From an uncultured Alphaproteobacteria bacterium (lineage in GTDB: Bacteria > Pseudomonadota > Alphaproteobacteria > Rhizobiales > Aestuariivirgaceae): DNA of 64,000 nt. Shown here piece after piece: positions 1-64,000 of the stretch. Under the pieces are notes generated by a model. It was not told where the DNA came from. It saw only the letters and a list, made by a program, of their open reading frames with translations, and did not search any database. Both the position numbers and the translations under genes were made by a program. The stretch spans positions 62,001 through 126,000 of the forward strand of contig CALMWF010000039.1 of NCBI GenBank assembly GCA_937873445.1, given 5' to 3'. The stretch's first letter is position 1, and every line of letters begins with the position of its first letter.

Positions 1-1037
1 ATGATGCGTTCGCGGTAGAAGTCGATGTTGTCGAGGAAGTCGGCCAGGGCCGCGCGTGACAGCGACAGTGCCGAAGCCGAGGCCGACACCATCTTGCCCG
101 AGCGGATGAGCCGCAGCATGCCGTCCTGCAGAACTTCGGTGAAGGCCGTAAGGTTTTCAAACGGGCCGTCCTCAAGACCGGCCATGACCGCATTGGCCAC
201 ATTGCCCACGCCCGATTGCAGCGGCAGCAGGTCCTTCGGCATGCGGCCCTTCTTCACCTCCTGCGCCAGGAACTCCAGCATATGGCCGGCGATGGCATGC
301 GAGGCGTCATCCGGCGGGGTGAATTCATTGTTGCGGTCGGGGTGGTGGGTTTCGACAATGGCCACCACCTTAGCGGGGTCACAACGCAGATAGGCCTCGC
401 CGATGCGGTCGGCAGGCCCGATGATGGGAATGGGCTTGCGGTTGGGCGGCAGGGCGGCATTGTAGTAGATGTCGTGCATGCCCTCGAGGCGCGGATCCTG
501 CCAGGAGTTGACCTCCAGAATGATCCTGTCGGCCAGGTCCACCCAGGTCTTGTTGTTGCCCACGGCGGTGGTGGGAATGAGGCTGCCGTCAGGGCGAATG
601 CCGGTCACTTCAACCACCGCGAAATCGAGCTTGCCGAGGAAGCCGAACCAGGCGTCCTGCGCCACATGCGACAGGTGCATGTCATTGTAATACATCTGCC
701 CGGCATTGATGCGCTGGCGGCAGATGGGGTCGGACTGATAGGGCAGCCGCATGGCAATGCCGTCGGCCCTGGCCAGTGCGCCATCCAGTTCCGGCGCGGT
801 GGAAGCCCCCGTCCACACCGACACCTTGTAATCCTGGCCCGCCGCATGGGCGGCATTGATCCGGTCGGCCAGTGCCAGCGGCACCAGCTTGGGGTGGCCC
901 GAGCCGGTAAAGCCGCTCATGCCGATGGTGGCACCGGGGTGAATCAGGCGGGCGGCATCCTCTGCCGACATCACACGGGATTTGAGACGGTCGCACTGGA
1001 TGCGGTCGCCCGGGGTGAAGCGTTCATTCATCATCAT
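1..1037 (-). CDS. Acetyl-CoA hydrolase / succinyl-CoA:acetate CoA-transferase family protein (3' end cut by window)
   Basis: The reading frame runs from ATG at 1037 off the left edge of the window, giving 345 residues of a family that is usually about 500 long, so it is partial at the C-terminus. Three ATG codons are in tandem (1037, 1034, 1031) behind GGAG, and the true start among them is undecided. The N-terminus (SAEDAARLI, GMSGFTGSGHPK), the stretch SVWTGAST, and the sequence FTEVLQDGML near residue 301 match the Cat1/AarC/ScpC class. In that class the glutamate of EVLQDGM forms the glutamyl-CoA thioester intermediate. Family members move CoA between succinyl-CoA or propionyl-CoA and acetate in the cytosol. 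The exact substrate cannot be read here. The gene has no close same-strand neighbour on its upstream side other than tRNA-Gly. Confidence 0.85.
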   Translation of the reverse strand, partial: MMMNERFTPGDRIQCDRLKSRVMSAEDAARLIHPGATIGMSGFTGSGHPKLVPLALADRINAAHAAGQDYKVSVWTGASTAPELDGALARADGIAMRLPYQSDPICRQRINAGQMYYNDMHLSHVAQDAWFGFLGKLDFAVVEVTGIRPDGSLIPTTAVGNNKTWVDLADRIILEVNSWQDPRLEGMHDIYYNAALPPNRKPIPIIGPADRIGEAYLRCDPAKVVAIVETHHPDRNNEFTPPDDASHAIAGHMLEFLAQEVKKGRMPKDLLPLQSGVGNVANAVMAGLEDGPFENLTAFTEVLQDGMLRLIRSGKMVSASASALSLSRAALADFLDNIDFYRERI

Positions 1038-1212
1038 TTCACTCGCTCCGGCGCGAGAAGGCGGTTCGTCAGGCAGTCTGCGCCCAATTGGTTGCGCCAT
1101 TCTTTCCGCGCCGCAGAAAATCATGCTGCAATGCGGAATATAGGACGCCGAAGCGGAATTAAGAAGATGTTTGTGAAGGAAAAATGACTGTGCGCGCCTG
1201 CAAAATGGACGG

Positions 1213-1231
1213 CCCCGGCCAAGGCCTGGGG
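1213..1231 (-). terminator. GC-rich hairpin downstream of tRNA-Gly
   Basis: On the minus strand CCCCAGGCC and GGCCGGGG can pair across a two-base loop with one bulge. The hairpin lies about 30 bases after the tRNA-Gly 3' end, and TTTT follows about 8 bases later. It may be the tRNA terminator, but the spacing to the T run is poor, so this is a weak call. Confidence 0.3.
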
Positions 1232-1258
1232 AAAAGTCCGGTGCGGGCGCTGGAAAAC

Positions 1259-1333
1259 TGGAGCGGGCGATGGGAATCGAACCCACGACATGCAGCTTGG
1301 GAAGCTACCGTTCTACCACTGAACTACGCCCGC
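1259..1333 (-). tRNA. tRNA-Gly (anticodon CCC)
   Basis: A full cloverleaf reads on the minus strand. The acceptor stem is GCGGGCG/CGCCCGC, the D arm GTTC/GAAC, and the anticodon stem GTAGC/GCTGC with loop TTCCCAA, so positions 34-36 are CCC. The T arm is GTGGG-TTCGATT-CCCAT. The discriminator base is T and CCA is encoded in the DNA (1259-1261). It closely resembles the E. coli glycine CCC tRNA. A consensus-like promoter sits directly upstream. Confidence 0.96.
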
Positions 1334-1345
1334 GCTCCTGTGGCT

Positions 1346-1374
1346 GTTACAGCGTGACGGCTGCTTCCTGTCAA
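1346..1374 (-). promoter_or_regulatory. Sigma-70 promoter for tRNA-Gly
   Basis: On the minus strand TTGACA (1374-1369) is followed after exactly 17 bases by TGTAAC (1351-1346). That puts transcription start a few bases before the tRNA 5' end at 1333, as expected for a stable RNA promoter. Confidence 0.75.
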
Positions 1375-1432
1375 GCCGGGGGGCCAGCAACTTCCCGGTG
1401 GCAAAGGCCTTGGCCTGGGCTAGGATGGCGCC

Positions 1433-1825
1433 ATGTACCGGCAGATCACACGCCAGATCCGGGTGGCCGTCACCCCCGCCTATGTCGCCAGCCAGTCCGC
1501 GCCGGAGGAGGGCCGCTTTCTCTGGTCCTACACGGTCACCCTGGAAAATCTGGGGCAGGAGACGGTGCAGCTCCTCACCCGCCACTGGATCATCACCGAT
1601 GGCCGTGGCCAGGTGCAGCATGTGAAGGGTGAAGGCGTGGTGGGCGACCAGCCGGTGCTGGCCCCCGGCGACCGCTATCAATATTCCTCCGGCTGCCCCC
1701 TGCCCACGCCGTCCGGCATCATGTCCGGCAGCTATCAGATGAAAACCCTGGAGGGTGAAATCTTCGACATCGCCATTCCCGCCTTCTCCCTCGACAGTCC
1801 CCACGCCGAACACAGCGTCAATTGA
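1433..1825 (+). CDS. apaG: ApaG domain protein
   Basis: A 130-residue protein of the usual ApaG length. It has the typical pattern: a start resembling YRQITRQIRVAVTPAY, then LWSYTVTLENLG, VQLLTRHWIITDG, VKGEGVVGDQP and a C-terminal half with FDIAIPAFSLD. The family is a small fibronectin-III-like beta fold. It is named for a link to Co2+/Mg2+ resistance in enterobacteria, and no enzyme activity is established. The gene starts 100 bases after the divergent tRNA-Gly, and its TGA shares a base with the start of argE, so the two are translationally coupled. Nothing in the sequence explains why ApaG is paired with arginine biosynthesis. Confidence 0.9.
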   Translation: MYRQITRQIRVAVTPAYVASQSAPEEGRFLWSYTVTLENLGQETVQLLTRHWIITDGRGQVQHVKGEGVVGDQPVLAPGDRYQYSSGCPLPTPSGIMSGSYQMKTLEGEIFDIAIPAFSLDSPHAEHSVN

Positions 1826-2988
1826 TGTCCCTGCCCACGCTTTCCGACATTGAGGCCATGCTGGCCCGTCTGGTGGCCTTTGACACCACCTTCGATCAGG
1901 GCACCGGCGCCATTGCCGCCGTCATCGAGGCCCACCTCGACCGCTTTGGCGTGCCCCATCAGCGCGTCGATTACGAGGCCGGCTTCAAGACCAATCTGTT
2001 TGCCACCATCGGCCCCGATGGGCCGGGTGGCGTGGTGCTGTCCGGCCATCTCGATGTGGTGCCGGTGACCGGCCAGAACTGGCTGACCAATCCCTTTGAA
2101 CTGACCCGCCGCGACGGCCTGCTCCATGGCCGCGGCACCTGCGATATGAAGGGCTTTGCCGCCGTCGCCCTGGCCATGGTGCCGTGGCTTGCGCAGCAGA
2201 AGCTCAAGCGCCCCATCCATCTCGCCTTCTCCTGTGATGAGGAGGTGGGCTGCAAGGGCGTGCGCCCGCTCATTGCCTGGCTGAAGGCGCGTGCGCCGAA
2301 ACCCGCCGCCGTCATCGTCGGTGAGCCGACCCTCATGGAGGTGGTCACCGGCCATAAGGGCATTGCCAGCTTTGAAACCGTGGTGACCGGCCACGAGGCC
2401 CATTCCAGCCTCACCGACCGTGGCGTCAACGCCATTCTGGTGGCCGCCGAGGTGATGGCGGAGATGATCCGCCTGCGCGCCGAACTCACCGCCGCCGGTG
2501 ATCCCACGGCACGCTTTGATCCGCCCTACACCACGCTTCATGTCGGCACCATTCAGGGTGGCACGGCCCGCAACATCATTCCCCGCCGCTGCCAGTTCAA
2601 CTGGGAGACGCGTGTGGTGCCGGGCACCGACCCGCGCGCCATTCTGGCCCGCATCACGGATTTTTCCGAAACCCTGCTGCCCGCCATGCACGCCGTCAGC
2701 CGCGAAACCGGCATTGTCACAACCCTGACCAATGAAGTGCCGGCCCTGGCCCCGGAACCGGACGGTGCCGCCGAGGCGCTGGCCCTTGCCTGTGCCGAGG
2801 CCAATGCCACCACCGCCGTGTCCTATTGCGCCGAGGCGGGCCTCTTTCAGCAGGCGGGCTTTTCCACCGTCATCTGCGGCCCCGGCTCCATTGAACAGGC
2901 CCACAAGCCGGATGAGTTCATTGCCACGAGCGAGCTGGAGCGCTGCCGCCGCTTCATCGCCCGGCTGGCCGACAGGCTGTCCTTGTAA
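1825..2988 (+). CDS. argE: Acetylornithine deacetylase (M20 family)
   Basis: A 387-residue M20A metallohydrolase. The metal-binding segments are visible: LSGHLDVVPV (His and Asp), GRGTCDMKGF (bridging Asp), SCDEEVGCKG (catalytic and metal Glu) and a C-terminal GPGSIEQAHKPDE that supplies the last histidine. The SFETVVTGHEAHSS segment begins the dimerisation domain. It should hydrolyse N-acetylornithine to ornithine in the cytosol. ATG at 1825 overlaps the apaG stop; a TTG at 1822 lies directly before it but is a less likely start. The distinction from DapE rests on the CDMKG and HKPDE motifs and on the presence of a separate dapE at 24396. Its 3' neighbour is yccF. Confidence 0.92.
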   Translation: MSLPTLSDIEAMLARLVAFDTTFDQGTGAIAAVIEAHLDRFGVPHQRVDYEAGFKTNLFATIGPDGPGGVVLSGHLDVVPVTGQNWLTNPFELTRRDGLLHGRGTCDMKGFAAVALAMVPWLAQQKLKRPIHLAFSCDEEVGCKGVRPLIAWLKARAPKPAAVIVGEPTLMEVVTGHKGIASFETVVTGHEAHSSLTDRGVNAILVAAEVMAEMIRLRAELTAAGDPTARFDPPYTTLHVGTIQGGTARNIIPRRCQFNWETRVVPGTDPRAILARITDFSETLLPAMHAVSRETGIVTTLTNEVPALAPEPDGAAEALALACAEANATTAVSYCAEAGLFQQAGFSTVICGPGSIEQAHKPDEFIATSELERCRRFIARLADRLSL

Positions 2989-3034
2989 AGCCGGCATTCC
3001 CTCCCCATGTCACAGGCGCGAAAGGGATTGACCC

Positions 3035-3493
3035 ATGCTGTTTCTGTTGAACCTGTTGTGGCTGGTGTTCGGCGGCTTTCTGGCCTTTTTCGGCTGGGCG
3101 CTGGCCGGTGTCATCATGGCGCTGACCATTGTCGGCCTGCCCTGGGCGCGTTCGTGCTTTGCCATCGCGCGCTTTTCCGCCTGGCCCTTCGGTTATGACA
3201 TGGTGGACCGGAGGATGCTGACCGGCCAGTCCGACCTTGGCACCGGCGCGCTGGGCACCATCGGCAATGTGCTGTGGTTCCTCCTGGCGGGCTGGTGGCT
3301 CGCCGTGGGCCACATCACCGTGGCCGCGGGCCTTGCCGTCACCATCATCGGCCTGCCCTTTGCCTGGCAGCATGTGAAGCTGGCCATTGCCTCGCTCTTC
3401 CCGGTGGGCAAGAGCGTGGTCAAGGTCAGCCGCATCCGCCTGTTGCCGGGCCTGCCGCAGCTTCAGGCGAAGGCGTCGGGGGCAAAGGCATAG
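3035..3493 (+). CDS. yccF: YccF-type inner membrane protein
   Basis: A 152-residue membrane protein with hydrophobic segments at about 3-35 and 75-115. It carries the paired motif of the YccF family: LTIVGLPWARSCFAIARFS in the first half and a similar TIIGLPFAWQHVKLA in the second, i.e. two related domains with GLP turns. The molecular function of the family is unknown. A GGG-containing ribosome site precedes ATG 3035. The 3' end overlaps the convergent hslO coding sequence by 31 bases, so the last ten codons of both genes share DNA. Confidence 0.85.
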   Translation: MLFLLNLLWLVFGGFLAFFGWALAGVIMALTIVGLPWARSCFAIARFSAWPFGYDMVDRRMLTGQSDLGTGALGTIGNVLWFLLAGWWLAVGHITVAAGLAVTIIGLPFAWQHVKLAIASLFPVGKSVVKVSRIRLLPGLPQLQAKASGAKA

Positions 3494-4347
3494 ACCGACG
3501 AACAGAATTCGCAGGTCACCGTAATGGCGCCGTCATGCACCATGGCGGCGCGGTCATCGGCCGGGAAGTTGCCGATCATCCGTTCCACCGCGGTGCGTGA
3601 ACAGCTGCAGTGGCGCGTAAGTTCCACCCCCGGATAGGCCGTTACACCCTGTTCGTGATAAAGCCGGTAAAGCAGGCTCTCGGGCGCAAGCTGCGGGTCC
3701 AGCAGTTCATGATCCTCCACCGTGTCCAGCAGCAGCGCGGCCGTGTTCCACTGGTCTGCGGCCGTTTCATCGGCGCTGTGTCCGCCTTCCCCCGGCAGGT
3801 GCTGCACCATGATGGCCCCGGCCCGCCAGTGCGTGCCGTCACGGGTGGTGAGCGGGCCGGAGGCGAGCTTGAGCCGGGTTGGAATCTGCTCCGACTGGGC
3901 GAAATAGATGTCGGCCGCCTGGGCCAGGGAAATCCCCTCCAGCGGCACAATGCCCTGATAGCGGTCCATGTCGCTGCCCTGATCCACCGTCATCGCCAGA
4001 TAGCCCTTGCCGAGAAGGTCGGCCTGACTGGGCTTGTCCAGCGCGGCAAGGCGGGCGAGATCATAGCGCGCATAGCCGCGCACCCCGTGCGGCGCGGCAA
4101 AGTCGGCCACGATGAGATCAACCGGCCCGTCGGTCTTGGTCTGCAAAATGAACCGGCCCTCGAATTTCAGCGCCGAGCCGAGCAGCGCCGCCAGCGCCAC
4201 CGCTTCGGCAAGCAGCGCCGACACGGGCGCGGGATAGTCATGGCGCGAGAGAATGTCATGGATGACGGGGCCAAGCCGGACAAGACGGCCGCGCGCCATG
4301 AGGCTCTTCACCTGGAAAGGCAGAACCAGATCGTCCGTGTGGGTCAT
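3463..4347 (-). CDS. hslO: Hsp33 redox-regulated chaperone
   Basis: A 294-residue Hsp33. The N-terminal domain begins DDLVLPFQVKSL. The C-terminal redox switch has the four zinc cysteines as CSC (in RHCSCSRTAV) and CEFC (in VTCEFCSSVY), the normal CxC...CxxC arrangement. Family members are holdases that become active when oxidation releases the zinc and unfolds the linker. The frame extends upstream of 4347, but ATG 4347 lies one base after the argF stop and fits the family N-terminus. argD-argF-hslO is a common alphaproteobacterial order. Its end overlaps the convergent yccF by 31 bases. Confidence 0.95.
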   Translation of the reverse strand: MTHTDDLVLPFQVKSLMARGRLVRLGPVIHDILSRHDYPAPVSALLAEAVALAALLGSALKFEGRFILQTKTDGPVDLIVADFAAPHGVRGYARYDLARLAALDKPSQADLLGKGYLAMTVDQGSDMDRYQGIVPLEGISLAQAADIYFAQSEQIPTRLKLASGPLTTRDGTHWRAGAIMVQHLPGEGGHSADETAADQWNTAALLLDTVEDHELLDPQLAPESLLYRLYHEQGVTAYPGVELTRHCSCSRTAVERMIGNFPADDRAAMVHDGAITVTCEFCSSVYAFAPDAFA

Positions 4348-4348
4348 G

Positions 4349-5278
4349 TTACTCCAGACAGGAAAGCAGAATGCTCTTCTGTATATGGAGACGGTTCTCC
4401 GCTTCGTCAAAGATCAGCGATTGCGGCCCGTCCATCACCTCGTCCGTCACCTCTTCATTGCGGTGGGCGGGCAGGCAATGCATGAACACCGCGCCGGGGG
4501 CGGCCTTGTTCATCAGCGCGGCATTGACCTGATAGGGCTTGAGCAGATTGTGGCGGCGGGCGCCATCCGTGTCATGCATGGAAACCCAGGTGTCGGTGAT
4601 GACGCAGCTGGCATTGGCCACCGCCGCCTCCGGCGAGGTGGTCAGCATCACTTCGGCCTTCTCGGCCCGCGCCCAGTCCATCACCGCAGGATCAGGCGAC
4701 AGTTCGGCAGGGCAGCCCAGTTGCATCCGTCCGCCCAGCCGGCCCACGGCATGAACCCACGAGGCTGCCACATTATTGCCGTCGCCCAGCCAGGCCACGG
4801 TCTGTTGGGCCAAGGGCCCCTTGTGTTCCTCAAGCGTCAGCACATCGGCCAGCACCTGACAGGGATGCGTCCTGTCGGTCAGCCCGTTGATCACCGGCAC
4901 AGTGGCATGCTGGGCCAGTTCCATCAGGTTGGAGTGTTTGGCAGCCCGGATCATGATGGCATCCACATAGCGCGATAGCACGCGCGCCGTATCGGCAATG
5001 GTTTCGCCGCGCCCGATCTGGGTGTCATTGGCGGTGATGATGACGGCCTCGCCGCCCAATTGCTTCATCGCCACTTCAAAGGACACGCGGGTGCGCGTCG
5101 ATGGCCGCTCGAACACCATGGCCAGGATGCGGCCCTTCAGCGGCTCGCCCGGATCGCGCCAGCCCCTGGGCCTGCCGGCCCGCGCCGCCTTGATTTTCCG
5201 CGCCCGGTCGACAATGGCGCGGAGATGGGCGGCACTGTGATCGGCAATGTCGAGAAAATGGTTGAGCGGCTTGGTCAT
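4349..5278 (-). CDS. argF: Ornithine carbamoyltransferase
   Basis: A 309-residue transcarbamylase. It shows the carbamoyl phosphate loop [13 protein letters not shown] near residues 55-67, the HPCQ motif ([10 protein letters not shown]) and the ornithine-side motif MHCLPAHR near the C-terminus. It makes citrulline from ornithine and carbamoyl phosphate. ATG 5278 is preferred over GTG 5284 because AGGAG lies five bases before the ATG and would overlap the GTG. It starts two bases after argD stops and ends one base before hslO, so the three genes form one tight operon. Confidence 0.96.
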
Positions 5279-5280
5279 GG

Positions 5281-6465
5281 TCACTCCTGAACCGCAGCGG
5301 CAAGAACCGTGCAGGCACGGTCGAGCCGGGCAATGGCTTCCTGGATGTCATCCTCGCTGATGACGAGGGGCGGCAGCAGCCGCACCACATTCTGCCCCGC
5401 GCCGATCACCAGCAGCTTCTGCTCCAGGGCGGCCTGTTGCAGTTTCGTGTTGGCCACCCGGCATTTCAGACCCAGCATCAGGCCCGCGCCGCGCACCTCT
5501 TCAATAATGTCGGCATGCTGGTCCTTCAGGGCGGCCAGCTTCTGCTTGAGCAGCAGCCCCTTGTGCTGCACCTCCGCCAGAAAGCCGTCGGCCAGAACGA
5601 CATCAAGCACCGCATTGCCCACGGCGGTGGCCAGCGGATTGCCGCCGAAGGTGGAACCATGCGTGCCCGCCGTCATGCCCTGGGCGGCGCGTTCGGTGGC
5701 CAGGCACGCCCCCAGCGGAAAGCCGCCGCCAATGCCCTTGGCAATGGCCATGATGTCGGGAGTGATGCCGGCCCATTCATGGGCGAACAGTTTGCCGGTG
5801 CGCCCCACCCCGGTCTGCACCTCGTCGAGCACCAGAAGCAGGCCGCGCGCATCACACAGCTGGCGCAAGGCCCGCAGAAATTCCGGCGGGCAGGGGCGCA
5901 GCCCGCCCTCGCCCTGAATGGGCTCGATGAGAATGCCAGCCGTGGCGTCCGTGATCGCCGCTTCCACCGCCGCCATGTCGCCGAAGGCCACGGCATCAAA
6001 GCCGTCCACCTTGGGGCCGAAGCCGTCGAGATATTTCTCCTGTCCGCCCGCCGCGATGGTGGCCAGTGTGCGGCCATGGAAGGCGCCCTCGAAGGTGATG
6101 AGGCGAAAGCGCTCCGGCGCGCCCTGGCTTGCGTGATATTTGCGCGCCATCTTGATGGCGCATTCCAGGGCCTCGGCCCCCGAGTTGGTGAAGAACACCG
6201 TGTCGGCGAAGCTCGCGTCAATGAGGCGGCGCGCCAGCCGCTCCTGCCCCGGCATCTGATAGAGGTTGGAGGTGTGCCAGATCTTCTGCGCCTGATCGCT
6301 GAGCGCTGCCACAAGATGCGGATGGGCATGGCCGCAACTGGTCACCGCCACACCGGCACCGAAGTCGAGATAGGCCTCACCCTCGGGCGTGAACACCCAC
6401 GCCCCCTCACCGCGCGCGAAGCTCACGGGCGCGCGATGATAGGTCGGAAGCACGGGAGCAATCAT
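5281..6465 (-). CDS. argD: Acetylornithine/succinyldiaminopimelate aminotransferase
   Basis: A 394-residue class III PLP aminotransferase. It starts [14 protein letters not shown]. Visible motifs are the phosphate-binding [18 protein letters not shown], the ring-stacking region [24 protein letters not shown], and the PLP lysine in [14 protein letters not shown], then [11 protein letters not shown]. It transaminates N-acetylornithine in arginine synthesis and probably succinyl-diaminopimelate in lysine synthesis, which fits dapD and dapE further along. ATG 6465 is chosen over upstream in-frame starts because it matches the family N-terminus. The DnaA box at 6517-6525 lies in its own upstream region as well as that of gcrA. 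Confidence 0.94.
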
Positions 6466-6516
6466 GGCTGTTCTGCCGCTCCGAATGAAAATGCGCCGGG
6501 GCCACCGGCGCAACGC

Positions 6517-6525
6517 TGTGGATAA
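6517..6525 (-). promoter_or_regulatory. Perfect DnaA box
   Basis: TGTGGATAA on the plus strand, TTATCCACA on the minus strand, an exact match to the classical DnaA box. It lies about 50 bases upstream of argD and 360 upstream of gcrA. In Caulobacter DnaA activates gcrA transcription, so a regulatory role is plausible. Confidence 0.7.
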
Positions 6526-6599
6526 ATACCCTAATTCACCTCACCGTGAGGGTCAATTATTCCGCATCTGTTGCGCGCCTGCATCGGTTTTCGCCGCCT

Positions 6600-6832
6600 G
6601 AGTCAAAACAGCACATGGACCGCGGATTCCGGCTGTGGGTAACCTTCCGTTAACCACGCGGAAATGCCGGAAGCTGGGGAAAACAATCGGCAGCAACCGC
6701 CAGATTCTTGCGAGGGAGTCACTGCCTATTGTAGGGTTCATCCAACGCTTCTACAGCATGTAGGGATTTCAAGGTCAGTTTTGCGAACACCAAACGCCGC
6801 TTCGGGTCAAAGCGGCGGCAGCTAAGGGATTC
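6600..6832. promoter_or_regulatory. Cluster of five GANTC (CcrM) methylation sites upstream of gcrA
   Basis: GANTC occurs at 6600-6604 (GAGTC), 6625-6629 (GATTC), 6703-6707 (GATTC), 6716-6720 (GAGTC) and 6828-6832 (GATTC). By hand estimate fewer than one site is expected in this length at this GC content. GANTC is the CcrM adenine methyltransferase target in alphaproteobacteria, and GcrA itself acts at methylated GANTC promoters, so this suggests methylation-state control or autoregulation. Confidence 0.65.
6634..6653 (+). promoter_or_regulatory. CtrA-like box overlapping a near DnaA box
   Basis: GTAA (6639-6642), seven bases, TTAA (6650-6653) differs from the CtrA consensus TTAA-N7-TTAA at one base, and the second half reads TTAACC as in known half-sites. 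TGTGGGTAA at 6634-6642 differs from the DnaA box complement at one base and shares GTAA with the CtrA box, so the two proteins could compete. Confidence 0.55.
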
Positions 6833-6874
6833 ACCGTGAACGAGAATTTGTCACCAGCCGCCGGCGGCGAGAAA

Positions 6875-7402
6875 ATGCCCTGGACCGAAGACCGGGTGGA
6901 GCTTCTGAAGAAACTCTGGGGCGACGGTCTCTCCGCCAGCCAGATTGCCACCCGTCTTGGTGCGGGTGTCACCCGCAATGCCGTCATCGGCAAGGTCCAC
7001 CGCCTCAACCTGTCGGGCCGGGTCACCCAGCCGCGCTCCACCGCGCCGCGCGCCCCGCGCAAAACCCGTGAACCGAGCCACCCCGGCCGTCCCGCCTCCG
7101 GCCCCTCCATGCCGTCCTCCGGCTCGGCGGCGCTCAAGTCCTATGCCCGGCCCGAGGCCGCCCCCCGCATGGAGGCCCTGCCGGAGCCGACGCCGCTGCG
7201 TCTGCTCGACCTGCCCAAGGATGGCCGCATCACCATCCTTCACCTGTCGGACAAGACCTGCAAATGGCCCATCGGCGATCCGGGTGATGAGGAGTTCTGC
7301 TTCTGCGGCCACTCGCCCCGTGATGGCTCACCCTATTGCGAATATCACGCCCGCATGGCCTATCAGCCGGTGCAGGACCGCCGCCACCGCCGCAGCGCCT
7401 GA
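6875..7402 (+). CDS. gcrA: GcrA cell-cycle regulator
   Basis: A 175-residue GcrA. The N-terminal helix-turn-helix reads MPWTEDRVELLKKLW, then LSASQIATRLG and TRNAVIGKVHRLNL. A proline/alanine-rich linker leads to the conserved C-terminal sigma-70-interacting domain with TCKWPIGDPGDEEFCFCG and YCEYHARMAYQP. GcrA binds RNA polymerase sigma-70 and stimulates promoters carrying CcrM-methylated GANTC. ATG 6875 gives the canonical N-terminus and follows GGCGAG; an upstream GTG at 6836 would add 13 residues and is less likely. The gene is monocistronic, with a terminator just downstream and the dense control region upstream. Confidence 0.95.
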   Translation: MPWTEDRVELLKKLWGDGLSASQIATRLGAGVTRNAVIGKVHRLNLSGRVTQPRSTAPRAPRKTREPSHPGRPASGPSMPSSGSAALKSYARPEAAPRMEALPEPTPLRLLDLPKDGRITILHLSDKTCKWPIGDPGDEEFCFCGHSPRDGSPYCEYHARMAYQPVQDRRHRRSA

Positions 7403-7425
7403 CCCCGTTCTGCACGGCAGATCTG

Positions 7426-7453
7426 GAAGCCGGAGCTTGCTCCGGCTTCTTTT
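7426..7453 (+). terminator. Rho-independent terminator of gcrA
   Basis: GAAGCCGGAG pairs with CTCCGGCTTC around a four-base loop and is followed by TTTT. It lies 24 bases after the gcrA stop. Confidence 0.85.
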
Positions 7454-7516
7454 ATGGCGCGCGGCCTTGTGGCGGTCGGCAGCTTTACCTAGTCTGTTGC
7501 CGTCACGAGGATTGCC

Positions 7517-9532
7517 ATGCCCGCCACCGTCACCAGCCTGCCCCACAGGGTGCAGGAAACCGAACATCTCGAAATTCCGCTTGCCGGCAAGGTGAAGCTG
7601 GCCGCACGCCTGTGGCGGCCTGCCGATGCGCTGAAACATCCCGTGCCGGTGCTGCTGGAATTTCTGCCCTACCGCAAGACCGACGGCACCCATGGCCGCG
7701 ATGCCGTGACCCATGCCTATCTCGCGGGCCACGGCTATGCCTGCCTGCGCGTTGACCTGCGCGGCACGGGCGACAGCCAGGGCGTGTTCGAGGATGAATA
7801 CAGCGAACAGGAACTGGATGATGCCGTGGCCGTGATCGCCTGGGCGGCCCGCCAGAAATGGTGCGACGGCAAGGCCGCCATGTTCGGCATTTCCTGGGGC
7901 GGCTTCAACGCCCTGCAGGTGGCGGCACGGCGCCCGCCGGCGCTGAAGGCGGTGGTCAGCCTGTGCTCCACCGATGACCGCTATGAAGATGACATTCATT
8001 ACAAGGGCGGGGTGCTGCTGTCGGAAAACATCGGCTGGGCCGCCGCCATGCTGGCCACCCTGTCGCGCCCGCCGGACCCGCGCCTTGTCGGCCGCGGCTG
8101 GAAGAAACTGTGGCAGGACCGGCTCAACACCATGCCCCTTCTGGCCATTCCGTGGCTGGAACACCCCCACCGTGACGCCTATTGGCAGCGCGGCTCGGTG
8201 TGCGAGGACTTCAGCAGGATCGAGGCGGCGGTGCTGCTGGCAGGTGGTTTCAATGATGCCTATGTCAACGCCATTCCACGGCTGATGCGCGGCCTGCGTT
8301 CGGTCCGCAAGGCCATCATCGGCCCCTGGACCCACGCCTACCCCCATCTCGGTGCCGCACCGCAGATCGGCTTTCTCCACGAGATGCTGCGCTGGTTTGA
8401 CCGCTGGCTGAAGGACAAGCCCACGGGTGTGCATCTCGACCCCGACTTCCGCTATTTCATCGCCGATCCGCACCGGCCCTCCGGGACCGTGCCGGAAAGT
8501 TTCGAGGGCCGCTGGGTCAGCGATGCCTTCTGGGGTGCGGCCCAGGCGCCGGTGAAGACCTTTCATCTCACCAGCCAGGGCATTGCCGTGGCGGCGGGGG
8601 CGGAGCGGGCGCTCACCCTGGCTGCGCCCCTGCGGATGATGACCGGGCAGGGCGAATACTGCGCCATGTTCGGCGGTGATGAACTGCCCGCCAACCAGCA
8701 GCAGGATGACGCCGACGCCATCACCTTTGACTCGCCACCCCTGGCCGAAGGGCTGGACATTGTCGGCCAGCCGGTGGCGGAACTGGATCTGGCCGTGGAC
8801 CGCGAAGTGGCCCAGCTGGTGGTGCGGCTCTCCCACATCTGGCCATCGGGCGAGGTGTCGCGCCTGTCCTATCAGCTCTTCAACCCCGCCATGCTGACGG
8901 GCCGCGAAACACCCAAGCCGCTGCAACCCGGCAGGCGCTACAAGCTGAAGGTGAAGCTCAACGACATGGCGGCCCATGTGCCCGCCGGTCATCGCCTGCG
9001 GCTGGCGGTGGCCACCTCGTGCTTTCCGCTGGCCTGGCCGGTGGCCGAGCCGGTGGCGCTCACACTTTATGCCGGAGCCTGCCAGCTTCACCTGCCGCTG
9101 CGCCGGGTGAAACCCTTCGAGCCGCCGGTGGAGTTCAAACCGGCCGAAGGCGCCGCGCCCGCCAGGGTGAAGCAGCTCGCCCCCGCCCGCCACGAGCGCC
9201 GCTTTGCCACCGATGAAAAGACCGGTGTGCAGAGCCTCACCATCACCGATGATTTCGGCCGTGAGGACATTGCCCCCCATGGTCTGGTGACCCACACGCT
9301 GGCGCGCGAAACCTACTCGCTGCAGCCGGGTGATCCCCTGTCAGCCACCATGACCACCCACTGGAGCGAGGAAATGGGCCGCGGCAAATGGCAGGTGAAG
9401 ACCGAAAGCCGCATCCGCTTCTCCGCCACCAAGACTCACTGGCTGGTGGAGGCGCGGCTGGAGGCCTTCGAGGGCAAAAGGAAATTTGCCAGCCGCAGCT
9501 GGAAGAAGAAAATTCCGCGTCAGCTGCAATGA
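7517..9532 (+). CDS. CocE/NonD (S15) family alpha/beta hydrolase
   Basis: A 671-residue protein with the CocE/X-Pro dipeptidyl-peptidase layout. An alpha/beta hydrolase domain has PVLLEFLPYRKTDG, LRVDLRGTGDSQG and the nucleophile elbow FGISWGGFN (GxSxG). The acid and histidine probably lie in GGFNDAYVN and IGPWTHAYPH. From about residue 300 comes a beta-sandwich C-terminal domain (FHLTSQGIA, FDSPPLAEGLDIVG). Members cleave esters, amides or X-Pro peptides; the substrate cannot be told. No signal peptide is visible. The protein is longer than CocE itself (about 570) owing to extra sequence after residue 560. Its TGA overlaps the start of the photolyase gene. Confidence 0.88.
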   Translation: MPATVTSLPHRVQETEHLEIPLAGKVKLAARLWRPADALKHPVPVLLEFLPYRKTDGTHGRDAVTHAYLAGHGYACLRVDLRGTGDSQGVFEDEYSEQELDDAVAVIAWAARQKWCDGKAAMFGISWGGFNALQVAARRPPALKAVVSLCSTDDRYEDDIHYKGGVLLSENIGWAAAMLATLSRPPDPRLVGRGWKKLWQDRLNTMPLLAIPWLEHPHRDAYWQRGSVCEDFSRIEAAVLLAGGFNDAYVNAIPRLMRGLRSVRKAIIGPWTHAYPHLGAAPQIGFLHEMLRWFDRWLKDKPTGVHLDPDFRYFIADPHRPSGTVPESFEGRWVSDAFWGAAQAPVKTFHLTSQGIAVAAGAERALTLAAPLRMMTGQGEYCAMFGGDELPANQQQDDADAITFDSPPLAEGLDIVGQPVAELDLAVDREVAQLVVRLSHIWPSGEVSRLSYQLFNPAMLTGRETPKPLQPGRRYKLKVKLNDMAAHVPAGHRLRLAVATSCFPLAWPVAEPVALTLYAGACQLHLPLRRVKPFEPPVEFKPAEGAAPARVKQLAPARHERRFATDEKTGVQSLTITDDFGREDIAPHGLVTHTLARETYSLQPGDPLSATMTTHWSEEMGRGKWQVKTESRIRFSATKTHWLVEARLEAFEGKRKFASRSWKKKIPRQLQ

Positions 9533-10914
9533 CCGAACCCGTCCTGCTCTGGTTCCGGCGCGACCTGCGCCTTGCCGACCACCCCGCCCTGGCGGCGGCG
9601 GCCAGGGCGGGACCGCTCATTCCGGTTTTCATTCTGGATGAAGAAACCCTGCGCCCCCTGGGCGGCGCGGCGCGCTGGTGGCTTCATCACGCGCTGGCCA
9701 GCCTGTCGCGTGATCTGCCCCTGGTGCTGCGCCGGGGCCGGGCGGCGGCGGTGTTGCAGCAGCTGGCGGCCGAGACGGGGGCCAGCGCCATTTATTTTTC
9801 CCGTGGCCATGAGCCGGGCGAGGTGCGCCAGGAACAGGAGGTCAAGGCCTGGGCCGGGGGGCGGGGGGTTGGCCTTCATCGCCATGGCGGAGTCCTGCTG
9901 CATGAGCCGGAAACCATCACCACCGGCCAGGGCACGCCCTTCAAGGTGTTCACGCCCTTTTCCCGCGCCGTGAAGGCTGCCCCGCCGCGCCCGCCCAAGC
10001 CCAAAGCCGCATGGACACTGGCCGACCCGCAGCCGCCAGGTGACACACTCGCCCAGTGGCAGCTTCTTCCCGCCAGACCAAATTGGGCCAGGGGCTTTGC
10101 CAGCCACTGGCAGCCGGGCGAAGCGGGCGCCCGCCAGCGCCTTGCCGATTTTCTCGATGAGCATGTGGCGGCCTATGCCCGCGACCGCGATGTTCCGGCC
10201 CGCCCCGCCACCTCGCGCCTTTCGCCCCACCTTCACTGGGGTGAGATCAGCCCCGCACAGATCTGGTCCGCCACCCACGCGAGCATGGCCGCAGCGGGGG
10301 GATTGCAGGATGAGGGCGGCGGCAAATTCCTGAGCGAACTCATCTGGCGCGAGTTCTGCGCCCATCTGCTGTTTCATTTCCCCCACCTCACGGACCAGCC
10401 CTTCCGGGCGGAATTTGCCAATTTTCCGTGGACGGATGATCATGCCGCCATGCGGCGCTGGCAGCGGGCCGAAACCGGCTATCCCCTTGTTGATGCGGGC
10501 CTGCGCGAATTATGGATAACCGGCACCATGCACAACCGCGTGCGCATGATTGTGGCGAGTTTTCTGGTCAAGCATCTGATGCAGCACTGGCGTCAGGGCG
10601 AGGCCTGGTTCTGGGACACGCTGGTCGATGCCGACATCGCCTCCAACGCCGCCAACTGGCAATGGGTGGCAGGATCAGGGGCCGATGCCGCGCCCTTCTT
10701 CCGCATTTTCAATCCGGTTCTTCAGGGTGAGACCTTTGATCCCGATGGGGCCTATGTGCGGCGCTGGCTGCCGGAACTGGCTTCTGTGGCCAACAAACAT
10801 GTCCATGCGCCCTGGACCCTGCCCGAGGCGGCGCGCCCGAAACATTATCCGCCCCCCATGGTGGACCATGGTGCGGCCCGCGCCAGGGCGCTGGCGACCT
10901 TCAAGGCGCTCTGA
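9529..10914 (+). CDS. phrB: Deoxyribodipyrimidine photolyase
   Basis: A 461-residue class I CPD photolyase. The N-terminal antenna domain starts LLWFRRDLRLADHPAL. The C-terminal FAD domain has TSRLSPHLHWGEISP, FLSELIWREFCAHLLFHFP, the YPLVDAGLRELWITGTMHNRVRM segment broken by standard spacing, VASFLVKHL, and DADIASNAANWQWVAGSG. The asparagine/tryptophan FAD-domain residues expected for DNA repair are present. It repairs cyclobutane dimers using blue light. ATG 9529 forms an ATGA overlap with the preceding hydrolase, and an in-frame extension further upstream is rejected. It converges on rpe with only six bases between stops. Confidence 0.95.
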   Translation: MTEPVLLWFRRDLRLADHPALAAAARAGPLIPVFILDEETLRPLGGAARWWLHHALASLSRDLPLVLRRGRAAAVLQQLAAETGASAIYFSRGHEPGEVRQEQEVKAWAGGRGVGLHRHGGVLLHEPETITTGQGTPFKVFTPFSRAVKAAPPRPPKPKAAWTLADPQPPGDTLAQWQLLPARPNWARGFASHWQPGEAGARQRLADFLDEHVAAYARDRDVPARPATSRLSPHLHWGEISPAQIWSATHASMAAAGGLQDEGGGKFLSELIWREFCAHLLFHFPHLTDQPFRAEFANFPWTDDHAAMRRWQRAETGYPLVDAGLRELWITGTMHNRVRMIVASFLVKHLMQHWRQGEAWFWDTLVDADIASNAANWQWVAGSGADAAPFFRIFNPVLQGETFDPDGAYVRRWLPELASVANKHVHAPWTLPEAARPKHYPPPMVDHGAARARALATFKAL

Positions 10915-10920
10915 CGGAAA

Positions 10921-11592
10921 TCAGACGGAAACCGTGGCGCAGGCCTGGCGGATGGCGCGGATGTTCCGGCCGTAATCATCGCCCTTGAACACCGCCGAAC
11001 CCGCCACCAGCACATTGGCCCCGGCGCGGTAAACCAGCGGCGCTGTTTCGGCGGTGATGCCGCCATCCACCTCGATGTCGATGGGGCGGCGGCCTGCCAG
11101 GGCGCGCGCCTGCTTCACCTTGGTGACCGACTCGGCAATGAAGCTCTGCCCGCCGAAGCCGGGGTTCACCGACATGATGAGAATGAGATCAAGCCGGTCC
11201 AGCACATGGTCCAGAACCGCAACGGGGGTGGCCGGATTGAGCGACACACCAGCCCTTTTGCCCAGTGCGCGAATGGCCTGCAGCGAGCGGTCGAGATGCG
11301 GCCCCGCCTCGGCATGAACGGTGATGATGTCGGCCCCGCCGGCGGCAAACTGCGCCAGATAGGGGTCAGCAGGCGCGATCATCAGATGCACGTCAAAAAC
11401 CTTCGGCGTCACCTTGCGGATCGAGCGCATCACCGGCTCGCCATAGGAGATGTTGGGCACAAAGTGCCCATCCATCACATCGATATGAATCCAGTCGGCC
11501 CCCGCCCGGTCCACCGCCTCCACCTCGGCGCCGAGCTTGGAAAAATCGGCAGCGAGAATGGATGGCGCGATGAGCAGGGGCCGCTGGGTCAT
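10921..11592 (-). CDS. rpe: Ribulose-phosphate 3-epimerase
   Basis: A 223-residue TIM-barrel epimerase of normal length. Diagnostic segments are [27 protein letters not shown] (metal His and Asp), [18 protein letters not shown] and EVDGGIT, ending with [11 protein letters not shown]. It interconverts ribulose-5-phosphate and xylulose-5-phosphate in the pentose phosphate pathway. It begins 15 bases after gap on the same strand, so gap-rpe is probably one transcript. The xylulokinase at 13692-15158 would feed its substrate pool. Confidence 0.96.
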
Positions 11593-11607
11593 TCAGTCCT
11601 CCGACGC

Positions 11608-12618
11608 TCAGAGGAACTTGGCCATGGCCACCGCCGTGTCGCCCATGCGGTTGGAGAAGCCCCACTCATTGTCATACCACGACAGCACCGAGCACAGCGT
11701 GCCGTCCATCACCTTGGTCTGGTCCATGTGGAACACGGAGGAGTGCGGGTTGTGGTTGAAATCGATGGAGACATTGGGTTCGTTGGTGAAGCCGAGAATG
11801 CCCTTCAGCGCGCCATTGGCCGCCTTCTTGATGGCCTCGTTGATCTCGTCCTTGCTGGTGGCGCGCTTGGCAATGAACTTCAGGTCCACCACCGAGACGT
11901 TGGGCGTCGGCACGCGCATGGCAAAACCGTCGAGCTTGCCCTTGAGTTCCGGCAGCACCAGACCCACGGCCTTGGCCGCACCAGTGGAGGTCGGGATCAT
12001 CGACAGGGCCGCCGCGCGGGCGCGGTAGAGGTCCTTGTGCATGGTGTCCAGCGTCGGCTGGTCGCCGGTGTAGGAGTGAATGGTGGTCATGATGCCCTTG
12101 TCGATGCCGATGGCATCATTCAGCACCTTGGCCACGGGGGCGAGGCAGTTGGTGGTGCAGGAGGCGTTGGAAATCACCACATGGTCCTTGGTCAGCTTGT
12201 CGTGGTTGACGCCATAGACCACGGTGAAGTCAGCACCGTCCGATGGGGCCGACACGATGACCCGCTTGGCACCGGCGGCGAGATGGGCGGCCGCCTTGTC
12301 GCGCGCCGTGAAAATGCCGGTGCATTCCATGGCGATGTCAATGCCGAGATCCTTCCACGGCAGCTGCGCGGGATCCTTGATGGCGGTGACCTTGAACTTG
12401 TCGGTGCCGATGGAGATGGAATCGCCGTCCACCTTCACATCATGGGGAAACTTGCCGTGCACCGAGTCCCAGCGCAGCAGATGGGCATTGGTTTCCACCG
12501 GGCCCAGATCATTGATGGCCACCACGTCAATGTCCTTGCGGCCGGATTCATAGATGGCGCGAACGACATTGCGGCCGATACGGCCAAAGCCATTGATGGC
12601 AATGCGAACCTTGGACAT
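11608..12618 (-). CDS. gap: Glyceraldehyde-3-phosphate dehydrogenase, type I
   Basis: A 336-residue GAPDH. The Rossmann start is [18 protein letters not shown], the catalytic cysteine lies in [15 protein letters not shown], and the C-terminal domain has [20 protein letters not shown] and [13 protein letters not shown]. It makes 1,3-bisphosphoglycerate with NAD(P). GGAGGAGAG precedes the ATG. On the minus strand TATAAC (12660-12655) may be its -10 element. It leads into rpe. Confidence 0.97.
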
Positions 12619-12678
12619 GAACTCTCCTCCTTCAATTCCATGGGATCAGGAGAAGTTATAGGCCGATTCCGGCCAGAC

Positions 12679-12707
12679 AAAAGGGGGCGCTTTGGCGAAA
12701 AAGCGCC
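12679..12707 (-). terminator. Terminator downstream of the DUF2934 gene
   Basis: On the minus strand GGCGCTTT and AAAGCGCC pair around TTCGCC, followed by CCCTTTT. It lies about 30 bases past the DUF2934 stop and separates it from gap. Confidence 0.65.
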
Positions 12708-12734
12708 AGTCCGCTATGCGGCGGGGGGAAGCGT

Positions 12735-12980
12735 TTACCGGCCCTTGGGGGCGGTGCGCCGGATCGGGGCCTTCACCTTGGCGGCAGCGGGCTTGATCCT
12801 GGTGGCCGGACCCTTCTGGGCATGCATCGGCTTGGCTGCCGCCTCGGCATCAATGATGCGGGCGGCATGGTGCCAGTGCTCCTCGGACTTGCCGTGCGGG
12901 CGGCCCTCCTCCTCCCAGATCTTGAAGGCCAGAGCAGCAATGCGGGCGTTGCGGTCGCCGGAACCGGAATGCGATGTCAT
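12735..12980 (-). CDS. DUF2934 domain protein
   Basis: An 81-residue basic protein. Residues about 9-38 carry the DUF2934 pattern, with IAALAFKIWEEEGRPHGKS followed by EEHWHHAARII. The rest is a lysine/alanine/proline-rich tail (KPAAAKVKAPIRR type) that could bind nucleic acid, which is inference. Family function is unknown. ATG 12980 has AGGAG seven bases upstream, so the longer in-frame upstream extension is not used. Confidence 0.8.
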   Translation of the reverse strand: MTSHSGSGDRNARIAALAFKIWEEEGRPHGKSEEHWHHAARIIDAEAAAKPMHAQKGPATRIKPAAAKVKAPIRRTAPKGR

Positions 12981-13072
12981 GAGACTTCTCCTGAACTCTC
13001 CGTCACGCTGATGGCATGATGGCACGGGGCGGGTCATGCTGCAATGCGCAAAGGGACGCGCCGGTTCCTTTC

Positions 13073-13699
13073 TCAGCCTGGTCTTGCGTCTCTGCCCCAC
13101 CATTTCCGCCAGCGCCCCAGCCGCCACAGCGACAGCACGGCGAGCGCCAGGAAATGCACCAGCATGGGGCCGAAATGATACTGCAGGCTCACCCAATGCA
13201 CCGCCACCAGCACGGCGGCAAGATAGGCCAGCCGCTGCACCGGCTTCCACCATGGGCCGAGGCGGCGCAGTGCTGCATCATTGGAAATGGCGGCCAGTGC
13301 GAAAAGAATCAGGAAGGCCAGCCAGCCGGTCCAGATGGCGGGGTCAGGCAATGCCGCCAGCATGGCAGCGGCCGCGCCCTCGTCCAGCACATAGGCAAGG
13401 GTGTGCAGGGCGGCATAGCCGAAACTCGCCACGCCAAGGGCGCGCCGCCGCTTCTTCAGCCAGCGCAGCAGGGCAACACCGGGAAACAGCAGCGCCAGCG
13501 GCGCTATCAGCAGTGTGGCAATGAGAAAGCGCACGGCATAGAGGCCGCTGGGCGCGAGCAGCCGGTGAATGTTGCCGAACAATAACTGATGCAGCAGCGG
13601 CACGGCAGGCAGCGCCAGCACCACCCAGAAGGTCAGTTGCGCATTGAGAAGGCGGGACAGCGCGGCACGCGGCGCGCCAAAGCGGTGAGGTTCAGTCAT
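13073..13699 (-). CDS. Ferric-reductase-like / MsrQ-like heme membrane protein
   Basis: A 208-residue integral membrane protein with about six hydrophobic segments. It has the ferric-reductase-like layout shared with MsrQ (YedZ): LGVASFGYAALHTLAYV with one candidate heme histidine, and WWKPVQRLAYLAAVLVAVHW with another. MsrQ passes electrons to the periplasmic MsrP, but no msrP gene is next to this one, so the partner is unknown. The start overlaps the end of xylB by eight bases, so the two are probably cotranscribed. The name MsrQ is therefore only a similarity statement. Confidence 0.7.
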   Translation of the reverse strand: MTEPHRFGAPRAALSRLLNAQLTFWVVLALPAVPLLHQLLFGNIHRLLAPSGLYAVRFLIATLLIAPLALLFPGVALLRWLKKRRRALGVASFGYAALHTLAYVLDEGAAAAMLAALPDPAIWTGWLAFLILFALAAISNDAALRRLGPWWKPVQRLAYLAAVLVAVHWVSLQYHFGPMLVHFLALAVLSLWRLGRWRKWWGRDARPG

Positions 13700-15158
13700 G
13701 CCGCCTGTTTATGGTCCGGATGGCGGGATAGAGATTCACATAGCGGTGATAGGCATCATCATAGGCCTGGCGCAGCCCTTGATCGGGCCTGAAGGTCCGC
13801 GCCCGCTTGGGCGGGGTCAGCACCGTGGCGGGTGGCGCTCCGGTTGCCGCAATCATGCCAAGCCGGGCGGCTCCGAAGGCCCCGCCCACCTCGCCCGCGG
13901 CGGGCAGGTCAATGGGCAGGTTCAGCACCGTGGCCATGATGCTGAGCCACAAAGGCGAGCGCGAGCCGCCGCCCACCGCCCACAGCCGGTCAATGCTGGT
14001 GCCGGTGGCGGCTATGGCGTCAAGGTTTTCGCGCAGGGCAAAGGCCACCCCCTCCAGCACCGTCTGGGTCAGAACCTTGCGGTCCGTCTCATGGGCCAGA
14101 CCCATGAGCAGCCCGCGCACCTCGGAATCGCCCACCGGCGTGCGCTCGCCCGAAAGATAGGGCAGAAACAGATTGGCCGCCGGACCCCTTGTCCGCGTTC
14201 CCAGCGCGGCAAGAAGCTTCGGGACCGGCGCGGCCAGAAGGCCCGACAGCCACTCCAGACTGCCCGCCGCATTGAGAATGACGCCCATCTGGTGCCAGCA
14301 GTCGGGCACGGCATGGCAGAAGGCGTGCACGGCGCGGGCCGGATTGGGCCGGAACTGGCGGTTGGCCACGAAGATGACGCCCGATGTGCCAAGCGACAGG
14401 AAGGCGTCATTGTCATGGATGGCGCCCATGCCGCAGGCCGAGGCCGCATTGTCGCCACCACCACCGGCCACCACCGGCCGCTTTGCCATGCCCCAGGCGC
14501 GCGCCACGGCGGGCGACAGCCTGCCCGTGGCAGCGCTGCCCTCAAACAGTTCCGGCATCTGGTCGCGGCGCATGGCCGAGGCGGCAAGCAATTCCTCCGA
14601 CCACTGACGTTTCCCCACATCCAGCCAATGGGTGCCCGATGCGTCCGACAGGTCCGAGGCATAGTCACCGGTCATGCGATAGCGGATATAGTCCTTGGGC
14701 AGCAGCACCTTGGCCACACGCTCAAAGGTCCGGGGCTCGTGTTTCCTCACCCACAGAAGCTTGGGCGCGGTGAAGCCGGCCAGCGCACTATTGCCGGAAA
14801 TGTCTCGGGCGCGGGGCTCGGCGGTTTCCATCTCGGTGCATTCGGCAAAGGCCCGCGCATCATTCCACAGAATGGCCGGACGCAGCACCTTGCCTGAGGC
14901 GTCAAGCAGGGTGGCGCCATGCTGCTGGCCGGACAGGCCAATCCCCTCCACCGCCGCCATGGCCCCGGGCTTCTTCTTGCGCAGCTGGGCAATGACGGCA
15001 TTGCAGGCGCGCCACCAGTGCGCAGGGTTCTGTTCCGACCAGCCGGGCCTGGGCCGCGATACGGTGAGGGGAGAGGAGGCAGCGGCCATGATCTTCTGGC
15101 GCCCGTCCATGACAACGCCCTTGACCGACGACGTGCCGAAATCCAGACCGAGAAACAT
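13692..15158 (-). CDS. xylB: Xylulokinase (FGGY family)
   Basis: A 488-residue FGGY carbohydrate kinase. It starts MFLGLDFGTSSVKGVV and has GIGLSGQQHGATLLD and PAILWNDARA. These match xylulokinases (the SGQQHG motif) rather than glycerol kinases. The ATP domain has LSLGTSGVIFVAN, LFLPYLSGERTP and WAVGGGSRSPLW. It phosphorylates D-xylulose to xylulose-5-phosphate, the substrate side of rpe in this window. No xylA or xylose transporter is nearby. Its 3' end overlaps the ferric-reductase-like gene by eight bases. Confidence 0.87.
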   Translation of the reverse strand: MFLGLDFGTSSVKGVVMDGRQKIMAAASSPLTVSRPRPGWSEQNPAHWWRACNAVIAQLRKKKPGAMAAVEGIGLSGQQHGATLLDASGKVLRPAILWNDARAFAECTEMETAEPRARDISGNSALAGFTAPKLLWVRKHEPRTFERVAKVLLPKDYIRYRMTGDYASDLSDASGTHWLDVGKRQWSEELLAASAMRRDQMPELFEGSAATGRLSPAVARAWGMAKRPVVAGGGGDNAASACGMGAIHDNDAFLSLGTSGVIFVANRQFRPNPARAVHAFCHAVPDCWHQMGVILNAAGSLEWLSGLLAAPVPKLLAALGTRTRGPAANLFLPYLSGERTPVGDSEVRGLLMGLAHETDRKVLTQTVLEGVAFALRENLDAIAATGTSIDRLWAVGGGSRSPLWLSIMATVLNLPIDLPAAGEVGGAFGAARLGMIAATGAPPATVLTPPKRARTFRPDQGLRQAYDDAYHRYVNLYPAIRTINRRHD

Positions 15159-15296
15159 GGCAGTGCTCCATCACATCAGGGAAGCATGATCCCACTTTGC
15201 CGGCCTATCAACTGCCAAGACTGGCGGATGCGCGGCAACGCATCAATCCATTGCCCGGACCGGCCGCGCGGCCCCTTGACTCCGGCACAGGCATGT

Positions 15297-15311
15297 GAAC
15301 AATACAAGAAC
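15297..15311 (+). promoter_or_regulatory. LexA (SOS) box
   Basis: GAAC, seven bases, GAAC, an exact match to the alphaproteobacterial LexA operator GAAC-N7-GAAC (equivalently GTTC-N7-GTTC). It lies about 100 bases upstream of the Y-family polymerase start in the region between it and the divergent xylB, and indicates DNA-damage induction of the polymerase operon. Confidence 0.8.
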
Positions 15312-15409
15312 GATCGCAACGTGGGGCGTTCGATCGCGTGACCCGAAGGGGTGTGTCCGGAAACCATGAGCATAGAGCCTGCCCAACTCCTGAACCGGAG
15401 AACGCCCCC

Positions 15410-16657
15410 TTGCGCCTGCCCCAGACCATTGAGCGCCTGTATCTTGATTTCGATGGCTTCTTTGCCTCGGTGGAGCAGCAGGCCACGCCGCGCCTGCGCG
15501 GCAGGCCGGTGGGCGTGGTGCCCTTTGCCGGCACCAGCAGAACCTGTGTCATTGCCTGTTCCAAGGAGGCCAAGGCGGCAGGCTGCAAGAATGTGATGGC
15601 GGTGGATGAGGCAAAGGCCATCTGCCCCGATCTGGTGCTGGTGCCGCAGCGCCCGGACCTTTACCGCCGCGCCCACAACGCCCTCATCGCCGAGATCGAA
15701 AGCGTCATTCCGGTGGACGCCATCAAGAGCATTGATGAACTGACCTGCCGCCTCGACGAGCACCAGCGTCATGCGCCGGAGGCGCTGGCCGCACAGATCA
15801 AGCGCACCCTGGCCCTGAATGTCGGACCCTATGTCACCTGCTCCATCGGCTTTGCCGCCAACCGGCAACTGGCGAAGATGGCGGGCAAGGTCAACAAACC
15901 CGATGGCGTCACCATCTGGCATCCGGCCCAAATGCCGGGTCCTCTGCTGGCCCAGCCCCTTGACAAGGTTCCGGGGGTTGGCCCGCGCATGCAGCGCAAG
16001 CTCGCAGGCATGGGCATTCACGACATGCCGGCCCTCTACCATCTTCAGCCCAAGCATATGCGGCGCATCTGGAACAACGTCACCGGGGAGCGTCTGTGGT
16101 ATGCCCTGCACGGCTATGACATCCAGGCGCCTTCCACCGAGCGCGGCATGATCGGCCATGGCCGGGTGCTGCCGCCGGAGGCGCGGTCGCTGGCCGCCGC
16201 CCATGAGATTGCCCGGCTGCTGCTCATCAAGGCGGCGCGGCGGCTCCGCCGCGCCAATTATTACTGCTCCGGCCTGTGGGTCTGGCTCGCCATCAAGGAT
16301 GGCTCATGGCAGGGCTCGCGCTCATTGCCCATGGTGCAGGACGATGCGGCGGTGCTGTCGGCGCTCCGGATCGTCTGGGGCCAGGCGGCGGACCAGCTGC
16401 CAAAACCTGTCACCGTCTACCGGGTCGGGGTCACGCTCACCCATCTCACCCCCGACAGCGAGCGGCAGGGCGACTTGTTTCTGCGTGATGATGTGCTGCG
16501 CCGGCGCTGGGAGGCGGCCACCCGGGCCAGTGACGCGCTCAATGCCCGCTATGGCCGCACCGTGGTGAGCCTTGGCCCGTGGAACCCGCCGGCGGGCGGC
16601 CATGTGGGCGGCAAGATTTCCTACACAAGAATTCCGTCAGCGGAGGATTTTCTATGA
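15410..16657 (+). CDS. Y-family DNA polymerase (SOS-regulated, DinB/Pol IV-like)
   Basis: A 415-residue Y-family polymerase. The first catalytic motif is YLDFDGFFASVEQ, and the second catalytic pair is the Asp-Glu of KSIDELTC (residues 109-110). GFAANRQLAKMAGKVNKPDG and the helix-hairpin-helix VPGVGPRMQRKL follow. A QGDLF pentapeptide at residues 353-357 fits a beta-clamp-binding motif. The C-terminus is short and ends TRIPSAEDFL. TTG 15410 is preferred because GGAG lies nine bases upstream; a GTG at 15338 would add 24 unlike residues. It should carry out lesion bypass. The SOS box lies upstream and the next gene overlaps by four bases (ATGA). It belongs to a DinB-related lineage distinct from classical DinB and ImuB, so no symbol is given. 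Confidence 0.88.
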   Translation: MRLPQTIERLYLDFDGFFASVEQQATPRLRGRPVGVVPFAGTSRTCVIACSKEAKAAGCKNVMAVDEAKAICPDLVLVPQRPDLYRRAHNALIAEIESVIPVDAIKSIDELTCRLDEHQRHAPEALAAQIKRTLALNVGPYVTCSIGFAANRQLAKMAGKVNKPDGVTIWHPAQMPGPLLAQPLDKVPGVGPRMQRKLAGMGIHDMPALYHLQPKHMRRIWNNVTGERLWYALHGYDIQAPSTERGMIGHGRVLPPEARSLAAAHEIARLLLIKAARRLRRANYYCSGLWVWLAIKDGSWQGSRSLPMVQDDAAVLSALRIVWGQAADQLPKPVTVYRVGVTLTHLTPDSERQGDLFLRDDVLRRRWEAATRASDALNARYGRTVVSLGPWNPPAGGHVGGKISYTRIPSAEDFL

Positions 16658-16905
16658 ACTGGAAAACCACCCTGCAGGTGCGCGATCTGGAACCCCACCA
16701 GCGCCTTGAAATGACCTGCCGCACCTGCGGTCATGTTCACTACCTGACCAAGCCCCAGATCATGACGGAGGTGGAACGGGGCTATCTCTATCTGGATGAG
16801 CTGGAACGCCAGACCTGTTGCCGGGCACGGGGCTGTCACGGCGCGGTGCGGCTTGCCATCGTGCGCACCGGCGAAACCAGTGCCTTCGTCGGCGGCATGG
16901 CATGA
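16654..16905 (+). CDS. Small cysteine-rich (zinc-ribbon-like) protein coupled to the Y-family polymerase
   Basis: An 83-residue protein. ATG 16654 overlaps the polymerase stop (ATGA) behind a GGAGG ribosome site, so it is translationally coupled. Cys22-x2-Cys25 (TCRTCGH) and Cys55, Cys56 and Cys61 (QTCCRARGCHG) give a likely four-cysteine zinc ribbon. Between them lies YLTKPQI...GYLYLDELE. I do not recognise a named family. Position, coupling and shared SOS control suggest an accessory factor of the polymerase, perhaps DNA-binding or a clamp or template recruiter, but this is inference. It is followed by a short tandem repeat and the convergent tRNA-Arg. Confidence 0.8.
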   Translation: MNWKTTLQVRDLEPHQRLEMTCRTCGHVHYLTKPQIMTEVERGYLYLDELERQTCCRARGCHGAVRLAIVRTGETSAFVGGMA

Positions 16906-16912
16906 CCCATCC

Positions 16913-17060
16913 AAAGCGCACGTTGAGCGCAGCGAAGCGCAAGCTTTGGATGAAAGAATCAAAGCGCACGTTGAGCGCAGCGAAGCGCAAGCTTTGGATG
17001 AAAGAATCAAAGCGCACGTTGAGGACCGCAGAGCGGTCCGAAGCGCAAGCTTTGGATCAA
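16913..17060. repeat. Short tandem repeat, 48 bp unit, about three copies
   Basis: Two identical 48 bp copies (16913-16960 and 16961-17008) are followed by a third, altered copy from 17009 to about 17058. Each copy is bounded by AAAGCGCA and CAAGCTTTGG, which can fold back, and contains GCGCAGCGAAGCGC, also self-complementary. In the third copy the inner part is replaced by GGACCGC-AGA-GCGGTCC, a perfect hairpin. There are no spacers, so it is not CRISPR. It sits between two convergent genes and may be a REP-like 3'-end element. Confidence 0.85.
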
Positions 17061-17067
17061 CAGGAAA

Positions 17068-17144
17068 TGGCGCGCCGAGCAGGATTCGAACCCACGACCC
17101 CCAGATTCGTAGTCTGGTGCTCTATCCAACTGAGCTACCGGCGC
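17068..17144 (-). tRNA. tRNA-Arg (anticodon ACG)
   Basis: The minus strand folds with acceptor GCGCCGG/TCGGCGC, D arm GCTC/GAGC, and anticodon stem CCAGA/TCTGG around CTACGAA, so positions 34-36 are ACG (read as ICG after deamination). The T arm is GTGGG-TTCGAAT-CCTGC. The discriminator is G and CCA is encoded (17068-17070). Its first ten bases are also the last codons and stop of the upstream sensor kinase gene. Confidence 0.96.
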
Positions 17145-18661
17145 TTGAGTGGGCGGTTCATAATACGCTGACCCGGCGAAGGCAAGCCCTGCGTGCGGGG
17201 CCCCGTGCGGGCCTGGCTTTCGGGGGCGGGCAGGGTCAATTCCAGCACGGTTCCGGTCTCGTCGCTTTTTACCAGCGCAAGCCCGCCGCCATGGGCTTCG
17301 GCCAGTTCGGCGGCAATGGCAAGGCCAAGGCCCGTGCCGCCCGGTGTGGCCGAGGCATGGAAGGCCTGAAACAGCTTGCCGCGCACCGCCTCGGGAATGC
17401 CGGGGCCATTGTCGGCCACTGAAATGTGCAGGGTGTGGCGTTCGCGCCGGGTGGCAATGGTCACCGCCGCCTGCGGCTTTGCGCTGCGGTCATCCTGGTC
17501 CAGCGCCTGCACCGCATTGCGGATGAGATTGCCCAGAATGCGGGTCAATTGCTCGCGGTCGGCCTCCACCACCGCCCTGTCATCCACCGCATTGATGAGT
17601 TTCACCCGCCCGCCGCTCGACAGGGCGGTGACGGCAAACACCTCCTTCACCATGGGCTTCAGCACAATGCGTTCCTTCACCGGCGGTGGTTCCTGGGCGC
17701 GGCCGAACTGCAGGGTCTGGGTGAGAAAGCCAATGGCCCGGTCGAGGGAGGAGATGAGTTTTGGGGCCACCTTCTGCACGGTCGGATCGTTCACATGGCC
17801 AAGCCGGTCCGAGAGCAGCTGGGCCGAAGTCAGCATGTTGCGCAGGTCATGGCTGACCTTGGACACCGCCAGGCCCAGGGCAGCCAGATGGTTTTTCTGG
17901 GCCAGCATGCCCGAAAGTTCGTTCTGCATGGCGGCAAGGGCCCGCTCGGCGGCGGCAATCTCGTCGCCGTCGGGGCGCGGGCTGATGATCCGGCTCCGGT
18001 CCTCCGGCCGTTCGGCAAAGCCCACCATATTGGCCGACAGCCGCTCGATGGGTTTGACCAGCAGCTCGGTCAGGGCCCAGAACACCAGGGCGCCGACAAT
18101 GATGGACAGCAGAATGGACAGCAGCAGCATGTCGCGGGCAAAGCCGCGCAGGGCGGCGCGCAGATGCGCCTCATGCAGGGCAATTTCGACCGTGCCGTCC
18201 GGGGCTCCGGGGGCGGCGTCGGTGACGCCGATCAGCCGGTCGCCGCTCCGGGCCATGACCGCCAGCGCCTCCACCACCTCCGGCGGGTTAAGGCCGCTGC
18301 GCAGGTCAAACTGTGCCTCCAGCATGGGCAGATTGTCGGCCCGCAGCACCAGCCGTTTGGTGTTGCCGCGCTTCAGCGACACCGCCGCCACCCCCGCGCC
18401 CGACAACAGATCGGTCCTCAGCTCCTCGCTCACCATCTGGTCGGGGGCGGCCTCAATGGCCAGGGCGGCAATCTCGGCCTGGGCAATGCGGGTCTTCAGC
18501 CACTGCACCCGGTAATTGGCGATGGAGGGCAGGAAAATGAAAATTTCGCCAATGAATACAAAGAGAAGAATGAGGGCAAGCAATTTCCCTGACAGCCCGC
18601 CCAGCCGTGAACGGGGAAAGACCGGCTCAGTTTCCAGGGGGGCGCTCATGGGCAAAATCAT
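17135..18661 (-). CDS. Membrane sensor histidine kinase
   Basis: A 508-residue histidine kinase. One transmembrane helix lies at about 25-50, a periplasmic sensor region at about 50-175, and a second helix at about 178-200 (LLLSILLSIIVGALVFWAL). A HAMP domain begins KPIERLSANM. The dimerisation domain has the phospho-acceptor His271 in VSKVSHDLRNML, and the ATPase has GNLIRNAVQAL (N box), DNGPGIPEAV (G1) and GGTGLGLAIA (G2). No response regulator is adjacent, so it is an orphan. ATG 18661 is supported by AGGA seven bases upstream, with an alternative ATG at 18649. Its stop codon TAG is made of bases 8-10 of the downstream tRNA-Arg, an unusual overlap on the same strand. Confidence 0.9.
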   Translation of the reverse strand: MILPMSAPLETEPVFPRSRLGGLSGKLLALILLFVFIGEIFIFLPSIANYRVQWLKTRIAQAEIAALAIEAAPDQMVSEELRTDLLSGAGVAAVSLKRGNTKRLVLRADNLPMLEAQFDLRSGLNPPEVVEALAVMARSGDRLIGVTDAAPGAPDGTVEIALHEAHLRAALRGFARDMLLLSILLSIIVGALVFWALTELLVKPIERLSANMVGFAERPEDRSRIISPRPDGDEIAAAERALAAMQNELSGMLAQKNHLAALGLAVSKVSHDLRNMLTSAQLLSDRLGHVNDPTVQKVAPKLISSLDRAIGFLTQTLQFGRAQEPPPVKERIVLKPMVKEVFAVTALSSGGRVKLINAVDDRAVVEADREQLTRILGNLIRNAVQALDQDDRSAKPQAAVTIATRRERHTLHISVADNGPGIPEAVRGKLFQAFHASATPGGTGLGLAIAAELAEAHGGGLALVKSDETGTVLELTLPAPESQARTGPRTQGLPSPGQRIMNRPLKRR

Positions 18662-18746
18662 AAATCAATCCTGCGGTCATCACCATAATGCCAGCGGCCC
18701 GTGATTGTTCCAGCCAGAGCGGGGCGGACGCCGCCATCGGAACGCG

Positions 18747-18775
18747 TTGACTCTTGGGCGGTTTTCGCCCATAAC
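18747..18775 (+). promoter_or_regulatory. Sigma-70 promoter for rpmH-rnpA, overlapping a GANTC site
   Basis: TTGACT (18747-18752), 17 bases, CATAAC (18770-18775). Start of transcription would fall near 18782, leaving a leader of about 107 bases before rpmH. GACTC (18749-18753), a CcrM methylation site, covers most of the -35 element. Confidence 0.65.
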
Positions 18776-18888
18776 GCCCCGCCAATTCCAGGGAATGAGG
18801 AAACCACCTCCACGGCAGCCGGACAGGGTCCGGCCCAGGCCAGCGGGCCGGATGCCGGGTGAGGGGTTGATCGATACGGAGATTTGAC

Positions 18889-19023
18889 GTGAAGCGCACC
18901 TATCAGCCGTCCAAACTTGTCCGCAAGCGCCGGCACGGCTTCCGCAGCCGCATGGCCACCGTTGGCGGCCGCAATGTCATCAGCCGCCGCCGCGCCAAGG
19001 GCCGCAAGCGGCTGTCGGCCTGA
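18889..19023 (+). CDS. rpmH: 50S ribosomal protein L34
   Basis: A 44-residue very basic protein starting with GTG behind GGAG at a seven-base distance. It reads [17 protein letters not shown], then [20 protein letters not shown], the universal L34 sequence. It sits in the large ribosomal subunit. It is followed ten bases later by rnpA, the classic order, and preceded by a strong promoter. Confidence 0.97.
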
Positions 19024-19033
19024 CCTTCCTTCC

Positions 19034-19378
19034 ATGCAGCGCCTGACGCGGAGGCAGGATTTTCTCGCCGCCGCCCGTGCCGCCTCCCAGGCCATGCCGG
19101 GGCTGGTGGTGCAGATGCGCGCCCGCGGCGATGACGAGGCCGCCCGCATCGGCTTCACCTGCACCAGAAAGCTGGGCAACGCCGTGACCCGCAACCGCAT
19201 CAAGCGCCGCCTGCGTGAGGCCGCCCGCCTCACCCTGCCGGGTCTGGCGCGGGCCGGGCATGATTATGTTCTGATCGGGCGCATGACCTCGGGCCAGCGC
19301 CCCTTCAGCGCCCTGCAACAGGATCTCGTGATCGCGCTTCAGCGGTTGCATCACACCCAAGCCGCAACCAGGACCTAG
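19034..19378 (+). CDS. rnpA: Ribonuclease P protein component
   Basis: A 114-residue basic protein starting MQRLTRRQDFLAAAR, with FTCTRKLGNAVTRNRIKRRLREAAR, which contains the RNR signature of RnpA, and GHDYVLIGRM. It assists the RNase P RNA in cutting tRNA 5' leaders. ATG 19034 gives the family N-terminus; the frame is open further upstream over rpmH but that part is a shadow. It continues into yidC three bases later, as in other alphaproteobacteria. Confidence 0.95.
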   Translation: MQRLTRRQDFLAAARAASQAMPGLVVQMRARGDDEAARIGFTCTRKLGNAVTRNRIKRRLREAARLTLPGLARAGHDYVLIGRMTSGQRPFSALQQDLVIALQRLHHTQAATRT

Positions 19379-19381
19379 GCC

Positions 19382-21178
19382 ATGCAGCAGCCATCCACCC
19401 CCGACACCAAGAATCTTCTTCTGGCCATCGTCCTGTCCATCGTCATCATCTATGGCTGGCAGTTCCTCTACGGCACGCCGAAGACGGCCCCCCAGCCGCA
19501 GCAGCAGACATCGCAGACCACGGCCCAGCCGGGCGCTCCGGCAGCGGGCCAGGCCACCGCCGTGGTGCCCGGCACCGAGGTGGCCAAGCTTGCCAGCCGG
19601 GCCGAGGCCCTTGCTGCGTCGCCGCGTCTGGCCATCGACACACCGCTCCTGTCCGGCTCCATCAATCTCATGGGCGCGCAGCTGGATGACCTGCACCTCA
19701 AGAACTTCCACGAGACGGTGGACCCCGCCAGCCCCATCATCACCCTGTTGTCGCCCTCCGGCACGGCCAATGCCTGGTTTATCGAGCAGGGCATGGTGGC
19801 GCCCCAGGGCGTCAGTCTGAACCTGCCCAATTCCAGAACCCTGTGGCAGGCGCCCGCCGGCGCCACCCTCGGACTCAACCAGCCCGTCACCCTCACCTGG
19901 GACAATGGCCAGGGCCTTGTCTTTGCCCGCACCATCAGCGTCGGCGAAGATTATCTGTTCACCATCACCCAGACGGTGCGTAACAATTCGGCCCAGCCGG
20001 TGGCCCTCATTCCCTATGCCCGCACCCAGCGTCAGGACACGCCCAAGACCGCGGGCTATTATGTGTTCTTTGAAGGCATGCTGGGCGTGCAGGACGGTGA
20101 ACTGACCGAACTCACCTACAAGGACATCAACAAGAAAACCGAGCCGCAGCGCGTTGCCGCCACCGGCGGCTGGCTGGGCTTCACGGACAAATACTGGGCA
20201 ACCGCCCTCATCCCCGATCCCAAGGCCCAGAACAACGCCACCTATCAGCACCTCAATCAGCAGGGTCGCGATGTCTATCAGGCCGACTACATCGCCACCG
20301 TGCCGCTCACCGTGGCGCCGGGGGCAGAGGTCTCCTATCAGGACATGGTCTATGCCGGCGCCAAGGAAGTGAACACGCTTGCCGCCGTGGGTGATGCCCA
20401 TGGTCTCGACAAGTTCGACCTGATGATCGACTGGGGCTGGTTCTGGTTCCTCACCAAGCCCATGTATCGCCTGCTCCATCTGGTCAAGCAGCTGGTGGGC
20501 AATTTCGGTGTCGCCATTCTCATCGTCACCGTGCTGGTCAAGCTCGCCGTCTTCCCGCTTGCCAACAAGTCCTATGCCTCCATGAGCAAGATGAAGAAAC
20601 TCCAGCCGGAAATGAACCGGCTGAAGGAGCTTTATCCCGAGGACAAGATGAAGCAGCAGCAGGAGATGATGGAGATCTACAAGCGCGAGAAGGTCTCGCC
20701 GCTGTCGGGCTGTCTGCCCATCTTCATCCAGATTCCGGTGTTCTTCGCCCTCTACAAGGTGATCCTCACCTCTATTGATCTGCGCCATGCGCCCTTCTTC
20801 GGCTGGATCAGGGATCTGTCGGCGCCCGATCCCACCAGCGTCTTCAATCTCTTCGGCCTCATCCCGTGGACGCCGCCGACGATGCTGATGATCGGCATCT
20901 GGCCGCTGCTGATGGGCATCACCATGTGGGTGCAGATGCGCCTCAACCCGACCCCGCCCGATCCGGTGCAGGCCTCGCTGTTCAACTGGATGCCCGTCAT
21001 CTTCACCTTCACCCTCGGTGCCTTCCCGGCGGGTCTGGTCATCTACTGGGCCTGGTCCAACCTGCTCTCCATCCTGCAGCAGAGCTACATCATGAAGAAG
21101 CACGGCACCGAGGTTGATATTCTCGGCAACATCCGCAACTCCATTCCCTTCATGAAGAAGAAGAACGAAACTTCGTGA
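19382..21178 (+). CDS. yidC: Membrane protein insertase YidC
   Basis: A 598-residue Gram-negative YidC. The N-terminal membrane anchor is at about 8-27 (LLLAIVLSIVIIYGWQFLYG), followed by a glutamine/proline/alanine-rich linker and the large periplasmic P1 domain. The conserved insertase region starts near residue 355 (WFWFLTKPMYRLLHL) with the cytoplasmic coiled region MKKLQPEMNRLKELYP, then four membrane segments including PIFIQIPVFFALYKV. It inserts inner-membrane proteins with or without SecYEG. Its stop overlaps the GTG start of engB. Confidence 0.97.
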   Translation: MQQPSTPDTKNLLLAIVLSIVIIYGWQFLYGTPKTAPQPQQQTSQTTAQPGAPAAGQATAVVPGTEVAKLASRAEALAASPRLAIDTPLLSGSINLMGAQLDDLHLKNFHETVDPASPIITLLSPSGTANAWFIEQGMVAPQGVSLNLPNSRTLWQAPAGATLGLNQPVTLTWDNGQGLVFARTISVGEDYLFTITQTVRNNSAQPVALIPYARTQRQDTPKTAGYYVFFEGMLGVQDGELTELTYKDINKKTEPQRVAATGGWLGFTDKYWATALIPDPKAQNNATYQHLNQQGRDVYQADYIATVPLTVAPGAEVSYQDMVYAGAKEVNTLAAVGDAHGLDKFDLMIDWGWFWFLTKPMYRLLHLVKQLVGNFGVAILIVTVLVKLAVFPLANKSYASMSKMKKLQPEMNRLKELYPEDKMKQQQEMMEIYKREKVSPLSGCLPIFIQIPVFFALYKVILTSIDLRHAPFFGWIRDLSAPDPTSVFNLFGLIPWTPPTMLMIGIWPLLMGITMWVQMRLNPTPPDPVQASLFNWMPVIFTFTLGAFPAGLVIYWAWSNLLSILQQSYIMKKHGTEVDILGNIRNSIPFMKKKNETS

Positions 21179-21825
21179 GTGCTGCGCCACAAGAACTCAC
21201 GGCGGATGAACTGGCGGCCGGCCGGCGGCTGTTTTCCGCCCCCGCCCGCTTCCGCCTCGGTGTGGCCAGGCTTGAGCAGTTGCCGCCGCTCTCCGGGGTG
21301 GAAATTGCCTTTGCCGGTCGGTCCAATGCCGGCAAGTCCTCGCTCATCAACGCCCTGACCGGGGTGCGCGATCTCGCCCGCGCCTCCAACACGCCGGGCC
21401 GCACCCGCGAGCTGAATTTCTTCGACCTGGGCGAAGGCCGCATGACCCTGGTGGACATGCCGGGCTATGGCTTTGCCCAGGCGCCCAAGGCCGAGGTGAA
21501 GAAGTGGCAGGCGCTGCTGCGCGCCTATCTCAGGGGCAGGCCCGGCCTCACCCGCGTTTTCGTGCTGGTGGATTCGCGCCACGGCCTGATGACCGCCGAC
21601 CTTGAGATGCTGGCCATGCTGGATGAGGCGGCGGTGACCTATCAGATTGCCCTCACCAAGGCCGACAAGATCAAGGCCGCCGAGCTTGAGGCCGTGCACG
21701 CCAAAGTGACGGAGGCCATTGCCCGCCGCCCCGCCGCCTACCCCCAGGTGCTCGCCACCTCGGCGGAAAAGCAGCTGGGCCTCGATGACATGCGCGCCGT
21801 CATCGCCGGGCTCCTGCCCGCCTGA
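21175..21825 (+). CDS. engB: Ribosome biogenesis GTPase EngB (YihA/YsxC)
   Basis: A 216-residue TRAFAC GTPase. G1 is GRSNAGKSS, switch I has SNTPGRTRELNFF, G3 is VDMPGYGFAQ and G4 is LTKADKIK. Members act in assembly of the 50S subunit. The start is GTG at 21175, overlapping the yidC stop by four bases (GTGA), so translation is coupled. This yidC-engB-argB order is typical of Hyphomicrobiales. Confidence 0.95.
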   Translation: MSAAPQELTADELAAGRRLFSAPARFRLGVARLEQLPPLSGVEIAFAGRSNAGKSSLINALTGVRDLARASNTPGRTRELNFFDLGEGRMTLVDMPGYGFAQAPKAEVKKWQALLRAYLRGRPGLTRVFVLVDSRHGLMTADLEMLAMLDEAAVTYQIALTKADKIKAAELEAVHAKVTEAIARRPAAYPQVLATSAEKQLGLDDMRAVIAGLLPA

Positions 21826-21885
21826 CAAGGCCCTTTATCTGCGCTGCAATTGCCCTATAAGCCCGTCCAGACTCAGGAGGGTCCC

Positions 21886-22788
21886 ATGAGTGAGCGCGCC
21901 ATTCCCGTCAACGAAACCGCCCGCATTCTCTCCGAGGCGCTGCCCTTCCTGCAGCGCTATGACGATCAGGTCATCGTGGTCAAATACGGCGGCCACGCCA
22001 TGGTCGATCCCGTTCTCGCCCACCAGTTCGCCCGTGACATGGTGATGCTGAAGGTGTGCGGACTGAACCCCATTGTGGTTCACGGCGGCGGCCCGCAGAT
22101 CAACCGCATGCTCGACAAGCTGTCGGTGAAGGCCGAATTCCGCGAGGGCCTGCGCGTCACCGACAAGGACACCATGGAAGTGGTGGAGATGGTTCTGGCA
22201 GGCGCCATCAACAAATCCATCGTGGCGTCCATCCAGCAGGCGGGCGGCCGCGCCGTCGGCATTTCCGGCAAGGATGGAAACCTCATCATCGCCGAGCGCA
22301 TGGTGAAGAAGAAAACCGATGCCGCCACCGGCAAGATCGAGACGGTGGACTTCGGCTATGTCGGCGAACCGGCCCGCATCAACACCGAAATCCTCGACAC
22401 CATCATGAAGTCGGACGCCATTCCGGTCATCGCTCCCGTCGGTGTGTCCTGGGAGGGCGAGACCTATAACGTCAACGCCGACACGGCGGCGGGCGCCATT
22501 GCCGCTGCCACCCAGGCCAAGCGCCTTCTGCTGCTCACCGATGTGGCGGGCGTTCTTGACAACCGGAAGGAACTCATCAGCGAACTGAGGATCGGCGATG
22601 TGCCGGACCTCATTGCCAACGGCACCATCACCGGCGGCATGATTCCCAAGGTGGAAAGCGCGGTGGCGGTGGTCGAGTCCGGGGTTGAGGGCGTCATCAT
22701 TCTCGATGGCCGGGTGCCGCATTCGGTGCTGCTGGAGCTTCTCACCCCCCACGGTGTCGGCACCCGCGTGTCCAGGGCCGGCGTATGA
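21886..22788 (+). CDS. argB: Acetylglutamate kinase
   Basis: A 300-residue amino-acid kinase. Visible are [12 protein letters not shown] (phosphate lysine), the [13 protein letters not shown] loop, [23 protein letters not shown] and the C-terminal [12 protein letters not shown]. It phosphorylates N-acetylglutamate, the second step of arginine synthesis; the longer forms of this family are feedback-inhibited by arginine. ATG 21886 follows a perfect AGGAGG (21875-21880), so the upstream in-frame ATG at 21850 is rejected. It overlaps the HAD gene by four bases. Confidence 0.96.
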
Positions 22789-23492
22789 GGGGCTTTGCCC
22801 ATATCGACTGCTGGATCTTCGATCTCGACAACACGCTCTATCCGGCGTCGTGTCGCCTGTTCGACCAGATCGACAGGCGCATGGGCGAATTCGTGTCCAA
22901 TCTGTTCGGCATCACCGTGGCCGAGGCCAGAACCCGCCAGAAGGATCTGTTCTACCGCCACGGCACCACGCTGCGCGGGCTGATGAAGGAACACGGCCTG
23001 CTGCCCGACGGGTTCCTCGACTATGTTCACGACATTGACTATTCGCCCGTTCAGCCGGACCCCTCGCTGGACGAGGCCCTGCACCGCCTGTCGGGCCGCA
23101 AGCTCATCTTCACCTCGGGCACCGTGCCCCATGCCCGCCAGGTGCTGGCCCGGCTGGGCGTCACCCATCATTTCGGCGACATTTTTGACATTGTTCACGC
23201 CGATTTCGCCCCCAAGCCCCAGGCCCCCGCCTATGACGCCTTCTTCGCGCGCCATAACGTCCGCCCGGAAACCGCGGCCATGTTCGAGGACATTGCCCGC
23301 AATCTGGAAATTCCCCACGCCCGCGGCATGACCACGGTGCTGGTCACCTCGCCCGACAACCACGACGCCAATCTCCTGAACCGCCGGGCCTATTGGCAGG
23401 ACGCCGAAACCACCACCCTGCCGCCCCATGTCGATCACCAGACCGGCGATCTCGCAGGCTTTCTGCGCGCGCTGACGGCGGAACGGCATTGA
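22785..23492 (+). CDS. HAD-family pyrimidine 5'-nucleotidase-like hydrolase
   Basis: A 235-residue HAD hydrolase. Motif I is [11 protein letters not shown] with both aspartates, motif II is FTSGT, motif III has the lysine of [10 protein letters not shown], and motif IV is [12 protein letters not shown]. The NTLYP form and helical cap match the Sdt1-like pyrimidine 5'-nucleotidase group, which dephosphorylates UMP or CMP, and damaged nucleotides in some members. ATG 22785 overlaps the argB stop (ATGA). Its placement between argB and dapD is conserved in Hyphomicrobiales, but no role in either pathway is known. Confidence 0.87.
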
Positions 23493-23540
23493 CAGGCGGG
23501 GCCGGGGGTTTAGTTTGCCTGCGCCGTGCGAGGAAGCGAC

Positions 23541-24377
23541 ATGACCGATCTTCAGACCATCATTGAAACCGCCTGGGATGACCGCGCCAACATTTCGCTC
23601 GCCACCCGCGGGCCAGTGCGCGAGGCCGTGGCCGAGGCGCTGAACCTGCTCGACTCCGGCAAGGCGCGCGTGGCCGAAAAGCGGGCGGATGGCTGGCATG
23701 TCAATCAGTGGCTGAAGAAGGCGGTGCTGCTCTCCTTCCGCCTCAATGACATGAGCCATATTGCGGGCGGCCCCGGCCAGTCCGGCTGGTGGGACAAGGT
23801 GCCCTCCAAATTTGACGGCTGGGGCGAGAAGGAATTTCGCAGCGCCGGTTTTCGCGCCGTGCCCAATTGCGTGGTGCGGCGCTCGGCCTATGTGGCACCC
23901 GGCGTGGTGCTGATGCCGAGCTTCGTCAACCTCGGTGCCTATGTTGATGAAGGCACCATGGTGGACACCTGGGTAACGGTGGGCTCCTGCGCCCAGATCG
24001 GCAAGAATGTCCATCTGTCGGGCGGTGTGGGCATTGGCGGCGTGCTTGAACCCATGCAGGCTGGCCCCACCATCATCGAGGATAACTGCTTCATCGGTGC
24101 GCGCTCCGAAGTGGTGGAGGGCGTGGTGGTGGGCGAAGGATCAGTCATATCCATGGGCGTGTTCATCGGCCAGTCCACCAAGATCGTGGACCGGACAACG
24201 GGCGAGGTCCACATGGGCCGCGTGCCGCCCTATTCGGTGGTGGTGTCCGGCTCGCTGCCGCAAAAGCCCTTTGCCGATGGCTCGCCCTCGCCGTCGCTCT
24301 ATTGCGCCGTCATTGTGAAGCGCGTGGACGAAAAGACCCGCGCCAAAACCTCCATCAACGAGCTGCTGCGGGATTGA
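23541..24377 (+). CDS. dapD: Tetrahydrodipicolinate N-succinyltransferase
   Basis: A 278-residue left-handed beta-helix enzyme. It starts [19 protein letters not shown], and hexapeptide repeats run from about residue 105 ([40 protein letters not shown]) to about 230. [11 protein letters not shown] and [14 protein letters not shown] close the protein. It succinylates tetrahydrodipicolinate in the lysine/diaminopimelate pathway. AGGA lies six bases before ATG 23541; a GTG at 23526 is an unlikely start. dapE follows 18 bases later. Confidence 0.97.
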
Positions 24378-24395
24378 GCGAAGGCCAAGGGCCCC

Positions 24396-25562
24396 ATGAA
24401 AAACACGCCCACCGATCCCGTGCCGCTGTTGCAGGCGCTGATCCGCTGCCCCTCCGTCACCCCCGCCGAGGGCGGGGCGCTGAGCCATCTTGAGAGCGTG
24501 TTGAAGCCCCTGGGCTTTGCCTGCCACCGGCTGAAATTTTCCGACCGCGACACGCCGGACGTGGACAATCTCTATGCCGAACTGGGCGGCGGGGGGCGGC
24601 ACTTCTGCTTTGCCGGCCACACCGATGTGGTGCCGGAAGGCAATGCCGCCGACTGGTCATTCCCGCCCTTCGACGGCACCGTGGCCGATGGCTTTGTCCA
24701 CGGCCGGGGTGCAGCCGACATGAAGGGCTCCATCGCCGCCTTTGTGGCGGCACTCACCGATTATCTCTCCGTACACGGAGCACCAAGAGGGAAGATCTCC
24801 CTTCTCATCACCGGCGACGAGGAAGGCCCCGCCATCAACGGCACCGCCAAGGTGCTCACCTGGATGAAGGACAAGGGCAGGCTGCCCAACCATTGTCTGG
24901 TGGGCGAACCCTCCTGCACCGACCGCGTCGGTGACGCCATGAAGATCGGCCGGCGCGGCTCGCTGTCCTTCATCGTGACGGTGACGGGCCGCCAGGGCCA
25001 CGCCGCCTACCCGCACAAGGCCGATAATCCCATTCCCAAGCTCGCCCGCCTGGTGGAGCGGCTTAGCGTGCTGGAGATCGACCGCGGCAACGCCCATTTC
25101 GATCCCTCAACCCTGGCCATATCCTCCCTTGATGTGGGCAACCCCGCCGGCAATGTCATTCCCCAGCGCGCCGTGCTGAAATTCAACATCCGCTATTCCA
25201 CCGAACATGACTTCGCCTCGCTGCGCGCCCTGGTGGCGCGCGAGGTGGCGGCGGTGAAGGAGGCCATGGGCGGCACCTGGGAAACCGAAACCGTGGAGGG
25301 GGCAGAGGCCTTCATCACCCGGCCCGGCCCCTTTGTGTCGCTGGTGGCGGCGGCGGTGGAGCATGAAACCGGCGTGGCCCCCAGGCTTTCCACCTCAGGC
25401 GGCACATCGGATGCGCGTTTTGTGAAGGATTATTGCGAGGTGGTGGAATTCGGCCCCACCAACGCCACCATCCACCAGACCGACGAGCGCCTCGGCGTCG
25501 ATGATCTCCGCCTCACCGCGCGCGTCTATCGCCGCATCCTCGACGATTATTTCAGTAACTGA
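24396..25562 (+). CDS. dapE: Succinyl-diaminopimelate desuccinylase
   Basis: A 388-residue M20 enzyme. Metal ligands are in [21 protein letters not shown] and [12 protein letters not shown]. The DapE-specific [10 protein letters not shown] and [16 protein letters not shown] follow, then [12 protein letters not shown] and the last histidine in [13 protein letters not shown]. It releases succinate to give L,L-diaminopimelate. It pairs with dapD directly upstream. The 3' end overlaps the convergent truA by 11 bases. Confidence 0.97.
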
Positions 25563-26289
25563 CCTTGATGAGATAGAGCCCGTCCGGCGGCGCCACGGGG
25601 CCGCATTCGGCCCGGTCCTTCATGTCCAGCGCCCGTTTCAGGTCGCGCCGGTTCCAGCGCCCGTCGCCCACCAGTTTCAGCGACCCCACCATGGAGCGCA
25701 CCTGATTGTGCAGGAAGCTGCGCGCCTCGGCATGGATTTCAATGAACTCGCCGAAGCGCATGACATCGAGCCGGTCCAGCGTCTTGATGGGGGACTGCGC
25801 CTGGCACTGGGCGGCGCGGAAGGTGGTGAAGTCGTGGTTGCCCACCAGCACCTGGGCTGCCTCATGCATGGCCTCGGCATCCAGCTTCACCGGCACATGC
25901 CACACCTGGCCCTTGTCCAGCGCCGGGGGGGCGCGGCGGTTCAGAATGCGGAAGAGATAGTGACGCTTGACCGCGCTGAAACGGGCGTGGAAATCCGCCG
26001 CCGCCAGCTCGGCGGCCACCACCGCCACCCGGTGGGGGCGGAGATTGGCGTTGAGCGCATTGCACAGCACAAAGGGTTCCCAGTCCTTCACCAGGTCCAC
26101 ATGGGCCACCTGGCCCGTGGCGTGCACCCCGGCATCGGTGCGGCCTGCCGCCTGCACTGTGGCGGGCTCGCCGTTGATGCGCAGCACCGCCTCTTCCATG
26201 GCATCCTGTATAGTCAGCTCTTGCGCCTGCGACTGCCAGCCGGCAAAGCCCCGCCCGTCATACTCGATCTCCAGCTTGTAGCGCGGCAT
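25552..26289 (-). CDS. truA: tRNA pseudouridine(38-40) synthase
   Basis: A 245-residue TruA. It starts [18 protein letters not shown]. The catalytic aspartate is in [17 protein letters not shown], and [20 protein letters not shown] and [11 protein letters not shown] match the family. It makes pseudouridine in the anticodon arm. It is the last gene of def-fmt-truA: its ATG shares one base with the fmt stop. The 3' end overlaps dapE. Confidence 0.96.
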
Positions 26290-27194
26290 CAGGCCACCTC
26301 GCTTCCGGCGGGCACGGCAAAACCGCGAAGGAAAGCCGCCCGCTCCATGGGAGCCTTGCCCTCGCGCTGCAGCCGCTCCAGCCGCAGCGCACCGTCGCCG
26401 CAGGCTATGGTGAGATCATCATCAAGAAACCGCCCCGCCGGGCCGGAACCGGCGGCGAGAGACGCCTCCAGCACCTTGAGCCGCGCCCCGTTCACTTCCA
26501 GCCAGGCGCCGGGGAAGGGCGACAGGCCATGGATGTGGCGCAGCACAGGGCGGGCGGGCAGGGAAAAGTCGATTTTTGCCTCGGCCTTGTCGATCTTCCG
26601 GGCATAGGTAACACCGTCTTGGGGCTGCGCCAAGCCGGGATCGGCAGGATTTACAAGAGCTTGCACCATCAACCGGGCACCCAGAGCAGAGAGGGCATCA
26701 TGCAGGCTGGCCGCCGTGGTCTGATCGCTGATGGCCACCTCGCTGCGCAGCAGAACCGGGCCGGTATCGAGTCCTTCCTCCATGCGCATGATGCACACGC
26801 CAGATTTATCATCCCCCGCCATGATGGCGCGCTGGATGGGTGCTGCCCCCCGCCAGCGCGGCAGCAGCGAGGCATGGACATTGAAGCAGCCAAAGCGGGG
26901 GGCGGCCAGGATGGCCCTGGGCAGAAGCAGCCCATAGGCCACCACCACCGCCGCATCAATGTGCAGCGCAGCAAACTCCGCCTGTTCCGCGGCTCCGCGC
27001 AGGCTGGCCGGGGTCCGCACGGCAATCCCGTGGGCCTCGCCAAACGCTTGAACCGGCGAAGGTTTTTCCTTCATGCCGCGTCCCGCCGGACGTGGCGGTT
27101 GGCTGTATATACAGCTAATTTCATGGCCGGCATCCAGCAGCGCGGCCAGCACCGGCACAGAAAAATCCGGCGTTCCCATGAAGGCAAGGCGCAT
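26289..27194 (-). CDS. fmt: Methionyl-tRNA formyltransferase
   Basis: A 301-residue enzyme. It starts [18 protein letters not shown]. The catalytic core has [21 protein letters not shown] (Asn-His pair with SLLP) and [14 protein letters not shown] with its aspartate, and the C-terminal OB-fold tRNA domain has [12 protein letters not shown]. It formylates initiator Met-tRNA using 10-formyl-THF. It lies two bases after def and shares a base with truA. A GCTGTATATACAGC palindrome at 27102-27115 falls inside its coding sequence and is probably chance. Confidence 0.96.
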
Positions 27195-27196
27195 GG

Positions 27197-27712
27197 TCAG
27201 AGCTTTCCGAGCCGCGCCGCCTTGGCGAATTTCTTGACCACCCGGTCGCGCTTCAGCTTGGAAATGTGATCGATGAACAGAACCCCGTTCAGATGGTCGA
27301 TCTCGTGCTGGATGCAGGTGGCAAGAAGCCCGCTGGCGTGCAGTTCCTGGCCCTCGCCGTTGCGGTCGAGATAGCGCACCTTGACCTCGGCCGGGCGCTC
27401 CACCAGTTCGTAGAAGTCCGGAATGGACAGGCAGCCCTCCTCATAGACATTGAGCGTCTCGGACTCCCAGACAATTTCCGGATTGGCCATGAACAGGGGC
27501 TTTTTGGTCTCCGGTTCCTTGGAAATATCCACCACCAGCTGGCGCAGCGCCACGCCAAGCTGAATGGCCGCCAGGCCAATGCCCGGCGCGTCATACATGG
27601 TCTCCAGCATGTCGTCGAACAGCCTGCGCGCGGCCTGGTCCACCGCCACCGGCCGGGAAAGCTGGCGCAGCGTCTTTTCGTCGGGCAGCGTGATGATGGG
27701 GCGAACCGTCAT
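27197..27712 (-). CDS. def: Peptide deformylase
   Basis: A 171-residue type I deformylase. The three motifs are [10 protein letters not shown] (GxGLAAxQ), EGCLSIPDF (EGCLS, metal cysteine) and QHEIDHLNG (HExDH). A C-terminal helix reads [17 protein letters not shown]. It removes the N-formyl group that the adjacent Fmt gene product adds. ATG 27712 is chosen because [11 protein letters not shown] is the family N-terminus; twelve more in-frame residues upstream are unlikely. It is first in def-fmt-truA. Confidence 0.97.
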
Positions 27713-27795
27713 GGCCGCTGCAATAGGCGTGTGGCCCGCCCCCGTCAATTGCTCTGGCCGTTGCGCTCTCAGATGCGCGACCCTAACCTGTGTTC

Positions 27796-28443
27796 ATGTC
27801 AAACGCGCTGATTGCCGACCGCTGGTCAGTGACCCTGACGGAGGCCACCGTGGCCACCATTATTCCGGACGGCTGCCAGGATTTCATCTTGCGCCACCAG
27901 CCGGGCTTGCGCCCGCATATCCTGTGGTTTCCCCTCGCCAATGAAACGCAATCCTTTACTCTGGAGCGAGGCCTGACACTTTCGGGGGTGCGCCTTCTTC
28001 CGGGGGTGCGGCTCCCGCGCCATGTGTCGACTCTTCTCGCAGTTGCGGGTGACCGGGATATGGATTGGCTGCTGCCGCGCATTCTGGAGGGGGCCAGGCG
28101 TTCAGCCGCCGCTGCTGAGGCTTTGGCCTGTCTCGCGGAAGAGGACAAACCTCTTCCGCTGCAGGCGCGGCAGCTCGGACTGTCCCCGCGCAGCTTTCGC
28201 CGCCTTATGGTCACGGAAACCGGCCGCCCACCACGCTTCTGGCAGGCGCTGGCCCGTGCCCGCCGAACGGCTCGATTGATATTGCAGGCCCAATTGCCGC
28301 TGGCTGAATGCGCAGTTGCTGCCGGCTTTGCCGACCAGGCCCATATGAATCGGTCTATGCAGCGGTGGTTTGGCAGCACGCCGGGGCAATTGGGGCGCAT
28401 TCCCGACCTTGCCCAGCAATTGTCAGCCCCGGCCTTTGCCTGA
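27796..28443 (+). CDS. AraC-family transcriptional regulator
   Basis: A 215-residue protein. The N-terminal half resembles the short sensor domains of DUF6597-type AraC regulators (IIPDGCQDFILRH; LSGVRLLPGV). From about residue 120 comes a two-HTH AraC domain, with LQARQLGLSPRSFRRLMVTETG in the first and LAECAVAAGFADQAHMNRSMQRWFGSTPGQL in the second. ATG 27796 is used; a GTG two codons earlier is possible. It converges with a VOC protein gene five bases downstream. Targets and ligand are unknown. Confidence 0.82.
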   Translation: MSNALIADRWSVTLTEATVATIIPDGCQDFILRHQPGLRPHILWFPLANETQSFTLERGLTLSGVRLLPGVRLPRHVSTLLAVAGDRDMDWLLPRILEGARRSAAAAEALACLAEEDKPLPLQARQLGLSPRSFRRLMVTETGRPPRFWQALARARRTARLILQAQLPLAECAVAAGFADQAHMNRSMQRWFGSTPGQLGRIPDLAQQLSAPAFA

Positions 28444-28448
28444 CGGCG

Positions 28449-28832
28449 TCAACCCGCCATGGGCGTGCATAATTCTATGACGAAGCCATCAGGGTCGGCC
28501 ACATAGGCGGTGGTCTGCCCCCAGGCCATGTCCTCTGCTGGTTGCAGGAGACGGGCACCGGCGCCCAGCGCCTGGGCAAGGGCATGTGCCACATCGCGGG
28601 TCGTGAAGGCGATTTCGCAGCTTGGCCGCTGTGGGTCGGGCCGCCCCGGTGTCTTTCCCAGAGTGTGCAGAAGTTCAAGGCTGCAAAAGGCCAGCGTTGT
28701 GGCCCCCGTATCAAGTTCACCAAAGCCGCCTGATTCATGCAGAAACCTGGTCTTGAAGCCGAAAGCGGCCTCATAAAAGGCCAGGGACTTTGCAACATCG
28801 GGAACATACAGGATTGAATATTGGAACTGCAT
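28449..28832 (-). CDS. VOC (glyoxalase/bleomycin-resistance-like) protein
   Basis: A 127-residue vicinal-oxygen-chelate protein with two beta-alpha-beta-beta-beta halves. The first starts FQYSILYVPDVAKSLAFYEAAFG, and the second ends with TAYVADPDGFVIELCTP. The C-terminal metal glutamate is in VIELC. The N-terminal metal-ligand position is not a clear histidine (YSILYV), so it may not bind metal like glyoxalase I. Substrate unknown. It is divergent from the DUF2239 gene, sharing the operator-bearing region 28833-29045. Confidence 0.85.
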   Translation of the reverse strand: MQFQYSILYVPDVAKSLAFYEAAFGFKTRFLHESGGFGELDTGATTLAFCSLELLHTLGKTPGRPDPQRPSCEIAFTTRDVAHALAQALGAGARLLQPAEDMAWGQTTAYVADPDGFVIELCTPMAG

Positions 28833-28984
28833 TTCTGGCCCTCACACCGGTTATGGGGGGAAACCCTAGGGCGAAATTCACCCCCGGTCTTGAACAAATC
28901 GGCCAGCAACCTCGCATCCCCGTCCTGCACCGCCCAGGCTCCGCGAGCGGGTTGGCGAACACTGGTGAGAGTGTGGTGCTTAAA

Positions 28985-29028
28985 ATTACCCGGATAGATT
29001 TGACGGGTATTATTACCCGGATTATAAT
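28985..29028 (+). promoter_or_regulatory. Consensus sigma-70 promoter covered by repeated ACCCG operators
   Basis: TTGACG (29000-29005), 17 bases, TATAAT (29023-29028) is nearly ideal. The spacer contains the inverted repeat CGGGTA-TTAT-TACCCG (29004-29019), and ATTACCCGGAT occurs twice as a direct repeat (28985-28995 and 29012-29022), 27 bp apart. A bound regulator would block the promoter. Start of transcription would be near 29035, giving a very short leader before ATG 29046. The regulator is not identifiable from the window. Confidence 0.75.
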
Positions 29029-29045
29029 ATGGGACAGGACATGCC

Positions 29046-29642
29046 ATGACCCATCAATCCGCCACCACCTACACCGCCTTTCACCATCATCAGCGCCTGG
29101 CCAGCGGCAGTCTGGAGGAGGTGGCGCTGGCCTGCCACCGCGCCGGTGCCCCCCACGCCCCCGGGGTGCTGCTGTTTGACGACCAGACCGGGCGGCAGAT
29201 CGACATTGACCTGAGTGGCAGTGCCGCCGAGGCCCTGGCCCGGCTGCCGGCCTGGCGCGCCCGTTACGAAAACCCCGCTGCCGCCCCTCTGACCCCGGCA
29301 GGCCCGCGCGGCCGGGGGCGGCCCGCCCTTGGCGTGGTGGCCCGCGAAGTGACCCTGCTGCCGCGCCACTGGGAATGGCTGGCCCGCCAGCCGGGCGGGG
29401 CTTCGGTGGCGTTGCGCAAACTGGTGGAGGAGGCGCGCCGCCAGTCCAACCCGGCCGCCGCGCGCAAACTGGCCCAGGAGCGGGCCTATCGCTTTCTCAC
29501 GGCCCTGGCTGGGGATTTTCCGGCCTATGAGGCGGCCATCCGCGCCCTCTTTGCCGAGGACCGCAGCGGCTTTGCCGCGCTCACCACCGACTGGCCCGGA
29601 GATATCCGCGCCCATGCGCTGGCCCTGTGGGGGGCAGGCTGA
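29046..29642 (+). CDS. DUF2239 family protein
   Basis: A 198-residue protein matching DUF2239. It starts with YTAFHHHQRLASGSLEEVAL, has GRGRPALGVVAREVTLL then RHWEWLARQPGGASVALRKLVEEAR, and ends with WPGDIRAHALAL. Function is unknown. AGGA lies six bases before ATG 29046. It has a strong promoter under what looks like tight repression, suggesting an inducible response gene. The SRP RNA gene follows about 40 bases downstream. Confidence 0.82.
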   Translation: MTHQSATTYTAFHHHQRLASGSLEEVALACHRAGAPHAPGVLLFDDQTGRQIDIDLSGSAAEALARLPAWRARYENPAAAPLTPAGPRGRGRPALGVVAREVTLLPRHWEWLARQPGGASVALRKLVEEARRQSNPAAARKLAQERAYRFLTALAGDFPAYEAAIRALFAEDRSGFAALTTDWPGDIRAHALALWGAG

Positions 29643-29682
29643 AGGGCTTGCCTTTCCGCTCCGGAACCCCGATATAGCGGGC

Positions 29683-29778
29683 GGGAGGTTGGCGGCAGGC
29701 GCATTGCTCGCCAACCGGGTCAGGACCGGAAGGTAGCAGCCCCAACGAGATTCATGCGGGTTGTTTGTCCAGCCTCCC
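29683..29778 (+). ncRNA. ffs: Signal recognition particle RNA (4.5S type)
   Basis: The universal tetraloop region GGTCAGGACCGGAAGGTAGC at 29717-29736 is present. The ends GGGAGGTTGG (29683-29692) and CCAGCCTCCC (29769-29778) pair over ten bases with one GU, giving a 96-base hairpin RNA. It binds Ffh for co-translational targeting. ffs directly before dnaX is the usual Hyphomicrobiales order. Confidence 0.93.
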
Positions 29779-29802
29779 ACCTCTATTCTCCCGAGCGCCG
29801 CC

Positions 29803-31533
29803 ATGACCGACACAGCCACCGGCGCGAATGCCACGGGATACCGCGTTCTCGCCCGCAAATACCGCCCGAAGGATTTCTCTGACCTCATCGGTCAGGAGGC
29901 GGTGGTGCGCACCCTCGGCCACGCCTTCACCACCGGCCGCATCGCCCAGGCCTATATGCTCACCGGCGTGCGCGGCGTCGGCAAGACCACCACGGCCCGC
30001 CTCATTGCCCGGGCCCTGAACTACCCCGGCGGCCCCACCCTCGACATGGCGGCACTGACGCCGCAATGCGAGGCCATTCTCGAATCCCGCCACATGGATG
30101 TGATCGAGATGGACGCCGCCTCCAACACCGGCGTCGACAACATGCGCGAGATCATCGAATCGGTGCGCTATGCGCCGGTTCAGGCCGCCTACAAGGTTTA
30201 CATCATCGACGAAGTCCACATGCTGTCCAAGAGCGCCTTCAACGCGCTGCTCAAGACGCTGGAGGAACCGCCGCCGCATGTGAAATTCATCTTCGCCACC
30301 ACCGAGATCCGAAAAGTCCCGGTCACCATTCTGTCGCGCTGCCAGCGCTTTGACCTGCGGCGCCTCGATGCCGCCCTGCTCGCCCAGCACTATGCCCGCA
30401 TTGCCGGACTGGAAAACGTCGTGGCCGAGGATGAGGCCCTCCGCCTCATTGCGCGCGCCGCCGAAGGCTCGGTGCGTGACGGTCTGTCGCTCCTCGACCA
30501 GGCCATTGCCTATGGTGACGGCACCGTGAAGACCGCCGATGTGACGGCCATGCTGGGCATCATCGACAAGAGCCGGGTGATCAACCTGTTCGACGCCGTG
30601 ATGGCCGGTGATGGTCCGCGGGCGCTGGCCGAAATGGCCAGCCAGTATGAGGCGGGCGGTGACCCGCAGACCATTCTCACCGACCTCGCCGATTTCGTGC
30701 ATTGGGTTACGCGCATCAAGGTGGTGCGCGAAGGCGCCCTGGCTGATTCAAGCCGCACCGAGGCTGAAAAGAAGGCGGGCGCCGACTTTTCCCAGCGCCT
30801 GGCCATGGCCCACCTCACCCGCGCCTGGCAGATGCTGCTGCGCGGCATTGCCGAAACCCGCGATGCCGCCCAGCCCATGGCCGCAGCTGAAATGGTGCTG
30901 ATCCGGCTGGCCCATGCCGCCGATCTTCCGCCCACGGAGGAATTGGCCCGGCTGGCGCGCGCTGGTGTAGCCGAGGCCGCACCACCGCCCGCCCGCCCGA
31001 AGGCCGACCCCCAACGCCCCGCGCCGGAGCCGCAGGGCCCGTCACAGGCTGACCGCAGCGGCACGGCGGCACCTGCGCTCGCCCGCGCGCCCGCCCCGGC
31101 GCCGCAGGACTCCGAGGGCGCCTCCGCCCCCCGTGCCTTCGCCCGCTTCGCCGACATTGTGGCGCTGGCGGCGGAAAAGCGCGACCTCCGTTTCAAAAGC
31201 GATCTCGAACGCTTCGTGCGCCCCATCCGCGTCACCACCGGCCAGATCGAACTGGCTCTGGAACCGGGTGGCAGTCCCCAGCTTGCCAATGAGCTGGCCC
31301 GCAAGCTTGAAGCCTGGACCGGCCAGCGCTGGATGGTGCTGCTGGCCCGCGAGGGCGGCGAGCGCCCCATTGCCCAGCAGAAGAAGGAGGCCCGCACCTC
31401 GGCCTTCCGCGATGCTGAGAACAATCCCGATGTGCAGGCCATTCTCCGCCGCTTTCCGGGTGCCCGCATTGACAATGTTCGTGACCCTGAAATCCTGACC
31501 ATGGTGGAAGACAGCGATGAAGAATCTCGGTGA
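29803..31533 (+). CDS. dnaX: DNA polymerase III subunit gamma/tau
   Basis: A 576-residue clamp-loader ATPase. It starts (after a short N-terminal tail) YRVLARKYRPKDFSDLIGQ. Walker A is GVRGVGKTTTARL, Walker B is VYIIDEVHMLS, sensor 1 is ILSRCQRFDLRRL and sensor 2 lies in EGSVRDGLSLLDQAI. A proline/alanine-rich linker follows at about 390-450, then a tau-like C-terminal region. The zinc module between Walker A and B has only one cysteine (LTPQCEAIL) instead of four, as in related alphaproteobacteria. No poly-A slippery site for a gamma product was seen. It overlaps ybaB by 17 bases. Confidence 0.96.
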   Translation: MTDTATGANATGYRVLARKYRPKDFSDLIGQEAVVRTLGHAFTTGRIAQAYMLTGVRGVGKTTTARLIARALNYPGGPTLDMAALTPQCEAILESRHMDVIEMDAASNTGVDNMREIIESVRYAPVQAAYKVYIIDEVHMLSKSAFNALLKTLEEPPPHVKFIFATTEIRKVPVTILSRCQRFDLRRLDAALLAQHYARIAGLENVVAEDEALRLIARAAEGSVRDGLSLLDQAIAYGDGTVKTADVTAMLGIIDKSRVINLFDAVMAGDGPRALAEMASQYEAGGDPQTILTDLADFVHWVTRIKVVREGALADSSRTEAEKKAGADFSQRLAMAHLTRAWQMLLRGIAETRDAAQPMAAAEMVLIRLAHAADLPPTEELARLARAGVAEAAPPPARPKADPQRPAPEPQGPSQADRSGTAAPALARAPAPAPQDSEGASAPRAFARFADIVALAAEKRDLRFKSDLERFVRPIRVTTGQIELALEPGGSPQLANELARKLEAWTGQRWMVLLAREGGERPIAQQKKEARTSAFRDAENNPDVQAILRRFPGARIDNVRDPEILTMVEDSDEESR

Positions 31534-31840
31534 AATGATGAAGCAGGTGCAGGCCATGCAGAGCCGCATGGCCGACGCCCAGGCCAAGCTCGACCATGTT
31601 TCCGTGACCGGCCAGTCCGGTGGCGGCGTGGTCAGGGTAACCTTCACCGGCAAGGGGCAGATGACCGGCATTGTCATTGACCCAAGCCTGCTCAAGGCCG
31701 ACGAGAAGGACATTCTCGAAGACCTCATCGTTGCCGCCTGCAACGACGCCAAGGGCAAGGCCGAAGCCGCCGTGGCCGAGGAGATGAAGCAGGTCACGGG
31801 CGGCCTGTCGCTGCCGCCGGGCATGAAGCTGCCCTTCTGA
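31517..31840 (+). CDS. ybaB: YbaB/EbfC nucleoid-associated protein
   Basis: A 107-residue protein starting [18 protein letters not shown], with an N-terminal helix, a central sheet ([20 protein letters not shown]) and a C-terminal helix plus [12 protein letters not shown]. Members bind DNA as dimers and shape the nucleoid. The start lies 17 bases inside the end of dnaX. dnaX-ybaB-recR is conserved across bacteria. Confidence 0.95.
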
Positions 31841-31847
31841 CCGCCCC

Positions 31848-32450
31848 ATGCGCCGCACCGCCGGACCCGAAATCGAACGCCTCATCCAGCTTCTGGCCAA
31901 ACTGCCGGGGCTTGGCCCGCGCTCGGCCAGGCGGGCGGCCCTTCACCTCATCAAGAACCGCGAACGCCTGTTGCAGCCCCTGGCCACGGCCATGGCTGAT
32001 GCCGGTGACAAGATCGAGGTCTGCCACGTCTGCGGCAATGTCGACACCGTGAACCCGTGCTCGGTCTGCGCCGACCCGGCGCGCGACCGCACCAGCATTT
32101 GCGTGGTTGAGGAGGTGGGCGACCTGTGGGCGCTGGAGCGGGCCGGCGCCTGGAACGGGCTTTACCATGTGCTGGGCGGCACGCTGTCGGCCATGGAGGG
32201 GGTGCGGCCGGAGGACCTGTCCATTGCCCCCCTCATCGCCCGCTGCGAGGGCGGCGCGGTGCGCGAAGTGGTTCTGGCCAACAATGCCACGGTGGAGGGC
32301 CAGACCACGGCCCATTACATCACCGAGCGCCTGGAAGGCTCGGGCGTGGCAGCATCCAGATTGGCACATGGCGTGCCGGTGGGGGGCGAGCTGGACTATC
32401 TCGACGAAGGCACGCTGACGGCCGCCATCCGTGCCCGCCGCCCGGTATAG
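31848..32450 (+). CDS. recR: Recombination protein RecR
   Basis: A 200-residue RecR. It has a helix-hairpin-helix ([19 protein letters not shown]), a four-cysteine zinc finger ([19 protein letters not shown], Cys at the expected four places) and a Toprim domain ([14 protein letters not shown]...LGG). It loads RecA with RecF/RecO at gaps. It starts seven bases after ybaB. The following 160 bases carry the control region of the TadG-like gene. Confidence 0.97.
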
Positions 32451-32611
32451 GCGTCACTGGCCTGCCATTTGAATCGAATTGAACCGTCCCGTTAACCGAT
32501 TGGAAACCCTGTCCTGCGGTTGGCGCCGCTCTGGCCCCGCTTCGGACCGGCCCTTGCTCCCTGACACTCAAACCCCGCCGGACCGTTCCGGTTTGAGACA
32601 TGGAGCCACCG

Positions 32612-33877
32612 ATGACCCTGACTTCCCGCCTGTTTCAGATGGCCAAGCGCTTCACCGCCGCCGACCGCGGCACGGTGGCACTGGCGACCGGTCTGGCGGC
32701 GGTGCCCATGCTGCTGGCGGCCGGCGCGGGCATTGACCTGATCCGCTATTCGTCGCTGCATGCCAGCCTGCAGACGGCCCTTGACGCAGCCAGCCTTGCT
32801 GCGGCGGTGGCCGACAGCGCCACCCCCGCCCAGCGCCAGCAGATCGGCACCGACACCTTCGCCGCCAACATGGCAAATTCCGGTCTTGATGCCACCGTCT
32901 ATGCCGTGTCCTTTGCCGTTTCCGGAAGCACCGTCACCGGCTCGGTCAATACCAGCATTCCCACCACTCTGATGAAGGTGGCCGGCATCAACAGCCTGAG
33001 CGTTGAAGCCGGCAATGAGATTTCCATTCCCGAAGGGCGCAAGGCCGAGATTGCGCTGGTGCTCGACTATTCCAATTCCATGAATGACGTGGCGGGCAGC
33101 CAGGTCAAATACGTTGCCATGAAGAAGGCGGCCATGAAACTGGTGGACGACCTGTCCACCGCCAAGCCCGACAAGGTTAAGTTCGGCCTCGTGCCGTTCT
33201 CACACCATGTCTATGCCAGCCTGCCGGGCGAGTATGTGCTGGACCAGACGGCCGGCACCACCTGGACCGGCTGCACCCAGGACAGGCCCTATCCCGACAA
33301 CCTCACCGACGCCACCCCCACCGCCGCCAACACCAGCAAATGGGGTCAGCCCCAGGCGCCGGACCACCTGAGCAATGGCTGCGGCCCCTATGCCAGCCAC
33401 GGCCTGAAGGTGCGGCCCCTTAGCACTGATTTTGCCGGCGTGCGCAGCCAGCTTGACACCATGACGCCCTATGCCTGGACCCACATCGCCCTGGGCGTGG
33501 AGTTTGGCTATCACCTGCTGTCGCCCAACGCGCCGTTTTCCGGGGGTGTTGCCTATTCCGACAGCGAAACCCGCAAATACATGATCGTGCTGACCGACGG
33601 CATGCAGACCGAACCGGCCTTCGGCCCCAGCGGGGTGCGCTCGGTGGCCCAGGGTGAAGACAACCTCGAGCAGCTGTGCAGCAATGCCAAGGCCTCCGGC
33701 ATCACCATCATCACGCTGGCCTATGACCTGAACGACAGTTCAACCCGCAAGCGCCTGGAAAACTGCGCCACCGACCCGGACAGGAATTTCTTCGTCGTCG
33801 ATGACGACAAGGATGTGGCCGAGGCCTTTGACGAGATCAAGAATGCCGTGATGGCCGAGGTCTTCATCAGCAAGTAA
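32612..33877 (+). CDS. TadG-like pilus-assembly protein with VWA domain
   Basis: A 421-residue protein. It has a TadE/TadG-like N-terminus: a short cytoplasmic stretch, RGTVALATGLAAVPMLLAAGAGIDL as membrane helix (residues about 20-43), and LHASLQTALDAASLAAA. From about 147 a von Willebrand A domain follows with MIDAS DxSxS at Asp152 (VLDYSNSMND), then KYMIVLTDGMQTE. Such proteins lie at the cell envelope and are associated with Flp/Tad pili. No other tad gene is near, so it is an orphan. ATG 32612 has GGAG six bases upstream; ATG 32600 is an alternative. TTAACC (32492-32497, a CtrA half-site) and a GAATC site (32471-32475) precede it. Confidence 0.85.
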   Translation: MTLTSRLFQMAKRFTAADRGTVALATGLAAVPMLLAAGAGIDLIRYSSLHASLQTALDAASLAAAVADSATPAQRQQIGTDTFAANMANSGLDATVYAVSFAVSGSTVTGSVNTSIPTTLMKVAGINSLSVEAGNEISIPEGRKAEIALVLDYSNSMNDVAGSQVKYVAMKKAAMKLVDDLSTAKPDKVKFGLVPFSHHVYASLPGEYVLDQTAGTTWTGCTQDRPYPDNLTDATPTAANTSKWGQPQAPDHLSNGCGPYASHGLKVRPLSTDFAGVRSQLDTMTPYAWTHIALGVEFGYHLLSPNAPFSGGVAYSDSETRKYMIVLTDGMQTEPAFGPSGVRSVAQGEDNLEQLCSNAKASGITIITLAYDLNDSSTRKRLENCATDPDRNFFVVDDDKDVAEAFDEIKNAVMAEVFISK

Positions 33878-33913
33878 GACATAATCGGCGTGACCGCCAC
33901 ATCCGCCTGACGT

Positions 33914-33945
33914 AATCTGCCGCTCCGACACAGGGGCGGCAGATT
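33914..33945 (+). terminator. 13 bp hairpin ending at the DUF2161 start codon
   Basis: AATCTGCCGCTCC (33914-33926) pairs with GGGGCGGCAGATT (33933-33945), one GU pair, loop GACACA. No T run follows. The right arm contains the only G-rich ribosome-site candidate for the next gene, and its last T is the first base of the TTG start. It may terminate the TadG-like transcript, mask the DUF2161 ribosome site, or both. Confidence 0.5.
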
Positions 33946-34595
33946 TGCGTGAGACTGATCTCTATCCGGCGGTGAAACGCTTTCTTGAAAGCCAGGGCTA
34001 TGAGGTCAAGGCCGAGGTCACATCCTGCGATGTGGTGGCCCGGCGCGCCGATGAGCCACCGGTCATTGTCGAACTGAAAACCGCCTTCACCCTGCCGCTG
34101 CTGCTGCAGGGGGTGGACCGGCTGGCGCTGGCCGATCTCGTCTATCTCGCCGTGCCCGAGCAGGCGCGCCGCGACTGGGCGCCCATCCTGCGCCTGTGCC
34201 GCCGCCTGGGTCTGGGGCTTCTGCTGGTCAATGGCCGGCATGTCGAGGCAAGGCTTGATCCCGGCCCCTATGCGCCGCGCCCCTCGGCCCCGCGCCGGGC
34301 CCGGCTGCTCAAGGAATTTCAGCACCGCCGGGGTGACGGCAATGAGGGCGGCCAGACCCGCCGTCCGGTCATGACCGCCTATCGCCAGGATGCGCTGCGT
34401 GTGGCCCGCGCACTGGCGGCAGGACCGCAGAAGGTGGCAACGCTCAGACAGGACACCGGCGTGGCCCGCGCTGCCGCCCTGCTGCAGGCCGATGTCTATG
34501 GCTGGTTTGCCCGCGAGGCGCGCGGTGTTTACGCCCTGACCGAAAAGGGCCGTGCTGCCCTCGGCCAGTTTGCCGATGTGCTGGCCAGCCTGTGA
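33945..34595 (+). CDS. DUF2161 family, PD-(D/E)XK-type putative nuclease
   Basis: A 216-residue protein matching the DUF2161 family of predicted PD-(D/E)XK phosphodiesterases. ETDLYPAVKRFLESQGYEVK is the N-terminal helix with the leading Glu. CDVVARR supplies the Asp, and PPVIVELKTAF gives the ExK element. The C-terminal half (about 140-216) looks like a winged helix (VATLRQDTGVARAAALLQ, YALTEKGRAAL). No partner gene suggests a pathway. TTG 33945 is the only start that keeps the conserved N-terminus, and it lies at the foot of a strong hairpin. Confidence 0.75.
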   Translation: MRETDLYPAVKRFLESQGYEVKAEVTSCDVVARRADEPPVIVELKTAFTLPLLLQGVDRLALADLVYLAVPEQARRDWAPILRLCRRLGLGLLLVNGRHVEARLDPGPYAPRPSAPRRARLLKEFQHRRGDGNEGGQTRRPVMTAYRQDALRVARALAAGPQKVATLRQDTGVARAAALLQADVYGWFAREARGVYALTEKGRAALGQFADVLASL

Positions 34596-34598
34596 GCT

Positions 34599-35867
34599 TC
34601 AGCCGTGGTCGCCATGGCGGTGCACCCGCTTCTTCAGCGCCCTGAGCGACAGCCACACCACCAGCACCACGGCGGGAATGAGAACAAGGTCGAGCTCCTT
34701 CACCGCATGGCCGGTGAGATAGTCCGACAGTCCGGCGGCAAACTTTGAAACAATGCCGTAGAGGTAATAGGAGATTGCCACCACCGACAGGCCTTCCACC
34801 GTTTCCTGCAGCATGAGCTGCTGGCGGGCGCGGCTTTCCATGGAGCGCAGCAATTGCTGGTTCTGGTGTTCCAGCGCAATGTCCACCCGGGTGCGCAGCA
34901 GGTTGGAGGCGCGCTCGGCCCGCCGCGCCAGATCGCCGATGCGCGCCGCCACCGCCTCACAGGTTTTCATGGCCGGATCAAAGCGCCGGGCAAAGAACAC
35001 GGAAATGCGCGGGAAATCGGAAATCCTTTCATCCTCCAGCTCCTTCAGGCGCTGGGCCACCAGTGCCGCATAGGCGCGGCTGGCGGCAAAGCGGAAGGTG
35101 GAGAGATTGCTCATGGTCTCCACCCCGCGGGCAATCCGGCTCAGGGTTTCAAGCTGGGCCTGCTCATCGGCTTCGCTGCCCGCAACCATGGTGGTGATGA
35201 GCGATTTTTCCAGCGGCGCGAGATCCTTCTGCAGGCTGCGCGCCACCGGCAGCGCCAGCAGCGCCATCATCCGGTAAGTCTCGATCTCATGCAGGCGGCG
35301 CATCAGTCGGCCCATGCGGCGCGGCGCCAGCCCCCGGTCATAGATCACCATATGGGTGTGGCCGTCGGCGGCAATGCGAAAATCGGTGAGCACCAGGGCG
35401 CGCCCGTCATTGACGCGTGAGGCGGCAATGTCGTCATGGCCGAAATGGGCCACCATGGCGGCTTCGGTGGGGGCCTTCACCGACTTGGGCAGAATGTCAG
35501 TGATGATGGAAACAAGCCGCCGCCCCGGAAAATCACTGGCCCAGTCGGCGGGCAGCGCGGCGGGCAGGGCTGAGGCACCGCCCCTGGTCACCAGACTGAG
35601 CCGGTAGAACTCGCCGTGGCGCTCGAAGCGCAGCCGCCCGTCCTTGAGCAGGATGGTGTGATGAAGGCTGCCTGTGTCCGGGGCCGCGACCGCCAGTCTG
35701 GCGCACAGGGCGGCCAGGGCACCTTGCGGGTCGGCATCACCCTCGGCGGTCACAAAGGCCATGTGCAGAATGCGGGCGGGCGCGGTGATGGACTGGCCCG
35801 GTCGGCCATGCAGCTCATCGGCCAGGCTCTGGCGCAGCGGGTGATCATTGAGCGGGGAAAAATCCAT
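34599..35867 (-). CDS. DUF3422 family membrane protein
   Basis: A 422-residue protein of the DUF3422 family, found widely in alphaproteobacteria. It starts MDFSPLNDHPLRQSLADELHGRP, with later VYDRG-like segments (THMVIYDRGLAPRRMGRLM) and helical regions (EIETYRMMALLALP; RISVFFARRFD). Two hydrophobic segments near the C-terminus (VVAISYYLYGIVSKFA; LDLVLIPAVVLVVWLSL) suggest membrane anchoring. Function is unknown. ATG 35867 is chosen because upstream in-frame residues look like shadow sequence. It lies 76 bases downstream of rmuC on the same strand. Confidence 0.8.
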   Translation of the reverse strand: MDFSPLNDHPLRQSLADELHGRPGQSITAPARILHMAFVTAEGDADPQGALAALCARLAVAAPDTGSLHHTILLKDGRLRFERHGEFYRLSLVTRGGASALPAALPADWASDFPGRRLVSIITDILPKSVKAPTEAAMVAHFGHDDIAASRVNDGRALVLTDFRIAADGHTHMVIYDRGLAPRRMGRLMRRLHEIETYRMMALLALPVARSLQKDLAPLEKSLITTMVAGSEADEQAQLETLSRIARGVETMSNLSTFRFAASRAYAALVAQRLKELEDERISDFPRISVFFARRFDPAMKTCEAVAARIGDLARRAERASNLLRTRVDIALEHQNQQLLRSMESRARQQLMLQETVEGLSVVAISYYLYGIVSKFAAGLSDYLTGHAVKELDLVLIPAVVLVVWLSLRALKKRVHRHGDHG

Positions 35868-35943
35868 GGCGGTCCGTCCGGAAGGTCTGGCGCCATGATC
35901 GCGGCCTTTGCGCCGCGGAGCAAGCGGGCGTTTCACCACGGGG

Positions 35944-37110
35944 TCAGCCGTCGTTGCGGCTGACCAGCCGCGGCCGCTTGGCCTCGGCGCCCAGGGCCGG
36001 AGCCTCCTCCACCTCAAGGTTTTCGATGCGTAGGCCGCGCTTGGCAATGCGGTCGGAGGAAATGCCGATCTTCTCGATGTCCTGGCCCGCCGCATCGAAG
36101 TGGCGGCGCAGGTCGGACACGCGCTCCTTCAGCCGCATCACGTCATCAAGCAGCTTGGTCACCTCGGCCTTGATGGTATGGGCCTGCTCGCGCATCGCCA
36201 CATCCTTGAAAATCGCCTGCATGGTCTGCACCAGCAGCAGAAGCACATTGGGTGACGCAATGATGACGCGCGCCCGGTGCGCTTTCTGGATCACGTCCTC
36301 GAAGCGCTCATGCAGTTCGGCATAGATCGATTCCGATGGCACGAACATGATGGCGGTCTCGTGGGTCTCGCCATCGATGAGGTATTTCTCGGCAATATCC
36401 TTCACATGCTTCGAGACATCGGCGCGCAGCCGCTGTTCAGCCGCGCGGATGTCGGCCTCGTGACGGCAGTCCTTCAGCGCGTTGAAGGCCTCCAGCGGAA
36501 ACTTGGCGTCAATCACCAGATGCAGGGTGCAATCCGGCAGCTTGATCAGGCAGTCGGGCCTGGTGCCGTTGGACAGGGTGGGCTGGAAGGCATAGGCCGT
36601 GGCGTGCAGCCCATCGCGGATGATGGCCTCCATGCGGCCCTGACCAAAGGCACCACGCGTCTGCTTGTTGGCCAGTATGTCCTTCAGGTTCACCATCTCG
36701 GAGGAGAGCTGGGTCAGGTTCTTCTGCGCCGTGTCGATGACCGCCAGCCGCTCATGCAGGCGGCTGAGCGACAGGGCGGTGCGCTCGGCCTGATCGGAAA
36801 GACCGTGGCCCACCCGCAGTGACACCTGATCGAGGCGCTCGTTCAGCGTGTGGGTCATCAGCGCCTGCTGGCCCTGGGCCTGTTCGGCAAAGTTCTTGAG
36901 CGAGCCTGCCACCTCGGCCAGGCGATATTCCAGTTCCTGGGCGCGGGCTTCCACCGCCTGGCGTTCGGCCGCCCGGCCGCGCAGCCCCCGCCAGGCAAAA
37001 ATCACCGCCAGCACCAGCAGGGCAAGGCCAAGGCCCCCCAGCCAGAGGATGAATTCCAAGAGCGTCACCGGATGCTGGCCGATGACAAAGACGATGGTGT
37101 CGAGGCTCAT
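35944..37110 (-). CDS. rmuC: RmuC family protein
   Basis: A 388-residue RmuC homologue. A membrane helix lies at about 18-42, then a coiled-coil region to about 140. The conserved nuclease-like domain follows with LKDILANKQTRGAFGQGRME, HLVIDAKFPLEAFNAL (PD-(D/E)XK-like Asp and Lys) and ETAIMFVPSESIYAEL. E. coli RmuC limits recombination at inverted repeats; the mechanism is not settled. Its start borders a 460-base intergenic stretch that contains repeats, which may be coincidental. Confidence 0.92.
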   Translation of the reverse strand: MSLDTIVFVIGQHPVTLLEFILWLGGLGLALLVLAVIFAWRGLRGRAAERQAVEARAQELEYRLAEVAGSLKNFAEQAQGQQALMTHTLNERLDQVSLRVGHGLSDQAERTALSLSRLHERLAVIDTAQKNLTQLSSEMVNLKDILANKQTRGAFGQGRMEAIIRDGLHATAYAFQPTLSNGTRPDCLIKLPDCTLHLVIDAKFPLEAFNALKDCRHEADIRAAEQRLRADVSKHVKDIAEKYLIDGETHETAIMFVPSESIYAELHERFEDVIQKAHRARVIIASPNVLLLLVQTMQAIFKDVAMREQAHTIKAEVTKLLDDVMRLKERVSDLRRHFDAAGQDIEKIGISSDRIAKRGLRIENLEVEEAPALGAEAKRPRLVSRNDG

Positions 37111-37183
37111 GCCGCCACGATAGACGATTCGGAATAAAACAGGAACGAAATATCAGCCCACGAGAGAGCGTTTCGGTTAGGGC

Positions 37184-37346
37184 CACCCCCGGCCCGCACG
37201 GCCTCAGCCAGCGTGAGAGCGTTTCCGTTGGGGGCGGGGCACCGCAGGCTTGGCAAAACAGAGGTCAAGGGGGAGCGGTCTGCCGCGGGGCCTGCGCACC
37301 CCCGGCCCGCACGGCCTCAGCCCGCGTGAGAGCGTTTCCGTTGGGG
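37184..37346. repeat. Direct repeat, about 50 bp, two good copies plus one fragment
   Basis: Copies at 37184-37233 and 37297-37346 differ at two or three places. Both begin CACCCCCGGCCCGCACGG and end GAGAGCGTTTCCGTTGGGG. A third, shorter copy of the end part (GAGAGCGTTTCGGTTAGGG) lies at 37165-37183. The two main copies are 113 bp apart. They look like members of a genome-dispersed family rather than transposon ends. Confidence 0.75.
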
Positions 37347-37351
37347 CCGGG

Positions 37352-37432
37352 GTAAAAATAATGTGGCCCGCCTGCACCGGTGGCACAGGCGGGCCGATGA
37401 CCCGCACAACTCGGGACGGCGACAGGAGCCGT
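37352..37432 (-). terminator. Three successive hairpins with minus-strand T-rich end (possible small RNA 3' end or pip terminator)
   Basis: Read on the minus strand: ACGGC/GCCGT around a seven-base loop (37432-37416), CCCG/CGGG (37415-37401), then GGCCCGCCTG/CAGGCGGGCC (37395-37365) followed by ACATTATTTTTACC. The last stem of ten GC-rich pairs with a T-rich tail is terminator-like. It is about 180 bases past the pip stop, so it could end the pip mRNA or an independent small RNA. Confidence 0.45.
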
Positions 37433-37573
37433 ACGGATCAAACTTGTATTGCAGGGGAATATTGCCCGTCCCCGCCCTCTCTATGACCTTGAGGGTGGTC
37501 CCCGAAGGGGGCGTGACGGCAGCGAAGGTGGGGCAAAGCGCGGGTCATTTTGCGGCGAAAAGGGGGCCGCTGA

Positions 37574-38542
37574 TCAATTTTCCCCCGCGAAGCGTGCCGT
37601 CGCCCGCAGCAGGGCATCGGCAATGCCCGGCTCCACCGAGGCATGGCCCGCATCCGGCACCACCGCATAGCTGGCAGCGGGCCAGGCCCGGTGCAGGTCA
37701 AAGGCCGACATGGCGGGGCAGACCACATCATAGCGGCCCTGCACGATGGCGCCGGGAATGTCGCGGAGGCGATGGGCATTGGCGAGCAACTGGCCGTCGT
37801 CGCTGAAAAAGCCGCGATTGATGAAGTAGTGACACTCGATGCGTGCGAAGGCGAGGGCGAAGCGGGCGTCGGCAAAGGCCTGGTCGCGCTTGGGGTCGGG
37901 CAGCAGCGACGAGGTCTGGGCCTCCCACACCGACCAGGCCCTGGCGGCGCGCAACTGTTCAGCCGGATCGGGGCCGGTGAGGCGCCGGTGATAGGCCGCC
38001 ACCAGATCGTGACGCTCGGCCTGCGGAATGACCGCGAGATAGTCTTCCCAGGCTTCGGGAAACAGCGCCCCCGCCCCCTCCTGATAAAACCAGCGGATTT
38101 CCTTTTCCCGCAGCAGGAAAATGCCGCGCACGATGAGTTCGGTCACCCGTTCGGGGTGGGCTTCGGCATAGGCCAACGCCAGCGTTGATCCCCAGGAACC
38201 GCCAAACACTTGCCAGCGCGCCAGCCCCAGATGCTGGCGCAGGCGCTCCATGTCGGCCACCAGATCCCAGGTGGTGTTTTCGGCCAGTTCCGCATGCGGC
38301 GTGGACTGGCCGCAGCCGCGCTGGTCAAACAGCACCATGCGGTAGCGGGCAGGATCGTGAAAGCGGCGCAGAACGGGGATAATGCCGCCGCCCGGCCCGC
38401 CATGCAGGATGACCACCGGCTTGCCCTGGGGGTTGCCGCATTGCTCGTAATGGATTTCGTGGCGGGCGGAAACCCGCAGCCTGCCTGTGTCATAGGGCAG
38501 GCGTTCCGGAAATAATTGCCGCATTTTCTGGGTTCCGTTCAT
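37574..38542 (-). CDS. pip: Proline iminopeptidase
   Basis: A 322-residue alpha/beta hydrolase of the S33 family. It shows VVILHGGPGGG (oxyanion region), LFDQRGCGQSTPH, the nucleophile elbow FGGSWGSTLALAYA (GxSxGxT), the acid in IVQGRYDVVCP and the histidine in VPDAGHAS. These match prolyl aminopeptidases, which release N-terminal proline from peptides in the cytosol. ATG 38542 gives the family start (LFPERLPYDTG). It is divergent from the response regulator gene with about 90 bases between them. Confidence 0.93.
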   Translation of the reverse strand: MNGTQKMRQLFPERLPYDTGRLRVSARHEIHYEQCGNPQGKPVVILHGGPGGGIIPVLRRFHDPARYRMVLFDQRGCGQSTPHAELAENTTWDLVADMERLRQHLGLARWQVFGGSWGSTLALAYAEAHPERVTELIVRGIFLLREKEIRWFYQEGAGALFPEAWEDYLAVIPQAERHDLVAAYHRRLTGPDPAEQLRAARAWSVWEAQTSSLLPDPKRDQAFADARFALAFARIECHYFINRGFFSDDGQLLANAHRLRDIPGAIVQGRYDVVCPAMSAFDLHRAWPAASYAVVPDAGHASVEPGIADALLRATARFAGEN

Positions 38543-38631
38543 CAATCCTCTCCCGCCTGCAATCAAACCTTGGCGAAAGTGTAACATGAGGCTAGATTTT
38601 TGACAGGTGGAGTTCAGGTGGTGAGGACGGC

Positions 38632-39279
38632 ATGGCAGAACGGCGGGTTTTGATCGTGGATGACCACCCCCTGTTCCGTGATGCGTTGAAGGCGTCGCTG
38701 TCTTCAACCTTCAAGCCCGATCGGATCAGCGAGGCAGGCAGCCTCGACCAGTTGAACGGGCTTCTCGAACAGGACGCCGACTATGATCTGGTGCTGCTTG
38801 ATCTGAAAATGCCGGGGGTGCAGGGCCTGTCGGGCCTGGTTTATCTGCGCGCCCAGTTTCCCGCCGTCCCGGTGGTCATCGTCTCGGGCACCGAGGACGC
38901 CGCCGTCATCCGCCGTGCTCTGGATCTCGGCGCTTCGGGCTACATTCCCAAGTCAACTCCGGCCGATCAGATCCGCAAGGCGGTGACCATGGTGCTGGAG
39001 GGCGATGTCTGGGCGCCGGAGGCGGCTGCCTCCGCCTCGGACCGTGACCGCGAGAATGACGAACTGGCCCGCCGCATTGCCACGCTGACGCCGCAGCAGG
39101 TGCGGGTGCTGATGATGCTGCGCGAAGGCCTGCTCAACAAGCAGATTGCCTACAAGCTCAATGTGTCTGAAGCCACCATCAAGGCTCATGTCTCGGCCAT
39201 TCTGCAAAAGCTCGATGTTGACAGCCGCACTCAGGCAGTGATTGCCGCCGGCCGCATTGACGGCGAGGCCGCCGGTTAG
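38632..39279 (+). CDS. LuxR/FixJ-family response regulator (CrbR/ErdR-like)
   Basis: A 215-residue response regulator. The receiver domain starts RRVLIVDDHPLFRDAL, the phospho-acceptor is Asp57 in LVLLDLKMPG, and the lysine is in GYIPKST. The C-terminal LuxR HTH is LTPQQVRVLMMLREGLLNKQIAYKLNVSE followed by ATIKAHVSAIL. GAGGA precedes the ATG. It converges with the large sensor kinase and overlaps it by four bases. Kinases of that SSS-fused class commonly pair with such regulators (CrbS/CrbR, MxtR/ErdR), which control acetyl-CoA synthetase and acetate use, so pairing is likely but not proven. Confidence 0.88.
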   Translation: MAERRVLIVDDHPLFRDALKASLSSTFKPDRISEAGSLDQLNGLLEQDADYDLVLLDLKMPGVQGLSGLVYLRAQFPAVPVVIVSGTEDAAVIRRALDLGASGYIPKSTPADQIRKAVTMVLEGDVWAPEAAASASDRDRENDELARRIATLTPQQVRVLMMLREGLLNKQIAYKLNVSEATIKAHVSAILQKLDVDSRTQAVIAAGRIDGEAAG

Positions 39280-42200
39280 ACCACTGCCTCGCGCTCGGGG
39301 CGCTGGCTGCGCGCTTGCGACAGGATGGCGCGCAGCGCGGCGGGCTTCACCGGCTTGCGCAGATAATGAATGGAAGCGGCCGCCGCCTGGTCCTGCACCG
39401 GTTTTGACTGCTCGGCGGTGATGAGCACAGCAGCCACCTTGCCCCCCAGGCGGCTGCGCAGGCTTTCAATCAGCACAATGCCGTCTTCGCGGTGAATGTG
39501 ATAGTCGGCCAGGATGACATCAATGGGGCTTCGCGCCGTCTCGGCCACATGCACCGCTTCCGCCGCGCTGTAGGCCTGTTCCACCGTCACCCCCCAGCCT
39601 TCGAGAAGGGCCGTCATGCCCTCCACGATGGCCGCCTCATTGTCCACCACCAGTGCCGTAAGGCCCGCCAGTGACCGGGTGGGCGCGCGCGCCGGTGTGG
39701 CCGCTGCGGCCTGTGGCTCGGCCACGCCGCGCATGTGCGGCATGGCCACGGCAAATACCGACCCCACATCCACAGTCGAGCGCACCGTCACCGGATGCTT
39801 CAGAACCTTGCTCAGCCGCTCGACAATGGAGAGACCAAGGCCCAGCCCCGGTTCCTCTCCCTTGTCCTGGCCCAGCCGCTCGAATTCGCGGAACACCAGC
39901 TTCAGCTTGTCCGGCGGAATGCCAAGGCCCGTGTCATGCACCTCGGCCACAATCTGCCCGTCGCGGCGGCGGCAGCCCATGAGAATGCGGCCCTTCTTGG
40001 TGTATTTGATGGCGTTGGACACGAGGTTCTGCAGGATGCGGCGTGTGAGCTTGCGGTCGGAGCGCACCAGCGCCCGGGTTTTGACGATGGTGAGGGTCAG
40101 GCCCTTCTCCGCCGCCATCGGCTTGAACTCGCGCTCCAGCGCGTCAAACAGTTCCTGCAGCGCGAAGGTCTGCGGCTCCGGCTTCACCGCACCGGCGTCG
40201 AGCTTGGAAATGTCCAGAAGCGTGGTGATGATGTCGTCCACCGCCTCCAGCGAGGCATCGACATTGCGGATATATTCCACCGTCTGCGGCTTCTTCTCGC
40301 GCTCGGCCAGGGACGAGGTAAAAAGCCGCGCTGCGTTGAGCGGCTGCAGAATGTCGTGGCTGGCAGCGGCAATAAAGCGGGTCTTGGACAGATTGGCGGC
40401 TTCGGCCTCGGCCTTGGCCTTCACCAGTTCGTCGTTGAGCTTGGTCAGTTCGGCGGTGCGCTCCATGACGCGCCGCTCCAGCGTCTCATTGACCTGGCGC
40501 AGTTCCTCTGCGGTGCGCACGCTGTCGGTCACATCGCTGAAGGTCAAAACCACGCCGCCGCCGGGCATGCGGTCGGAATGCAGGTCAATCACCCTGCCGC
40601 TTTCCGTCAGCCGCTCGCGGAAGGTCTCATTGTGTTCGGCCAGCCTGAGGCAGCGTTCCGCCACCACCTCGGGTGCAACCAGTTCCGGCGACAAGGTCCG
40701 GCGCAGCAGGGCCGAAACGATTTCATTGAGCGGCACACCCACCCGCGCCAGCTCGTCCGGCAGGCTGAGCAGGGCCCGGTACTGGGCATTCCAGCAGATG
40801 AGCGACAGGTCGCGGTCAAGCACCGCTATGCCCTGAGGCACATTGTCGATGGCCGATTGCAGAAGGTCGCGGTTGTATTGAATGGCCGCCGAGGCATCGT
40901 CGAGCAGTTGCAGGGCGTTGCGCGAACCCTTGGAATGGCGCTCCATCAGCAGCGCCATGACCAGACGTGATGACGCCGCCCCCACCGCCGAGGCCAGCAG
41001 ATGTTCGCCGAAGCGCAGCACCCGCACATCGGCCTCCTGCATCGGGTCATCATCAATGCCGCGTTCCGCCGCCATGCCGGCAAAGGCAGCCCGCGTCCGT
41101 TCCGGCCCGAGATAGCGGGCCACCATCTCCTCCACCTGGCCGTTGGTGATGGTGGAACGCCAGATGCGGAAGCCCGTGCCCGCCGAGCCGGGCGCGTCCT
41201 GGGCGGAAAAGGCATGGGCCTGCAACAGTTCAATCTGGCTTGGCCGGCGCAGGAACGAGAAGGTGAGGTAGAAAAGCACATTCGCCATGAGGCTCCACAG
41301 CACGCCATGGGTCAGCGGATGGGCCTCCAGCCCGAACAGATGGCGCGGGCGCAGGCTCATGAGGCCGAAGGGGCCATGGTCGAGAAGCTGTTGCGGCAGC
41401 CAGCCCGACTCCACGAAGGAGGGGATGAGCAGCGTGTAGGCCCAGATGGTGAAGCCTGCGGCAATGCCCGCCATGGCGCCAAGGGCGGTGGCCCGCTTCC
41501 AGATCATGCCGCCGAAGAAGGCCGGCGCGAACTGGGCCACGGCGGCAAAGGACAGAAGCCCCGTCTGGGCCAGTGCCGCCGACGTGCCCGCCGTCCAGTA
41601 ATAGGCATAGGCGAGGATCAGAATGCCGGCGATGGTCCAGCGCCGGATCACCAGCAGGGCGCGGCCCATGTCGTCCTGGGGGGCGCCGGTGAAGCGGTTG
41701 CGGGCCAGAAACAGCGGCACGAACAGATTGTTCGACACCATGATGGAAAGGGCAATCGTCTCGACAATGACCATGGCGGTGGCCGCCGAAACGCCGCCGA
41801 TATAGGCCACCATGGCCATGACCGTGTTGCCCGCCGCCACCGGCAGGGCCAGAACGAAGGTGTCGGCATCGGCCCCCGACGCCATGCCCAGCCCGGCAAT
41901 GGCAATGGGCACCACGAACAGGTTGATGGCCACCAGATAAAGCGGAAACAGCAGGGCCGCCCGGCGCACGTCAGAGCGCGAAGTGTTCTCCACCACCAGC
42001 ACGTGAAACTGGCGCGGCAGCAGGATGATGGCGAACATTGACAGCACCATCATGGTGATGAGGCGGCCATAATCCGGCGGTGCGGTGAACACCTGGCCAA
42101 TGTCGCGCCGGGCCACAATGAGATCGAGAAAATGGGACGGCCCCCCGGCCATGCTGAAGGTGACAAACAGGCCCACCACCAGAAAGGCCATGAGCTTCAC

Positions 42201-42815
42201 CACGCTTTCCACCGCCACGGCCAGGATCATGCCGTCCTGGTGTTCGGTGGTGTCAATGTGGCGGGTGCCGAACAGAATGGCGAAGGCGGCCAGCGCCATG
42301 GTGACAAGCGCCGCCAGGTTGGAACCCATGGGCCCCGCCGACAGCGCCGAAGCGGTCCAGCCCGAGGCCAGCATCATGGTTTCCAGCGACGATGACAGCG
42401 CCTTGAGCTGGATCGAGATGTAGGGCACCACGCCGAACACCGCGATGACCGTGACCAGCGCCCCCAGCATCTGGTTCTTGCCGTAGCGGGCGGCAATGAA
42501 GTCGGCGATGGAGGCGATGTTCTCGCGCTTGGCAATGGCCACGATGAGGCTGATGAGCCGCCAGCCGAAGATGAACACCAGAATGGGCCCGAAATAGATG
42601 GCAAAGAAGCCGAAACCGGAGCGGCTTGCCTCGCCCACCGAGCCGAAATAGGTCCAGGAGGTGCAATAGACCCCGAGCGACAGGGCATAGATGATGGGGC
42701 GCGCGCCGCGTGCGCCTTGCCCGGCCGCGCTCGCCCGGTCGCCCCAGGTGGCCACGGCAAACAGCAGGCCGACATAGCCGAGCCCCGCCAGCAGCACACC
42801 CCAACTCACCAGCAT
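39276..42815 (-). CDS. SSS-fused hybrid sensor histidine kinase (CrbS/NahK-like)
   Basis: A 1179-residue hybrid kinase. Residues about 1-525 form a sodium:solute-symporter-like membrane domain with some 13 hydrophobic segments (YCTSWTYFGSVG, RENIASIADFIAARYGKNQ). A PAS domain spans about 652-770 (NVPQGIAVLDRDLSLICWN). A coiled segment leads to the kinase, with His820 in FIAAASHDILQPLNAARLF. The ATPase has NLVSNAIKYT, DTGLGIPPDK and GLGLGLSIV. The C-terminal receiver has Asp1104 in ILADYHIHREDG. The symporter domain may sense a small organic acid. AGGGGA precedes ATG 42815. It overlaps the convergent regulator gene by four bases. Confidence 0.93.
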   Translation of the reverse strand: MLVSWGVLLAGLGYVGLLFAVATWGDRASAAGQGARGARPIIYALSLGVYCTSWTYFGSVGEASRSGFGFFAIYFGPILVFIFGWRLISLIVAIAKRENIASIADFIAARYGKNQMLGALVTVIAVFGVVPYISIQLKALSSSLETMMLASGWTASALSAGPMGSNLAALVTMALAAFAILFGTRHIDTTEHQDGMILAVAVESVVKLMAFLVVGLFVTFSMAGGPSHFLDLIVARRDIGQVFTAPPDYGRLITMMVLSMFAIILLPRQFHVLVVENTSRSDVRRAALLFPLYLVAINLFVVPIAIAGLGMASGADADTFVLALPVAAGNTVMAMVAYIGGVSAATAMVIVETIALSIMVSNNLFVPLFLARNRFTGAPQDDMGRALLVIRRWTIAGILILAYAYYWTAGTSAALAQTGLLSFAAVAQFAPAFFGGMIWKRATALGAMAGIAAGFTIWAYTLLIPSFVESGWLPQQLLDHGPFGLMSLRPRHLFGLEAHPLTHGVLWSLMANVLFYLTFSFLRRPSQIELLQAHAFSAQDAPGSAGTGFRIWRSTITNGQVEEMVARYLGPERTRAAFAGMAAERGIDDDPMQEADVRVLRFGEHLLASAVGAASSRLVMALLMERHSKGSRNALQLLDDASAAIQYNRDLLQSAIDNVPQGIAVLDRDLSLICWNAQYRALLSLPDELARVGVPLNEIVSALLRRTLSPELVAPEVVAERCLRLAEHNETFRERLTESGRVIDLHSDRMPGGGVVLTFSDVTDSVRTAEELRQVNETLERRVMERTAELTKLNDELVKAKAEAEAANLSKTRFIAAASHDILQPLNAARLFTSSLAEREKKPQTVEYIRNVDASLEAVDDIITTLLDISKLDAGAVKPEPQTFALQELFDALEREFKPMAAEKGLTLTIVKTRALVRSDRKLTRRILQNLVSNAIKYTKKGRILMGCRRRDGQIVAEVHDTGLGIPPDKLKLVFREFERLGQDKGEEPGLGLGLSIVERLSKVLKHPVTVRSTVDVGSVFAVAMPHMRGVAEPQAAAATPARAPTRSLAGLTALVVDNEAAIVEGMTALLEGWGVTVEQAYSAAEAVHVAETARSPIDVILADYHIHREDGIVLIESLRSRLGGKVAAVLITAEQSKPVQDQAAAASIHYLRKPVKPAALRAILSQARSQRPEREAVV

Positions 42816-42887
42816 GGCGAAATTCCCCTTGCGTCAGGCCATTTTACCCATGGTCTCCCCCCCGTCCAGCACCAAGATTGCTGGGCA

Positions 42888-42908
42888 AAAGCCCGTAGTT
42901 CGGGCTTT
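42888..42908. other. Perfect 8 bp hairpin between two divergent genes
   Basis: AAAGCCCG-TAGTT-CGGGCTTT. Terminator-like in shape, but no gene points at it: the sensor kinase starts on one side and mscL on the other. It could be an operator, or lie in the mscL leader. Confidence 0.5.
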
Positions 42909-42993
42909 ACAGATTAGACCAATGGATTAAGCAGAGGCGGGGCAAGCGACGAATCTGGTCCCGTAAAACAGAACATAAACTTGGGGGTTCTCC

Positions 42994-43404
42994 ATGTGGA
43001 AAGAATTCAAGGACTTTGCGTTCAAGGGCAATGCCTTTGATCTCGCCGTCGGCGTGATCATGGGCGGTGCCTTTGGCAAGATCGTTGACGGCATCGTCAA
43101 CATGCTCATCATGCCGGTTGTCGGCGCCATCACCGGTGGCGTGAACTTCGACAACGTCTTCCTGCCGCTGTCTGCGGCGGTCAATGCGCCGGCCTATGCC
43201 GACGCCGTCAAGCAGGGCCCGGTTCTGGGTCTTGGCGCCTTCCTCACCATTCTCATCAACTTCCTGATCCTGGCCTTCATCCTGTTCCAGATGGTCAAGG
43301 TTTCGAACCGCATGAAGAAGGCCGAGCCGCCGCCGCCGCCGCCCGCTCCGTCCAAGACGGAAGAGCTGCTGACCGAGATCCGCGACTCGCTGCGCAAGAA
43401 GTAA
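42994..43404 (+). CDS. mscL: Large-conductance mechanosensitive channel
   Basis: A 136-residue MscL. It starts [22 protein letters not shown]1 is [20 protein letters not shown] with the pore glycines, a periplasmic loop lies at about 47-72, and TM2 is [21 protein letters not shown]. The cytoplasmic end has RMKKAE, a proline run and [12 protein letters not shown]. It releases solutes on hypo-osmotic shock. The ATG sits behind GGGGG at 42981-42985. A strong terminator follows within 20 bases. Confidence 0.97.
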
Positions 43405-43422
43405 TTCCGGCTCCGGCTGGAC

Positions 43423-43457
43423 GGAAAGGCCCGGATGGCGACATCCGGGCCTTTTCC
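43423..43457 (+). terminator. Rho-independent terminator of mscL
   Basis: GGAAAGGCCCGGATG pairs with CATCCGGGCCTTTTCC around GCGA, with the T run inside the right arm. Positioned 18 bases after the mscL stop. Confidence 0.88.
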
Positions 43458-43557
43458 ATGCGGCCAGCACCTGGCGGATGCCGTCGAAGATGAACTGCAC
43501 CGCCAGTGCCGCCAGAATGATGCCAGGTGGCCGGGTCACCCCCACTGCCGATGGCCC

Positions 43558-44079
43558 TCATGCGGCCTGTGCGGCTGCACTCATCGCGCCGGTCGCTGTC
43601 ACCAGTCCCCGCGCGCCGGACAGCGCGCCGGCCTTCAGCTCAAGCCCCAGGAAACGGGCGCGATCCACCGGGCCGGGCAGCACCAGCCCCGATGTCGGCG
43701 CCGGCGAAAAGCCGAAGCGCGCGTAATAGGGCAGGTCGCCCACCAGCAGAATGGCGCGATGGCCGAGCACCCGGGCGGTGTTCAGGGCATGGCGCATGAG
43801 CGCTGCCCCCAGGCCCTGGCCCTGCGCCCCGCAGCCTACGGCGAGCGGGCCAAGCAGCAGGGCAGCCCCCGCTGACCCGGCGCGGATGTGCCACAGCCTC
43901 ACCGTGGCCAGAAGCCGTTCGGTGTCATCAACGGCGGCAAAGGCCAGCCCCGCCGCCGGCAGCCTGCCCTCGCGCAGGCGCTCCGACGTTTTGCTCAGGC
44001 GGCCCGCGCCGAAGGCGGCATCCAGCAGCGCCTCGCGCGCCGCAACGTCAAAGGGCATTTCATCACGGATCAGGGTCAT
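43558..44079 (-). CDS. GNAT-family N-acetyltransferase (YhbS-like)
   Basis: A 173-residue GNAT. The acetyl-CoA loop is GCGAQGQGLGAALMRHAL (Q/RxxGxG/A), followed by GHRAILLVGDLPYYARFGFSPA, a pattern typical of YhbS-type acetyltransferases. Beta strands ERLLATVRLWHI and LLLGPLAVG precede it. The substrate is unknown. ATG 44079 is used because upstream in-frame residues look non-coding. It lies 73 bases downstream of the decarboxylase gene on the same strand and may be cotranscribed. Confidence 0.87.
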   Translation of the reverse strand: MTLIRDEMPFDVAAREALLDAAFGAGRLSKTSERLREGRLPAAGLAFAAVDDTERLLATVRLWHIRAGSAGAALLLGPLAVGCGAQGQGLGAALMRHALNTARVLGHRAILLVGDLPYYARFGFSPAPTSGLVLPGPVDRARFLGLELKAGALSGARGLVTATGAMSAAAQAA

Positions 44080-44152
44080 GGTGGAAACTCCCCGGCAAAG
44101 GTGAGAGGCGGCAGGCCCCGCATGGAGCCTGCCTGGGGTCTGGCAATGACGC

Positions 44153-45289
44153 TCAGATGACGAAGGCCTGAAGCGGCGCAAAGCCGTTGAAAGCCACCGC
44201 CGCATAGGTGGTGGTATAGGCGCCCGTGGCCCCGATCAGCACCTCGTCGCCCACCGTAAGGGTGAGCGGCAGCGGATAGGGCGTCTTTTCATAGAGCACA
44301 TCGGCCGAGTCACAGGTTGGCCCCGCCAGAATGCACGGACCCAGCGCATCGCCATCGCGCCCCGTGGTGATGGGATAGCGGATCGCCTCGTCCATGGTTT
44401 CGGCCAGACCACCAAACTTGCCGATGTCGAGATAGACCCAGCGCTGGTTGTCATTGGCGTGCTTCTTCGACACCAGCACCACCTCGGCCTTGATCACCCC
44501 GGCATTGCCCACCATGCCGCGGCCCGGCTCGATGATGGTTTCCGGCAGCGCATTGCCGAAGTGCCGGGCCAGCGCATCGTGAATGGCATTGGCATAGCTG
44601 TGGGTGCCCGGCACGGCCTTGAGATAGCGGGTGGGAAAACCGCCGCCGAGATTGACCATGGACAGCGTGATGCCCTCCGCCGCCAGAGCATCGAAAATCG
44701 CCTTGGCCTCACCCAGCGCCACATCCCAGGCTTCAAGCCGGGTCTGCTGCGAGCCGACATGGAAGGAAATGCCATAGGCGGTGAGGCCGAGGGCATGGGC
44801 CCGGATCAGCACATCCCTGGCCATGGCGGGGTCGCAGCCGAACTTGCGCGACAGCGGCCATTCCGCCCCCGCGCCATCGGTGAGAATGCGGCAGAACACC
44901 TTGGCGCCGGGCGCGGCACGCGCCACCTTTTCCACTTCCTCGATGCAGTCCACGGCATAGAGCCCAACACCCAGTGCATGGGCGCGGGCAATGTCGCGCT
45001 CCTTCTTGATGGTGTTGCCGAAGGAGATGCGCGAGGCGTCTGCCCCGGCGGCCAGCGCCATTTCAATCTCCGGCACCGAGGCGGTGTCGAAGCATGACCC
45101 CATGTCGGCCAGAAGCTTCAGCACCTCCGGCGCCGGGTTTGCCTTCACCGCATAGAAAATGCGGGTGTCCGGCATGGCATGGGTGAAGGCGCGGTAATTG
45201 TCGGCAATCACCTCCAGGTCAACGACGAGGCAGGGACCCTCGGGACGGCGCTCGGCAAGGAAGTCGAGAATGCGGGCAGTGGCGGTCAT
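44153..45289 (-). CDS. Type III PLP-dependent ornithine/lysine decarboxylase
   Basis: A 378-residue alanine-racemase-fold decarboxylase of the eukaryotic ODC type. The PLP lysine is Lys49 in IFYAVKANPAPE, and CFDTASVPEIE, SFHVGSQQ, NLGGGFPTRY (phosphate loop) and EPGRGMVGNAG follow. The catalytic cysteine is Cys326 in LAGPTCDSADVLYE. It makes putrescine from ornithine, and in related species also cadaverine from lysine. Ornithine comes from the arg genes in this window. ATG 45289 gives the family start MTATARILDFL; the frame stays open 94 codons upstream, but that stretch is the probable structured leader. A GNAT gene follows. Confidence 0.94.
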   Translation of the reverse strand: MTATARILDFLAERRPEGPCLVVDLEVIADNYRAFTHAMPDTRIFYAVKANPAPEVLKLLADMGSCFDTASVPEIEMALAAGADASRISFGNTIKKERDIARAHALGVGLYAVDCIEEVEKVARAAPGAKVFCRILTDGAGAEWPLSRKFGCDPAMARDVLIRAHALGLTAYGISFHVGSQQTRLEAWDVALGEAKAIFDALAAEGITLSMVNLGGGFPTRYLKAVPGTHSYANAIHDALARHFGNALPETIIEPGRGMVGNAGVIKAEVVLVSKKHANDNQRWVYLDIGKFGGLAETMDEAIRYPITTGRDGDALGPCILAGPTCDSADVLYEKTPYPLPLTLTVGDEVLIGATGAYTTTYAAVAFNGFAPLQAFVI

Positions 45290-45570
45290 GGCTTCGGTCC
45301 TCTGGCGAAAGAGTATCGGGATGAGCCAGCGCTCCTCCGCAGCCCCCGCGCGATGGAAACGCGGAAAACGCGGACGAGATAGCTGTTTCGCCTTGGATTG
45401 ACCGGAAAGCCGGCCGCACATGGGGCGCAAGAACGTGGTGCCTCTCAGTGACCCCGGCCTGTGGAGAACCGGAAGAGACCAGAAGCCCGCACCGTCGTTG
45501 CTTTGGGGAGACCTTAAGGCACGTGCGACTTTGGGCAGCGCGCATATGATGGATTCGCGCGGCGGGTTCA
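45290..45570 (-). ncRNA. Long structured leader of the decarboxylase gene (candidate speF-type motif)
   Basis: 323 bases separate the decarboxylase from the Nudix gene. On the minus strand GGTGC (45493-45489) can pair with GCACC (45441-45437) and enclose CTCT/AGAG and CCGG/CCGG stems; a CCGGCTTTCCGG hairpin lies further down. The Rfam speF motif is a known alphaproteobacterial leader in front of this kind of decarboxylase gene. I cannot align it from memory, so the match is by gene context and foldability only. Confidence 0.4.
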
Positions 45571-45612
45571 AGAAGAAATCTGCCCCTGCGGCATTTTTTT
45601 CGTTAAGCGGCG

Positions 45613-46188
45613 TTAAGGAAGGGCGGGGCGCTCCGCCCAGGCGTGCTGCAGCAGAATGATGGTCTTGGCATCGACAATGCCGCCCGTGGCAATGAGTGCA
45701 TGGGCCTCGGCCAGCGGCATTTCCACCACCTCGATGTCCTCACCCTCATGGGCCACACCACCCCCGGCGGCAATGCGGTCTTCCGGCCCGTAGCGGGCGG
45801 TGAAGAAGTGCAGAAACTCCGTATGCGCCCCCGGCGTGGCAAAGGCCTTGAGCACGAAGGTGAGGTCGTGCACCCGGCAGCCCAGCTCCTCCAGCGCCTC
45901 GCGCCGGGCGCAGGTTTCTGGGTCATCATCATCGAGCAGCCCCGCGCAGGCTTCCAGCAGCGGCTCATGATGCCCGGCAAAGAAGGCACCGGCCCGCATC
46001 TGCCGCACCAGCAGGCACATGCCGCGCGCCGGATCGATGGGCAGCACCACCGCCGCGCCGCCATGGTCAATGACTTCGCGGATCAGTTCCTCTTCGCTGC
46101 CGTCGGCGCGGCGCTGGCGCACCACAACACGATGGACCCTGGACCAGACATGGGCCACCACCTCGGACGACAGGATCCTGTAGCGCAT
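45613..46188 (-). CDS. Nudix hydrolase (sugar-nucleotide/ADP-sugar pyrophosphatase type)
   Basis: A 191-residue Nudix protein. N-terminal strands (YRILSSEVVAHVWSRVHRVV) precede a Nudix box read from AGLLDDDDPETCARREALEELGCRV; the REALEELG core is intact. PGAHTEFLHFFTARY and VVEMPLAEAHALI resemble NudK and ADP-sugar pyrophosphatases. Its ATG shares one base with the stop of glgX-malQ, so it is the last, coupled gene of the glycogen operon. An ADP-glucose hydrolysing role that would oppose GlgA fits the context but is inference; GDP-mannose is another possible substrate. Confidence 0.85.
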   Translation of the reverse strand: MRYRILSSEVVAHVWSRVHRVVVRQRRADGSEEELIREVIDHGGAAVVLPIDPARGMCLLVRQMRAGAFFAGHHEPLLEACAGLLDDDDPETCARREALEELGCRVHDLTFVLKAFATPGAHTEFLHFFTARYGPEDRIAAGGGVAHEGEDIEVVEMPLAEAHALIATGGIVDAKTIILLQHAWAERPALP

Positions 46189-49100
46189 CAGCGTCCCCCC
46201 TCGCGGACCGCGTTGAGCACGGCGCGCGCCGCGGCAGTGCCGGTGATCTCGCCCACGGGCCGCGCCAGCCGCCGTCGCCAGTTGGGATTTTCGCGGTCGG
46301 TGCCCGGCACATTGAGCGGCTCCGTCTCCCCCGTCAGATCATCGGCCTGCACCTGCATGAACAGACAGGGTGACGCCGCCACCATGCCATGGGCGGCCGC
46401 CATCAGATCGGGCTGGATCAGGCCCTTCTGCGCCACCGCCCGTTCCAGCGCTGCCACATCATCCGCCGCAGCCGTTCTCCGCCAGCCCATGAAGGGCTTG
46501 AGATCATGCGACGACAGGGCGGCCAGCGCCTCGCGCGGGTAGTGGGCGGGATCGCGGAAGCTGAGGCCGTCACGCTCGAACCACATCATCACGCAGGAGA
46601 AGATCTGGCGGCGGCGCATCACCCGGTGCAATCCCTCCGGCACCGTGCCGAGGTCTTCGCCGATCACCATGCAGCGCGCCCGCTGGCTTTCCAGCGCGAT
46701 GATGGCGGCCATCACCTCCAGCGGTATCGTCATATAGGTGCCGTCAGCACCCGCCGCCCCCTGCGGCACCCAGAACTGCCGCGCCATGCCCAGCACATGG
46801 TCAATGCGGATCATGCCGGCGTGGCGCATGTTGGCGGCCAGCAGAGCCCGGAAGGGTTCAAAGCCGCGCGCCTCCAGTTCCAGCGGATTCATGGGCGGCA
46901 GGCCCCACACCTGGCCGCTGCGGGCAAAGGCATCGGGCGGAGCACCGAGCGAGGCGCCGGTGATGAACAGGCCGGTATCCCCCTTCACCTCGGCACTGTC
47001 GAGGCCGGAACCCAGCGCCAGATCGCGGTAGAGCCCGTAGGCCAGGCCGGTGTTGTTGACGGCGGCGGCCAGTTGCCCCTCGGCCTGCTGTTGCAGCCAG
47101 GCCGCATAGGCCTTGGCATCGCCGCCGCCGAAGGCCCGCCGCAATACCCTGTCCTTCAGCGCCCACACGGCGCTGTAATCCACATGGCTCAGGGCGCGCA
47201 GCCTGGCCGCCTCGGCCAGTTCCGCCGCAGTCGGTTTCGCTCCGGCCACGCGCGTCACATCAAGATAGAGGGGGTCGATCTTGCGCCGGTCATCGGGCTG
47301 ATAGGGGCTGGCGCGCTCGCGGTCGTTGACGAACATGAGGTGGAGCGGGTTGATGCCGGCAAAGCGCCCGCCCGCCTGTGCCGTTTCCGTCATGAAGCCG
47401 TGCAGCGTGGTGAAATCGCCAATGCCCCAGTCATTGTCAGAGCGCAGCGCATAGAGATGGCTGCCAAGGCCGAAAGATTTTTCACCGCGCCCGATGGTGT
47501 CGGCCACATAGCACTGCTCCGGCGCGGCAATGATTGTGTGGGTGTCACCTTCATCCGCCAGCCTGTGAATACCCGCAGGCAGCGGCGGCAGCGTCAGTTC
47601 CGCCGTTCCGCCGGGCCGCGTGATCGTTCGTGTCTCTCCCCCCTCCAGCGTCAGGGTCAGGGCGCGGGCCGGAAAACCCGCCGCGCCGTCACCCAGCGCC
47701 AGCATGGCTGCCCGGTCCGCCGCCACCACATGGCTGCGCGGACTGTGGTGCCGCGCCGTCAGCCTCTGGCAGGCGGCGCGCGCGGCATCAGGCGTCTCGG
47801 CGTCAATGCTCAGTTCACGGAGCAAATGGCGGAGTGTGTCCACCGGCGTCTGGTGAACCACGCCATCAAGATCGTTCCACGCCGTGGCCAGGCCCGCTGC
47901 CTCTGCCACCGCCTTGACCATGCGGTCGCAGCTGCGCGACCGGCCCTTGCCCGCCATCACCTCCTTCAGCACCGCCACGCTGCGGGCGGCAATGCTGGCC
48001 ATACCGCCGCGCACGGTGATCACCGGAGCAAAGACCGGGTCGGCCACCGCCCAGTGCAGGCCCTCACCGGCTGCGGGCAGGGTAATGTCGGCGGCCTCGC
48101 CCCCGCGGTGGAAGATGAGCAGCAGCCGGGAGCCTTCGTCCGCCGCCCCCAGCGCCAGCATCAGCACGTCAAGATGCGCCGCCTGCCAGCCGTCATCTGA
48201 CAGCGCCCGGCCCGTGGCGGCAAACCACTCGGCATCGCGCGGGCTGCACGGATCCGCCGCCGCGCCGGTGAGAAAGCGGTCGGCAAAATAGGAGGCGTGC
48301 TGGCGCCGGAAGGCAATGAGCGCCGAGGCAAGCGCCACAAGGCCCAGGTCGGCGCCCTGCCAGTCCAGCCAGGTCAGTTCATTGTCCTGGGCATAGGCAT
48401 TGTTGTTGCCCTGCTGGCTGCGCCCCATCTCGTCGCCCGCCGTCAGCATCGGCGTGCCCCGCGCCAGAAACAGCGAGGTCATGAGGGCGGCCACGTCGGC
48501 CTCGGGCGTGGCGCTCACCCAGCACGGCTCAAAACTGTTGCCGTCGCGGTTGTTCTCGCCATTGGCGTCATTGTCCTTGTGGTCAAAGCGCACCACATCG
48601 GCCAGCGTGAAACCGTCATGGGCAGCCACGAAATTGATCGAGGCCGAGGGCCTGCGCTGGCGGGCCGCAAACAGGTCGGACGATCCCGCCAGGCGCGTGG
48701 CAAAGCTCTGGTGGGCATGGGCATCACCACGCCAGAAATGGCGGACCTCGTCGCGGAACCGGTCATTCCACTCGGCAAAGGGCGGCGGAAACTGGCCCAG
48801 CTGATAGCCGCCCGGCCCCACGTCCCAGGGTTCGGCAATGTGAAGCAAAGGGGCCAGCGCCGGATCACTGGTGACCGCGGCCAGAAAGGGCGCCTCCGGG
48901 CTGAAGCCCTGGGGGCTGCGCCCCATCACGGTGGCAAGGTCATAGCGGAAGCCGTCAAAACCGAGACCCGCCCAGTGGCGGAGCGCCGCCAAGGCATAGC
49001 TGAAGGCCAGGGGCTGGTGCAGCGCCAGCGTGTTGCCGCAGCCCGTGTCATTGACCGGCTGGCCCTGTGCCCAGGCGAAAGTGCTGGCATTGTCGAGACC

Positions 49101-49909
49101 GCGCAGCGACAGGCTGGCCCCCTGAAGGTCGCTTTCGCCGGTGTGGTTCAACACCACGTCCAGCACCACCTGAAAACCCTGATCATGGAGGGCGGCCAGC
49201 GTGTCGCGGATTTCCGCCACGCCGCGGGGAGCAAGGCGCGGGTCGGGGGCAAAGAACTGCACCGGATTATAGCCCCAGCCATTGGCCAGGCCGAGCGGCG
49301 GCAGATGGCGCTCGTCGATGAAGGCAGCCAGCGGCATCAGCTGCAGCGTGTCAACACCAAGGGTTTTGAGGTGTTTGACAATGGCGGGGTGGGCCAGTGC
49401 GCTGACCGTGCCGCGCTGCGCCTCCGGCACATCGGGGTGGCGCATGGTGAAGGCGCGCACATTGATTTCATAGATGACGCCGGGGGGGCGGGCGGTCCGC
49501 GTCACGGGGGCCAGCCCCTCCTGCACCAGGGCGCGCGGCACCAGCCCTGCCGTGTCCACCCCGCGCGCCGCCAGATCAGCATGCCAGCGGAAGGGCCGGT
49601 CCAGGGCCGTGGCGTGCGGATCCACCAGCAGCTTGGCCGCATCAAACAGCTGCCCCGCCGCCGGATCCCATGGCCCCTCGGCAGACAGGCCATAGGCCTG
49701 ACCCGCCGAAAGCCCGGCAATGAAACCGTGGAACACATCGCCGTCGCGCCCCGGCAGGGCAAAGCGGTGGCTTTCAGTGTCACCGCTGAACAGGTGCACA
49801 AAGACCTGTGTGGCATGGCGCGAGGCCACGGCGAAATTCACCCCGCCGTCACCGGGGGTCGCCCCCAGCGGATGGACCCTTCCTGCCGTGATGGCGAGTG
49901 CGCGCCCCA

Positions 49910-49910
<1 letters not shown>
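46188..49910 (-). CDS. Fused glycogen debranching enzyme GlgX and 4-alpha-glucanotransferase MalQ
   Basis: A 1240-residue two-enzyme fusion. Residues 1 to about 655 are GlgX-like: an N-terminal CBM48 region, YEINVRAFTMRHP, DVVLNHTGESD, nucleophile Asp324 in FDGFRYDLATVMG, acid Glu360 in HIAEPWDVG, and AAHDGFTLAD. From about 661 to the end it is MalQ-like: an N-terminal region with LATAWNDLDG, FGLGSHLYALRSDNDWGIGDF, SPYQPDDRR, MIRIDHVLGMARQFW (Asp), VIGEDLGTVPEG (Glu) and SSHDLKPFMGW. It would cut limit-dextrin branches and then recycle the released maltooligosaccharides. No stop or frameshift lies at the joint. One-base overlaps join it to pgm and the Nudix gene. Confidence 0.93.
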
Positions 49911-52966
<3,056 letters not shown>

Positions 52967-52970
<4 letters not shown>

Positions 52971-54232
52971 GCCGGAAGCTTGTCCAGCATGGGCTGGGTG
53001 ATGAGGCAAATGCCCTGGGCGGTGCGCCGGAAGCGCCTGGCGTCAAGCTCGGGATCTTCGCCCACCACCAGACCGTCTGGAATGATGACGCCGCGGTCCA
53101 CCACCACGCGCTTGAGCCGCGCCTTGCGCCCCACCTGCACATAGGGCAGCACCACCGCCTCCTCCAGATGCGAGTAGGAGTTGACCCGGCATTCGGTGGA
53201 CAGAAGTGTGCGCCGCAGGCTGGCGCCGGAAATGATGCAGCCCCCGGAAACGAGCGACGAAATGGCCATGCCGCGCCGGCCGTCCTCGTCATGGACGAAT
53301 TTGGCGGGCGGGGTGATTTCCGAGAAGGTCCAGATCGGCCACTCGCGGTCATAGAGGTCAAGCGCCGGCACCGTGGCGGTGAGGTCGATATTGGCCTCCC
53401 AATAGGCGTCCACCGTGCCCACATCGCGCCAGTAGGGTTCGGATTCGAAATTGGACCGGACACAGGAATTGGCGAACCGGTGGGCCACCGCCTTGCCGTG
53501 CTTCACCACCTTGGGAATGATGTCCTTGCCGAAATCATGGGAGGAGTCGGGATTGGCCGCATCCTCGGTCAGAAGGTCAAAGAGGAATTTGGTGCGGAAC
53601 ACATAGATGCCCATGGAGGCAAGGCAGATGTCGGGCTTGCCTGGAATGGTGGGCGGATCCTTGGGCTTCTCCATGAAGTCGACAATGCGCTCCTTCTCGT
53701 CCACATGCATGATGCCAAAGCCCGAGGCATCCTTCTTGGGCACCTCAAGGCAGCCCACGGTCACGTCGGCATCCTGGTCCTCATGCTGTTGCAGCATGAG
53801 TTCGTAATCCATCTTGTAAATGTGGTCGCCCGCCAGAATGACCATGTGTTCGGGCGCATAGTCCTGCACAATGTCGGCATTCTGATAGACCGCATCCGCC
53901 GTGCCGTTATACCACTGGTCCTCGGACACGCGCTGCGAGGCCGGCAGAATGTCAAAGCCCTCGTTGCGTTCGGGCCGCAGGAAGTTCCAGCCGCGCTGCA
54001 AGTGGCGGATCAGCGAATGGGCCTTGTACTGGGTGGCCACACCAAAGCGCCGGATGCCGGAATTGAGCGCATTGGAGAGGGCGAAGTCGATGATCCGGGT
54101 CTTGCCGCCGAAATAGACCGCCGGTTTGGCGCGCCGGTCGGTGAGTTCCATCAGACGCGAACCGCGCCCGCCCGCCAGCACATAGGCCATGGCATCGCGT
54201 GACAGTGAGGCAATCTTTCGGTCCTGGGTCAT
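52967..54232 (-). CDS. glgC: Glucose-1-phosphate adenylyltransferase
   Basis: A 421-residue ADP-glucose pyrophosphorylase. [27 protein letters not shown] is the nucleotide loop and regulatory start, [15 protein letters not shown] follows, GTADAVYQN is present, and a C-terminal left-handed beta-helix starts near residue 300 ([13 protein letters not shown]). It makes ADP-glucose, the committed step; alphaproteobacterial forms are usually activated by fructose-6-phosphate or pyruvate. It overlaps both glgB and glgA by four bases. Confidence 0.97.
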
Positions 54233-56439
54233 GGATGGGAATCCCTTGTGTCGTCACAGTCAAATTCCAGAATGAGGCTGGCCATGGGCGGCAGCAGCAG
54301 CCGCGCCCGGGCCGGAAAGCCGCCCCCCCCAACAGGCTCGGCATGGACGGTTCCGCCATTGCCCAGTCCACCCCCCCAATAGGCCTGGGCATCGCTGTTC
54401 AGCCGTTCGCGCCAGCGCCCGGCGCGCGGCATGGGCAGCTCATAGTGTTCGCGCACCACCGGTGTCAGGTTGGCAATCAGCACCACCGGGGCGGCGTCAC
54501 CGGCAAAGCGCGCCCAGGCGAACACCGAATTGTCATGGTCATCGGTAATGAGCCAGGTAAAGCCCTCGCCCTCGCTGTCGCGGCCGTGCAGCGCCGGCAG
54601 GTCGCGGTGGAGATGGTTGAGATCGCGCACCAGAAGCTGCAGGCCGCGATGCGGCGCATGCGCCTCCAGATGCCAGTCCAGGCTGTGGTTCTCGCTCCAT
54701 TCCAGCCATGGGGCCAGTTCCTGGCCCATGAATAAAAGCTTCTTGCCGGGATGCGCCCACATCAGGGTGAGATAGGCGCGCAGCCCGGCGAATTTCGACC
54801 AGTCGTCGCCCCCCATCTTGGCCAGCAGCGAGCCCTTGCCATGCACCACCTCATCATGGCTCAGCGGCAGCACGAAATTTTCCGAGAAGGCATAAAGCAG
54901 GCCGAAAGTGATCTGGCTGTGGTGGTGGCGGCGATAGACGGGATCACGCGCCATATAGGCCAGCGTGTCATTCATGAAGCCCATGTTCCACTTGAAGCCG
55001 AAACCGAGGCCCCCCGCCGATGTGGGCTGCGACACGCCGGGAAAGGAGGTCGATTCCTCGGCAATCATCATGATGCCGGGGTGCGCGCCATAGACCACCT
55101 CATTGAGGCGGCGCAGGAAGGCAATGGCTTCGAGATTTTCGCGCCCGCCGTGCACATTGGGGATCCATTCGCCCTCGCGCCGCGAATAATCGAGATAGAG
55201 CATGGACGCCACCGCATCCACGCGCAACCCGTCGACGTGATAGACCTCGCACCAGAACAGCGCATTGTTGATGAGAAAGGAGGTGACCTCGGTGCGGCCG
55301 AAATTATAGATGGCCGTGTTCCAGTCGGGATGGAAGCCCTGGCGCGGATCGGCATGTTCGTAAAGGGCGGTGCCGTCAAAACGCGCCAGCCCCGAGGGGT
55401 CGGTGGGGAAATGGCCCGGCACCCAGTCCAAGATGATGCCGATGCCCTGTTCATGGGCGCGGTTCACAAAACGGGCAAACCCGGCGGGATCGCCAAAGCG
55501 CGAGGTGGGCGCATAAAGCCCGGTTGGCTGATAGCCCCAGGACGGGTCGTAGGGGTGTTCGTTGAGCGGCAGGAATTCAATGTGGGTGAAGCCCATCCAC
55601 TGCACATAGGGGATGAGCTGCTCGGCCAGTTCGTCATAGCTGAGAAAGCGGTTGTCCGCGCCCCGCCGCCAGGACCCGGCATGCACTTCATAGATGGCCA
55701 GGGGCGCGCGCCGGTGGTCGCGGCTGGCCCTGGCCTTCAGCCAGTCACCATCGCTCCACTCAAAGCCGCTGATGTCGGTAATGCGCGAGGCCGTGCCGGG
55801 GCGCAATTCGGCGGCAAAGGCATAGGGGTCGCTCTTCAGCGGCAGCACGGCACCGTCCGGCCCGATGATCTCGAACTTGTAAAGCTGGCCCACCTCTGCG
55901 ACGGGAATGAAAATTTCATGCATGCCGGTGGCCAGCCGCTTGCGCATGACATGAACGGCACCGTTCCAATAGTTGAAGTCGCCCACCACCGAGACGCGCC
56001 GCGCATTGGGCGCCCAGACGGCGAAATGCACCCCCTTCACCCCGCCATGCACCATGGCATGGGCGCCGAGCTTTTCGTGGAGCCGGTAATGGGTGCCCTC
56101 CGCCGCCAGATAATCATCCATCGGTCCCAGCACCGGGCCGAAACTGTAGGGATCGGTCACCGTCCAGACGGCATCACCCCGGCGGGCACGGAACTGCATC
56201 AGGCTGCGCTGCTTCAGGGCAACCGGCCCCTCAAACAGGCCAGCTTCGTGAATGCGGCTGAGCGGGCCCAGCGGCTGGCCCTGAAGGTCCAGCGCTTCCA
56301 CCGTCTCGGCCCCCGGCAGGAAGCAGCGGGCCATAAAACCATGGGCCGTGTCATGCAGGCCGAGAACCGCAAACACATCCTCATGGCATCCGCTGACGAT
56401 GGCTTCGGCTGCTTTGCGATCGAGCCTGTTGTGGGCCAT
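54229..56439 (-). CDS. glgB: 1,4-alpha-glucan branching enzyme
   Basis: A 736-residue GH13 branching enzyme with two N-terminal CBM48 domains ([10 protein letters not shown] near the start; [24 protein letters not shown] near 130-155). Catalytic region: [29 protein letters not shown] (nucleophile Asp), [14 protein letters not shown] (Glu) and [15 protein letters not shown] (Asp). It creates alpha-1,6 branches. It starts 56 bases after glgP and overlaps glgC by four bases. Confidence 0.97.
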
Positions 56440-56495
56440 GAACTCACCCCTTGGCCCCCACTATGAAGCCGCCGGGCGGGCCGTGGCAACCGTAA

Positions 56496-59015
56496 TTATG
56501 TCACCGGCGCCGACCAGATTTCGCTGGCATATTGCCGGATGGTGCGGTCGGAGGAGAACCAGCCCAGCCGGGCGGTGTTGTGAACCGCCATGGCCTGCCA
56601 GCGGGCCGGTTCGCGCCAGGCCGCCTCGGCCTTGCCGAAGGCCGCGAGATAGGCGGCAAAATCGGCGGTGACCATGAAGTAATCGTGATCGAGCAGGCGG
56701 TTGACCAGGCCCTGATAGCGCCCCGGTTCGCTGGGTGAAAACAGGCCGGAGCCGATCTGGTCCAGCACCTGTTTGAGAACGGGGTTGCCCTCCACCAAAG
56801 CGCGGGAATTGTGGCCCTTGAGGCGAGCTTCCGCCACCTCGGCGGCGGTCAGCCCGAAGATGAAGACATTGTCGGCCCCGGCGTGTTCGAGGATTTCGAT
56901 GTTGGCGCCGTCAAGCGTTCCCATGGTCAGGGCGCCGTTCAGCGCCAGCTTCATGTTGCCGGTGCCGGAGGCCTCCATACCGGCGGTGGAAATCTGCTCG
57001 GAAATGTCGGCCGCCGGCACGATCATCTCGGCCAGCGTCACATTGTAGTTGGGCAGGAACACCACCTTCAGCCGGTCCTTCATGTCGGGGTCGGCATTGA
57101 TCACCTGGGCCACATCGTTGATGAGCCGGATGATGGTCTTGGCCTCGAAATAGGAGGCTGCCGCCTTGCCGGCGAAGATTTTCACCCGGGCCACGAAGTC
57201 GCCTGCCGGATTGGCCTTGATGGCGTTGTATTGGGCGACGGCTTCGAGAATGCCCAGAAGCTGGCGCTTGTATTCGTGGATGCGCTTGATCTGCACATCG
57301 AAGATGGCGTTGGGATCGGCGTGGACCCCGGCGCGCGTTGCCATCAGCTGCGCCAGCCGCTGCTTGTTGGCCCGCTTCACCGCCGCATACTGGTCGCGGA
57401 AGGACGCATCATCGGCAAAGCGGTCAAGCTCGATGAGGTGCTCGGCATTGTCCATGAAGCCGTCGCCGATGGCCCCGCGGATCAATTGGGTCAGGCCCGG
57501 ATTGGCCTGAAACAGCCAGCGCCGCGGCGTGATGCCATTGGTCTTGTTGTTGATCCGGCCGGGATAGAGCGTGTTCAGGTCCTTGAACACCGTCTTCTTC
57601 ATCAGCTCCGAATGCAGCGCCGACACGCCATTGATGGAATGCGCCCCGACAAAGGCCAGTTGCCCCATGCGCAGGCGGCGGCCGTTGCTTTCGTCGATGA
57701 GCGAAATGGCGCCGAGGAATCCGAAGTCGATCATCGCCTTCTTGTGGGCATCGGCAATGACCCCGGCATTGATGGCGTAGATGATCTGCATGTGGCGCGG
57801 CAACAGCCGTTCCACCAGCGATACCGGCCAGCTTTCCAGCGCCTCCGGCAGCAGTGTGTGGTTGGTATAGGCAATGGTGGCGCGGGTGATGGCCCAGGCC
57901 TCGTCCCAGGCCAGCCGGTGCTGGTCGATGAGCAGCCGCATCAGTTCCGCCACCGCAATGGCGGGGTGGGTGTCGTTGAGCTGGATCGCGGCCTTGTCGG
58001 CGAGATTGCGGATGGTGCCGTATTGGCGCATGTGGCGGCGGATCAGATCCTGCAGCGAGGCCGAGGTGAAGAAATATTCCTGGCGCAGGCGCAGTTCCTG
58101 CCCGGCCGGGGACGAATCGGACGGATAGAGCACCCTGGTCAGGGAGTCGACGCGCGCCTCCTCGGATTGTGCCCCGATGTGGTCGCCGGAATTGAACTGG
58201 TCGAGTTTGATCGGGTCAATGGGCAGCGCATTCCACAGGCGCAGCGTGTTCACCCGCCCGCCCTTCCAGCCGCAAATGGGCGTGTCGAAGGCCACCGCCA
58301 GCAGCCGGTCATTGGGCTTCCAGTGGCTTTCGCTGGTGCCGTCGGGCTGATTGCGGGTTTCCACCACGCCGCCAAAGCCAATTTCAAAGGCGCGCTCGCG
58401 GCGCTCGAACTCCCACGGATTGCCGTGCGCCAGCCAGTCCTCCGGCAGTTCCACCTGATTGCCGTCAATGATGATCTGGCGGAACAGGCCATAGCGATAG
58501 CGGATGCCATAGCCGAAAGCGGAAATGCCGAGCGAGGCCATGCTTTCGACGAAACAGGCGGCCAGCCGCCCCAGGCCGCCGTTGCCCAGGGCCGCATCCG
58601 GTTCCAGGGCCGAAACAATGTCGGCATCCACATCAAGGCTGGTGAAGGCGGCGCGCAGATTGTCATAGAGGCCGAGATTGCTGGCGGCATCCCGCAATAG
58701 CCGACCGATCAGGAACTCCATGGACAGGTAATAGACCCGCTTCGTCTCATGGGTGACGGTTTCGCGCACCGACTTCAGCCAGTGGCCGATGACCCGGTCG
58801 CGGATCACCAGAATGGCGGCCTTCAGCCAGTCGTGGCCTTCGGCGGCGGCGGGGTCCTTGCCAACCGAGAAGGCCAGCTTCTTCAAAAGGTCGCTGGCCA
58901 GTTGTTCCGGCGTGTTGGGGCCGGGCTGGGGCAGCGTGTCAAAGGCATGGTTGCCGCCGTTACCGTTCAAATGCAGAAATGGTTCGGTCACTGTCCAGGC
59001 CCCGCTCAATGGCAC
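56496..59015 (-). CDS. glgP: Glycogen phosphorylase
   Basis: An 839-residue GT35 phosphorylase. RVYYLSMEFLIGRLL, ALGNGGLGRLAACFVESMA and AIQLNDTHPAIAVAELMR are present. The PLP lysine lies in EASGTGNMKLALNGALTMG. It releases glucose-1-phosphate from glycogen. GTG 59015 is the first start in frame; a second GTG at 58991 (protein from VTEPFLHL) has a slightly better ribosome site and may be the true start. It is the first gene of the glycogen operon, 56 bases before glgB. Confidence 0.95.
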   Translation of the reverse strand: MPLSGAWTVTEPFLHLNGNGGNHAFDTLPQPGPNTPEQLASDLLKKLAFSVGKDPAAAEGHDWLKAAILVIRDRVIGHWLKSVRETVTHETKRVYYLSMEFLIGRLLRDAASNLGLYDNLRAAFTSLDVDADIVSALEPDAALGNGGLGRLAACFVESMASLGISAFGYGIRYRYGLFRQIIIDGNQVELPEDWLAHGNPWEFERRERAFEIGFGGVVETRNQPDGTSESHWKPNDRLLAVAFDTPICGWKGGRVNTLRLWNALPIDPIKLDQFNSGDHIGAQSEEARVDSLTRVLYPSDSSPAGQELRLRQEYFFTSASLQDLIRRHMRQYGTIRNLADKAAIQLNDTHPAIAVAELMRLLIDQHRLAWDEAWAITRATIAYTNHTLLPEALESWPVSLVERLLPRHMQIIYAINAGVIADAHKKAMIDFGFLGAISLIDESNGRRLRMGQLAFVGAHSINGVSALHSELMKKTVFKDLNTLYPGRINNKTNGITPRRWLFQANPGLTQLIRGAIGDGFMDNAEHLIELDRFADDASFRDQYAAVKRANKQRLAQLMATRAGVHADPNAIFDVQIKRIHEYKRQLLGILEAVAQYNAIKANPAGDFVARVKIFAGKAAASYFEAKTIIRLINDVAQVINADPDMKDRLKVVFLPNYNVTLAEMIVPAADISEQISTAGMEASGTGNMKLALNGALTMGTLDGANIEILEHAGADNVFIFGLTAAEVAEARLKGHNSRALVEGNPVLKQVLDQIGSGLFSPSEPGRYQGLVNRLLDHDYFMVTADFAAYLAAFGKAEAAWREPARWQAMAVHNTARLGWFSSDRTIRQYASEIWSAPVT

Positions 59016-59130
59016 GGGGCGTGCTGATGTGCGCCCCTCTTTTGGCCACGGGGTTTAGCCGCTCGCACCCGCAAGGGCAACTGCCCAGGGCAGGGGAAAC
59101 CGCACCGCCGCCGGGCGGGGCGGCAGACGG

Positions 59131-60120
59131 TCACAGCATGGCGGGCAACACCCGGTCCGGCGGCTTGTGGCCGTCCACCCAGGTCTTGATGTTGATGATC
59201 ACCTTCTCGCCCATGTCGATGCGGCCTTCCAGCGTGGCCGACCCCATGTGCGGCAGCAGCACCGCATTGCGGGCCTTCACCAGGCGCGGATTGATGGCCG
59301 GCTCATGCTCATAGACATCCAGCCCGACGCCCCCCAGTTCGCCCGCCTCCAGCATGCGCGCCATGGCATTCTCGTCAATGATCTCGCCGCGCGCCGTGTT
59401 GACGATGATGGCATCCTTCTTCATCAGCTTCAGCCGCCGCGCCGACAGCAGGTGATAGGTGCCTGGCGTATGCGGACAATTGACCGAGACAATGTCCATG
59501 CGGGCCAGCATCTGGTCGAGGCTTTCCCAATAGGTCGCCTCCAGTTCCTCGGTCAGCCGGGCATTCACCGGCTTGCGGTTGTGATAGTGGATCTGCATGC
59601 CGAACACCTTGGCGCGCCGTGCCAGCGCCGTGCCGATGCGGCCCATGCCGACGATGCCCAGACGCTTGCCGCCAATGCGCGACCCCAGCATCCAGGTGGG
59701 CGACCAGCCCTGCCACTGCTTGTCCGGACCGATGATGGTGGCGCCCTCCGCCACCCGGCGCAGCACCGCCATGATCAGCGCCATGGTCATGTCGGCGGTA
59801 TCCTCGGTCAGAACACCGGGCGTATTGGTGACGGTGATGCCGCGGGTAATGGCGGTTTCAACATCAATATTGTCGACGCCGTTGCCGAAATTGGCAATGA
59901 GCTTGAGCTGCGGCCCGGCCTGCATGATGACGGACTTGTCAATGCGGTCGGTGACCGTGGGCACCAGCACCTCGGCCCCTTTCACCGCTTCCACCAGTTC
60001 CGCCTTGGTCATGGGGCGGTCATCGCTGTTCAGCCGGGTGTTGAACAGTTCCATCATCCGGGTCTCCACCGCGTCGGGCAGTTTGCGCGTAACGATGACG
60101 AGCGGCTTTCTGGTGGTCAT
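59131..60120 (-). CDS. D-2-hydroxyacid dehydrogenase (glyoxylate/hydroxypyruvate reductase type)
   Basis: A 329-residue D-isomer-specific dehydrogenase. The nucleotide-binding loop is LGIVGMGRIGTALARRA, and catalytic residues are the Arg in VNTARGEIIDE, the Glu in VGLDVYEHEP and the His in LLPHMGSAT. VTNTPGVLTEDTADMTMALIM is typical of glyoxylate/glycerate dehydrogenases. It probably reduces glyoxylate or hydroxypyruvate with NAD(P)H. It is divergent from the SH3 protein gene, and its 3' end faces the start of the glycogen operon. Confidence 0.9.
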   Translation of the reverse strand: MTTRKPLVIVTRKLPDAVETRMMELFNTRLNSDDRPMTKAELVEAVKGAEVLVPTVTDRIDKSVIMQAGPQLKLIANFGNGVDNIDVETAITRGITVTNTPGVLTEDTADMTMALIMAVLRRVAEGATIIGPDKQWQGWSPTWMLGSRIGGKRLGIVGMGRIGTALARRAKVFGMQIHYHNRKPVNARLTEELEATYWESLDQMLARMDIVSVNCPHTPGTYHLLSARRLKLMKKDAIIVNTARGEIIDENAMARMLEAGELGGVGLDVYEHEPAINPRLVKARNAVLLPHMGSATLEGRIDMGEKVIINIKTWVDGHKPPDRVLPAML

Positions 60121-60254
60121 GGCACTCTCCGGATCCGGCCTGTTGACCCAATCTTAACCCCGACCGGCCAAGCCTGTCATCGGGCGAAAGTTGGCAACGC
60201 AATGCAGGCGGTGTAAACGCTGTGGCGGGTGCGGCACAAGCGGGAAAGAAACCC

Positions 60255-60860
60255 ATGAGGGTTGCGCAGAGCGAAAAGCAGAGGCGATGGGGCAGCGCTG
60301 CCGTGGCTGCCACCTGCCTGCTGATCGTGGCCGGTGTGGCCTGGTCGCTGCTGCAGCCCGCCGACGGCGGGACCACGGCCAGGGCAGCAGGCAGCCAGAC
60401 GGCGTCCACCACCCCGGCCGACCAGCTGGGGCCCTCGGGACTGCCGCTGCCGCGCTTTGTTTCCCTCAAGGCCGAAAAGGTCAATGTCCGGCGCGGCCCG
60501 TCCAGCGACCATCCCGTTGCCTGGGTCTTCCAGCGCAAGGGCATGCCGGTGGAAATCATTGCCGAATCAGATAGCTGGCGGCGCATCCGCGACAGCGAGG
60601 GTGAGGAAGGCTGGATCCTGGAGGCGATGCTGTCCGGCCGGCGCACCGCCCTGGTGGCGCCATGGAAAAAGGGTCAGACCACCGACCTCCGTGCCAAGGC
60701 CAGCCCGGCCTCCGGCGATGTCGCCAGGCTGGCCTCGGGCGTGCAGGTTGAGGTGGCGGAATGCGACGGCCAATGGTGCCGGGTCACGGCCAATGGCTAT
60801 GACGGCTATGTCGAGCAGACCATGCTCTGGGGCGTCTATCCCGGTGAAAAACTGGACTGA
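60255..60860 (+). CDS. Envelope SH3-domain protein
   Basis: A 201-residue protein. After a basic start (QSEKQRRWG) comes a signal anchor or signal peptide (SAAVAATCLLIVAGVAWSLL), a threonine/alanine-rich spacer, and two bacterial SH3 domains. The first has VNVRRGPSSDHPVAWVF and WRRIRDSEGEEGWIL. The second has TDLRAKASPASGDVARL and WCRVTANGYDGYVEQTMLWG. Such proteins act in the periplasm, often near peptidoglycan. ATG 60255 is preferred to GTG 60222. It ends 21 bases from the convergent irr. Confidence 0.82.
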   Translation: MRVAQSEKQRRWGSAAVAATCLLIVAGVAWSLLQPADGGTTARAAGSQTASTTPADQLGPSGLPLPRFVSLKAEKVNVRRGPSSDHPVAWVFQRKGMPVEIIAESDSWRRIRDSEGEEGWILEAMLSGRRTALVAPWKKGQTTDLRAKASPASGDVARLASGVQVEVAECDGQWCRVTANGYDGYVEQTMLWGVYPGEKLD

Positions 60861-60881
60861 GCGGAAGGGGGGCTCGCCCGC

Positions 60882-61295
60882 CTACTGCTTGGCGTCCTTG
60901 ATCCGCACGATCACATCAATGCGGTCGATGACCTTGCCGGGCGGCAGCTCGGGCAGGCCGGTGATGGTCAGGTTGGCGGCGTCGATATCCATCATCTCGC
61001 CGTTTTCCGCCTGGAAGAAGTGGAAATGGTCCGAGGTATTGGTATCGTAATAGCTGCGGTCACCTTCAATGGCGACCTCGCGCAACAGCCCCGCCGCGGT
61101 AAACTGGTTCAGCGTGTTGTAAATGGTTGCCAGCGACACCCTCACATTGGCGGCCATGGCCTCGCCATGCAGCACCTCGGCACAGACATGCCTGTCCCCT
61201 GCGTTGAACAGCAGGTGGGCCAGAGCGACGCGCTGGCGGGTCGGGCGCAAACCCGCCTGCCGCAGCTTGTCGATATGAAGCCGGCTCATAGGCAT
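60882..61295 (-). CDS. irr: Iron response regulator Irr (Fur family)
   Basis: A 137-residue Fur-family regulator. LRQAGLRPTRQRVALAHLL is the winged-helix start, RVSLATIYNTLNQFTAAGLL is the recognition helix region, and the metal/heme region has SDHFHFFQAENGEMMDID. HVCAEVLHGEAM replaces the two-histidine Fur pattern. In Hyphomicrobiales Irr is degraded or inactivated through heme. ATG 61295 (MPMSRLHI) or 61289 (MSRLHI) are both possible; the longer upstream frame is rejected. The neighbourhood irr-fabA-fabB-fabI is typical for the order. Confidence 0.9.
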   Translation of the reverse strand: MPMSRLHIDKLRQAGLRPTRQRVALAHLLFNAGDRHVCAEVLHGEAMAANVRVSLATIYNTLNQFTAAGLLREVAIEGDRSYYDTNTSDHFHFFQAENGEMMDIDAANLTITGLPELPPGKVIDRIDVIVRIKDAKQ

Positions 61296-61504
61296 GGCCG
61301 CAGTATAGCGAAATCGCGCCACCTGTGCAATCGCGCCGGTTACCCATTGCCGGTGGCGCTGTCGGCCCCGGCTGCCGCCCCCTTCGACCTTTGACCACAG
61401 CCGTTGATTCTGGTGCACAATGGGTGTTGCCCGTAAAAGCGGCATGTTATGAGGGCCGGGCCGGCCATCCGGCGCACGGCGAGGATTGAAGGGGCGAATG
61501 CAGC

Positions 61505-62020
61505 ATGGCCGCAGCCAAGGACCACTACCGTTACGATGAACTTCTGGCCTGTGGCCGGGGCGAACTGTTTGGCCAGGGCAATGCGCAACTGCCGCTTCCC
61601 CCCATGCTGATGTTTGACCGCATCACCCACATCGCCAGGGACGGCGGCTCGGCCGGTCTCGGCAAGATCGTGGCCGAACTTGATGTGAAGCCCGACCTGT
61701 GGTTCTTCCCCTGCCACTTTCAGGGCGACCCGGTCATGCCGGGCTGCCTCGGGCTCGATGCGCTTTGGCAGCTCACCGGCTTTTACCTGGGCTGGCTGGG
61801 CGAACCGGGCAAGGGCCGGGCGCTGGGCGTGGGCGAGGTGAAGTTCACCGGCATGGTGACGCCCAAGGTCAGGACCGTGACCTATGAGGTGGACGTGACC
61901 CGCCTCATCCTGCGCAAGCTCAAGCTGGCGGTGGCCAACGGCATCATGAAGGCCGATGGCGAGGTGGTCTATCAGGTGACCGACATGAAGGTCGGTCTGT
62001 TCGAGCCGGAAAAAGCATAA
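61505..62020 (+). CDS. fabA: 3-hydroxydecanoyl-[ACP] dehydratase/isomerase
   Basis: A 171-residue hot-dog enzyme. His71 in [14 protein letters not shown] and Asp85 in [10 protein letters not shown] are the catalytic pair; [10 protein letters not shown] and [11 protein letters not shown] are family segments. It dehydrates beta-hydroxyacyl-ACP and isomerises trans-2- to cis-3-decenoyl-ACP, starting unsaturated fatty acid synthesis. It is first of fabA-fabB-fabI and divergent from irr. Confidence 0.97.
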
Positions 62021-62029
62021 GGATTGATC

Positions 62030-63244
62030 ATGCGCCGCGTCGTCGTCACCGGTATCGGTATCGTCTCCTGCATCGGCAACAATGCCGAGGAGGTCATTGT
62101 TTCATTGCGCGAGGCCAGGTCCGGCATCACCCGGGCCGAAGACCATGTGCGCCTTGGCTTCCGCAGCCAGATTCAGGGCCGCCCCACCTTTGACCTTGAA
62201 CAGGTGGACCGCCGCGTGCGCCGCTTCATGGGTGATGGCGCCACCTGGAACTATGCCGCCATGCAGCAGGCCATTGCCGATTCCGGCCTGGAAGAAAAGG
62301 ACGTGAAGAACGACCGCACCGGCATCATCATGGGGTCCGGCGGCCCGTCGGCCAAAACGCTGGTGTCGGCCGCCGACATCACCCGCGAAAAGGGACCAAA
62401 GCGCGTCGGCCCCTTCGCCGTGCCCGCCGCCATGTCCTCCACCAATTCGGCAACGCTGGCCACCCCCTTTGGCATTCGCGGCGTCAACTATTCCATCTCC
62501 TCGGCCTGCGCCACCTCGGCCCATTGCATCGGCAATGCCGCCGAAATGATCCAGTGGGGCAAGCAGGACGTGATGTTTGCCGGTGGCGGCGAGGAACTGG
62601 ACTGGACCATGTCGGTGCTGTTTGACGCCATGGGCGCCATGTCGTCGAAATACAACGACACGCCGGAACGCGCCTCCCGCGCCTATGACAAGAACCGCGA
62701 CGGCTTCGTCATCGCCGGGGGTGCGGGCGTCATCGTGCTGGAGGAACTGGAACACGCCCTGGCGCGCGGCGCCAAGATCTATGGTGAACTGGTGGGCTAT
62801 GGCGCCACCTCCGACGGCTATGACATGGTGGCCCCCTCGGGCGAGGGCGCGGTCCGCTGCATGAAAATGGCGCTGGCCACGGTGAAGGGTCAGGTTGACT
62901 ACATCAACCCGCACGGCACCTCGACCCCGGTGGGCGACAAGAAGGAAATTGAAGCGATCCGCGAAGTGTTCGGCGACAAGATTCCGCCCATCTCCTCCAC
63001 CAAGTCGCTGACCGGCCATTCGCTGGGCGCCACCGGCGTGCAGGAAGCCATCTATTCCCTGCTCATGATGCAGCAGGGCTTCCTGTGCGAAAGCGCCAAT
63101 ATCGACGAACTGGACCCCGAATTTGAAGGCGTGCCGATTTTGCGTCAGCGCGTTGACAACGCCAGGATCGACACCGTCATGTCCAACAGCTTCGGCTTCG
63201 GCGGCACCAACGCCACGCTGGTCTTCCAGCGTTACAAGGGCTGA
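62030..63244 (+). CDS. fabB: 3-oxoacyl-[ACP] synthase I
   Basis: A 404-residue ketosynthase. The active-site Cys is in [14 protein letters not shown] and the two His in [11 protein letters not shown] and [27 protein letters not shown] and [14 protein letters not shown] close the fold. It elongates the cis-3-decenoyl-ACP made by FabA. AAGGA lies six bases before ATG 62030; a TTG at 62024 is rejected. It starts nine bases after fabA. Confidence 0.97.
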
Positions 63245-63249
63245 CGCGC

Positions 63250-64000
63250 ATGGCAGGCGTCATGCAGGGCAAGCGCGGCCTCATCATGGGGGTTGCCAAT
63301 GACCATTCGCTGGCCTGGGGCATTGCCCAGGCCTGTGCGGCCCAGGGGGCGGAACTGGCCTTCACCCATCAGGGCGAAGCCTTTGGCAAACGTCTGGCAC
63401 CCTTGGCCGAGAGCGTCGGTTCAAAACTGCTGTTTGATTGCGATGTCGAAAACCTCGACAGCGTGGAGGCGGCCTTTGACGGCGTGAAGCGCGCATGGGG
63501 CACCATTGATTTCCTGCTCCATGCCATCGCCTTTTCCGACAAGAATGAGTTGAAGGGCAAATATGCCGATACCACGCGCGCGAACTTCTCGCGCACCATG
63601 GTCATTTCCTGCTTTGCCTTCACCGAAGCGGTGAAGCGCGCCGCCCCCCTGATGAACGCGGGGGGCGCGGCCCTCACCCTCACCTTCCTCGGCTCATCGC
63701 GCACCATGCCGAATTACAATGTCATGGGCGTGGCCAAGGCAGCGCTCGAAGCCTCGGTGCGCTATCTCGCGGCGGATTACGGGCCGCAGGGCCTGCGCAT
63801 CAACGGCCTGTCGCCCGGCCCCATGCGCACTCTCGCCGGTGCCGGCATTGGCGATGCCCGCGCCATGTTCGCCTTCCAGCAGAACCACTCGCCGCTGCGC
63901 CGCCCCGTCTCGCTGGAGGAGGTGGGCACCGCCGGCATGTATCTGCTCTCGCCCCTGTCCGGCGGGGTTACCGGCGAAATCCATTATGTCGATGGCGGCT
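63250..64000 (+). CDS. fabI: Enoyl-[ACP] reductase FabI (3' end cut by window)
   Basis: 250 residues of a short-chain dehydrogenase-type enoyl reductase that is usually about 265-275 long, so only the last residues are missing. The start GLIMGVANDHSLAWGIAQ is the FabI nucleotide loop, the catalytic Tyr-x6-Lys is YNVMGVAK, and LSPGPMRTLAGAGI and GEIHYVDGG follow. It carries out the last step of fatty-acid elongation with NADH. It begins five bases after the fabB stop. Confidence 0.95.
   Translation, partial: MAGVMQGKRGLIMGVANDHSLAWGIAQACAAQGAELAFTHQGEAFGKRLAPLAESVGSKLLFDCDVENLDSVEAAFDGVKRAWGTIDFLLHAIAFSDKNELKGKYADTTRANFSRTMVISCFAFTEAVKRAAPLMNAGGAALTLTFLGSSRTMPNYNVMGVAKAALEASVRYLAADYGPQGLRINGLSPGPMRTLAGAGIGDARAMFAFQQNHSPLRRPVSLEEVGTAGMYLLSPLSGGVTGEIHYVDGG

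Follow-up and report, generated by a model that had tools for sequence, protein, structure and literature searches.

A Y-family DNA polymerase gene and a gene for a small zinc-ribbon-like protein form an overlap-coupled, mobile pair behind a LexA-type box in Alphaproteobacteria

The timing of error-prone polymerase activity is set by small subunits; the one mutasome small subunit known in detail is, to our knowledge, UmuD'. Pol V (UmuD'2C) is encoded by a LexA-controlled, often plasmid-borne operon for a small protein and a Y-family polymerase, the C-tail of which holds a DUF4113/RecA-NT-like segment, and MucAB, RumAB, ImpAB, and RulAB are its plasmid cousins. The catalytic acidic residues of Y-family polymerases lie in a DxD motif near the N terminus and in an SxDE motif. 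In ImuA-ImuB-DnaE2, the LexA-controlled mutasome of Alphaproteobacteria, the Y-family protein is catalytically dead. The YqjW/UvrX-YqjX/YolD modules of Gram-positive bacteria also combine an SOS Y-family polymerase with a small nonpeptidase protein in one operon; in the accessible parts of two papers (PMC6511836 and PMC12926913), YqjX/YolD is proposed as the UmuD counterpart, and YolD has a predicted SH3-barrel fold. The accessible part of PMC12926913 describes 11 types of DnaE2/PolY modules with UmuD', YqjX/YolD variants, ImuB-C, or SRAP-like proteins as small subunits; "zinc" occurs in that part in one reference title only and was not found in the accessible part of PMC6511836. SRAP (YedK/HMCES)-associated polymerases are treated in PMC3765255 and PMC12926913, as far as these texts are accessible, and the former describes SRAP, ImuB-C, and two zinc-chelating domains in SRAP-Ku neighborhoods.

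Here, we describe a gene pair in the window, by which we mean the whole 64-kb stretch of DNA that was analyzed (Table 1). The analysis confirmed that a Y-family polymerase gene and the gene for a small four-cysteine protein are coupled by an overlap behind a conserved LexA-type box, are reciprocally linked, and move together. The arrangement recalls Pol V, but the gene order is reversed, the polymerase gene coming first, the polymerase scored far under the UmuC cut-off (65.8 versus 431 bits), and the small protein had no peptidase (UmuD-type S24) match in Pfam and NCBIfam at an E value of 1. Nor was there a YolD match in Pfam at this E value, and the pair belongs to Alphaproteobacteria, whereas the YqjW-YolD modules belong to Gram-positives. 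The pair shares its predicted LexA control with ImuA-ImuB-DnaE2 but has a polymerase with intact catalytic motifs. A description of the pair was not found in full-text literature searches, the coverage of which is partial and mostly excludes subscription papers, and the pair looks like an undescribed, movable mutation-making machine.

Table 1. Positions of the pair and its sequence elements in the window
Feature	Positions	Strand	Details
Promoter-like site TTGACT-16-AACAAT	15276..15303	+	Pattern match; TTGACT at 15276, AACAAT at 15298-15303
LexA-type operator GAACAATACAAGAAC	15297..15311	+	Perfect GAAC-N7-GAAC; predicted from sequence
Alternative polymerase start GTG	15338	+	Would give 439 aa
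Y-family DNA polymerase	15410..16657	+	415 aa from TTG 15410; IMS domain and catalytic motifs; stop at 16655-16657
QGDLF clamp-binding-like motif	16466..16480	+	Sequence motif
Polymerase C-tail	16508..16654	+	Putative DUF4113/RecA-NT-like segment DALNARYGRTVVSLG and conserved end GGKISYTRIP..EDF
GGAGG Shine-Dalgarno-like site	16642..16646	+	Within the final codons of the polymerase
ATGA, in which the polymerase stop and the small-gene start overlap	16654..16657	+	Sequence
Small four-cysteine zinc-ribbon-like protein	16654..16905	+	83 aa; C22, C25, C56, C61

The polymerase contains an IMS domain (PF00817; E value of 2.3e-36, above the cut-off) and the catalytic motifs LDFDGFFASVE and SIDEL, which are conserved throughout its clade. 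A preliminary description of this DNA had proposed a Y-family polymerase with intact catalytic residues and a QGDLF motif, all of which were recovered here; the clamp-binding-like motif differs in the relatives inspected (e.g., QMDLL, QLDFL, and QTDML). The best of the DinB/Pol IV models of NCBIfam reached 154.2 bits versus a curated cut-off of 367, and the other Pol IV models listed were also below their cut-offs. TTG is probably the start codon rather than the upstream GTG, because relatives carry ATG at this position.

In both this clade (clade A) and its sister clade, the polymerase tails end in lN.RyGk.vv.lG ... GKI.yTRIP..EdF, and the tails of the two clades are mutually homologous (hhalign probability, 99%). 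Evidence for a DUF4113/RecA-NT-like segment is weak in clade A and stronger in the sister clade: the DUF4113 E values, all under the Pfam cut-off, were 0.16 for the window polymerase, 0.05 to 0.16 for four clade A tails, and 3.5e-4 and 9.6e-4 for two sister tails. In a profile comparison with the RecA N termini of relatives, the clade A tail scored 14.8, which is within the range of column shuffles (maximum, 20.2), whereas the sister tail reached 20.95, the shuffles having been made for the clade A tail only. According to the accessible part of PMC6511836, a polymerase tail motif is homologous to the RecA oligomerization motif and probably binds RecA, and a RecA contact via the C-tail is plausible for the polymerase described here.

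The downstream gene encodes the 83-residue protein that had been predicted, and 10 positions (W3, D11, E19, C22, C25, C56, C61, F78, G80, and G81) are invariant in all 26 aligned rows, the identities of which span down to 37%. The protein thus has the two conserved cysteine knuckles (C22/C25 and C56/C61) of a zinc ribbon and is a putative zinc-binding protein. The cysteines had been read as CxxC and CC-x4-C; the first motif stands, whereas the second is better given as C-x4-C because C55 varies while the other four are invariant. Also conserved is the C-terminal tail, which is AFVGGMA in the window protein and mostly GFVGG[LM]A in relatives. A third-position excess was seen in the small gene in all five pairs compared (informal counts), an indication of selection on the small protein.

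An AlphaFold2 model of moderate confidence (pLDDT, 77; pTM, 0.58) places strands 17 to 22, 28 to 32, and 64 to 70 beside the two cysteine pairs and has a low-confidence end (residues 74 to 83). Since this presumably disordered end nevertheless holds invariant residues, it is a good candidate for a binding peptide. The best structural neighbors were HypA proteins, with Z scores of 4.5 (50 residues, 2.2 Å) and 4.2, followed by MCM helicase and small 50S ribosomal chains with Z scores near 3, and Foldseek gave no match to the model at an E value of 0.001; these similarities are too weak for assigning the protein to a family. Likewise, no Pfam or NCBIfam family scored above its cut-off, the sole match at an E value of 1 being Zn_ribbon_Nudix (15.0 versus 25.6 bits), a sequence search of the PDB with the small family gave a best E value of just 0.37, and nothing under an E value of 0.05 was found in PHROGs for three small proteins. 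One of the zinc-chelating domains described in the accessible part of PMC3765255 may be related to the small protein.

The ATGA overlap behind GGAGG, noted before, is part of a conserved arrangement. Among 26 loci, the polymerase stop and the small-gene start overlap by 4 nt in 16 and by 1 nt in 9 and are separated by a 1-nt gap in 1, and GGAGG or GAGG is located 7 to 12 nt 5' of the small-gene start in 25. The polymerase frame is interrupted in two of these loci, L017 (ambiguous bases) and L036 (broken frame), which were kept for the analyses of the box and the coupling and omitted from the polymerase tree.

The perfect GAAC-N7-GAAC sequence that had been reported before the polymerase gene is the only one on either strand of the window, but 0.81 would be expected by chance, so the box taken alone is weak evidence. 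Its recurrence rules out a chance occurrence: a perfect box is located upstream of the polymerase in all 43 copies having the polymerase start and upstream DNA, i.e., 26/26 loci, 5/5 further genomes (L064, L065, and L109 to L111), and 12/12 copies from plasmids or viral contigs in which the polymerase match is full length. L114, which lies at a contig edge, and L118, in which an IS interrupts the polymerase, were excluded from the count. The preliminary description had asked whether the pair always lies behind a LexA box, and a perfect LexA-type box was present in every copy of this set. The orientation of the box varies among loci, and in each of the 26 loci no more than 3 of 200 shuffles did equally well. 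An operator of the form GAAC-N7-GAAC or GTTC-N7-GTTC close to the polymerase start is what is expected of an alphaproteobacterial LexA regulon member, the LexA motif of Caulobacter being GTTCN7GTTC in the accessible text of PMC12700426. One promoter-like site was found between positions 15150 and 17100, versus 0.2 expected in shuffles, and its -10 element falls within the box, which fits the expectation for a repressor site. In the source genome, the identical box pattern was seen upstream of recA, lexA, ssb, and recN (4 of the 20 box stretches opened); most of the other opened boxes were within frames or upstream of genes with no known SOS role, and no family match was found for the protein from one of these stretches (L104). 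The pattern occurs 49 times in this genome versus 25 times for the reversed control pattern, so about half of the boxes are background. As judged from these sequence elements, the gene pair is probably switched on by DNA damage.

A scan of genome contigs with two peptide patterns, by which close relatives only are recovered, gave 25 small-gene loci. All 24 full-length ones are directly behind this polymerase, and the remaining one (L041) is a fragment covering residues 54 to 82 only, with no polymerase. The chromosomal loci, 31 in number, include near-copies (L029/L030 in one genome, L039/L040, and L027/L028). Among 61 relatives, the small gene was present in 8, each time behind a polymerase of at least 63% identity, and it accompanied 8/8 clade polymerases versus 0/5 sister genes. 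It was found in 6 of the 37 genomes of the window's genus, the source genome included. Among 385 genomes of the class, with up to 14 candidates scored per genome, the small gene was clear in 3, and two further weak matches were other zinc-ribbon-like proteins; the polymerase lineage was present in 29 of 385 class genomes of a sample drawn likewise, where the small gene accompanied all 3 polymerases at 63 to 100% identity and, among the candidates scored, none of the 26 at 35 to 44% identity. A sample of 398 genomes of the phylum (up to 13 candidates scored per genome) contained five clear matches, including that in the source genome and all in the window's class, and the more distant cousin L112. 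On plasmids, all 12 near full-length polymerases at 60 to 80% identity have the small gene versus 0/2 below 60%. That homologues of the small gene sit beside this polymerase, as had been anticipated, is therefore seen in 24/25 scan loci, 8/8 relatives with a match, and 12/12 plasmid copies, and on these samples a family located mainly away from polymerases is rejected.

In the polymerase tree, in which the outgroup and some sisters are on long branches, 24 polymerases with the small gene are split from five sisters by a branch with 97/90 support. The protein distances of the polymerase and the small protein are correlated (r, 0.83; 23 loci); any operon inherited as a unit should show linkage and such a mirror correlation. 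The exceptions to the pairing are the fragment, remnants beside tet genes, a copy with an IS-interrupted polymerase, and distant zinc-ribbon cousins that stand alone. The last group comprises the remote matches L066, L067, L112, and L123, which have no GFVGG tail and no such polymerase in the fetched flanks; for the L066 cousin, no match was obtained in 199 genomes of its order, a set with no positive control.

The sister polymerases, the nearest sequence relatives found, were assigned by us to the PolY-RecA type as described in the accessible part of PMC12926913. Their genes are likewise preceded by a perfect LexA-type box (26 of 31 loci) but differ from the pair in that no zinc-ribbon gene was found behind them in these 31 loci, three of which, L143, L148, and L152, are irregular or truncated at their ends. 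This type of polymerase as such thus does not require the small gene, and SOS control probably predates the zinc-ribbon partner.

The pair was found on plasmids of Rhizobium, Agrobacterium, Mesorhizobium, Shinella, Pseudochrobactrum, Maritalea, Yoonia, and an Aeromonas. By PLSDB typing, two of the opened plasmids are conjugative (Rhizobium and Aeromonas) and one is mobilizable (Maritalea). One Agrobacterium plasmid with the pair also has a protelomerase gene. The small gene occurs in 37 plasmid records, 12 of which (9 opened) have a near full-length polymerase. Five of the other 25 were opened: H9, H21, and H36 contain remnants with polymerase scrap beside tet genes, H12 has a polymerase cut by an IS, and H37 encodes a distant cousin. 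On the three gammaproteobacterial tet plasmids opened, all that is left is the end of the polymerase together with an intact or broken small gene. Four viral contigs have the small gene, three of them with the polymerase and the box, and no match was found in phage records. Qipengyuania algicida has two copies, and the Novosphingobium polymerases nest with those of Mesorhizobium and Aminobacter (support, 97/96). Together with the presence in 6 of 37 genomes of the window's genus, these distributions suggest horizontal spread.

The source genome (2.58 Mb in 47 contigs, 98% complete) encodes no DnaE2 above the cut-off, the single match scoring 604 versus 939 bits, and has two IMS genes in total, the window polymerase gene and one other, which has DinB-type motifs as read from its sequence. 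Given these observations and the intact catalytic motifs of the window polymerase, membership in an imuA-imuB-dnaE2 cassette is ruled out, in agreement with the preliminary description. The contig that carries the other IMS gene lacks a perfect box, so the window polymerase may be the only SOS-inducible translesion polymerase of this genome. Among genomes at least 90% complete, DnaE2 was absent from 8 of 11 with this polymerase or a sister versus 4 of 40 (p, 1e-4); when only the pair was considered, the values were 4/7 versus 8/44 (p, 0.044) and, in all 61 genomes, 4/8 versus 12/53 (p, 0.19), all p values being too small because related genomes were treated as independent. The other four of the eight pair-carrying genomes do have DnaE2. 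An SRAP (HMCES/YedK) gene was present in the fetched flanks of 13 of 24 loci (two of the matches are weak) and in 7 of these 13 is divergent from the pair across the same box. Compared with the SRAP-associated systems, however, SRAP is outside the overlap-coupled pair, and in the source genome its gene is located away from the pair.

We consider it reasonably likely that the pair is a compact, mobile SOS mutasome resembling Pol V, with an unrelated small subunit as a dedicated polymerase accessory; a zinc-binding partner of the polymerase had also been proposed in the preliminary description. In operation, it would be most like Pol V or the YqjW-YolD modules, the zinc-ribbon-like protein replacing UmuD or YolD. 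The small protein could instead be an SOS effector of its own, sharing the operon and making no contact with the polymerase, for example, as a binder of single-strand, abasic-site, or primer-template DNA or as a recruiter of SRAP or SSB. Such a role would suit the weak resemblance of the model to the zinc ribbons of MCM helicases, which act on DNA, the cousins with no such polymerase in the fetched flanks, and the frequent proximity of SRAP, but we find it rather unlikely: the close full-length homologues encountered without the polymerase all had a cut polymerase or a scrap of it instead, the coupling suggests a fixed ratio of the two proteins, and a search alongside 26 sister polymerases did not recover the small gene.

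A role as a brake or an assembly checkpoint for either the polymerase or the SOS response, such as that of a DinI-like antagonist or an anti-mutator supplied in equal dose, is improbable in our view, as no known inhibitor family matches the small protein and the sister polymerases manage without it, even though translational coupling suits an inhibitor equally well as a subunit and mobile elements may gain from limiting host damage. Hardly credible is a functionless passenger retained by its position. The remnants, whole or broken, that persist beside tet genes on gammaproteobacterial plasmids with the polymerase mostly lost are what would be expected of it, but the 10 invariant columns among rows with identities as low as 37%, the third-position excess in every pair compared, and the retention of the small gene with 3/3, 8/8, and 12/12 clade polymerases in the class, relative, and plasmid samples argue against it.

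If the pair is a mutasome with the small protein as a polymerase accessory, LexA bound to the box over the -10 element would hold the operon off, and DNA damage would, via RecA, lead to the inactivation of LexA and to the synthesis of a single mRNA. The polymerase would be translated first, and the small protein would follow by translational coupling from the Shine-Dalgarno sequence in the last polymerase codons, an arrangement that we propose to yield the two proteins in a fixed ratio. The polymerase would be an active, mutagenic translesion enzyme, binding the sliding clamp by its Q motif and probably contacting RecA by its C-tail. The small protein, as the putative functional counterpart of UmuD' in Pol V or of YolD/YqjX in B. 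subtilis, would use either its conserved N-terminal arm (W3 and D11) or its conserved, disordered C-terminal tail to form a complex with the polymerase and could control assembly, lesion access, or DNA grip.

More tentatively, and with somewhat less than even confidence, we propose that the pair represents a further mutasome type, additional to the 11 that were listed in 2026, in which a RecA-linked Y-family polymerase has an obligate zinc-ribbon subunit as an independent answer of the kind that UmuD' and YolD represent. Plasmids and phage-like elements would have carried such a type through Alphaproteobacteria; it would be able to replace ImuAB-DnaE2 and would often be accompanied by the abasic-site shield SRAP. 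If the mutasome reading is correct, a metal-binding subunit with its gene on plasmids and viral contigs would provide bacteria that have neither Pol V nor ImuAB-DnaE2 with SOS mutagenesis, and comparisons between unrelated proteins could then test what is required of a mutasome small subunit. Names would also become available for the plasmid genes of the pair, which the plasmid records now annotate as encoding a type VI secretion protein ImpB and a hypothetical protein.

An SRAP/HMCES-type gene lies close to the pair of the Y-family polymerase gene and the overlapping small zinc-ribbon-like gene at a number of loci (see the table). At seven chromosomal loci, and also on plasmid L122, a single LexA-type box is common to the pair and a divergent SRAP gene, an arrangement that resembles a bidirectional SOS promoter. 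Two near-identical copies of the pair (L029 and L030) were found on separate contigs of Qipengyuania algicida.

Features near the polymerase-small gene pair
Feature	Locus	Position	Strand	Placement
48-nt repeat, three copies	window	16895-17060		directly behind small gene, before tRNA-Arg
tRNA-Arg	window	17068-17144	-	adjoins cassette
SRAP/HMCES-type gene	L029, L030, L032, L037-L040	~1000-1720		near pair
SRAP/HMCES-type gene	L017, L018, L020, L021, L026			downstream of pair
SRAP/HMCES-type gene	L019			upstream of pair
SRAP/HMCES-type gene	L117, L122			near pair

In the sister clade of Y-family polymerases, a perfect LexA-type box was present at 26 of the 31 loci (L128-L153 and L050-L054), and none of the five genomes from this set that were tested for DnaE2 (G021, G022, G039, G043, and G054) had one over the cut-off. 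Perfect GAAC-N7-GAAC/GTTC-N7-GTTC boxes were also identified close to the 5' end of the frame in two distant zinc-ribbon-like cousins lacking the polymerase in the flanks retrieved, L066 (1465-1479) and L112 (2076-2090); cousins L067 and L123 had none. An SOS zinc-ribbon family that extends beyond the polymerase-paired proteins may exist.

Genes for tRNAs, such as the one adjoining the cassette in the window, are a common kind of integration site. In Agrobacterium plasmid pEL101-131 (L063), which is possibly a phage-plasmid, the pair adjoins a gene annotated as encoding a phage prohead protein, and a protelomerase gene is located two genes away. In Aeromonas, Salmonella, and E. coli plasmids (L058, L059, and L061), tet(Y) and tet(C) are bordered by remnants of the pair that consist of the polymerase end plus an intact or broken small gene, which hints that these regions once derived from an alphaproteobacterial element.
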